Of a stretch of 30,854 nucleotides of DNA, positions 1 to 30,854 are shown in pieces; within the stretch, counting starts at the first letter, position 1, and each line of letters begins with the position of its first letter. The DNA comes from a virus: the IMG/VR virus record IMGVR_UViG_3300027525_000023, positions 1-30,854 of that record; one strand, 5' to 3'. The position numbers and the translations under genes are program-made. Below the pieces are notes generated by a model. The model worked only from the letters and a program-made list of their open reading frames with translations. It made no database searches and was not told the DNA's origin.

Positions 1-444
1 GTTGTCTACCAGTGAATCATATGCTTTCCATATATCATCTATTTCTGTTTGGTATTTGTCAAGCTTATTATCCAAACTATCAGTGATCCCAGTCGATCTC
101 TCAACCTGACTACGTAAGTCAAGCAACTCTTTCTGTTGTTCCAAGATTGTTTGCATTTGTGTACTAATCGTTGACAACCTAGTGTTAAGCCCTCTAACAT
201 CATTATCCTGTACCGCCTGTTCTAGTGTTTGTATTCTTGAACTCAGCTCTCCTGCCTTGCTATCAAACGAACCTGACTTAGTTACAACTGTTTCTATACC
301 TGACTCAACAGCATAGAACCTTTGCAATGTATCATATCCGTAATAGATACCACCACTAAGAGAACCTAGTATGGGCAGGGCAGCAGCTATGTACCACCCT
401 TTGAATGTAAACCCACCAACTTTTACTTCTGCATCTTCTATCAT
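1..444 (-). CDS. Membrane-anchored coiled-coil protein (3' end outside window)
   Basis: The reading frame starts at the ATG at 444 and stays open for 148 codons to the window edge, so the C-terminus is missing. The start is supported by an AAGGA ribosome-binding site six bases upstream, which overlaps the end of the preceding gene (stop at 453-455). Residues about 15-38 (around GWYIAAALPILGSLSGG) form one hydrophobic segment. The rest is polar and heptad-like (SSRIQTLEQAV, LNTRLSTISTQMQTILEQQ), which predicts a long coiled coil. A small inner-membrane protein with a coiled-coil domain is the safe description. It closes a run of exported or membrane proteins after the lysis genes, so a role at the host envelope (lysis, exclusion or virion exit) is possible. 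I do not recognise a named family. Confidence 0.75.
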   Translation of the reverse strand, partial: MIEDAEVKVGGFTFKGWYIAAALPILGSLSGGIYYGYDTLQRFYAVESGIETVVTKSGSFDSKAGELSSRIQTLEQAVQDNDVRGLNTRLSTISTQMQTILEQQKELLDLRSQVERSTGITDSLDNKLDKYQTEIDDIWKAYDSLVDN

Positions 445-452
445 AGCTATCC

Positions 453-1295
453 TTACATACCTGCTGAAGCTGATCCATTTTGTAAGATGTATGATGCAGC
501 TCCATAAACATCATCAGCATCTTTCATGTCATCTGTTAGGTAACCATTCCAACCTGTACCATAACCTGAGTCATCCCAAGAGATAACAAACTCATCAACT
601 GCTTGTGTATATGTAATGGCTGTGTAAGTACCAATCATGATGTTGTTGTTAGCAGTATACGTATCAATACTGGCTGTTAACTCTGTGTTGTTTGCTGCAG
701 CCATGAATGCACCAGCTTGTTGAGCATAGTCAGCTACTGCATCTACTGCATTGTTATAGTCAGCAACCTCTGAAGCATCTAAACTGTATTCATCTGTAGC
801 TATCATCTCTTGTAGTGCTACTTGCTCAGGCTTTGTGTCAGCTTCTTCAGCAACAGAAGCAACAGATGTAGCAGTCATTAACACATTTGTTGCATCACTT
901 AGTACATCAACAGCATCTACTAAACTATTCATTGCAGCTGTGTGTTCTTGTATAAACAACTGATTAGCATTAGTTGCTGTAGCATAGTCATGATCTAACA
1001 CATTCTGTCTAGCATTCTCGTAAGCTGCAAGCATTGCTGTAGTTACTTTAGATCCATCTAATGCACCATCAACTATTACACCACCAACCTCAGCATAACC
1101 TACAGCACCTATACCTAAGTTTAAAGAAAGCTGTAACCGATTGTCTATAATATCTATAGTATTAATCAGTGACTGTATCTTCTGGTCCCCTGTTTGACTG
1201 TAGTCTGGCGGTTGAATTGACTCTGCGAGTACTCCTGAACCGTTCACTAAGACTGCGAGTGTCCCTGCTAGTGTTAGTTTGTTTAGTTGTTTCAT
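453..1295 (-). CDS. Secreted alanine-rich helical protein, function unknown
   Basis: The protein has 280 aa. The start at 1295 is well supported: AGGAGAGGA lies about eight bases upstream, and the protein opens with a classical signal peptide (MKQLNKLTLAGTLAVLVNGSGVLA, cut before ES at about residue 25). The mature part is rich in Ala, Thr, Asp and Asn and looks largely helical (AMLAAYENARQNVL, NSLVDAVDVLSDATNVLM). It has no cysteines and no second membrane segment, so a soluble periplasmic or surface protein is expected. Its first 134 bases overlap, in another frame, the end of the preceding gene at 1162-1932. I do not recognise a family. It could be a periplasmic lysis accessory, an outer-membrane-directed exclusion factor or a minor virion protein; nothing visible chooses between these. 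Confidence 0.75.
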   Translation of the reverse strand: MKQLNKLTLAGTLAVLVNGSGVLAESIQPPDYSQTGDQKIQSLINTIDIIDNRLQLSLNLGIGAVGYAEVGGVIVDGALDGSKVTTAMLAAYENARQNVLDHDYATATNANQLFIQEHTAAMNSLVDAVDVLSDATNVLMTATSVASVAEEADTKPEQVALQEMIATDEYSLDASEVADYNNAVDAVADYAQQAGAFMAAANNTELTASIDTYTANNNIMIGTYTAITYTQAVDEFVISWDDSGYGTGWNGYLTDDMKDADDVYGAASYILQNGSASAGM

Positions 1296-1932
1296 CTGTT
1301 AAATCCTCTCCTATACGTAACAGCTTATCCCAAAACTTCTTGTTGTCTTCGTACCCAACAATAAACACGTCAGGATTTTCTCTATACTTATCTACTGCTT
1401 TCTTACCCATCAGTAGTTTACCAGTTACAACATCCATAATAGGGCAAGGTGTGGATGCTAGTATCATTGCCTTGAATACATTAGGATCATCACAGATAAT
1501 ACTTATCCCTGATACCTGTAAACCTAGACCACCTAGTTGTTGTGGTGTACCTAGTAACCTACTGTTCTTTCTTCTGTTACAGTACTCATCTTGTTTCATT
1601 GTACCTTGTGAGTAACCAAGCAGACTGAGTTGTATACCTGATGTTGTAGGTAACAAACAACTGTCATTACCTCCACCACCCATAACTGTAGGTGCTATAC
1701 TTGACATCACTGGTGCTGCTTCACCTGCACCTGTAGCATTGTAGTTGTTAGTTGTACTATCAGTATTATTGTTACTACTTACAGTTGAGTCTTCGTAGTT
1801 GTTACTGAAGTCACCTAGTGTTACATCCTCAGCTAGTGCAATCGTCACCAAGGACAGCTTTAAAATCAGGATCTTGGCAGAGAAGCTTAGTAGCTGCTTC
1901 AGGGTTACCAAGAAGGGAGAGTGTTCGAGCAT
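1162..1932 (-). CDS. Probable exported protein with paired cysteines, function unknown
   Basis: The frame encodes 256 aa. The N-terminus has a basic-to-hydrophobic stretch (KILILKLSLVTIALA, followed by ED) that reads as a signal peptide with cleavage near residue 35. Then comes an Asn/Thr/Ser-rich linker (SSNNNTDSTTNNYNATG). A central conserved-looking part has cysteines in DSCLLP, EYCNRR, IICDD and TPCPIM, enough for two disulfides in the periplasm. The C-terminus is Arg-rich. The gene overlaps the preceding lipoprotein gene by 104 bases and the next secreted gene by 134 bases, both in other frames. ATG at 1932 is the only good start codon, but its ribosome-binding site is weak, so a later non-ATG start near the end of the lipoprotein gene is possible. 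No named family recognised. Confidence 0.65.
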   Translation of the reverse strand: MLEHSPFLVTLKQLLSFSAKILILKLSLVTIALAEDVTLGDFSNNYEDSTVSSNNNTDSTTNNYNATGAGEAAPVMSSIAPTVMGGGGNDSCLLPTTSGIQLSLLGYSQGTMKQDEYCNRRKNSRLLGTPQQLGGLGLQVSGISIICDDPNVFKAMILASTPCPIMDVVTGKLLMGKKAVDKYRENPDVFIVGYEDNKKFWDKLLRIGEDLTDETTKQTNTSRDTRSLSERFRSTRRVNSTARLQSNRGPEDTVTD

Positions 1933-2050
1933 TTAAGTTTCTCTGACATTTAGGTTCGTTGTTAGGACAAACAGATGGGTACTCTATGATCGTAGATGAA
2001 CAACCAGTTAGGATAACTGAGAGTAAGATACATTTACTTATCTTTAGCAT
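1829..2050 (-). CDS. Small lipoprotein, candidate outer-membrane spanin
   Basis: This 73-aa protein begins with a lipoprotein signal (MLKISKCILLSVILTGC). The lipobox LTGC places the lipidated cysteine at residue 17. The mature part has about 56 residues and four more cysteines (VCPN, KCQR, LLCQD, DDCTS). It starts inside the last 17 bases of the preceding membrane coiled-coil gene. An inner-membrane coiled-coil protein followed by an overlapping small lipoprotein is the organisation of two-component spanins (Rz/Rz1), which fuse inner and outer membranes at lysis. That role is inferred from layout and topology. The sequence lacks the proline richness common in Rz1, and other phage lipoproteins would look similar. 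Confidence 0.65.
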   Translation of the reverse strand: MLKISKCILLSVILTGCSSTIIEYPSVCPNNEPKCQRNLNARTLSLLGNPEAATKLLCQDPDFKAVLGDDCTS

Positions 2051-2306
2051 TCATAGCTTCCATCATTATACGTATAGACTTAATGTTCTCATCTATACGA
2101 GCTAGAGTTAAGGCTTGGGATTGTACTACAGTCTCTAACCTTTCAAGACGTACCTCTTGCCTGAGTATTTCCTTAGTGTTATTCTTTACGTTGTTATCTA
2201 AGGACGATACATACCAAACAAGGGCTATGGTTTGACACACTATAGCTACAACTAATGTGATAGGTACTGACTTAGAGAGATGCCATTCTGTGTCTTTGTT
2301 TATCAT
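2034..2306 (-). CDS. Inner-membrane coiled-coil protein, candidate inner spanin
   Basis: The protein has 90 aa. A single N-terminal membrane segment (residues about 14-35, PITLVVAIVCQTIALVWYV) is followed by a charged heptad-patterned helix (ILRQEVRLERLETVVQSQAL, then IDENIKSIRIMMEAM). With a short cytoplasmic N-terminus the coil would lie in the periplasm. The gene overlaps the preceding holin-like gene by four bases and the following lipoprotein by 17 bases, so the three are likely translated together. Topology, size and position between holin-like and lipoprotein genes fit an Rz-type inner spanin. Similar small proteins are common in marine phages next to lysis genes, but usually without assigned function, so the role remains an inference. 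Confidence 0.7.
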   Translation of the reverse strand: MINKDTEWHLSKSVPITLVVAIVCQTIALVWYVSSLDNNVKNNTKEILRQEVRLERLETVVQSQALTLARIDENIKSIRIMMEAMNAKDK

Positions 2307-2746
2307 TTAGTAAATCCTGCTCCGAAGTATAGGCCAACTATAGCTGACACAATGTGAGTATCCAATGGTGTTATAACAAAGCCAGATGCAGCTTGCCATC
2401 TTACAGTCTCGTTAGCACCGAGAAGCCAGTTAAGTATACCACCCTCTACCTCAGTGTAACCTACAATTACATTTACTTCAGGGTAAAATACAGCAACTAA
2501 CTTAGGTAAGACTATGATAGCAAACACAGCAGACAGAGCTATGAGCCTACGTGTCCAAGCAAAATGTTTGTCATTCTTACCTGCATTACGAGCCTCATCT
2601 ACAGCACCCCTGTTGAACTCAGCTCTTTGTAGTAACATCTCGTTCTGTGCTTGTTTAGCTTTAATGCTTTGTCCCCATATGGACATGACACCACCGAGAA
2701 CGGTAGAGCCTAGCATTGTGATTAGTTCTAATGGTAATCCAAACAT
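2303..2746 (-). CDS. Multi-spanning membrane protein, holin candidate
   Basis: The protein has 147 aa and three probable membrane segments: residues about 4-25 (LPLELITMLGSTVLGGVMSI), about 67-88 (RLIALSAVFAIIVLPKLVAV) and about 128-145 (LDTHIVSAIVGLYFGAGF). A charged helical stretch (residues 27-60) separates the first two. It sits directly after the lysozyme gene and before the spanin-like pair, the usual place of a holin, which would form the inner-membrane hole that lets lysis proceed. The Trp/Tyr-rich loop between segments 2 and 3 is typical of a phage membrane protein seen widely in marine phages. Holin function has not been seen in the sequence; it follows from size, topology and neighbours. 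Confidence 0.7.
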   Translation of the reverse strand: MFGLPLELITMLGSTVLGGVMSIWGQSIKAKQAQNEMLLQRAEFNRGAVDEARNAGKNDKHFAWTRRLIALSAVFAIIVLPKLVAVFYPEVNVIVGYTEVEGGILNWLLGANETVRWQAASGFVITPLDTHIVSAIVGLYFGAGFTK

Positions 2747-3685
2747 TTATTTAGGTATCCCTGCTACTGTAGCATTTGCTTTTGGTAATACAGAAGAAAC
2801 ATCACTTAGTTTATTTATCAACTTGGCATAATATAATTCTTTAGCTACTCTGTTATCCATACCTGCTGTATACTTTCCATTATCTTCTCTACGTAGTTGC
2901 TTTGCAAATGCAGTTATGTCTTTATCCTTTGCTGCTTTAAGAACGGCTGTCCATTCATCTCCTGCCTTATCTCCTCCAACATTATAAGCTAAAGAACTTA
3001 ATACTCTTGTATACTTATTATCTAATTTATCCCATGATGTACCTATATTAGCTAACTTAGTATCCCAACCATTATTTCTAGCAGCTTTAGTATGCATTTC
3101 CATATCAGCCTTGTAGATAGCTACTTTATCTTTATTTGTTAAGGAGATAAAGTTGCCTGTCTTTAAATCTTTAAATGGTATACCATGAATTTTACCAGAT
3201 GTATTTTCTGTTGTTGTTATCTTATGTCCATATCCTATATCTCTAGATTTATTAGCATCTGCTTTAGAGGCTTCACGAGCATCATTAGTTATTACAGGAG
3301 TAGATCCATGATCTGTTTCTGCTTTTTCTGCTATCTTAGTGAAAAACTCTCCTATACCTTGTTGTAAGTTTCTACTGGCTTTCTTATTGTCTATTCCTAA
3401 ATCTACAGCACTAGAAGGACTACTCATTAGACCTACTTCACTACCTTTGCTATCTTCAGTAGCTATAGTTTCTTGAACAACAGGTGGAAACTTTGCAGCT
3501 CTCTCTTCTTTTGTCAAAGACCTAGTAGCAGTTGAAGTCTCTCTAGCTTTCATTGCACTTTCAAAAGCCATCTCTTCTGTAGGTACACCAGTGTCCTCAA
3601 AGATGTCACTCAAAGCCTCAAAGTCAAAAGGTTCTTGGGTATCCTCAAAGACATCACTGAATTCTTCAAAGTTAAAATCAGCCAT
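2747..3685 (-). CDS. GH24-type lysozyme (muramidase), virion-associated or endolysin
   Basis: I place the start at the ATG at 3685 (312 aa), one base after the stop of the preceding gene. A longer frame from 3793 exists, but its extra 36 residues lie wholly inside the upstream gene. Residues about 110-292 resemble T4-type lysozymes: the core RDIGYGHKIT (IGYGH at 150-154), a downstream ISLTNKDKVAIYKADMEMH helix, then WDKLDNKYTRVLSSLAYNVG and the C-terminal GMDNRVAKELYY signature. The catalytic Glu is probably E123, but the Glu-to-IGYGH spacing is longer than in T4 lysozyme, so this is uncertain. The enzyme should hydrolyse the glycan strand of peptidoglycan. There is no signal peptide. The acidic N-terminal 35 residues hold two copies of an FEEFSDVFEDT-like motif. 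Lying between ejection proteins and the holin, it may travel in the virion, act in lysis, or both. Confidence 0.75.
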   Translation of the reverse strand: MADFNFEEFSDVFEDTQEPFDFEALSDIFEDTGVPTEEMAFESAMKARETSTATRSLTKEERAAKFPPVVQETIATEDSKGSEVGLMSSPSSAVDLGIDNKKASRNLQQGIGEFFTKIAEKAETDHGSTPVITNDAREASKADANKSRDIGYGHKITTTENTSGKIHGIPFKDLKTGNFISLTNKDKVAIYKADMEMHTKAARNNGWDTKLANIGTSWDKLDNKYTRVLSSLAYNVGGDKAGDEWTAVLKAAKDKDITAFAKQLRREDNGKYTAGMDNRVAKELYYAKLINKLSDVSSVLPKANATVAGIPK

Positions 3686-3686
3686 G

Positions 3687-5759
3687 TTACTTGTTTCTTT
3701 CTTTTCGTTTGGTTCTGATTTCACCATTACGACCAATAAATAAACCACCAATAGGAATCCTATCAAATTCATCAGATGTCCTTGGGGTGTCATAAGGGTT
3801 CTCCTTAGTACCTACCTCTGTGTCTTGTGAACCTAAACCTATTACCCTTATCTCTGGAGCATTCACTTCCATGTTAGCAGCTCTTTGAGAAATTGCATCA
3901 ACAGCTCTATTTAAGTCACCTTGCTTTGCAGATTCACTTATAGCACTAACAGTAGCAGAGTCATCTCCTATAACTTCAGGTATAACATCTAGCTCTACTT
4001 TAAGTTTGTTTGCCATGTCATTGAATTGTTTGAATCTTACAGGAATGTTCTTAACTTTATTAAGTTGTGGAACCATTCCTTTCCATAGAGAATTGTCCAG
4101 TATTTCTGTAGAAGCTAAGAATGTATTATAAGCTGCAGTATCTGGAGAAAGTTGTAGTCTATCTCTTATTCTATCTCTTGCTCTAAGACCATCGTTTATC
4201 AAAGCATTAGTATCACCACCATAGTATCTATCTACTATAGCATTTAAAGATTGCATACCTTTGTTGCTACCTGTAAACACAAAAGCACCTGTCTTACTGT
4301 TTAAACTAACATCAGGTATTGTTTGCACATTACCTGCTGCTCTTACACCGTAGTTAGCAGCTGATTTATTTAAAGCTTTAGTCATCATAGCTTTTAAGGC
4401 ATTACCTTCATCTTCATCTAAGCTATTTATAATCTTAATATTATTATTAGAGAATAAACTATCTAGAGATGCACCTGCTGGTTGGTTGTCTAGTGTAGAT
4501 AGAAGGTATGCTTGGTTTGTTATACTGGTATTAAAAGCACTTACCCCTTCAGGATTATTTGTCATCAGATCTGGTACTGATCCGTACCCTTCTATTAACT
4601 TAGATTGAACAGTAATTGTTTCTAATTTTTCTTCATTAGACATACCACTATACTTTTCTTCTAAGGATGTAGGCATTGGCAAGTCTTCTACTGTACTAGC
4701 AACAGGTTTTTCTTCTGGACCTGCACCTGTATACCACTCAGATACAGAAGGATCTAAGTCTAAGCTTTCAAAAGATACAGTATTCTTAGAATACGTAGCT
4801 AATTCTTTAGTAGTCAAAGGTGCAATCTGAGCAGCTATTTTATTCATCATGTCAGGGCTGTTCATAGCTAAGATAGCTAAAGGATTATCTCTTGAAGTAC
4901 TAAGTGCAATGTTAGCAGCAAAAGCTTTAGCTTGTGTAGTAGCATTCTCTAAGTCATACTTCTCTATTGTATCAAACATAGCATCAATTGACTTTTTCTT
5001 TGTATCCATCTGCTCCCATAGGTCAGCATTACGTCCACCTGCTGGTTTACCAAAGGCTGGTTGAGATGTTAGCATAGTATATGATGCTCTTATTGCAGCT
5101 AACTCATTTAAATCAAAGTTACCCTGATCTATTTCTACTTTAAGTATAGCTTCTAGTGTACTGGAAACATTATCTAAAACCTGCATGTTGCCAGAGAAAC
5201 CTTTTGAGAAGTTTCTGTTACCTTGTATTACTGAGACTTGGGCTGCTGAAGTGTTCATCTGAAAAGAACCTATTGCCCTTTGAGTAGCTTCTTCTACAGT
5301 AATTGGTTTACCTGCTTCATTAGCTTCATCTAACTCTATTTGTATTAAACCAGATTTAGTAGCATTACTCTGCTCATTAAATAAATTAGTAGCTATGTCT
5401 ATAGGTTTATCAGCTTGTACAGGTACAGCAAATATATCTTCTCCAAAGGTATTAGTTACAACAGATCTTTGTTGTTCATTTAAACCTAAGTTAGAGAGAG
5501 GTTTTGCATACTTCTGAGATACTGCATCAGATGACATACCACCTGCTAAGTCAGTTTGAGCATTTCTAAGAAGATTATTAAACTCATCTCTATCTCTTTC
5601 TGTTTGTGTAGGACCTTTGACTGTAGTTTGTGGTCTAGTATTGTATGCCTTTAACAAACCAGCCCCTAAGTTAAGAGCAGTAGTAGCATAACTAGGATCA
5701 TCTACAGGTTTCTCAAAAGCTGATGCTCCTCGTATATCTTGTTCAGGTCTAAATGCCAT
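3687..5759 (-). CDS. Large internal virion (ejection) protein, gp15-like by position
   Basis: The protein has 690 aa, is soluble and mostly helical, and has no signal peptide or clear membrane segment. It starts three bases after the stop of the 1521-aa gene. No catalytic motif is visible. Size and place (after a gp14-like and a giant internal protein, before a lysozyme) match the middle-sized core or ejection proteins of T7-like phages, such as T7 gp15 (about 750 aa), which leave the head and form a conduit across the host envelope. The assignment rests on synteny and size, not on a recognised domain. The C-terminus is basic (RTKRKERNK). Confidence 0.65.
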   Translation of the reverse strand: MAFRPEQDIRGASAFEKPVDDPSYATTALNLGAGLLKAYNTRPQTTVKGPTQTERDRDEFNNLLRNAQTDLAGGMSSDAVSQKYAKPLSNLGLNEQQRSVVTNTFGEDIFAVPVQADKPIDIATNLFNEQSNATKSGLIQIELDEANEAGKPITVEEATQRAIGSFQMNTSAAQVSVIQGNRNFSKGFSGNMQVLDNVSSTLEAILKVEIDQGNFDLNELAAIRASYTMLTSQPAFGKPAGGRNADLWEQMDTKKKSIDAMFDTIEKYDLENATTQAKAFAANIALSTSRDNPLAILAMNSPDMMNKIAAQIAPLTTKELATYSKNTVSFESLDLDPSVSEWYTGAGPEEKPVASTVEDLPMPTSLEEKYSGMSNEEKLETITVQSKLIEGYGSVPDLMTNNPEGVSAFNTSITNQAYLLSTLDNQPAGASLDSLFSNNNIKIINSLDEDEGNALKAMMTKALNKSAANYGVRAAGNVQTIPDVSLNSKTGAFVFTGSNKGMQSLNAIVDRYYGGDTNALINDGLRARDRIRDRLQLSPDTAAYNTFLASTEILDNSLWKGMVPQLNKVKNIPVRFKQFNDMANKLKVELDVIPEVIGDDSATVSAISESAKQGDLNRAVDAISQRAANMEVNAPEIRVIGLGSQDTEVGTKENPYDTPRTSDEFDRIPIGGLFIGRNGEIRTKRKERNK

Positions 5760-5762
5760 TCT

Positions 5763-8700
5763 CTATTCTCCTTGAGCAGCTTTTGCTGTTAGTCGGGCAG
5801 CTTCAGATTGCCCTTCGGTTCTTTTTAACATGTCAGTTATAGTATTAATATTGAGTATAGCAGATATAAGTTTATCTTGATTCTTTTGAGAGAACCCACC
5901 ATCATAGATTAAAGATAAAGCATCCTCATATTTTCTTTGACCTTCTGCCATTTTCTCTGGATCACCAGTTCTAATTAACTCAAGTCCTGCGTCAGCATAT
6001 CCTTGTGTGTCTTTACGTGCTTGTCTAAACTTTGGATCTTCTCTATAAGATATATCATTAGCATCGTAGTAATTTAATACTCTCATAGGAGAGCCTCCAC
6101 CTACCATAGTAGCTAATAAAGGAAGGGTAACTTCTTCTTTTGAGAACTCACCAGCTACACCTCTACGTTTACTACGATACTGTCCTGTTTCTATTAACTC
6201 TTTTATTTTAGAGTATGTATCATAAGACTTAACACCTCTTAACAATATCTGTAATTCATGGTCTGCTATTGTGTTCCAAGATTTAAAAACATATAAACTT
6301 TTTACAATATTCATAACAGCTCTGTTAGCCTCTGTGAAGAGTTGTACAGAGGGTCCACCTACTATTTCGAGTGCAGAATCTTTAGAAACTAAATCAATGT
6401 ATTGTCTAAATATTCCATTTAAAGGAGAGATACGAGTACCTAAGGAAACATCTGTACCTACAGCTTTTGATAATGCAAGATCAAACAGACCAAACTTTAC
6501 ACGGTTTAATATAGCTACAGCATTCTCGTCTTCTGGATCTATACCTAAAGCAGCCATACTAGCACTAAACCTAGGTGTTAAACCCATACCTCTGATACCA
6601 AACATAAAGGTGTTAACGCCTAATAATCTTCTTCTTTCCTTCCAAGTTAAATCTCTACCAATAAATATATTATCAACAAACCTTAAAGAATAAGACTGCC
6701 ACTGAGTAGCTAAGGCAAGTATAGAGTTTTCTTGGTAACGTCCTTTTTGTCCAGAGGTCATACGGAAAGTAAGGGCTTGTTCTCTGTTTGATACGTACTG
6801 GATACCCTTCTGAGAGAATACACTTTTAGAAACTCCCTTAGCATTGTGTTCCATAACGGCTACGGCTGCTGCTGTAATACGTCCGTAAAGTTCACCACCT
6901 TTAAAAGGGGTAAGTCCTAACTCTAAGGCTTCGTTTACAACAGTTTTACTACTGTTAATAGCAGCTCCACTACGTTCTAGAGTAGTTGCACCTATAATAT
7001 CTCTACCAGATTCTCTTATATATCTAACAGTGTCTGTCAGTTCTTGTTTAGACATTAGTAAAGCACCACCATTTTCTTTCATGGTAGTTTCTATAATGTT
7101 TGCAATGTCTGCATCCGCAGCTTTTCTAGTTTTAAATAGAAGTGCTGCAATAATTGGTACATTAGGTGCAGCTTTTAAACCGTACTTAGGAGATATAGCC
7201 ATTATCTGAGCAACGTGAGATGCGTTAAGAACAAACTGATCTGGGTTAGCTAAACCCATTTTCATATGAAAGGCTATAGCTCTTGCTTTTCCTGTTGCCC
7301 CACTTACCCAATCTTCAGGTTTAGTTATTGCTCCTTTACCAAAACCTAATACACCTTTGTCATATATAAATTCAGCAACTCTTCTAGCATAGCTTGTGTA
7401 AGCATCTGTACGTTCCATAAGACCTAGACGGCTTTTAATAGCTCTTTGCTGTTGCCACATTTCTTTACCGAGTTGAGTGGCATCATCAACCTTAGCTCTC
7501 CTAATATAGTCTTCAGGATTAAGAGGTACGTCTCCATCAAAAGTAACAACTTTATCTGTTGGTCCACTGCTATTTCTTTTAGCTTTCTGTACCCAACCAT
7601 TTAGAGCAGCTTGAGTAGCTTTGTAGTGTGTATACCTATAAGCTTCAGACTTGAACTGTTCTACTATATTCTGTATTGGACTTTGGTTTATTGCTCGTCC
7701 ACCACCGTATTCCATAAGAGGAGTATCCCCTCTTTTACGGTTCACTTTCATAGACTGATATTGACCAGTAGTCATACCAGCACCCTCAGGTATATCTTGT
7801 CCTACTTTAGAATCTCTTGCTTTAACTGCGAACTTATTAATAAATGTTTCTTTGTGATCAAAAGCTACTCTCTTTAAATCATCTAAGTTAGTAATAGATG
7901 GGTTCCAAGAATTGTTCTTATTAATAACTGTATTTATTCTAGCTAAGTCATCTCCTGTTAGAGCTAACTTGTTTATACCTTTTAGTCCTTGCAGTTTTAT
8001 GAAAGGTAGAATTTCATCTACAATATTATTTAATTGTTTAACTGCTGTATCGGCTTCTTTACGGCTGAAAGATCCTAGCAGGGTTCTAAAATTACCTGCT
8101 GTTTTTCTTCCACCAGCTAGTGTGTAATCGTAAACTGTACCTATAAAGTGTCTCATAGTCTCGTTGTTACGTGGTCCACCTATGTTGTAACCAAGTACGT
8201 CTGTTTTTTCAGGTACTCTTGCACTTACCACATCTGTTACATGATCATAGAATATACCGTCTGATGCTTCAAATGGTTCATCTAGTTTATAGACAATTCT
8301 AGAACCTATCTGTGTGTTAGTAACAGGTCCACTTACCCTACTGAACACTACAACATCATCAGCTAATTGTTCTGCTACTTCAACAGCAAGAGTATCATAT
8401 CCCTCTTCTACTGTTACTACTTTACCGTTTCGTTGTGCAACTCTCTTTAACATATCAGTAGCTGTAATGTTCCAAGACGCATTACTTAAATCTATTAAGG
8501 ATACATAACCCTCTAACTGTTTTTCTGAAGGTGTTCTACCATAGAAAGAAAAGAAATCTGTTACAAACTCTTCAGTACTAGGAGCACCTCTTTTAACAGC
8601 TAACCCAGTTTCTACATCACCTAAAAGACCGTCTCGGTAACCTGTAAAGATTGTGTTTACTTCGTCATACTCAGTCTTAGATAATCTAGCTACACTTTTA

Positions 8701-10328
8701 AAAGATTCATTAGCAAACTTACCAGCTTTAGCTGCTACACCTTCAGCAACATTTATCATAGAGCCTATTCGTCCACCTAAGGTTGTTTGAGGAGCTGAGA
8801 AAATACCAGCTGCTGCTCTTCTAAACCCATTTTCTTGTAGATTTACATCTTCTAGTTCATCAGCTAAAGTTTTTGTGTTAACTCTTTCAGTGTATTCAAG
8901 GTAGTAACCTTTCTTGTTTACAGTGTAAGGTACACCACCTTCTACATCTTTAAGACGTTCAACTGCCTCACCTTTTATATTGGTAACTCTCGGTGCTTCA
9001 ACTACTTTATATGCTGGGTTATTCTTTGCAACTTTTAAAGCTTGTTCAGCCGTATCAAACGGATTACCATTAATAGACTTACCTAGTGTAACAGTATATT
9101 TAAAGTTATCTGATCCCTCATCTATAAGTTTAGTGAACTTAACAACTGCATTATTAGAAGCTGAAGCTGTACGTCTAGCTATCTTAGCTACTTCATTCTG
9201 TAGAACTTCAACACTAAATGCTTTACCTGTTACAGGAGAACTCATTGCCTTAACTAGTTTATCAAACACCATTGAGTCAGTTGTATCTGTTACCACTGTA
9301 GCTACATGAGGTGCAGTTATAGGTTGTTGAGGACCTTGGAAGGGATTAAAACTACTTGGTCCAGCTTGTCCTGCTGTACGAGAAGCTGCACCACCACTAT
9401 TCATTCTAGCTACTACAGCTTTAGCACCTGACTTAGGACCTAGTATATTTGTTATAGCTTCAGTAGGGCTTTTAGCTGACATAACCCTTTTTATTATTTC
9501 TCTTGTGGAGCCAGATATCTTACTTGCACTAGCAGCAGTTGCTCTAGCTGCTAAACTACCAACAACTCTTGTTGTACCTAGTGTAGCTATATCTAAAATA
9601 GCTAGTAACTGTTTAAATCCAGCATCTTCATCAACACCAAAGTTATCTACTAATACCTGTAAGTCCTTTAGACTTTCATACTCTCTAATATTGTAAAATC
9701 CTGAACCAGCAGGGCTTACTAACTCCTCATCCCAGTAAGCATCGAACTCTTCAGGAGGTAAAAAGAAAGTATTTGCATACTCTACAGATTTAGTATTATC
9801 TCTTTTTATACTGTTTAAAATAGTACCTTCAAAAGCTGCTCTTGGTAAATCTAAAGTACCTGCAGCTAACCACTTAAAAGTAGGGGGATCACTCTCTTCC
9901 AATTTCTTAACAATACGGTTAGACAACCTTTCGTAGTTAGTAAGAATACGTAAAGCTTCTGGATTAACTGTCTCTTCATCTACTAACAACATACTGTTAA
10001 AGATAAACTCTCTAGGAGCTACAGCTTCCTGTAATCTTTTAGAGTAATCTTTTACAAGTACGGAGGCTTCCTCTACTGAAGCACCTCCCTCATACAAAGT
10101 ATCTAAGTATCCCTCTAAGTCAGGGTATTGTTTAGCTAAACTTTCATGGGATAGATCACCCGATGCTCTTGCATTAGCAATTTCTGTAGAGTCAACACCT
10201 AACAGTGTAGCTTGTTCGTCTACTTTAGCTATCTCATTTAGAGCAGTAGGATCAATAGGTTTAGGACCTACCTCTACTGGCTCCTCTAATGGAGTGTTAG
10301 CATCTTCAAAAGTTGGAATCATATCCAT
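5763..10328 (-). CDS. Giant internal virion (ejection) protein, 1521 aa, gp16-like by position
   Basis: This is the longest gene in the window. ATG at 10328 is preceded by AGGA nine bases upstream. The product is acidic at the N-terminus (MDMIPTFEDANTPLEEP) and largely helical afterwards, with Ala/Gly-rich stretches that could insert in membranes (around LGTTRVVGSLAARATAASAS and AIAFHMKMGLANPDQFVLNA). I see no lytic transglycosylase motif; in this phage peptidoglycan cleavage is instead available from the lysozyme encoded two genes downstream. T7 gp16 (about 1320 aa) and similar proteins in other podoviruses are packed inside the capsid and ejected into the cell to help pull in DNA. Length and order relative to the gp14-like and 690-aa genes support that role, but direct sequence similarity could not be tested. 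Confidence 0.7.
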   Translation of the reverse strand: MDMIPTFEDANTPLEEPVEVGPKPIDPTALNEIAKVDEQATLLGVDSTEIANARASGDLSHESLAKQYPDLEGYLDTLYEGGASVEEASVLVKDYSKRLQEAVAPREFIFNSMLLVDEETVNPEALRILTNYERLSNRIVKKLEESDPPTFKWLAAGTLDLPRAAFEGTILNSIKRDNTKSVEYANTFFLPPEEFDAYWDEELVSPAGSGFYNIREYESLKDLQVLVDNFGVDEDAGFKQLLAILDIATLGTTRVVGSLAARATAASASKISGSTREIIKRVMSAKSPTEAITNILGPKSGAKAVVARMNSGGAASRTAGQAGPSSFNPFQGPQQPITAPHVATVVTDTTDSMVFDKLVKAMSSPVTGKAFSVEVLQNEVAKIARRTASASNNAVVKFTKLIDEGSDNFKYTVTLGKSINGNPFDTAEQALKVAKNNPAYKVVEAPRVTNIKGEAVERLKDVEGGVPYTVNKKGYYLEYTERVNTKTLADELEDVNLQENGFRRAAAGIFSAPQTTLGGRIGSMINVAEGVAAKAGKFANESFKSVARLSKTEYDEVNTIFTGYRDGLLGDVETGLAVKRGAPSTEEFVTDFFSFYGRTPSEKQLEGYVSLIDLSNASWNITATDMLKRVAQRNGKVVTVEEGYDTLAVEVAEQLADDVVVFSRVSGPVTNTQIGSRIVYKLDEPFEASDGIFYDHVTDVVSARVPEKTDVLGYNIGGPRNNETMRHFIGTVYDYTLAGGRKTAGNFRTLLGSFSRKEADTAVKQLNNIVDEILPFIKLQGLKGINKLALTGDDLARINTVINKNNSWNPSITNLDDLKRVAFDHKETFINKFAVKARDSKVGQDIPEGAGMTTGQYQSMKVNRKRGDTPLMEYGGGRAINQSPIQNIVEQFKSEAYRYTHYKATQAALNGWVQKAKRNSSGPTDKVVTFDGDVPLNPEDYIRRAKVDDATQLGKEMWQQQRAIKSRLGLMERTDAYTSYARRVAEFIYDKGVLGFGKGAITKPEDWVSGATGKARAIAFHMKMGLANPDQFVLNASHVAQIMAISPKYGLKAAPNVPIIAALLFKTRKAADADIANIIETTMKENGGALLMSKQELTDTVRYIRESGRDIIGATTLERSGAAINSSKTVVNEALELGLTPFKGGELYGRITAAAVAVMEHNAKGVSKSVFSQKGIQYVSNREQALTFRMTSGQKGRYQENSILALATQWQSYSLRFVDNIFIGRDLTWKERRRLLGVNTFMFGIRGMGLTPRFSASMAALGIDPEDENAVAILNRVKFGLFDLALSKAVGTDVSLGTRISPLNGIFRQYIDLVSKDSALEIVGGPSVQLFTEANRAVMNIVKSLYVFKSWNTIADHELQILLRGVKSYDTYSKIKELIETGQYRSKRRGVAGEFSKEEVTLPLLATMVGGGSPMRVLNYYDANDISYREDPKFRQARKDTQGYADAGLELIRTGDPEKMAEGQRKYEDALSLIYDGGFSQKNQDKLISAILNINTITDMLKRTEGQSEAARLTAKAAQGE

Positions 10329-10343
10329 TATTGTTTATCCTGT

Positions 10344-10796
10344 TTAGTATGGAGTATTAGGATCTGCTGGTATTTTACCTGTTTGTGTAGATGTTGGTTT
10401 TTTAAAAGCTCCTTGATCCATACCAAACTGGAATGCTTGCATACCTAGTCCACCTAAGGCTTGGTACTGAGAGGCTTGTAAACCGTACTTAGATACTTGA
10501 CCAGATATAGCTGATAGCTGTGTACCTGTCCCTAATCCAGAGAATAAGTTAGAGGCAGCTCCACCTAGACCTCCAGATAATCCTGAACTATCTGCTGTAC
10601 CCGTACCTGCTGCTGTAGCTTCTGCTCTAGCTCTTGCAAGTTTATTGGATCTTATTGCAGCTCTTCTCTGTCTACGAGTTTGTACTTGCTGTGCTCTTTG
10701 TTCAGCTGCAGCTTGTTTCTTTCGTGCTCTAGTTGAAGCTACGGCACTACCTACACCTACAGCTAAACCAACTACTGCTATTGCTGTTGCTACCAT
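10344..10796 (-). CDS. Small internal virion protein, gp14-like
   Basis: The protein has 150 aa. An N-terminal hydrophobic segment (MVATAIAVVGLAVGVGSAVAS) is followed by a strongly basic, Ala/Gln/Arg-rich helix (ARKKQAAAEQRAQQVQTRRQ), then a Gly/Ser-rich linker and a C-terminal YGLQASQYQALGGLGMQAF segment. This profile and the position directly ahead of the giant ejection protein match gp14-type core proteins of T7-like phages, which insert into the outer membrane during genome ejection. The N-terminal segment is better read as an amphipathic or membrane-inserting helix than as a signal peptide, because virion proteins are not exported before assembly. Confidence 0.7.
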   Translation of the reverse strand: MVATAIAVVGLAVGVGSAVASTRARKKQAAAEQRAQQVQTRRQRRAAIRSNKLARARAEATAAGTGTADSSGLSGGLGGAASNLFSGLGTGTQLSAISGQVSKYGLQASQYQALGGLGMQAFQFGMDQGAFKKPTSTQTGKIPADPNTPY

Positions 10797-10797
10797 A

Positions 10798-11256
10798 TTA
10801 AATCTCCTTTAAATATATTGTCTCTGCTTTATTATAACCCAGACGAGTATACAGAGAACCTAAGCTACTAATACTTTCAATATCACCCATTCCAACGTAA
10901 GATGCTCCATTAACTTTAGCCCACTTCTCAAAGTGTTTAACTAACTTTATAGAACTTACTTTACCTCTGAACTCTTTAGATACAAACCAAGCCACCTCAG
11001 TTGCTTGTATTATGTGGGACATGTAGAACTCAGATAGTAAACCAATTAAAGCTCCTTGTAGCTCACCATCTACATCTATTACAAACACACCCATGTTAGT
11101 GTTCTGTATAGCTGATAAGACAAACTGTTCTGTTTTATCTTTATCCCACTTGTGACTTTTAGGTGCTTCCCTTGAAAACTCTCTAGCTAAAACTAATATG
11201 TCAAATATATCTTCTTGGGTGGCTTCTCGTATTCTAGAATCTTGTGTTTTTAGCAC
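10798..11256 (-). CDS. GNAT-fold N-acetyltransferase-like protein in the virion module
   Basis: The protein has 152 aa. It opens with IREATQEDIFDILVLAREF, the usual first strand and helix of GNAT proteins. It continues with VFVIDVDGELQGALIG (strands 2-4), EVAWFVSKEFRG (the acetyl-CoA loop region, where the canonical Q/R-x-x-G-x-G/A is degenerate: EFRGKVSS), HFEKWAKVNGASYVGMG, and a C-terminal LYTRLGYNKAETIYLKEI. It overlaps the tail tube B gene by 23 bases and is followed two bases later by the gp14-like gene, so it belongs to the late virion operon. Similar GNAT-like genes sit at this place in many marine podoviruses. Whether it acetylates anything, or is a structural descendant of an acetyltransferase, is open given the weak acetyl-CoA motif. 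Confidence 0.75.
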   Translation of the reverse strand: MLKTQDSRIREATQEDIFDILVLAREFSREAPKSHKWDKDKTEQFVLSAIQNTNMGVFVIDVDGELQGALIGLLSEFYMSHIIQATEVAWFVSKEFRGKVSSIKLVKHFEKWAKVNGASYVGMGDIESISSLGSLYTRLGYNKAETIYLKEI

Positions 11257-13438
11257 CTATTACCTCGTAACCTACTAGGTGAAAGTCCTTACCTTCAGTA
11301 CTTTCAAACCTTAATTTCATTGATCTCCCTCTACCCCTTACTTTAGACTTGGTTACTACGGTGTCGGTAGGGTAATTAATGGAACCCAAATCATCTGGGT
11401 CTACAACTGGTACATTCTTTAGTTTGTAAATCTCTCTAGGTTTAGAGTTAGCCTTAGTTAAGTTCCAAGACACTGACATCTTACAGCTAGAAGGATTAAT
11501 AAAATCATAGCCTATACCATTATAAGTGTAACCATCTTCAGTTACCCTCATGTATGTTGTTACGTATGGAGCATTCTTAAATGTTGTCATGTCACCCATG
11601 AAGTCATAACCTGCTTCAGCAAAACTAGAGTAATCTCCTGTACCCCAATCTAGGTAACTATCTCCTGAGAAATGAGCAACAGTTAATTTACCATCTACAC
11701 CACTTCTAACAAGTAACTTAATCTCACTGTCACCCTGTAAGAATTCTCTGTACATAGTGGATATTACAGTGTCTGAGCCATTAACTATAGTATCAGCTCC
11801 GTTTACAACCTGTGTTTCTGTAGCTGTAGAACCTAACCCACTAAAATAAGAACTACCAATAATGTAGTGACCTGCTGTACCATCAGATACTTTCCAAGGA
11901 TAGAAGGCTTGTAAGTTAACATCGAGTATTAGTACGTTATTGTACTTGTAGTCTATGTCTTCTTCAGCATCAGGATAGAACCAGAATACTTTCTGGTTTA
12001 CCTCATCGTACTCAACAAAGACTTGAGCCTTCTTTTCGTTAGGTATTTTATTCCATAAAGTCTGGATACTAGCTAATGATATGTTTCTAGCTTCTGGTTG
12101 ACCAGATGTTTCAGAAGTTTGTATAGTGTATATGCCAGTTTTAGACCACCAGATAGGTGAACTACCAGCTACAACAAAACTATTTTCATTTACTAAACCT
12201 ACATCGGATATTTTAGAGATAGAGAACTCAGTAGCTCTAAAGACATTATCAACACCAGATATAGACCAAACACCATTCTCAGCAAATATTAAAATAGCTG
12301 CTCCAAAGACGTGTAATTTACGTATGTTATGAGCTGCAGCTATCTTAACAACCCCACCATCAGTATCCAATAAGTCAGAGATATCTTCTGAAGTTGGATC
12401 ATTTACTTGGTAGCAATGTCCTAACTCTGTGTTAGTTTCAATTATTTTAGAAAAGTAAACTTTACCACCATTCTTAGCTGAGTCAATACCTGAATAAAAA
12501 ACCCTACTGCCAAACGAGGCAACAGTTCTAAATCTATTAAGTTCAGTTTCAACAGTTAAAGAAGTGTATACTCCACTATTCCAAGCACTTGTAGTAGGTA
12601 TAAACTTTCTTTCTTTTTGAAAGATGTCTAGTATAAAATGACCATTAGCTGTTAATGTAGATCCTCTATAAATCTTTTTATAGGTAGCTTCGTCATAATC
12701 TCCGTCAGCAGTTTTACCTGAATACCAAGGGTGAGTAAGAGGAGGGTAACCATCCCCACCGTCTGGAGTGGCTATTAAGGCTGCATGACCTTTCTCACCA
12801 ACCCAACCACTATTTGCAGTATCATACTTTCTCTCATTAGAGATGGCAGAAAGTCCTGTCTTTGTAAAGTATTCATCCCCTATTTCATCAGTAGTACCTT
12901 GCCATTCAAAGTCTCTTTCCTTAAAAGAAATAATACTATAAGTTATAGAAACTGCAACTGGATCATATTCTACACGAAGAGTTTTTATGGCTGGTGAAGC
13001 TATAATCAACGTACCATTTATAGATGTAACTTGTATTTTTTCTTCAGAAGGACTATATGTATTGTTAGCTGTATATAATTGTAAAATGTTTGACAAGCTT
13101 CCAACTGCTACTTTTTGTGCAGACAGAGGGTCTTTTGACTTCTCATAAAAAGCTAGATCAGAACCTATTTGTACAACCAAAAACTCTAGATTAGGTTGAC
13201 CTGCAACATTATACCAAGTATCTGTATGAAATACTGAACCTTCAGGTATAACTATACCATCTGTAACTGCATTGTCTTCTAAGACTACAGCCTTACGACG
13301 ACGACGAGTACCATCCCTTTCTAAGGAACAGTTTAATTCGTCAACAGAAGCATTCTCAGGGAATGTTAATTCACTAGCTTCTGTTATTAATCCACCAGTA
13401 AAAGTATTAACTTGTTTCTGTGTTAGGCTTTGTGGCAT
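11234..13438 (-). CDS. Tail tubular protein B, T7 gp12-like nozzle
   Basis: The protein has 734 aa. The N-terminus (NTFTGGLITEASELTFPENA, then SVDELNCSLERDGTRRRRK) is the typical opening of gp12-like tail proteins of marine T7-like phages. The body is rich in beta strands (VEYDEVNQKVFWFYPDA, LHVFGAAILIFAENGVWSISG), as expected for the propeller-like tail nozzle. In T7-type virions six copies form the lower part of the short tail, below the gp11 ring, and hold the fibres. The gene overlaps its neighbour on each side by 23-32 bases and lies two genes after the tail tube A candidate, the expected gp11-gp12 order with one small gene between. Confidence 0.82.
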   Translation of the reverse strand: MPQSLTQKQVNTFTGGLITEASELTFPENASVDELNCSLERDGTRRRRKAVVLEDNAVTDGIVIPEGSVFHTDTWYNVAGQPNLEFLVVQIGSDLAFYEKSKDPLSAQKVAVGSLSNILQLYTANNTYSPSEEKIQVTSINGTLIIASPAIKTLRVEYDPVAVSITYSIISFKERDFEWQGTTDEIGDEYFTKTGLSAISNERKYDTANSGWVGEKGHAALIATPDGGDGYPPLTHPWYSGKTADGDYDEATYKKIYRGSTLTANGHFILDIFQKERKFIPTTSAWNSGVYTSLTVETELNRFRTVASFGSRVFYSGIDSAKNGGKVYFSKIIETNTELGHCYQVNDPTSEDISDLLDTDGGVVKIAAAHNIRKLHVFGAAILIFAENGVWSISGVDNVFRATEFSISKISDVGLVNENSFVVAGSSPIWWSKTGIYTIQTSETSGQPEARNISLASIQTLWNKIPNEKKAQVFVEYDEVNQKVFWFYPDAEEDIDYKYNNVLILDVNLQAFYPWKVSDGTAGHYIIGSSYFSGLGSTATETQVVNGADTIVNGSDTVISTMYREFLQGDSEIKLLVRSGVDGKLTVAHFSGDSYLDWGTGDYSSFAEAGYDFMGDMTTFKNAPYVTTYMRVTEDGYTYNGIGYDFINPSSCKMSVSWNLTKANSKPREIYKLKNVPVVDPDDLGSINYPTDTVVTKSKVRGRGRSMKLRFESTEGKDFHLVGYEVIGAKNTRF

Positions 13439-13724
13439 TTATAGTTTCCTTTTCGGCCCTTCGAGCCTTAAACCTATCGTTAACAGCTTTACGAGGGGTT
13501 ACCCTCTTAGTAGCTAAATGTCTTTCAACTGCTGCTAGTGCTCCTGCTGGGCCTGTCCAAGATCCTTCTAGTTCACTAGGTACTTTAGCACCACTCTCAT
13601 ATTTAACTTTGTATAGCTTGTAACCATCTTGTGGTTTGTATACTACTAAATCTTTTTCAGTCTTATTACTTTTAACTTTTATTTCTTGATTGTCTTCATC
13701 TCTAGTTAGCTCAATGTCTACCAT
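13407..13724 (-). CDS. Small conserved-looking protein between tail tube genes
   Basis: The protein has 105 aa. The central part (DGYKLYKVKYESGAKVPSEL, then EGSWTGPAGALAAVERHLAT) is compact and looks like a folded domain. Both ends are charged, and the C-terminus is lysine- and arginine-rich (NDRFKARRAEKET). It overlaps the tail tube A gene by 14 bases and the tail tube B gene by 32 bases, so it is translated as part of the tail block. Small proteins with the same central wording lie between the gp11-like and gp12-like genes of marine T7-like phages. No function is established to my knowledge; a minor tail or assembly factor is the reasonable inference. Confidence 0.7.
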   Translation of the reverse strand: MVDIELTRDEDNQEIKVKSNKTEKDLVVYKPQDGYKLYKVKYESGAKVPSELEGSWTGPAGALAAVERHLATKRVTPRKAVNDRFKARRAEKETINATKPNTETS

Positions 13725-14460
13725 ACTTATTCTTAGGCCTTCCTTTGTTTACCTTGTGCATGTCATTCTGTACATACACTTTCTGTCTTCGGGCTGCCTG
13801 TTCTATCTTAGGATCTGATCCTGCTTTAAATAAAGACATAGCAGTTGATTTAGCTTCTGCTAGTAGTAATGGGAACATGACATCATCTACATCAGGAGTA
13901 AAGGTATCTGAGAAAGAATCAAAGTTAGGGTACTTAGTACCATATGCTCTTGTCTTAGCTGATGTAAGAGTAGAGTCTACTGATGAATCGTAGGCATCCA
14001 GCACCAAGTTCTCATCATCAAATGATGTGTAGTAAAAAGGCTTAACATCATTACGTATAAGTAAAATACTATCAGAAGCTACATCATTAACCTGTAGTAC
14101 ATTAGAAGCAAGACTATCCCTACCGTTAGATAAGCTAAAGAACTCGTCTGGTGACAGATATGTTAGTCTTTCATACCTTACCCCTCCCACCTTCTTAGAA
14201 ATATTGTAGTCTAAAAACTCTATGTTTTTTACTTTACTAGGAAATTTAAAGTGAGTAGGTCTTACTGAACTAGAGAAGGATGTCAACTTTATTGTTTGTG
14301 CATGTTCAGGTATTATACGAGTAGAGATTAAATTAAAGTAGGTGTTCTCTACTACCTTAGCTATTTGTTCAGCTTCGTTAGAATCAGAAATGCTGTTGAT
14401 CTCTTCCGAATCCATATCGGATAAGATATTTTGTACCATTTCGAGAAGAGTCATTTTCAT
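13711..14460 (-). CDS. Tail tubular protein A, T7 gp11-like head-tail adaptor
   Basis: The protein has about 249 aa. I chose the ATG at 14460, one base after the upstream stop. A GTG at 14469 and an ATG at 14454 are in the same frame and cannot be excluded. The start MKMTLLEMVQNILSDMDSEE, followed by EAEQIAKVVENTYFNLIS, matches the helical beginning of gp11-like tail proteins. The middle is beta-rich (RYERLTYLSPDEFFSLSNG), and the C-terminal helix ends in basic residues (NKGRPKNKYGRH). In T7-type virions a dodecamer of this protein sits between portal and nozzle. Order after the capsid genes and before the gp12-like gene supports the call. Confidence 0.75.
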   Translation of the reverse strand: MKMTLLEMVQNILSDMDSEEINSISDSNEAEQIAKVVENTYFNLISTRIIPEHAQTIKLTSFSSSVRPTHFKFPSKVKNIEFLDYNISKKVGGVRYERLTYLSPDEFFSLSNGRDSLASNVLQVNDVASDSILLIRNDVKPFYYTSFDDENLVLDAYDSSVDSTLTSAKTRAYGTKYPNFDSFSDTFTPDVDDVMFPLLLAEAKSTAMSLFKAGSDPKIEQAARRQKVYVQNDMHKVNKGRPKNKYGRH

Positions 14461-14461
14461 G

Positions 14462-15034
14462 TTATGCACTCATTCCTATAATAGACACATAGATATTTGC
14501 ATAGTTAACATCTACATTATCTGTATTAGCTTTTGTTTTAATTTCTATATAATCGTTCTGTGCTAAAGCAGTTAAGCCAGTCACACTAATTGAACCCCAA
14601 GCACCAGATGATATAGTACGTATAGCTCTAGAGCCAACTATCTCTGTACCGTTCTTAAACAATGCCCATTCAACGTCCTTAGCACTACCTGAGGCTTGAG
14701 AGGATGACATTGTAACATTTAACAATGCTGTGAGATTAGTAGCATCGTTGTATTGAAATCTTAGGTTAGGGGAGGTTACCACTGTGAACCCAGATACTAT
14801 AGAAGTTGATACTGGAGGAGAAAGAAACTTCTCAGTAGTATCCGTATCTAAACTATAAGCATAAGGGGAAGAGTGGTTGAATGCTGTAGCAGCACTTAGA
14901 TGTCTGTGGATTGGTTGCCATGTACCACTACCTGAACCATTAGCAATATAGGCTGAACCACTAGAAGCAGTGGCTGTACCTTTAGGTTCATGTAATGCAC
15001 TACCAGTAAGGGATGAATGTTCTACGTTTGCCAT
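14462..15034 (-). CDS. Head fibre or capsid decoration protein with jelly-roll-like C-terminus
   Basis: The protein has 190 aa. The start MANVEHSSLTGSALHEPKG, followed by SAYIANGSGSGTWQP, is a motif I associate with phage capsid-attached fibre or decoration proteins. The C-terminal half (NLRFQYNDATNLTALLNVTM through WALFKNGTEIVGSRAIRTIS to YIEIKTKANTDN) reads as a C1q/TNF-like jelly roll, a fold often used for trimeric binding heads. The gene lies directly after the major capsid gene and has its own perfect promoter (15073-15101) behind a probable terminator, so it can be made at a level independent of the coat protein. Attachment to the capsid surface is inferred from motif and position. A tail fibre role is possible but less likely here. 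Confidence 0.65.
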   Translation of the reverse strand: MANVEHSSLTGSALHEPKGTATASSGSAYIANGSGSGTWQPIHRHLSAATAFNHSSPYAYSLDTDTTEKFLSPPVSTSIVSGFTVVTSPNLRFQYNDATNLTALLNVTMSSSQASGSAKDVEWALFKNGTEIVGSRAIRTISSGAWGSISVTGLTALAQNDYIEIKTKANTDNVDVNYANIYVSIIGMSA

Positions 15035-15059
15035 TGTAAATAAGTCCTTAGTAGGGGAG

Positions 15060-15107
15060 ACTTGTTAAGACTATTATACACATAAGTAAAATAGTTGTCA
15101 AGTGTTA
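15060..15107 (-). promoter_or_regulatory. Sigma70-type promoter for the head-fibre/tail genes
   Basis: On the minus strand TTGACA (15096-15101) and TATAAT (15073-15078) are separated by exactly 17 bases. Transcription should start near 15066, about 30 bases before the ATG at 15034. Flanks are also conserved: the 20 bases at 15060-15079 match 27763-27782 (small-terminase promoter) with one difference, and the 12 bases around the -35 box are identical, so this is a repeated promoter cassette rather than a chance match. Confidence 0.85.
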
Positions 15108-15113
15108 AAGAGA

Positions 15114-15141
15114 TAGAGGAGGAGATTTCTCCCCTCCCCTT
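15114..15141 (-). terminator. Possible terminator or attenuator after the major capsid gene
   Basis: Read in the minus-strand RNA, GGGGAGGGGAG AAAU CUCCUCCUCU folds into a stem of about six pairs (one G-U), a mismatch and three further pairs, starting about 13 bases after the capsid stop codon. A short pyrimidine-rich tail (AUCUCUUUAAC) follows, not a clean U-run. The place between the highly expressed coat gene and a fresh promoter suits a partial terminator that lowers read-through. The weak U-tract keeps this tentative. Confidence 0.45.
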
Positions 15142-15153
15142 GTATTTATGTTA

Positions 15154-16098
15154 CTACGCCAATGGCTTTGTAACAACAGAAACCAAGTTTTCTGGACGGT
15201 ACAGTTTAAGACCGTAACGTGCAGTAGTAACAAACTCTGTACGTTGGTGATCTTTGTTGTACTCAGTGTCCACATTTGGCATCTGTCTCCATGCACCAAC
15301 GAATGGCTGCACTGCTTGGTCAGCAGAGAAGAACATGTTGTTGATTGCGTTAGCTGGAGCAGCTACACCACTGATAGTTTCTGAAGCTTTTGTAGCTAAG
15401 TAGTTAGATGTGTATACATCGAAACCATAGATGTTAGCTATAAAGGACATGCCAGAAGCAATACCTGAGTTGACGATACCTTCCCAACGTGGGTTGTTTG
15501 ATACACTTGTTAAGTTTGAAATTGTATTCATTTCAAATTCAACTGATGGATCAACAATAGCCACTAGGTTCTTCTGTGGTACTTTACCAGTTTTTAATGC
15601 ACGAAGAGCTTTAGCAAAGTCTTCAACTGCAATTTTACCACCAGTACCTGAACCGATCATACGGTGAGCAACACCGTTGATAGTGTTAGGATCAGCAGCT
15701 GTTTGCTCTTGACCTAACTTCATGATGTCTGTCTCTAGACGTTCCATTAAGGCACGTTCTTGTAGAGGCACAAACTGAGACATGATCTGATTTGAGTAGT
15801 ATACATCCTGCATCGCCTTGTTGGTGATGTAGTTACCAGCCTGTAAGTATTCAGTGATGGTGAATGTAAACTGTGCATCATCAATCGGATCGTATGTTAC
15901 AGCAGCATCTTCAGTGTAGTCATTAACAGTTGCATCACCTAATGATGGGATCTTAAACGTGTCCCCATCTGGAAAGTCATTCAACCAATTTACGTATTTC
16001 ATACCTTGCAGCTCATCCCGCAAGATCTCTTTTAATTCTGCACCCCAAACTTCTGCTCTTTTTGCGAGAGCTAGAGTACTTACTGTATTACCAGCCAT
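15154..16098 (-). CDS. Major capsid protein, HK97-fold type
   Basis: The protein has 314 aa, with start at 16098 behind AAGGA. It follows a scaffold-like gene by 11 bases and begins MAGNTVSTLALAKRAEVWGA, without a long delta domain, as in phages with a separate scaffold. The N-arm contains FKIPSLGDATVNDYTEDAAV, then QFTFTITEYLQAGNYITNKA (E-loop/spine-helix-like region). The central helix QFVPLQERALMERLETDIMK precedes the axial part (LVAIVDPSVEFEMNTI, FIANIYGFDVYTSNYL). The protein ends RTEFVTTARYGLKLYRPENL, a C-terminal pattern I recognise from marine podovirus coat proteins. It forms the icosahedral shell around the scaffold. Confidence 0.87.
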   Translation of the reverse strand: MAGNTVSTLALAKRAEVWGAELKEILRDELQGMKYVNWLNDFPDGDTFKIPSLGDATVNDYTEDAAVTYDPIDDAQFTFTITEYLQAGNYITNKAMQDVYYSNQIMSQFVPLQERALMERLETDIMKLGQEQTAADPNTINGVAHRMIGSGTGGKIAVEDFAKALRALKTGKVPQKNLVAIVDPSVEFEMNTISNLTSVSNNPRWEGIVNSGIASGMSFIANIYGFDVYTSNYLATKASETISGVAAPANAINNMFFSADQAVQPFVGAWRQMPNVDTEYNKDHQRTEFVTTARYGLKLYRPENLVSVVTKPLA

Positions 16099-16109
16099 AG
16101 TTCTATTCC

Positions 16110-16877
16110 TTATCTATAAAATTTATCACCCAAACGTTCGGCATCAGCCATCATTGCACGTTGAGTAGATGGTTTGTAGTATTGTGACGAGTTTTCTCTT
16201 CGAAGTCTTTGATAGTAGCCAAAGTCTTTTTCAGAGGATGCTTGCATTGTAGAACCTTCAGTGCGAATGCTCCCTTGAACCATTGGTGAAATACTCGGTG
16301 CTGACTTACCCATCAACTGCATAAACGCAGCAGGTGACTTAGCAGCCATACCTTGTAACTCATTCATTGGCAAACCTAGTTCAGAAGCTTTCTGTTTTAC
16401 AGCAGAAGATGCTTCAGTCCCATAGGCTTTTTCAAGTTCCGATTCAACGATTGCAATGTTATTCTTTGCAGAACTCTCTTGCTCTCGCCTCTTCAGGGTC
16501 TGTTCTACTAGGCTCTCAATGTTTGCTTCACTCGAACTAAACTGGGTATTAGCTGTATTCGAAGTGCCACTATTATTATTATTAGGATCAGGAAGTTCGG
16601 CTGTGGTTGCCGAGGCCATTTCTTCCATCTTAGCTGTAACTCCAAGTCTGTAGGCTTGTTTCTCTAGGTCAGCTTTTAAAGTAGCATTCTCTTGTTTCAT
16701 TTGTTCAATGAACTTGTCTGCTTCTAACTTTCCTTTTGCTAACGCCTCTACATCGTTGAACTTACGTCCGTCTCCTACAAGATCACCCAAGACTGAAGGG
16801 CTGGTTGGCTCTTCAAATGCTGATACTTGTTCACTCTGTGTTGCAGGGGTCACCTGATCCTCAGAAAATACACTCAT
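16110..16877 (-). CDS. Capsid scaffold protein
   Basis: The protein has 255 aa, is acidic and Gln/Glu/Ala-rich, and contains GDGRKFNDVEALAKGKLEAD followed by KFIEQMKQENATLKADLEKQ, the usual helical wording of scaffold proteins in marine podoviruses. After an Asn/Ser/Thr-rich linker (PDPNNNNSGTSNTANTQ) come further helices and a basic C-terminal end (RAMMADAERLGDKFYR), where scaffolds of this type contact the coat protein. The gene sits between portal and coat genes, the canonical place. It should guide procapsid assembly and leave before packaging. No protease domain is seen. Confidence 0.8.
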   Translation of the reverse strand: MSVFSEDQVTPATQSEQVSAFEEPTSPSVLGDLVGDGRKFNDVEALAKGKLEADKFIEQMKQENATLKADLEKQAYRLGVTAKMEEMASATTAELPDPNNNNSGTSNTANTQFSSSEANIESLVEQTLKRREQESSAKNNIAIVESELEKAYGTEASSAVKQKASELGLPMNELQGMAAKSPAAFMQLMGKSAPSISPMVQGSIRTEGSTMQASSEKDFGYYQRLRRENSSQYYKPSTQRAMMADAERLGDKFYR

Positions 16878-16879
16878 TG

Positions 16880-17122
16880 TTATTCCTTATCTAAGTTAAT
16901 TAGATCCAACACAGTGGTCACTGCTCTGTTGTATCCGTTTCGATCTGCCTGTTTATAAGCCCAAGAAGGGGAATCATAATCATTTGCAGGGGTTGTATCC
17001 TTTAGCATAGGCTCTAGGATTTCTTTAAGACGGTCTAATCCCTCTCTCTGAGATTGCAGTGTTTGTGCTACCGCCTCTTTATCTTTCTTTGTCTTACAGT
17101 CTTTGAACCAAGCTGCCTTCAT
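16880..17122 (-). CDS. Small helical protein between portal and scaffold
   Basis: The protein has 80 aa and is charged (MKAAWFKDCKTKKDKEAVAQ at the start). A helical segment QSQREGLDRLKEILEPMLKD precedes YDSPSWAYKQADRNGYNRAV and TTVLDLINL. It overlaps the portal gene by four bases (ATGA-type junction) and ends two bases before the scaffold gene, so it is translationally coupled to both. Small proteins of this kind are frequent beside the portal in T7-like marine phages and have no assigned role. I see no metal-binding or DNA-binding motif. Confidence 0.7.
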   Translation of the reverse strand: MKAAWFKDCKTKKDKEAVAQTLQSQREGLDRLKEILEPMLKDTTPANDYDSPSWAYKQADRNGYNRAVTTVLDLINLDKE

Positions 17123-18912
17123 TCAATAGGCTCCTCAGGAGCTTCCTCAGTAGCCATCTCTAGCTCTTGGCTACCCTCTTCTATTTTTTCTTCTTGATCA
17201 GCCTCATACTCAACCTGTGCCTCTGTGACAACCTTCTGAGTCTCTAGTTGTTCAGATACTGCAACGTTCTCACCAAATAGAGCTGGTTCACCTAGTTCAT
17301 CAGCTAACAATCTAGCAAACTCTTTACCTGATAGATGTGATGCAACACTTGGGTCAGATGCTTTGATCTGGTACATAGTAGTTAGGTTCTGTACACGTTG
17401 TGCTCTTTCAGCAAAGTGTCTAGCACCCATCGGTACAATCTTACCGTTAGACTTAATGTCATCTCTTGTAATCTGTGTGAAGAAATACAAACCAGTATCT
17501 TCATTTAGTACTTTAGCTGTATCTTCGTAATCCATGTTACGTCTAGATACTTCTAGCATAGCATTTAAGATTGGCTCTAAGAATACTCTCTCGAAGTGAG
17601 CAGTCTTGTGCTGGAATATTCTACCTGCTGCAGTCATAAGCTGACTAACTTCAAAGGCTGTCTTCTCACCTGCACTACGGATACCCATAGCTTCTCTTGG
17701 TGCTCCAGCCATCATCTCCATCTTAGCTTCTAGGTTCTGTATTTGGAAGTCAGCATTCAATGCTGTACTGTCAGGTACTAAGTAACCTACATCACCTTCA
17801 TCTCCTAAGTATATACGGGCATTAGGTTCGAAGTCAAAGTCCTCTACGTCACCTCTTATCTTTAAGACAGGATAAGCTATCTGATCAAATACATCTGCCT
17901 TGAGGTTCTCTAAGTGATCTATTCTGTACTGCATACCAACTAAGTTATCTAGTGGTCCCATGCTGTACAAGTTATCTGGTCTGTCTCTCCATCCTACGTG
18001 GAAGATAGGATCTCTACCTAAGAAACTAGGGTTCTCTTCATTAGATAAAACGTAGGCTCTATCAACGATAGTAATAACTCTGTTGTTTAAGAACTCACCC
18101 TTTTGTGTATCGTAGATGTCACCATAGAATGTTAGTATTTCTACGTAGTCAGATTCATAGTAATCAGTTAAGTTAGAGAAACCATCAGCTACAAAACCTT
18201 CTGACTTATCTACATCTACTTCGTTACCTTTAGCTGATCCTCTATTGCCGAGCATCTTATCAAACACACCACTCATGTAGTCTTTGTCAGGTGATGTCTC
18301 AACCATACGTTGTACTTCACCTAAGGTTAGAATAGATCTAACAATCTTTGGTGTATCTGAGAACTCAGCAGCTACTGGGTTAAAGCAGATATCAAAAGGT
18401 GAGATACGTACTAGCTTAGGTCCTACGTAGTTAACTACTCTGTCACCATCTTCAAAGTTAGTAACTTTTCTTTTGAAGTCAACAGTAGCAAAACAGTTAC
18501 CGTATTGTATGTAGTCGTTGATAAGTTTACTTGTTGTGTTAACAAAGTCAGATTGACTTAGCTTGTTCTCCATGTATGCTTGTATGATGTCTCGTTTAAT
18601 CTTAACATCTGATGCTGCATCTGTAGCTTCAAACCTGAACCATCTTTTCTGAGGAAACAATGCAGCAAAGTAGTTAGCATGTAGGTTGTCAGCAATCTGT
18701 GTTAACTTAGGTGTAGTCGTTGAGTTAGACCAAGGTAACTTATTGTTACTAGTTGTTCTAGTATCTGTAGCATAGATATAGTTACGTAACTCTTTCCACT
18801 CTTCTAACTTAGAAGAACGAGAGCTATTCCATGAAGACCAACGGTTAGCTATTTCCACAGCTAGGGTATGAGGATCTATAATACTTTCAATGTCAATAGT
18901 AGTGCCAGCCAT
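17119..18912 (-). CDS. Portal (head-tail connector) protein
   Basis: The protein has 597 aa. ATG at 18912 follows a TTGGAG ribosome-binding site. Features typical of podovirus portals include an N-terminal helical region (EIANRWSSWNSSRSSKLEEW), the KLPWSNSTTTPKLTQIADNL segment with the following AALFPQKRWFRFEA, and YIQYGNCFATVDF. Later come GVFDKMLG and IDHLENLKADVFDQIAYPVL, then AGAPREAMGIRSAGEKTAFE and EVSQLMTAAGRIFQHKTAHF leading into the long C-terminal helices, ending in a very acidic tail (EEAPEEPIE). Twelve copies would form the ring at one capsid vertex through which terminase pumps DNA. Order terminase-portal-scaffold-coat supports this. Its own promoter carries operator-like palindromes. 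Confidence 0.85.
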   Translation of the reverse strand: MAGTTIDIESIIDPHTLAVEIANRWSSWNSSRSSKLEEWKELRNYIYATDTRTTSNNKLPWSNSTTTPKLTQIADNLHANYFAALFPQKRWFRFEATDAASDVKIKRDIIQAYMENKLSQSDFVNTTSKLINDYIQYGNCFATVDFKRKVTNFEDGDRVVNYVGPKLVRISPFDICFNPVAAEFSDTPKIVRSILTLGEVQRMVETSPDKDYMSGVFDKMLGNRGSAKGNEVDVDKSEGFVADGFSNLTDYYESDYVEILTFYGDIYDTQKGEFLNNRVITIVDRAYVLSNEENPSFLGRDPIFHVGWRDRPDNLYSMGPLDNLVGMQYRIDHLENLKADVFDQIAYPVLKIRGDVEDFDFEPNARIYLGDEGDVGYLVPDSTALNADFQIQNLEAKMEMMAGAPREAMGIRSAGEKTAFEVSQLMTAAGRIFQHKTAHFERVFLEPILNAMLEVSRRNMDYEDTAKVLNEDTGLYFFTQITRDDIKSNGKIVPMGARHFAERAQRVQNLTTMYQIKASDPSVASHLSGKEFARLLADELGEPALFGENVAVSEQLETQKVVTEAQVEYEADQEEKIEEGSQELEMATEEAPEEPIE

Positions 18913-18934
18913 TTTAACTCCAAGTTCCTAGCTA

Positions 18935-18971
18935 TGTGATAATTATATCACAGTGTGATAAATATGTCAAC
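18935..18971. promoter_or_regulatory. Tandem operator-like palindromes over the portal promoter
   Basis: TGTGATAATTATATCACA (18935-18952) is an inverted repeat with perfect 7-bp arms covering the -10 box. A second, imperfect copy, TGTGATAAATATGTCAAC (18954-18971), covers the spacer and -35 box. The overlap region also gives a 15-base palindrome, TATCACAGTGTGATA (18946-18960). A dimeric regulator bound here would block RNA polymerase. Near-identical sites occur at 28016-28106. Confidence 0.7.
18942..18970 (-). promoter_or_regulatory. Perfect sigma70-type promoter for portal and capsid genes
   Basis: Minus-strand TTGACA (18965-18970) and TATAAT (18942-18947) are separated by 17 bases, a full consensus match. 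The start of transcription is expected near 18935, about 23 bases before the portal ATG. It lies in the 61-base gap between the large terminase and portal genes. Unlike the other two perfect promoters it lacks their shared flanking sequence and instead is covered by palindromes. Confidence 0.85.
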
Positions 18972-18973
18972 AT

Positions 18974-20539
18974 TTAAAATGCTACTCCACCAAACTTAGG
19001 GTGGAATACGACATTATTGTCGGTTTTGTTTCTTCTAATTGCTGACATGCTCGGTTTAATTGCTACCTCAACGGCTGCAGCTAAACAGTCTTTACAGTCA
19101 TCATGTGCTGGATTGTAAGATACTAGTTCTTCTTCTAGTACCTGACAGTTACCACCTCGGTAATGATACATTTGTAAGTTGTCGTACCTTGGTTCAAGAG
19201 CAGCAGCTATACGTTCCTCTTTAGAACCTTGGTGACGGTTAGGTCTATGCTCATCAATCTTTAAAGCTAGACCGTTAGGTTTAATGTAGTTATCTTTTAA
19301 CTCTGTTACGATGGCTGACTGAGCAGCTGTACATTCAGCTCGTAGCTTTCTGAAGTCCCATCTATTAAGTAAGTCTAGGATGTGTCTAAAGTACTCAGAG
19401 ATCTTATCTGTCTTAAATCTATCAATGTCTAAGACATAAACGTTATTCTCAAAGTCAACACCTATTACAACAATAGCTGTGTAGTCAGCTCGTTTACTTA
19501 CACTGTAGGCAAAGTCAACTGCTGCACTAACGTTTAACTTTCTACCTTGATACTGCCACTGACCATTATCTCTATTTAAATGTTTACGGTCATAGTACTG
19601 GAACTTCTCATAGGCTATAGGTTGTGTATCTGGATCTGTTGGATCGTTGTAGTACTGTGCTCTAAACTGTACCCTGTCTAGGTACTGACCTCTCTTCTTA
19701 GCTAAGATCTTAATGTCAAACCCAAAGTACTTACCATCTTTACGTAGTTGTCTAGGCCAAAGGAAATCACCTGTCCCATCCCCTCCGTCTTCTACTGCTC
19801 TCTCTAGTACTTCATAAATATTTTCTTTACCTGTTAGTTCGCCCTTGTCTGAGTATATATCTTCTTCCATACCCATCAAGTCAGAGTACAAGTCCTTAGG
19901 GTGATACCTAGTACCTACTACCCATTCCTTAGCTTCACTACCCTCAATAGATGATAGGAGTGAGTACTGTGACTTAACCTTGTTTCGTCCCTCACCAGTG
20001 TAAGCATTCTCAAAAACAACTACGTCATCGAGTACAGCAATATCGCAGTGCATCCCTGTAAGAGAAGTAGTAAGGCCACCAGTGAAAATAGACGGGTCAC
20101 GTATTGCTTCTTTCTTTCTGTCAGGATGGTCTAAAGCAATCTCTGAAGTAGTCCACTTCTCTCGTTTACTTTCATCTTTGTTTAAGTGTTCAGGCCAATA
20201 CTTTTGGTGTATGTCTGATTCGAATATGTTTTTAATAAACGAGAGCTGTTTCTGAGCTAAGTTAGATGTAGCTGAGATGTATAGAATCCTTAGGGTAGGG
20301 TTCTTAGTTAATTCCCAAGCAACCCTGTAAGCTACCATAGCTGACTTACCGTGATCACGAGGGAACAAGAGAAGCTGGTGTGTCTTAGAATCTTGTCTAG
20401 TCCACCACTTACAAACATCCTCATGGCAGTTACCTAGTACACGTTGTGGTGCAACTAGTTTAATGAAGGTAATGAGACTACGTTCAGCAGCCTCTCTTAT
20501 TTCATGGATGGTTGCCATACTATACTGCTGTTGAACCAC
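18974..20539 (-). CDS. terL: Terminase large subunit (packaging ATPase and nuclease)
   Basis: The frame gives 521 aa from a GTG at 20539. The ATG at 20518 (514 aa), directly after the upstream stop, is an equally good start and avoids a 20-base overlap. The ATPase shows a Walker A-like PRDHGKS (residues 60-66) and Walker B DIAVLDD (166-172), with WVVGTRYHPKDLY further on as coupling region. The nuclease domain shows AAVDFAYSVSKRADYTAIVV (D342), LRAECTAAQSAI (E402) and a late HDDCKDCLAAA, the usual acidic triad of the RNase H-like fold. It cuts concatemeric DNA and drives it through the portal. The gene is separated from the probable small subunit by the whole adhesin island. Confidence 0.92.
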   Translation of the reverse strand: MVQQQYSMATIHEIREAAERSLITFIKLVAPQRVLGNCHEDVCKWWTRQDSKTHQLLLFPRDHGKSAMVAYRVAWELTKNPTLRILYISATSNLAQKQLSFIKNIFESDIHQKYWPEHLNKDESKREKWTTSEIALDHPDRKKEAIRDPSIFTGGLTTSLTGMHCDIAVLDDVVVFENAYTGEGRNKVKSQYSLLSSIEGSEAKEWVVGTRYHPKDLYSDLMGMEEDIYSDKGELTGKENIYEVLERAVEDGGDGTGDFLWPRQLRKDGKYFGFDIKILAKKRGQYLDRVQFRAQYYNDPTDPDTQPIAYEKFQYYDRKHLNRDNGQWQYQGRKLNVSAAVDFAYSVSKRADYTAIVVIGVDFENNVYVLDIDRFKTDKISEYFRHILDLLNRWDFRKLRAECTAAQSAIVTELKDNYIKPNGLALKIDEHRPNRHQGSKEERIAAALEPRYDNLQMYHYRGGNCQVLEEELVSYNPAHDDCKDCLAAAVEVAIKPSMSAIRRNKTDNNVVFHPKFGGVAF

Positions 20540-20813
20540 TCATGTCATCTTGAGTCATGACCCAAGTATAACATTTAGATAAGAAGTCATCACCTGTTGT
20601 AGCTTTGATAGTAGCTAAAGGTGCATTGTATCTGCGGAAGTCTACAGGATGTGTATCATCTGTTGGTGTTGCTGTAGCAAATCCAGAGCAGTCGATTATT
20701 ACTGTAAAGTTATCACCTAGTTCTCTGCTGATTGATGCAGTTACTATTCTGAAGTATGCACCAGAAAATGCTGTGCCATATTGTGATGTTGATAAGTCTA
20801 ATTGTATTGCCAT
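20520..20813 (-). CDS. Small phage protein upstream of large terminase, function unknown
   Basis: The protein has 97 aa, beta-rich (QYGTAFSGAYFRIVTASISR, NFTVIIDCSGFATATPTDDT), with a C-terminal YNAPLATIKATTGDDFLSKC segment. No signal peptide or membrane segment. An AAGGAGC ribosome-binding site lies before the ATG at 20813. It stands between the fibre-associated gene and the terminase. The composition suggests a compact structural or fibre-associated domain rather than a DNA-binding small terminase. No family recognised. Confidence 0.65.
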   Translation of the reverse strand: MAIQLDLSTSQYGTAFSGAYFRIVTASISRELGDNFTVIIDCSGFATATPTDDTHPVDFRRYNAPLATIKATTGDDFLSKCYTWVMTQDDMSGSTAV

Positions 20814-20833
20814 GTTAAGGCTCCTTTAAAGTT

Positions 20834-21319
20834 TTACATTCCTATACCACTAGGCCAATGTTCGTCTAACCAGTAGTCGTGAGGTATAGGTGACATAGCT
20901 TCTAGTGTATTAGAAGCATCACGTATCTCTTTTATCTTAGCCCAGATAGCTTGGTTAGCATTATACTCAGCTAGTTCTTCTGCTGTCCAATTGTCTGAAC
21001 CTTTATGAACTAACTCCATTGACCTGTTAGTTATGTTACGTTGTTTCCACTCAGGGCAGTAGTTAAGTATTAAACTCTGTGCATGTTTTCTTACATCGTA
21101 TTCGTTACCTACCATGTCTTGCACATACCAATCAGTACCATTCCAGAAGACTTGTTGGCCCACTGTGTGTGAGGGCATGTCAGATACAGCAGTATAACCA
21201 GCATCAGCTATCTCAGCATCTGTAAATGTTGTTCTGTCAGTACGAGTTGTGCCGTCTGATAAGACTATCCTGTGGGGTAGAGGTTTAGGATAGGTTTGGT
21301 TAATTGTATATTGTGTCAT
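20834..21319 (-). CDS. Fibre-associated protein, possible tail assembly helper
   Basis: The protein has 161 aa. Its N-terminal half is beta-rich (PHRIVLSDGTTRTDRTTFTD, FWNGTDWYVQDM) and its C-terminal half is helical and charged (DVRKHAQSLILNYCPEWKQR, ELAEYNANQAIWAKIKEIRD), ending in PIPHDYWLDEHWPSGIGM. It overlaps the LamG-domain gene by four bases. A beta N-domain and a short helical C-domain directly after a fibre gene are usual for phage fibre assembly chaperones or small fibre-tip proteins. I do not see the exact signature of a named family, so the role is inferred. Confidence 0.6.
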   Translation of the reverse strand: MTQYTINQTYPKPLPHRIVLSDGTTRTDRTTFTDAEIADAGYTAVSDMPSHTVGQQVFWNGTDWYVQDMVGNEYDVRKHAQSLILNYCPEWKQRNITNRSMELVHKGSDNWTAEELAEYNANQAIWAKIKEIRDASNTLEAMSPIPHDYWLDEHWPSGIGM

Positions 21320-22128
21320 GATGTTAGAAATCCTGCTGTTGGAGGTGTAAAGGTAGAGGTGTATCTAGCAACGCCCTTTGTAATCCGTAATTCGTCTATA
21401 TAACCATTATGGTTATTACTTGAACTAGAACCCCAGCCGTTTCCCGTAGCACCTATCATTGGTGGATATGTGCCGTTTGTACCATCTGTTATAGATACAG
21501 TATTATTGGTACTTGTAACACCTAAAACGCCATCAACAAATCCTCTAACAGTTCCATTTTGCCGTGTTGCCGCAATGTGTGACCATTGGTTTGTAGGTAT
21601 TGAATTTGTGGTGGCATATGCTACTCCATTTATAACTACCTGCAGATTACTTCCACTTGTAGGAGTAGATAAAGTAAAATGCCCTGTTGTTTGACTGCTT
21701 TGTCTTGTGTCATAAAATATGTCTCTACCAGATGTTGTTCTATAAACAAACATTTCTGCTGTGAAGTCTCCAGTTCCAAAATCAGAAACACCACTACTAG
21801 CAGAGCTGACAGAAAGATAACTTGAATTTACAGAAAAATATCCACTAGAAGTCCCAAATTTAAATATGCTGGTATTTGTTGTAGTGCTTCTAGGAGTTAT
21901 AGTGCAATTATTATTACTACTATCTGTAAATGTTGTCCCGTTATTAGCCCCCTCAAATTTTAAAAGAAGTGTTACGTCACTAAAATATGGGTCTGTTGGT
22001 ACGTTAGGGGCTTTAGGCCACGCATCGTTAGTCTCTGCTTCGTATTGCTCTTGTAAACTCCAGACACCACTAGCTAAACTAGTAGTAGGAGTGTTTATTG
22101 TTTTGGTTATTAGGCCACCATTTTTCAT
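21316..22128 (-). CDS. LamG/concanavalin-like adhesin, receptor-binding candidate
   Basis: The protein has 270 aa. The first 45 residues (GGLITKTINTPTTSLASGVW, SLQEQYEAE) are a virion-adaptor motif seen at the start of marine phage fibre proteins. Residues about 50-265 form a laminin-G/concanavalin-type lectin domain: VTLLLKFEGANNGTTFTDSS, FGTGDFTAEMFVYRTTSGRD, IPTNQWSHIAATRQNGTVRG with FVDGVL, and the closing GYIDELRITKGVARYTSTFT with PP. Such domains bind sugars and are often displayed by phages for host recognition. It lies in the adhesin island, followed by a helper-like gene. The target sugar cannot be read from sequence. Confidence 0.8.
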   Translation of the reverse strand: MKNGGLITKTINTPTTSLASGVWSLQEQYEAETNDAWPKAPNVPTDPYFSDVTLLLKFEGANNGTTFTDSSNNNCTITPRSTTTNTSIFKFGTSSGYFSVNSSYLSVSSASSGVSDFGTGDFTAEMFVYRTTSGRDIFYDTRQSSQTTGHFTLSTPTSGSNLQVVINGVAYATTNSIPTNQWSHIAATRQNGTVRGFVDGVLGVTSTNNTVSITDGTNGTYPPMIGATGNGWGSSSSNNHNGYIDELRITKGVARYTSTFTPPTAGFLTS

Positions 22129-22140
22129 TTTGTAACACTC

Positions 22141-23049
22141 CTAATTGAGGTAATCAGCATCCATACTCCAAACGCCAGTGTTCTTTTTGTTGCCTCCATA
22201 CCCTGTAGAGTATTGGTAAACAATATTTAAAGTGTTATTAAGTGCGTATAATTTAGTACCATCTGTGCTAAATTCAATACCTAAAGTTTGGGTTGACTGT
22301 GATAAAACCGAAAAACTAACACTATCATAAGACGCAGTAGAAATATCCCATGCTGTGGTAAGTATATATTGGTAAATAACATCATCAGCTCCAGTAGCCC
22401 AAACCTTATAACCATCTGGTGCAAAAAACAAAGCCTGATTGTTAGTTAGTTGAGATGAAGTGCTAAAGGTACTAGTATGAGATGCAGATGATACATTCCA
22501 TGCAGTGCTTAATGCGTACTCTTGAATTGCATCAGCAGTTTGCCCAATGATAAACATCTTAGTTCCATCAGGCTTAAAAGTTAAACCTCTTGGGTTATCT
22601 TCTTGACTACTAACACTAAATTCTAAATTGTCATATGAAGCTGTTGATATATCCCAAGCTGTAGATAGAGAGTATTGATGCACTTGGTCACTAACATAAC
22701 CAATTATATAAAACTTTGATCCATCAGCTTTAAAGAAAATATCACTTAAAGAACCTTCTTGCCCACCTATATAATAACTTTTATTTGCATATAATGCAGT
22801 AGACACATTCCAAGCTGTGCTTAGAGTATATTGGTAAACAGTATCATTATTTCTACCGCAAATGTACATTTTTGTGCCATCACTACTAAAAGAAAGGTCT
22901 TGAAGTGCCGCATCTTGAGTAATTGCACTAGAACTAACATTATCGTAAGTTGCATTACTTAAATCATAATATGCACCGTATTTATCAGTAGCCGCATAGT
23001 CTGCTACACGTCCTATAAAACCACCATTATCATGCACACTGTTTTTCAT
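22141..23049 (-). CDS. Five-blade beta-propeller adhesin with split adaptor motif
   Basis: The protein has 302 aa. Five repeats of about 43 residues each carry F-x-x-D-G-T/S-K-M/F-Y-I-I-G followed by V-Y-Q-Y-x-L-S-T-A-W-D/N-I/V-S-T-A-S-Y; examples are FSSDGTKMYICG, FKADGSKFYIIG, FKPDGTKMFIIG, FAPDGYKVWATG and FSTDGTKLYALN. The first blade begins as a partial unit and the last ends early, which fits a closed ring sealed by N- and C-terminal strands. The ends hold the adaptor pieces: MKNSVHDNGGFIGR at the start and NKKNTGVWSMDADYLN at the end. A virion-attached binding propeller is the best reading. The fold is inferred from the repeats, and no enzyme residues are seen. Confidence 0.75.
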   Translation of the reverse strand: MKNSVHDNGGFIGRVADYAATDKYGAYYDLSNATYDNVSSSAITQDAALQDLSFSSDGTKMYICGRNNDTVYQYTLSTAWNVSTALYANKSYYIGGQEGSLSDIFFKADGSKFYIIGYVSDQVHQYSLSTAWDISTASYDNLEFSVSSQEDNPRGLTFKPDGTKMFIIGQTADAIQEYALSTAWNVSSASHTSTFSTSSQLTNNQALFFAPDGYKVWATGADDVIYQYILTTAWDISTASYDSVSFSVLSQSTQTLGIEFSTDGTKLYALNNTLNIVYQYSTGYGGNKKNTGVWSMDADYLN

Positions 23050-23052
23050 GTC

Positions 23053-23409
23053 TTACTCTGATATAATCTCGTAACTACAGATAACTTGTAAGTCTCCATC
23101 TACACTTGCTGTTGCCCTTAGTGCATCACCTTCTTCTAAGTATATTGCACTGTCTTTACTTATAGCTACGAGAGTAGCATCTGCTGGCACTGTAACTGTA
23201 CTTACTATCTTGTAAGCTGTACTAGACCTAAACAAATCAAGAGTAATATCAGCATCGTTTGTACCATCAATGTTAGCTATGATAACTGAGTTTATCTTTA
23301 GTAATTTACCTGTTGCCGCAGTCGTTATTGCTGTGGCTGTTGTTGTTGCGGCAAGTACATCCGTCTTGCCAGTTATAGTTGCAACACTAACTACGTTTGG
23401 TGCAGTCAT
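23053..23409 (-). CDS. Small beta-sandwich phage structural protein
   Basis: The protein has 118 aa. It is Thr/Ala-rich at the N-terminus (LAATTTATAITTAATGKLLK) and then shows alternating strands (INSVIIANIDGTNDADITLD, YKIVSTVTVPADATLVAISK, YLEEGDALRATASVDGDLQV). The pattern ends ICSYEIISE. This layout is common in small phage tail or decoration proteins that form beta-sandwich trimers. It sits between the collagen-like fibre and the propeller protein with short gaps, so it is likely to be part of the same host-recognition group. No catalytic residues or export signal. Confidence 0.6.
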   Translation of the reverse strand: MTAPNVVSVATITGKTDVLAATTTATAITTAATGKLLKINSVIIANIDGTNDADITLDLFRSSTAYKIVSTVTVPADATLVAISKDSAIYLEEGDALRATASVDGDLQVICSYEIISE

Positions 23410-23424
23410 TTTATTCTCCTGTTA

Positions 23425-25728
23425 TTATCCAAATACCATTGCCATAGCAATTGCTTTGCCTGTTGTTATTCCACCACCGCCACTTGATGGTGTAGCAAAG
23501 GCTAAACTGCCACTACCGTTAGTCGTTAAAACCTGTCCATTAGTACCATCTGAAGTAGGTAACTTATATGCGCCGTTAATCTGAACTGTATCGTTTGCAC
23601 CACCAATAACAATTCTGTTTGCACTTGAACTTTGTGCTTGTCTCCCAATAGCTATACTGTTGGTACTTGTAGCTCTTGCGAGTTCACCTATTGCAACACT
23701 ATGAAGGCCTGATGCACCATAACTTCCTCCTGAGTTAGCTATTTGAAGTGCTATACTATCTTCTCCAGCTGCCCTAGAACTACCTATAGCAATTGCCCTG
23801 TCAGCATACGCCTTTGCATTCATTCCTAATGCCAAAGATTCTTCGTGTGTTGCTGATGCGTTAGCACCCAAAGATACTGCTGAGTCTCCAGCCGCCGTTG
23901 AACCACCACCCATTGCAATTGCATTATCTCCAGTTGCGTTTGGTCCAAATCCTATTGAGACAAAGTTTTCATCATATAAACCTAATGTCGTACCACCGCC
24001 AGAAGCCGCCGCCCAAGTCAAACCACCTGTATTTCCTGACTGTGCTGTTAGGACATATCCGTTTGTTGGTGTATTACTTACCTTTAAGTTTGCTTCGTCA
24101 ACTACATTATCAGCTATTACTGTTGCACCATCGGATGTCGATGTGACTTCGCCTGTGTGGTTTGGGTGTGTATAAGATGCACCATCAGCCCCATCTGCTC
24201 CGTCAGCTCCGTCAGCTCCTGCTGGCCCAGTAGCTCCTGTTGGTCCCTGAGGCCCTGTAGGACCTGCTACTGTACTATCTGCACCATCAACCCCATCAGC
24301 CCCATCTGCTCCTGCTGAACCAGTAGCTCCTTGTATTCCTTGTGGACCTTGCGGGCCAGTTGCACCAGTAGAACCTGTAGCTCCATCTGTTCCATCTGTT
24401 CCATTTGTTCCTGCTGGACCTTGTGGTCCTTGAGGACCTGTAGCTCCTGTCGGCCCTGCTACTGTAGAATCTGCTCCGTCACTTCCATCAGCACCTGCTG
24501 GTCCTGTTGCTCCAGTAGCTCCTTGTGGGCCTGTCGGTCCAGTTGCTCCATCAGTACCATCTGTTCCGTCTGCTCCTGCAGGACCTGTCAAGCCTGTAGC
24601 TCCATCAGTTCCGTCAACACCATCAGCCCCTGCTGGTCCTTGTGGTCCTGTATCTCCAGTTGCTCCAGTTGCTCCCTGTGGTCCAGCCACTGTACTATCT
24701 GCCCCTTGTGGTCCTGTAGGGCCTTGGATACCTTGCGGTCCTGTAGGACCAGTATCACCCGTTGCACCCGTTGCACCATCATTACCGTCTGCTCCTGCTG
24801 GACCTTGTGGACCTGTAGCTCCAGTAGCTCCTTGTGGTCCAGCTACTGTACTATCTGCTCCTTGTGGTCCTGTAGGGCCTTGGATACCTTGAATGCCTTG
24901 TGCTCCATCTGCTCCATCATTTCCTGATGGACCTTGCGGACCAGTTGCTCCTGTCGGTCCCTGAGGTCCTGTATCTCCCTGAGGACCAGTTGCTCCAGTT
25001 GGACCAGCTACAGTACTATCTGCTCCTGCTGGACCTTGTGGACCTTGGATACCTTGTGCTCCTGTAGCTCCAATTGGTATCCCAAAAGAAAAAGCCCCTG
25101 TACCATTTGTTGCTGTTACAGAAGCTGTTGCTGATGATCCTGTAGATAAAGTGCTTACAGATACTGTTGCATCAGTTATTACATCTACAGCTTCAGCCGC
25201 ATTCTTAGCTACAACAGCCGCATCCCTTGCAGTCTCAGCACCAGTTTTTGCAGTCTCAGCAGCTGTAGCACTTGATGCACTTTCTGATGCTTTAGTTGTT
25301 GCTGTAACTGCTGACGCAGCAGCATTTGTCTCAGCAGTCTCAGCTCCAGTCTTAGCTGTCTCAGCTGCAGTCTGTGCAGTTTGGGCAGCAGTTTTAGCTG
25401 CTTCTGAAGCAGTCTGTGCAGTCTCAGCATTTGTTTCAGCAGTTTCAGCATTAGTCTCAGCAGCTTCAGCCGCAGTCTGTGCATCTTGAGCAGCAGTCTT
25501 AGCTGTGTTAACATCTGCTAGATAGTCTGTACCGTTAACTAATAAACCAGAAGCACCAATAAGGTTGTTACCATTCAGGTCTAGATCAGCCTCCATAGCA
25601 TTTGGAGTACTGCCGTCCAAAGACAGAGTATTATCAAAACCCTCTTTTAAATTCTCAAAGTTAGTATTTAAAACATCTGTGGAGTTAAAACCAGATGCTA
25701 ATGTAGTTACCGTTGGTTTCTTAGCCAT
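23425..25728 (-). CDS. Collagen-like trimeric tail fibre with YadA-type head repeats
   Basis: The protein has 767 aa. Residues 1-70 are an adaptor domain shared with the fibre gene at 26161-27165 (both contain [16 protein letters not shown]). Residues 72-183 are an alanine/threonine-rich coiled coil ([18 protein letters not shown] and similar). Residues 220-517 are Gly-X-Y collagen-like triplets, interrupted five times by STVA inside [10 protein letters not shown] linker ([16 protein letters not shown]) follows, then residues about 590-712 with YadA/Hia-type head repeats ([58 protein letters not shown]), and a C-terminal [16 protein letters not shown] domain. All parts are trimeric, so a long homotrimeric receptor-binding fibre is expected. 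No self-cleaving chaperone domain is visible. Confidence 0.85.
24178..25071 (-). repeat. Collagen-type Gly-X-Y coding repeat
   Basis: About 300 codons of the fibre gene encode Gly-X-Y triplets ([20 protein letters not shown] and variants). At DNA level this is a degenerate 9- and 18-base repeat rich in Gly and Pro codons. It is prone to length change by slippage or recombination. Long open frames on the opposite strand in this stretch are by-products of the repeat. Confidence 0.85.
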
Positions 25729-25743
25729 GCGTTATACTTTCTT

Positions 25744-26160
25744 TTATACAGGTTTACTAGGCCAAGTTACTGTGTTAGGGAAACCAGATTGATCAGGTAG
25801 GTTAAGTAAATCCGTTCTGTACTGTGTCCACTCAGTTTGTTTAGCTTCCGTAAGTTCAGCCCATCTTAAAGGATTGGTTACTATAGGGTCTACTTCTCCT
25901 ACTAGTTTACCATTACGTTCTTCTCTTAGACTAGTAGCTAACTCAGCATCTAGCTCTGCTTGGGTAGGTGCTACATAAGCTTCATAACTAGAACCTATAA
26001 GTGTAAGTAATTCACTGTTGTCTACTGTATTATCTGTGTCACTAGGGTCGAGTGTGTAAGGTATCCAACTATACTCTGGATGCTTAATCTCTACATTGAA
26101 TACTGTATTCTCTACGTTTAATGAGTGTGCATTACGTACTTCTGTTATTGTTATACTCAT
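25744..26160 (-). CDS. Tail fibre assembly chaperone-like protein (Phage_tail_APC type C-terminus)
   Basis: The protein has 138 aa. The C-terminal 50 residues (LREERNGKLVGEVDPIV, RWAELTEAKQTEWTQYRTDL, LNLPDQSGFPNTVTWPSKPV) follow the phage tail assembly chaperone pattern R-x-x-R-N ... W-x-x-Y-R-x-x-L-x-x-x-P-x-Q-x-G-F-P ... W-P. In place of the usual T-D-W, GEVDPIV is present. The N-terminal half is a beta domain (NVENTVFNVEIKHPEYSWIP). It lies between two fibre genes that share their adaptor domain, as expected for a protein that helps fold or attach fibres. Confidence 0.75.
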   Translation of the reverse strand: MSITITEVRNAHSLNVENTVFNVEIKHPEYSWIPYTLDPSDTDNTVDNSELLTLIGSSYEAYVAPTQAELDAELATSLREERNGKLVGEVDPIVTNPLRWAELTEAKQTEWTQYRTDLLNLPDQSGFPNTVTWPSKPV

Positions 26161-27165
26161 TTAAGAAATCCTTACAAAAACGGATGTATTAAAGTCGTTT
26201 CTAGTTATAGTTACTGTCTCGTTGTAATAACCTGTTTGACCCATTAATCTCCAAGTACCTGAAGGATGTCCAGAGCCACTATATGTAGGTCTGTGACCAG
26301 AGTAATCGTAAGTATTAGCAGGATAGAGGGAGCTACCAGAAACAGTTGTCGCAGGGGCATTTTGACCAAGTGTTTGATAGAAGAATAAACCGTAAGTACC
26401 AACAGCACCATAAGCTGTACTACTGCTAATACCTGTTAAGTTAGAGCCATCACCATGAAAGGTTGCAGAGTGTACTTGAGCAAACTTTGCACCAGTTGAG
26501 CCTAGATGAACTATAGAATTTCTTGTTAAACCTGTTGCTGTATCTACAGGAAGGATCTGATTGTTTCTATCATGAAAAAATAAACCAGTGTCCCCTGTTC
26601 CAAGGTACATATCCCCTACACCATCAACAGCATCTACTTTAGTACTGATGCTTCCTACAGTTGTTCCATCCTTTTTTAACTCTAGAATAGTTCCATCAGA
26701 ATTTAACCTATCTAATACTGTAGATGGTAAACCATCAGATGTCACTTCTAAGTCACCTGTTATATCTAAGTCACCTGCTATAGTTCCACTACCTGACGTA
26801 CCTACAAAATCTGTAGTTGAAGAAGTTGCTGCAGTACCTAAACCTAAAGTTGTTCTAGCTGTAGCTGCATCTGCATCATCAATTAAAGATGCACCAAACG
26901 TAGATACAGTTCCTGATAAAACAGGATCTACTCCACTAGGCGTAACTAATGTACCATTAAGTAATAACTTATCTGTTTCTACACTACCAGCATTTATTAT
27001 ACTGTTATTAGATAAATCTAATTCTGCTTGCATGGCATTAGGCGTACTACCATCAAGAGATAGAGTGTTATCAAACCCATCTTTTAAAGCTTCAAAATTA
27101 TTATTTAGGGCTGTAGTAGAACTAAACCCTGAGGTAACATTTGTAATTGGTGGAGTCTTAGCCAT
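26161..27165 (-). CDS. Tail fibre-like protein with shared adaptor domain
   Basis: The protein has 334 aa. The N-terminal 55 residues ([40 protein letters not shown]) are paralogous to those of the collagen-like fibre and should be the virion attachment part. The middle has beta-helix-like repeats (TIAGDLDITGDLEVTSDG, ILELKKDGTTVGSISTK) and TARTTLGLGTAATSSTTDFV, a common phage fibre motif. The HLGSTGAKFAQVHSATFHGD and GSNLTGISS segment is another typical fibre knob motif. The C-terminus (YDYSGHRPTYSGSGHPSGTW, YNETVTITRNDF) looks like a small distal domain without an intramolecular chaperone. It ends one base before the chaperone-like gene. Confidence 0.78.
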   Translation of the reverse strand: MAKTPPITNVTSGFSSTTALNNNFEALKDGFDNTLSLDGSTPNAMQAELDLSNNSIINAGSVETDKLLLNGTLVTPSGVDPVLSGTVSTFGASLIDDADAATARTTLGLGTAATSSTTDFVGTSGSGTIAGDLDITGDLEVTSDGLPSTVLDRLNSDGTILELKKDGTTVGSISTKVDAVDGVGDMYLGTGDTGLFFHDRNNQILPVDTATGLTRNSIVHLGSTGAKFAQVHSATFHGDGSNLTGISSSTAYGAVGTYGLFFYQTLGQNAPATTVSGSSLYPANTYDYSGHRPTYSGSGHPSGTWRLMGQTGYYNETVTITRNDFNTSVFVRIS

Positions 27166-27166
27166 A

Positions 27167-27658
27167 TCAGTTCACTAACCCTATCCTTGCTGCATCATCT
27201 TTAGTTTCTGCTTCATTACGAGCAGCATCCTTCAAGGCTCCATCTAATTCTTCTCTAGATGGTCTACCTCGTTTCTTATCGTTACCTTCTAAGTAACCAG
27301 CATCAGCTAAGTACTTCTGAGCATTGTAACTGGCTTTACCCTCATTAAGATCATTGATCATGTTCTTAACTGTTCTAGCCTTTAACTTCAGTACTAACTC
27401 TTTCTTCATCTGAACATGATGTTTCTTAAACCATATCAGGTTACACAGGTTTTCCCAAACAGAGAAGTCACCAAACACAGACATTGCAAATTCGTACTCT
27501 GTTGGGTCTTCCATATCAATATAGATCTTATGAAGGGACCTGTAGGTAGTACCAGATACTTTGTGGTCTTTCTTCTTTAAAGAATATAAAGTTAACTCGT
27601 TTCTTGTATCTGGTAGTGTAGTCTCATAGAACCACGTCTTACTAGGTTTCTTAGCCAT
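27167..27658 (-). CDS. terS: Probable terminase small subunit
   Basis: The protein has 163 aa, basic and helical, and is the first gene of the leftward late unit. The second half (KLKARTVKNMINDLNEGKAS, YNAQKYLADAGYLEGNDKKR, GRPSREELDGALKD) matches the wording around the C-terminal helix of small terminases in marine phages, where a K/R-R-G-R-P-S segment follows a helical DNA-binding and oligomerisation part. A classical helix-turn-helix is not obvious in the N-terminal half (LYSLKKKDHKVSGTTYRSLH). It would recognise phage DNA and load the large subunit. Distance from terL (over 6 kb) is unusual but the strong promoter in front fits a late packaging gene. A regulator is the alternative. Confidence 0.6.
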   Translation of the reverse strand: MAKKPSKTWFYETTLPDTRNELTLYSLKKKDHKVSGTTYRSLHKIYIDMEDPTEYEFAMSVFGDFSVWENLCNLIWFKKHHVQMKKELVLKLKARTVKNMINDLNEGKASYNAQKYLADAGYLEGNDKKRGRPSREELDGALKDAARNEAETKDDAARIGLVN

Positions 27659-27710
27659 TGTAATTAACTATTCCTATTGTTTTAGGTAAATAAAAGGGAG
27701 AAGGGATAAG

Positions 27711-27797
27711 ATGTATCTGTTACTACTAACAATAGTACTTATGTTTATATACTCTCAGGCTTACTTGTTAAGAATATTATACAGGTGTTTGTATTAG
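27711..27797 (+). CDS. Candidate 28-residue membrane peptide
   Basis: ATG at 27711 follows a strong ribosome-binding site (GGGAGAAGGGATAAG). The frame reads MYLLLLTIVLMFIYSQAYLL and eight more residues (RILYRCLY) to a TAG at 27795-27797. The first 20 residues are almost wholly hydrophobic, followed by a basic end, the profile of a single-pass micro-protein. It lies antisense to the small-terminase leader and overlaps that promoter. No promoter for the plus strand is clear, so it may be an accident of sequence. Confidence 0.25.
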   Translation: MYLLLLTIVLMFIYSQAYLLRILYRCLY

Positions 27798-27807
27798 TTG
27801 TCAAGTA
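27763..27807 (-). promoter_or_regulatory. Perfect sigma70-type promoter heading the leftward late unit
   Basis: Minus-strand TTGACA (27799-27804) and TATAAT (27776-27781) are separated by 17 bases. Transcription should start near 27769, giving a leader of about 110 bases before the ATG at 27658. The -10-to-start sequence is the same cassette as at 15060-15079 (one difference in 20 bases). The long leader has no visible terminator but leaves room for post-transcriptional control. Confidence 0.85.
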
Positions 27808-28015
27808 CTAATTTATTATTTATTTAAATTAACTTGTTTTAACCCTCTGTACTCATTACTAAGACCAGTAGGATTGCTAAGGGGTATACAGGTCCCTTTT
27901 GAGCCAAAGTTCTTCTATACTATTACTAGGGGGTTTTAGATCGTGTCCAAGATTTCTGTTAGTAAATATTTTTGTGTATTGTACATACAAGAGGCATACC
28001 CCCTAACCCCCTCCC

Positions 28016-28106
28016 TGTGGTATAAATGTCACACTGTTGTAAAAATAATACATGCAATCCCTCTGGCTGTGGTAATTATGTCACACTGTGCAGCATATAT
28101 GTCACA
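28016..28106. promoter_or_regulatory. Cluster of operator-like palindromes
   Basis: TGTGGTATAAATGTCACA (28016-28033) and TGTGGTAATTATGTCACA (28068-28085) are imperfect inverted repeats. A third site at 28089-28106 (TGCAGCATATATGTCACA) keeps the right half well and the left half poorly. The right-hand 10-mer ATGTCACACT is identical in all three. Start-to-start distances are 52 and 21 bases, close to five and two helical turns. The second site differs from the portal operator at 18935-18952 by only two symmetric A/G changes. Confidence 0.65.
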
Positions 28107-28251
28107 CTCTTGGATGCGGTGATACGTCCACAACATCAACCACAACTACTAACCCATTGATTAAATTTAATTAACTATGTTAACCAACTAATAAAACTAT
28201 TTAATTATATTAACTGTTTTAATATTGTTTATAAATTAATTAAATTAATGC

Positions 28252-28281
28252 TTGACAATTAAATTAAACTATGAATTTTAT
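28252..28281 (+). promoter_or_regulatory. Probable promoter of the rightward early operon
   Basis: TTGACA (28252-28257) is a perfect -35 box. The best -10 at acceptable spacing is TTTTAT (28276-28281, 18-base spacer, four of six matches). The surrounding sequence is very AT-rich. Transcription would start near 28288, about 30 bases ahead of the ATG at 28318. It is weaker in its -10 than the leftward promoters. Confidence 0.5.
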
Positions 28282-28317
28282 ATATGTATAGAAATTAATT
28301 ATATAGGATTTAATAAA

Positions 28318-29043
28318 ATGTCACAGTATAAACTTATAGGCGTTGGCACTAATGCAAAGACAATCAAAGGTGATGGTAGTGAATACCTAACGGGTATCAT
28401 ATACCTTGCACCTTTTAAAGTTGTTGTTGATAATCGCACTTTTAATTCTTGCCCAATGGCAGAACAAGCAGGATGTGTAGAAGCTTGTTTAAATACTGCA
28501 GGACGTGGTGCAATGAATTGCGTACAAAAAGCAAGGTTACGAAAGGCCGAGTTATTTTATAGAGATCGTAATGAATTTATGAAACAACTAATGGTCGATC
28601 TCACAAAGTTTCAAAACTATTGTAATAAACGAGATATACAACCCGTGATTAGATTGAACGGAACAAGTGATATCCGTTTCGAGTTAATCAAGATTGAAGG
28701 TTACACAATATTTGAATTATTCCCACGCATAGAATTCTATGACTATACTAAAATAGCTAATAGAAAAGTTGATCATATAGACAACTACCATTTAACGTGG
28801 TCATATAGTGGGAAAGAAAAATCATACAGTGATATGATGAAAACAGCATTAGACAAAGGTATGAATATAGCTGTTGTATTTAGAGAAAAGGTATTAGCTA
28901 ATCATTGGCAAGGTTTACCCATAGTTGATGGGGATAGTGACGACCTAAGAATACTTGATCCAAAAGGTGGCCACATTGTTTCACTATATGCCAAAGGTAA
29001 GGCCAAAAGAGATACAACAGGTTTTGTTGTAGACTATGCCTAG
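28318..29043 (+). CDS. Four-cysteine phage protein (Gp88/DUF7227-like), function unknown
   Basis: I place the start at the ATG at 28318 (241 aa). TAGGA lies just upstream, and the extra upstream residues in the frame fall over the promoter. Near the N-terminus SCPMAEQAGCVEACLNTAGR, followed by GAMNC, gives four cysteines (C45, C53, C57, C68), then QKARLRKAELFYRDRNEFMK. That pattern recurs in a phage and plasmid family I know as gene-product-88/DUF7227-like (the name is from memory). The cysteines could hold zinc or an iron-sulfur cluster. Later motifs include VIRLNGTSDIRFELI, NYHLTWSYSGKEKSYSDMMK and ILDPKGGHIVSLYAKG. First gene of the rightward operon, so probably early. No enzymatic role is established. 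Confidence 0.75.
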   Translation: MSQYKLIGVGTNAKTIKGDGSEYLTGIIYLAPFKVVVDNRTFNSCPMAEQAGCVEACLNTAGRGAMNCVQKARLRKAELFYRDRNEFMKQLMVDLTKFQNYCNKRDIQPVIRLNGTSDIRFELIKIEGYTIFELFPRIEFYDYTKIANRKVDHIDNYHLTWSYSGKEKSYSDMMKTALDKGMNIAVVFREKVLANHWQGLPIVDGDSDDLRILDPKGGHIVSLYAKGKAKRDTTGFVVDYA

Positions 29044-29046
29044 GGA

Positions 29047-29096
29047 TTTAATATTATCGGTTGCATCTCGTACTGGTGCAACTAGATAATATTAAA
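29047..29096 (+). other. Long inverted repeat (RNA hairpin) after the first early gene
   Basis: TTTAATATTATC (29047-29058) pairs perfectly with GATAATATTAAA (29085-29096). Inside, GTTGCA (29060-29065) pairs with TGCAAC (29077-29082), leaving a small internal loop and an 11-base loop. It starts three bases after the stop codon and fills most of the gap before the next gene. No U-run follows, so it is not a standard terminator. RNase processing, mRNA stabilisation, partial termination or a protein-binding site are possible. Confidence 0.7.
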
Positions 29097-29119
29097 CTTA
29101 AAACAGAAAGAGAAACAAA

Positions 29120-29560
29120 ATGGATTGGAATACATACACAACTGATCTAGACATTCCTAACAATTGGGAATGCACTAGCTATCATCATGATGAATTGCCT
29201 TCTTGGCAAGTGAACGGATTACACATTTGGATTGATAGCCATGATCCAAAAGTAAGGACGGCAAATGCCAATAGGATTGTAGGAGTAGATCAAGGTTTTA
29301 TGCCAAGGTTTACAGTGCAAACGGCTAACAGTTATAACGGGTATGATGATGATCATACATGGATATTTGAGACGGATAGCTTCAAAGAATTGCTTGAATT
29401 TGTCACAAGCAAAAAGCAATGGGAAGTATTTAAAAATGATACATGGATCAAGAACCCATACTATGACGAAACAGGACGGTTCTTTGTTGATCCTATTAAG
29501 TACTATGGATTAACTGAATACGATTTGAAAGAATATGGATCAATAGAAGGGATAAAATAA
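29120..29560 (+). CDS. Small early phage protein, function unknown
   Basis: The protein has 146 aa, soluble, acidic and aromatic-rich. An AGAAAGAGAAAC stretch before the ATG at 29120 can serve as ribosome-binding site. Segments include PNNWECTSYHHDELPSWQVN, GLHIWIDSHDPKVRTANANR, WIFETDSFKELLEFVTSKKQ and FFVDPIKYYGLTEYDLKEYG. No signal peptide, membrane segment or known motif. It lies between a large hairpin and the methyltransferase gene, one base before the latter's start, so the two are coupled. Small proteins of this type in early operons often bind or inhibit host proteins, but nothing here shows that. Confidence 0.7.
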   Translation: MDWNTYTTDLDIPNNWECTSYHHDELPSWQVNGLHIWIDSHDPKVRTANANRIVGVDQGFMPRFTVQTANSYNGYDDDHTWIFETDSFKELLEFVTSKKQWEVFKNDTWIKNPYYDETGRFFVDPIKYYGLTEYDLKEYGSIEGIK

Positions 29561-29561
29561 A

Positions 29562-30329
29562 ATGAATATATTAAGTTTATTTGATGGTCTATCTTGCGGG
29601 CAAATTGCTTTAAATAATATTGGTATTAAACCAAGTAAATATTATGCGAGTGAAATAGATAAGTATGCAATCAAGGTAAGGGATAAAAACTTTCCTGATA
29701 CAATTGATGTCGGAGATGTCACAAAAGTTTGTGCAGCAAAATTGTCACACATAGATTTATTGATTGGTGGCAGTCCATGCCAAGGTTTTAGCCGTGCCAA
29801 TGGTGGTAAAGAATTAAACTTTGATGATCCAAGGTCAAAGTTATTCTTTGAATATGTTAGGTTACTAAAAGAATTAAAACCTAAGTATTTCTTACTGGAA
29901 AATGTTAGCATGAATAAAGAAAGTTTAGATATAATATCTGAACAACTAGGCGTGCAACCAATCATGATAAATTCTGATAGGTTTATTCAACAGAATAGAA
30001 AGAGATATTACTGGACTAATATTCCACTAGGTGAGATACCTTCAAGACCTGAGTGGCAAGGTAACTTTTATCAATGGCGTAGGACATACTACAGAAAGAA
30101 TAAGTCTGGGGTATCACCTTGTTTGACTGCTAACATGGGTACAGGTGGACACAATGTTCCTTTAAAATCTGAGAACAAACAAGACAAGCTAACACCTAAT
30201 GATTGTGAAGCATTGCAAGGTATACCACAAGATTATACTAGTGGGGTTAGTAATTGCCAGAGATACAAAATGATAGGCAACGGTTGGACAATACCAGTAA
30301 TAGAATTTATATTGAAAGGGATAAAATAA
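29562..30329 (+). CDS. Solitary DNA (cytosine-5) methyltransferase
   Basis: The protein has 255 aa and nearly all core motifs in order: motif I (LSLFDGLSCGQIAL, residues 4-17, S-adenosylmethionine site), motif IV (GGSPCQGFSRA, catalytic C73), motif VI (ENV, 114-116), motif VIII (QNRKR, 144-148), a short target-recognition part (about 150-208, including PCLTANMGTGGHNVP), motif IX (LTPNDCEALQGIP) and motif X (GNGWTIPVIEFI). It methylates carbon 5 of cytosine in double-stranded DNA. The target site cannot be read from sequence. No restriction endonuclease gene is next to it, so protection against host restriction or marking of phage DNA is more likely than a complete restriction-modification system. 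It is short for the family because the recognition region is small. Confidence 0.93.
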   Translation: MNILSLFDGLSCGQIALNNIGIKPSKYYASEIDKYAIKVRDKNFPDTIDVGDVTKVCAAKLSHIDLLIGGSPCQGFSRANGGKELNFDDPRSKLFFEYVRLLKELKPKYFLLENVSMNKESLDIISEQLGVQPIMINSDRFIQQNRKRYYWTNIPLGEIPSRPEWQGNFYQWRRTYYRKNKSGVSPCLTANMGTGGHNVPLKSENKQDKLTPNDCEALQGIPQDYTSGVSNCQRYKMIGNGWTIPVIEFILKGIK

Positions 30330-30330
30330 A

Positions 30331-30519
30331 ATGGATAAATCTTTAAGTTGTTGTCCTGAGTGCCTGAGCAAATCGTATAGGCGTAAACTAAAAATAATTG
30401 ATACAAGGGAATATTTTAAGCTAGGTTACCCGTCCACTAAACGTAGAAAGAAATGTTTGACGTGCGGGTATAGAGTTAATACAGTAGAAATACAATTAGA
30501 AAAGGAAATAATAAAATGA
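30331..30519 (+). CDS. NrdR-like zinc ribbon protein
   Basis: The protein has 62 aa. Two Cys pairs (C8-P-E-C11 and C42-L-T-C45-GYR) flank a basic segment (KIIDTREYFKLGYPSTKRRK). The wording closely follows the N-terminal zinc ribbon of the ribonucleotide reductase repressor NrdR (CPxC ... D-x-R ... R-R-x-x-C-x-x-C-G-x-R ... E), but the ATP-cone domain is absent. It should bind zinc and probably DNA or RNA polymerase. The ATG lies one base after the methyltransferase stop, and its ribosome-binding site GAAAGGG is in the last codons of that gene, so the two are coupled. A regulator of early transcription is a plausible inference. Confidence 0.75.
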   Translation: MDKSLSCCPECLSKSYRRKLKIIDTREYFKLGYPSTKRRKKCLTCGYRVNTVEIQLEKEIIK

Positions 30520-30674
30520 TAAATAAATATGTAGTGAATACAATTAGTGACAAGACAGGCAAGCTTGTTTGTTATGAGACTGTGAGAACAAGAGAGGATG
30601 CTTTGCGGGTAGTGAAAAGGTATGCTGCAATCAAGGGTATCACAAATAAAGTAGTGGAGAATAAGCAATGCTAG
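30516..30674 (+). CDS. Small early protein, 52 aa
   Basis: The frame starts at the ATG at 30516, overlapping the preceding stop codon as ATGA, with AAGGAAA upstream as ribosome-binding site. The product reads MINKYVVNTISDKTGKLVCY, then ETVRTREDALRVVKRYAAIK and GITNKVVENKQC: a beta hairpin followed by a charged helix and a short end. This is a compact, basic domain without a known motif. The overlapping junctions on both sides argue that it is a real translated gene in the operon. Confidence 0.6.
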   Translation: MINKYVVNTISDKTGKLVCYETVRTREDALRVVKRYAAIKGITNKVVENKQC

Positions 30675-30854
30675 ATGTGCAAGACAGGTTAAGACTAGCT
30701 CACGAGATGGTATGCAAGCAAGAGAACAAAAGAATGCGGGCAGTCTTTAACATGAGAACCTACAAAGAGGGTGACCTATGGACACAACAAAAGAATAGGC
30801 AGGTTACAGGTGCTAAAGGTGGCAGAAATAATAAACTTAAAAGACTATGGGTAA
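30668..30854 (+). CDS. Small basic early protein (3' end outside window)
   Basis: The frame opens at the ATG at 30668, overlapping the end of the preceding gene (ATGCTAG), and stays open for 62 codons to the window edge. It begins MLDVQDRLRLAHEMVCKQEN and continues KRMRAVFNMRTYKEGDLW and TGAKGGRNNKLKRLWV, rich in Arg, Lys and Gln. The basic character suits nucleic-acid binding, but the protein is incomplete and no motif is recognised. Confidence 0.55.
   Translation, partial: MLDVQDRLRLAHEMVCKQENKRMRAVFNMRTYKEGDLWTQQKNRQVTGAKGGRNNKLKRLWV

Follow-up and report, generated by a model that had tools for sequence, protein, structure and literature searches.

A conserved operator-like palindrome over the head-gene promoter of siovirus-like cobaviruses

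Head-gene unit and promoters

The analyzed stretch of DNA (30,854 nucleotides, hereafter the window) is a fragment of an SIO1/P12053L-like cobavirus (Zobellviridae), a marine virus infecting Roseobacter-type bacteria. Its portal, terminase, and coat genes are homologous to and syntenic with those of SIO1, P12053L, and ICBM1, which places it among the Siovirus-like Cobavirinae; the portal protein is 88%–91% identical to those of the isolates, and the collinear DNA is 78%–79% identical. The gene order, the portal promoter, and the palindrome described below are the same in SIO1, P12053L, and ICBM1 as in the window (Table 1). The 767-aa product of a tail-fibre-like gene (23425-25728) contains long collagen-like Gly-X-Y repeats. 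In the early region, a DNA methyltransferase gene (29562-30329) lies near a GP88-like gene and a gene whose small, Cys-rich product resembles a zinc ribbon. The zinc-ribbon gene recurs in the closely related contig G014, in whose early region a methyltransferase was not seen.

Table 1. Features of the head-gene locus and related sites, in window coordinates
Feature	Position	Strand	Remarks
Promoter of tail genes	15073..15101	-	Perfect; no palindrome
Terminator-like hairpin closing the head unit	15115..15140	-	11-bp stem, -18.9 kcal/mol, z -3.8
Major coat gene	15154..16098	-	phrog_267, E 5e-43
Scaffold gene	16110..16877	-	phrog_7931 (unknown function); by synteny, ICBM1 homologue annotated as scaffold
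80-aa gene	16880..17122	-	phrog_8956 (PHROGs), no function assigned
Portal gene	17119..18912	-	597 aa; head-tail adaptor/connector, phrog_332, E 4e-107
Portal ATG	18912	-	29 bp downstream of promoter
Operator-like palindrome O1	18935..18952		TGTGATA-ATTA-TATCACA, 18 bp, over -10 and start region
Portal promoter	18942..18970	-	-35 TTGACA 18970-18965, 17-bp spacer, -10 TATAAT 18947-18942; exact consensus
Claimed second operator, over spacer and -35	18954..18971		Direct-repeat copy at 19 bp; not conserved
Terminase gene	18974-20539		PHROGs
Promoter of first late genes (small-terminase candidate, fibres, terminase)	27776..27804	-	Perfect; no palindrome
Operator-like iterons, terminal-repeat region	28016..28106		At 28016, 28035, 28068, 28089

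The first-pass annotation had described a consensus-perfect portal promoter with a palindrome over its -10, and two further perfect promoters free of such a site; all of these were recovered. With a spacing of 15–19 bp allowed, the window contains 3 perfect promoters against 0.03 expected, a number reached in none of 100 shuffles. The terminase/fibre and tail promoters of P12053L, ICBM1, and SIO1, which lack the palindrome, have TGTGTATAATAGTCTTAACAAGTCTCCCCT in common. The stretch TATAATAGTCTTAACAAGTCTCCCCT, running from the -10 into the start region, is identical at both operator-free promoters in these three phages, and this extended sequence is possibly a late-promoter signature. Siovirus-like cobaviruses appear to rely on consensus sigma-70 promoters.

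The coat gene is followed by a terminator-like hairpin and, directly after it, the next perfect promoter. A similar hairpin with a following promoter recurs in relatives, including the veraviruses ICBM2 and CRP-5. Since the terminator after coat is conserved, the portal, 80-aa, scaffold, and coat genes form one unit. The earlier proposal that portal, scaffold, and coat are singled out for control therefore holds as regards their own promoter, its operator-like palindrome, and the conserved terminator, but not as regards two operators. No terminator was found on the coding strand between terminase and portal; readthrough is therefore possible, repression would be partial, and some head protein could be supplied even under repression.

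In ICBM2 and CRP-4, as well as in relatives L065-L080, terminase and portal are directly adjacent, so that a portal promoter would have no space between them. Veraviruses manage without the portal promoter and operator, so the operator-controlled promoter belongs to the siovirus-like side. The operator was also not seen in the region upstream of the portal gene in T5S1.

Conservation of the palindrome over the -10

Judged from the window alone, O1 is only mildly improbable and not overwhelming: a 7-4-7 inverted repeat occurred in 0.7% of shuffles of the 61-bp intergene, and any repeat with 7-bp arms and a spacer of 0–8 in 5%. It is the comparison with relatives that makes O1 convincing. Upstream regions of relatives were retrieved from IMG/VR via the portal protein and then by a DNA pattern specifying solely the terminase C-terminus and the -35, so that invariance of the -35 is built into the search. 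One unrelated match was set aside, and 32 distinct promoter haplotypes were kept.

O1 was found in all 32 haplotypes, with seven of seven arm pairs complementary in 23 and six of seven in the other 9. Pair 1 was complementary in 30 haplotypes, pair 5 in 25, and pairs 2, 3, 4, 6, and 7 in every one. Pairs 6 and 7, which coincide with the -10 or its neighbour, carry little information by themselves; the -10 reads TATWAT in nearly all relatives. Pair 4 is G:C in 25 of the 32 haplotypes and T:A in 7. The mean number of arm matches was 6.72, compared with 6.02 when right arms were re-dealt among haplotypes (maximum 6.41 in 2000 re-dealings), a control that ignores the kinship of the haplotypes. On the portal-gene tree, pair 4 switched from G:C to T:A three times, with three changes in the left arm and three in the right, all of them joint; with only three independent events of this kind, a sign test lacks power (p 0.25). 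For pair 5, the tree requires a minimum of 7 changes in the left arm and 8 in the right, and joint counting gives 10, so some of them coincide. Arm positions 1–3 underwent one change over six columns, while the spacer columns had 1–10 changes each (mean about 6). O1 thus shows the dyad symmetry over a promoter, conserved with compensatory change, that a repressor operator would have. An Rfam search gave no match.

A second palindrome, over the spacer and -35, had also been claimed. As sequence it exists: the 15-bp palindrome TATCACAGTGTGATA (18946-18960, plus strand) is present in the window, and the copies at 18935 and 18954 form a direct repeat with 19-bp spacing. It is not conserved, however, since this middle palindrome has seven of seven pairs in just one of the 32 haplotypes, the window's own, and 1 to 6 of 7 in the rest. 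Its -35-side arm is the complement of TTGACA, and the spacer half-site recurs in some relatives. Two tandem operators are therefore not upheld, and the second would be at best weak and lineage-specific.

Proposed repression and alternative readings

The conserved, covarying palindrome is best read as a site of head-gene repression, with head production held back by a probably viral protein. We consider it likely that O1 serves as the operator of a dimeric protein, probably one encoded by the phage, so that the head unit stands behind a strong, repressible promoter and the other promoters are free. A dimer recognizing a half-site of about TGTKDTA would bind O1 and exclude RNA polymerase from the portal promoter, as the palindrome buries the -10. 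The portal, 80-aa, scaffold, and coat genes would then be under a dedicated promoter, strong yet repressible, and this control would not extend to the terminase/fibre and tail promoters. Head production would be delayed until the protein is removed, diluted, or titrated, and early repression followed by late release would be the natural reading of an operator over the -10.

Among the phage proteins examined, none fits the distribution of the operator. The early protein with an HTH_39 domain, the sole clear Pfam HTH protein in P12053L, was rejected as the repressor due to a mismatched distribution: it was not found in contig G002 nor in the examined early region of G012, although the operator is present in both, and it does occur in ICBM2, where the operator is missing. 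The small, acidic, helical gp28 was rejected as well, having no Pfam match, a low-confidence model (pLDDT 71.6), and no PDB fold match. By gene content, gp20, gp24, gp28, and gp46 are absent from three veraviruses, and none is convincing as a regulator. The first late gene (27167-27658) possibly encodes the small terminase. The best match of its product was the phage protein 2ao9, and it was weak (Foldseek E 0.2, VIA Z 4.3, model pLDDT 67); the small terminase was discarded as the repressor in view of this match and of contig L168, where the terminal-repeat iterons are of another type and the portal operator is ordinary. A conserved AT-hook-like stretch, RGRPS, distinguishes the siovirus versions of this product from those of veraviruses, which lack it.

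That no phage regulator emerged from these candidates favors reading of O1 by a host transcription factor, through which the phage would sense the host state at the head promoter. We regard this as unlikely. The spacing misfits CRP, whose site is TGTGA-N6-TCACA, while O1 has TGTGA-N8-TCACA. For the two main half-site classes, TGTGTTA and TGTTGTA, exact consensus sites were sought in 296 genomes from the family that includes Ruegeria sp. ANG-R; the window itself belongs to a further class, TGTGATA. TGTGTTA-N4-TAACACA had 0 matches and TGTTGTA-N4-TACAACA had 1, with controls of the same order. This near absence argues against a conserved host regulon on the perfect consensus and would favor a phage-encoded regulator; a host factor using degenerate sites would be consistent with these counts.

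The other two alternatives appear less probable still. In transcripts reading through from terminase, O1 could fold into an RNA hairpin and affect processing or portal translation; a 7-bp stem does form in such RNA, and pair 4 is complementary in all haplotypes. This role is very improbable, since pair 5 is mispaired in 7 of the 32 haplotypes with just one G-U, positions 1–3 hardly change, a constancy not demanded by pairing alone, and transcripts from the portal promoter itself, given its expected start, would hold at most the right arm of O1. Half-sites in the haplotypes with mispaired pair 5 remain of the same kind, and the variation of O1 seems to resemble that of a protein-binding site more than that of an RNA stem. 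Equally improbable is that the symmetry is a by-product of common descent combined with the demands of the promoter and start region (extended -10 TGn, A/T-rich discriminator). Arm pairs 6 and 7 do lie in or adjoin the -10, the haplotypes are related, and the joint pair-4 switches number just three, but the right arm is missing at the other two strong promoters, and pair 4 never switched on one side only. All three readings are less well supported than a repressor operator.

Repression of phage promoters by operators placed over them is typical of lambda CI/Cro and P22 Arc/Mnt. The likeness lies in a short palindrome for a dimer that buries a sigma-70 promoter element; in contrast, the cobavirus site is on a head-gene promoter, the phages are treated as lytic, and a tandem array at the promoter is not supported. 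In T7, too, the coat gene (gene 10) sits in a unit that has a promoter to itself and ends in a terminator; T7, however, relies on a phage RNA polymerase and has no operator, whereas the cobavirus promoters are of the consensus sigma-70 type. Transcriptional repression aimed at phage capsid genes is known for CapR, a PLE-encoded repressor of ICP1 capsid expression with a Zn-finger domain (PMC10448857). CapR is encoded by a satellite, while the cobaviruses themselves maintain the site. A satellite repressor acting on the portal operator by analogy with CapR is conceivable, although compensatory change that keeps such a target intact would be unexpected in a phage. Operators over phage promoters are familiar, and a satellite-encoded capsid-gene repressor is already known (PMC10448857).

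Terminal repeats, two gene arms, and a bidirectional terminator have been described in cobavirus genomes, and the consulted portions of that description contain no mention of the portal palindrome or the iterons (PMC6775973). A literature search found no transcription study of these phages, and no mechanism timing the head genes was found in the literature examined on siovirus-like cobaviruses. The conserved, covarying operator is a concrete, mutable site for asking whether such phages delay capsid production, and its regulator, if found, would provide an entry point to gene timing in a widespread group of marine phages.

Iterons of the terminal repeat

The window equivalent of the ICBM1 direct terminal repeat (about 27979-28150) contains tandem imperfect palindromes. 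The portal operator was the top-scoring site in every examined genome whose sequence covers it; with a matrix built from portal half-sites alone, a terminal-repeat site ranked second in most genomes covering that region. A pattern widened after the terminal-repeat sites had been seen gave 35 matches in the repeats of ten siovirus-like genomes, which is 44 times the density elsewhere, compared with about 2 in shuffles; these genomes are related and represent fewer than ten independent observations. The same pattern had no matches in ICBM2 or CRP-5.

It is tentatively suggested, though we doubt it on balance, that the portal operator and the iterons are recognized by a single phage protein, which each replicated genome end would titrate, so that head-gene transcription is freed in proportion to packageable DNA. 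A shared protein, if real, would directly link replication, the packaging site, and capsid supply, and the related iterons offer a testable link to replication or packaging. Contigs L168 and L219 have other repeats in this region; in L168 (2200-2450) they are a different repeat pair, AGTTAATGTGATGGATTAACT, although the portal operator of this contig belongs to the common class. Iterons and operator therefore need not share a protein. Most relatives have a TGTTATANTATAACA-like palindrome near the right end of the terminal repeat, where the window has another iteron.

Follow-up and report, generated by a model that had tools for sequence, protein, structure and literature searches.

Introduction

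Podoviruses related to T7 that lack an RNA polymerase depend on the host enzyme for the timing of their late genes. Repressor operators that overlap the -10 and -35 boxes of sigma70 promoters are a control element of a general kind; the CRP site reads TGTGA-N6-TCACA, and short repeats lie at the concatemer junction of T7. For the sioviruses, no account of late promoter control was found in the open-access literature, and the main text of PMC6775973 contains neither 'promoter' nor 'palindrom'. The same text describes SIO1 as lacking an RNA polymerase and gives direct terminal repeats (DTRs) of 159-173 bp for ICBM1-3 (PMC6775973).

The closest published architecture that we know of is that of CrtJ/PpsR of Rhodobacter. 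According to PMC9144470, this regulator binds TGT-N12-ACA, either as palindromes on the -10 and -35 boxes at bchC or as looped distant sites; its sites are typically eight nucleotides apart, or distant.

Here we describe a 30,854-base record of a marine phage (IMG/VR IMGVR_UViG_3300027525_000023), called the window below and analysed at its full length. It shares several features with the CrtJ/PpsR arrangement of PMC9144470: TGT-N12-ACA occurs at 18935, 28016, 28035 and 28068 in an alphaproteobacterial setting, with a palindrome on a -10 box, a further site over the -35 box and distant sites in the DTR. Unlike the published case, the -35 site is one base longer, the eight-base gap is absent, the inner bases change symmetrically and the promoter is that of a phage. 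Because the close-pair spacing departs from the known one, we do not file the sites under CrtJ/PpsR.

Other systems resemble the locus in part. The portal site (18935-18952) has the arms TGTGA and TCACA of a CRP site, but eight bases lie between them (TGTGA-N8-TCACA); the original prediction was right to set it apart from standard CRP sites. It shares its core-promoter position with repressor operators in general, whereas the window adds a second array inside the terminal repeat of the virion. This array lies at the genome ends, as the T7 junction repeats do, yet its TGT-N12-ACA sites lie within the repeat itself and appear again at a promoter. Read from sequence, the window would thus combine an operator-controlled sigma70 promoter, in itself of a known kind, with an unusual second array in the terminal repeat.

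Results

The virus and its relatives

By its terminase, portal and capsid genes and the gene order of its late arm, the window belongs to a siovirus of the Zobellviridae (Cobavirinae), a relative of roseophage SIO1. Terminase identity is 91.7-94.2% with P12053L, ICBM1, ICBM3 and SIO1, whose late-arm gene order is similar, and 87.4% with a second SIO1 record. The named hosts of these relatives are Rhodobacteraceae. The record ends within the early arm, most of which is absent. What is present includes a C5 cytosine methyltransferase gene (29562-30329) and a small gene at 30331-30519 whose match to the NrdR zinc ribbon falls just short of the Pfam cut-off (26.8 bits against 27.2). In P12053L, the early arm encodes a DUF1127 protein (L004 12959-13138).

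A palindrome on the portal promoter

The portal (head-tail connector) gene, at 17119-18912 on the minus strand (phrog_332, E 4.4e-107; PF12236), stands behind a sigma70 promoter at 18942-18970 (minus strand) that matches the consensus TTGACA-N17-TATAAT exactly. Centred on the -10 box is an 18-bp palindrome, TGTGATAATTATATCACA (18935-18952, minus strand), which would extend from about -17 to +1. The TGTG of its left arm is in part shared with an extended -10 element. One base further lies an imperfect second site, TGTGATAAATATGTCAACA (18954-18972, minus strand), of the form TGT-N13-ACA. It covers the -35 box and starts 19 bp away from the first palindrome. It exceeds the other members of the family by one base and shares letters of its left arm with TTGACA; a sequence resembling it lies over the -35 box in 19 of 63 contigs.

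These 63 contigs are those of 68 loci with a readable terminase end; in L066, L069, L080, L081 and L084, left out of the count, the terminase match ends before the gene does. TTGACA-N17-TAWWAT was found in 62/63, starting 3-4 bases past the terminase stop codon, and promoter and palindrome occur together at the same place in 61/63. The two misses are L065, where the left arm is one base off and the inner arms are symmetric, and L075, where the terminase is 61% identical and the promoter is absent.

The palindrome also changes on both sides at once. A tree was made from the terminase and portal DNA that flanks the palindrome in 64 contigs, chosen with a pattern that permitted one-sided forms; on it the pair 4/15 underwent three flips from G-C to T-A: positions 4 and 15 each changed three times, and every change was two-sided, as is expected of a dimer's operator. 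Pair 5/14 is looser, with 10 pair changes and 7 and 8 changes at its single positions. Across 12 distinct portal operators, pair 4/15 is complementary in all 12 against 7.5 expected (p 0.0045, relatedness ignored), and pair 5/14 in 6 (p 0.17, not significant). Conservation and two-sided change support the original proposal that the operator of a dimeric protein sits on the portal promoter.

Symmetry of this sort could instead serve a hairpin in read-through RNA: four of the five variants folded form a 7-bp stem and a 4-nt loop. Their z-scores, however, lie between -1.32 and +0.69, and the fifth variant has no hairpin; moreover, palindrome and -10 box coincide in 61/63 contigs and similar sites are found in the DTR. 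We give the hairpin almost no credence.

If the palindrome is an operator, the phage might exploit a CrtJ/PpsR-type regulator of its host, whose motif and promoter placement are those described above and whose bearers would fit the Rhodobacteraceae named for the relatives. The TGT-N13-ACA form of the -35 site and a gap of one base in place of the typical eight speak against this, as does the presence of the same promoter type in unrelated phages. Two-sided change at 4/15 among such close relatives would, in addition, favour a co-evolving, phage-encoded binder. A host regulator of this type is therefore very unlikely, and an operator for a dimeric protein remains our preferred reading of the portal site.

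Similar promoters in other genomes

Promoters of this design are not confined to sioviruses. In viral contigs, the pattern TTGACA-N12-TGTKNTAWWATTANMACA matched at least 119 stretches, against 5 when its last three bases were changed to AAC and 10 when its right arm was changed to NKTGT, both controls altering the right arm only. A recount of 114 places with the palindrome on the -10 box gave 50 siovirus portal promoters and 64 others, the latter falling into 30 lineages by downstream sequence. In these lineages, pair 5/14 is complementary in 19/30 against 7.9 expected (0 of 20,000 permutations), and pair 4/15 in 14/30 against 11.3 (p 0.18, not significant).

The behaviour of pair 5/14 bears on whether there is an operator at all. 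A promoter that reads in both directions, each strand bearing an extended -10 element, would be symmetric by itself; TGTGNTATAAT is such an element, and the -10 core is indeed nearly symmetric. But 5/14 is free in that element and nevertheless complementary in the 19 lineages, and the T4 forms break its TG yet change on the other side too. The DTR sites, furthermore, have no consensus promoter of the form sought over them. We hold this explanation to be highly improbable and continue to regard the palindrome as an operator.

Four loci (L110, L127, L128 and L199) have a palindrome-on--10 promoter at the end of a portal gene; for L127, the best named relatives belong to the HMO-2011-type podoviruses, with 22-25% identity across roughly half the protein. 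At L116, L155, L167 and L175 the promoter ends at the start codon, which suggests leaderless transcripts; the L116 gene is primase-like. Bacterial genomes contain at least 117 palindrome-on--10 stretches, a count made with no pattern control that says nothing on enrichment; many of the 80 matches listed are from Clostridia or other Firmicutes. In the bacterial set, complementarity at pair 5/14 is 46/118 against 31.3 expected (p 0.001) and at pair 4/15 it is 49 against 49.8.

The window itself has a further sigma70 consensus promoter at 27776-27804 (minus strand), that of the DTR-side gene and the tail module, with no operator of this palindrome family over it. A promoter behind the capsid gene (15101-15073, minus strand) resembles it. 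Both read TTGACA-N17-TATAAT, then TCTTAACAAGT after one or two bases, and both copies read TATAATAGTCTTAACAAGTCTCCCCTG in P12053L, ICBM1 and SIO1. The two probably form a second late-promoter family, distinct from the portal promoter.

Sites in the predicted terminal repeat

The remaining sites lie in a predicted DTR at about 27978-28121, whose boundaries follow from homology to positions 1-172 of ICBM1 (PMC6775973). This homologue of the ICBM1 repeat is located inside the window contig. Within it are TGTGGTATAAATGTCACA (site 1, 28016-28033), TGTTGTAAAAATAATACA (site 2, 28035-28052, a TGT-N12-ACA whose start is 19 bp from that of site 1), TGTGGTAATTATGTCACA (site 3, 28068-28085) and the degenerate TGCAGCATATATGTCACA (28089-28106); successive starts are 19, 33 and 21 bases apart. 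All sites named in the original prediction (18935-18952, 28016-28033, 28068-28085 and, as degenerate, 28089-28106) are real; 28035-28052 and 18954-18972 had been missed.

Sites 1 and 3 resemble the portal site: two DTR sites of the window depart from it at 2 and 3 positions. When the portal site serves as query and no more than three mismatches are allowed, 28016-28033, 28068-28085 and the portal site give three matches against 0.06 expected, a count that includes the query itself; none of 100 shuffles reached three. A looser pattern adds one place within two mismatches, at 29732, inside a gene.

The cluster had been taken for an early control region housing the early/late switch, a reading that the sequence does not support: it lies in the predicted DTR, and no early promoter was established over it. 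No consensus promoter of the form sought lies over the window's DTR sites. The closest consensus late promoter (27804-27776) has its -35 box 212 bp away from the nearest of them.

At the left boundary of the repeat (27978-27995) stands TTGTACATACA, followed by a C-rich stretch. The combination is common to many siovirus records and is also found in ICBM2, CRP-5, L345 and L349; it is possibly a terminase cut-site signal.

One motif class at two loci

TGT-N12-ACA is enriched in the DTRs of other phages. Eleven non-redundant DTRs, derived from 16 of 21 loci, hold 20 occurrences, where dinucleotide shuffles give 1.19 and no more than 5 in any of 200; this count leaves out the window, L004, L023, L087 and L090, hence the window's clade and P12053L. 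The enrichment is specific to the spacing, the same DTRs holding one N11 and one N13 form. Across whole genomes, TGT-N12-ACA exceeds the shuffled number by a factor of about one and a half to slightly above two (window 16 against 9.8, ICBM1 19 against 10.6, P12053L 26 against 11.3, SIO1 17 against 11.6).

A matrix made from the portal operators leads to the DTR as well. It was built from the arms only of 12 distinct portal operators, the window-clade form being omitted for the window scan and the own forms of other records kept. In six of the eight siovirus records scanned that hold both places (the window, P12053L, ICBM1, 3300021197, 3300046169 and 3300047373), it ranks the portal site first and a DTR site second. 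In SIO1 a DTR site comes third, behind the repeat's left boundary, and in 3300027672 this boundary is the sole DTR match. The second-ranked DTR scores of 3300021197 and 3300047373, 10.7 and 10.6, are not above the mean shuffle maxima (10.8 and 11.0), so that in these two only the place is telling. L074 and L077 hold both places as well and lie outside the eight-record scan. Enrichment and matrix ranking agree with the original claim that the two loci share a motif class.

Whether they also share a protein is less clear. Two of the 11 DTRs, those of L039 and L101, are without TGT-N12-ACA, and L039 retains its portal operator; one shared regulator is therefore not established. In the DTRs of L039/L100 and L101 the repeats are replaced, with two copies of AGTTAATCCATCACATTAACT in L100 and one variant in L101. 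CRP-4 has a DTR site and no portal operator, and ICBM2 and CRP-5 have neither. Inside the DTR sites, the inner pairs are no more complementary than the column make-up predicts.

Such cases would suit two different proteins, a transcription regulator at the portal and a replication or packaging protein at the DTR, the TGT-N12-ACA likeness being convergence. L039/L100, which keeps the portal operator beside a DTR with other repeats, the converse state of CRP-4 and the lower inner symmetry of the DTR sites all point this way. On the other hand, a matrix derived from the portal operators places a DTR site second genome-wide in 6/8 records, the window's DTR sites come within 2 and 3 bases of the portal site, and site starts 19 bp apart are found at both window loci. 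We judge two proteins unlikely, if not to be dismissed lightly. The single common regulator of the original prediction is plausible on these sequences and stays unproven in view of L039/L100 and CRP-4.

A second palindrome in the terminal repeat

The third site of the original prediction, 28089-28106, is degenerate as described; in L088, L090 and other relatives, the same place holds a different palindrome, TGTTATANTATAACA, of the form TGT-N9-ACA. The 11 non-redundant DTRs contain 13 occurrences of TGT-N9-ACA against 1.29, spread over 9 of the 11, and nine of these occurrences differ from TGTTATANTATAACA by no more than two bases. As a perfect palindrome, it is present in L023, L088, L090, ICBM1, P12053L and CRP-4. 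Copies near the DTR or divergent region include L005 144-158, L008 284-298, L009 40341-40355 and L013 42042-42056, besides those of L088 and L090; in ICBM2, CRP-4 and Methylophilales phage MEP401 the palindrome likewise lies close to a genome end or the divergent region. It is absent from the window, where TGCAGCATATATGTCACA takes its place, and from L086, L087 and L089.

This second palindrome resembles a Zur box. It is the core of AATGTTATANTATAACATT, the box given for Yersinia and gamma-proteobacteria in PMC2706843, and its spacing is shared by some Caulobacter sites (PMC4176598). The Rhodobacter-group box GATATGTTATAACATATC, however, has another spacing, and the known hosts of the relatives are closer to that group (PMC2706843). 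As a TGT-N9-ACA, TGTTATANTATAACA stands outside the N12 family, and it is lost from the window.

Candidates for the binding protein

P12053L has 36 early proteins; the 10 of them scanned against Pfam include one HTH protein only, gp03 (HTH_39). We rejected it as the binder: tblastn found neither gp03 nor gp02 in 10 window-clade sequences with a partial early arm, four of which gave a match to gp20, and ICBM2 has gp03 without the operators. The NrdR-like protein of 30331-30519 was set aside as well, NrdR boxes having arms of the opposite orientation.

Beside the DTR, at 27167-27658 on the minus strand, is the gene of a 163-aa protein assigned to phrog_8035 (unknown function) in 5/5 scanned. It was aligned with 26 positional homologues. 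Its structural model (mean pLDDT 67.4) has its best match in phage protein 2ao9 (Foldseek E 0.15, Z 4.1), with 7joq, the NV1 small terminase, at Z 3.0. From model and position, the protein may be a small terminase subunit.

Such a protein could be the binder, recognising the DTR array for the start of packaging and shutting the portal promoter as feedback. Its gene adjoins the DTR, positional homologues exist in the aligned cobaviruses and other Zobellviridae, the model combines a three-helix unit with a long helix, and L152 has a palindrome-on--10 promoter directly before the homologous gene. The fold matches are weak, however, and homologues occur in ICBM2 and CRP-5, phages without the operators. 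Relatives with completely different DTR repeats have versions of the protein that are 83-98% identical, which speaks against it as the binder. We consider this role decidedly unlikely. Candidates for the binder are thus a regulator of the phage, the possible small terminase and a protein of the host.

Discussion

We propose that a dimeric protein occludes the portal promoter and that the DTR array is filled by this protein or a relative of it, a reading that we think somewhat more likely than not. In this scheme, a dimeric DNA-binding protein would bind sites of the motif class TGT-N12-ACA. Sitting on the -10 box of a consensus promoter, and perhaps on the -35 box, a dimer would most simply repress by occlusion: it would block the sigma70 RNA polymerase of the host at the portal gene, and in the window's clade a second dimer would perhaps join it on the imperfect -35 site. 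Expression of the head genes would have to wait for loss, dilution or inactivation of the protein.

The same or a closely related protein would bind the DTR, which has one to three sites, or more with degenerate ones, often 18-21 bp or about twice that apart. Placed in the terminal repeat, these sites would be present at both ends of the virion genome and at every concatemer junction. One could go further and see in the DTR array and the portal operator a single timer coupled to replication and packaging. A phage protein, possibly the small terminase, would repress the portal promoter; new genome copies or concatemer junctions would soak it up, and head synthesis would wait for enough DNA. This extension is speculative, and we doubt that it is correct.

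The recurrence of the promoter in 30 other lineages, with four cases directly behind portal genes, suggests a control design that reaches beyond the sioviruses. A conserved, symmetrically changing operator on a head-gene promoter makes the question of their late-gene control testable, and an array of this motif class within the terminal repeat would tie transcription to the biology of the genome ends.
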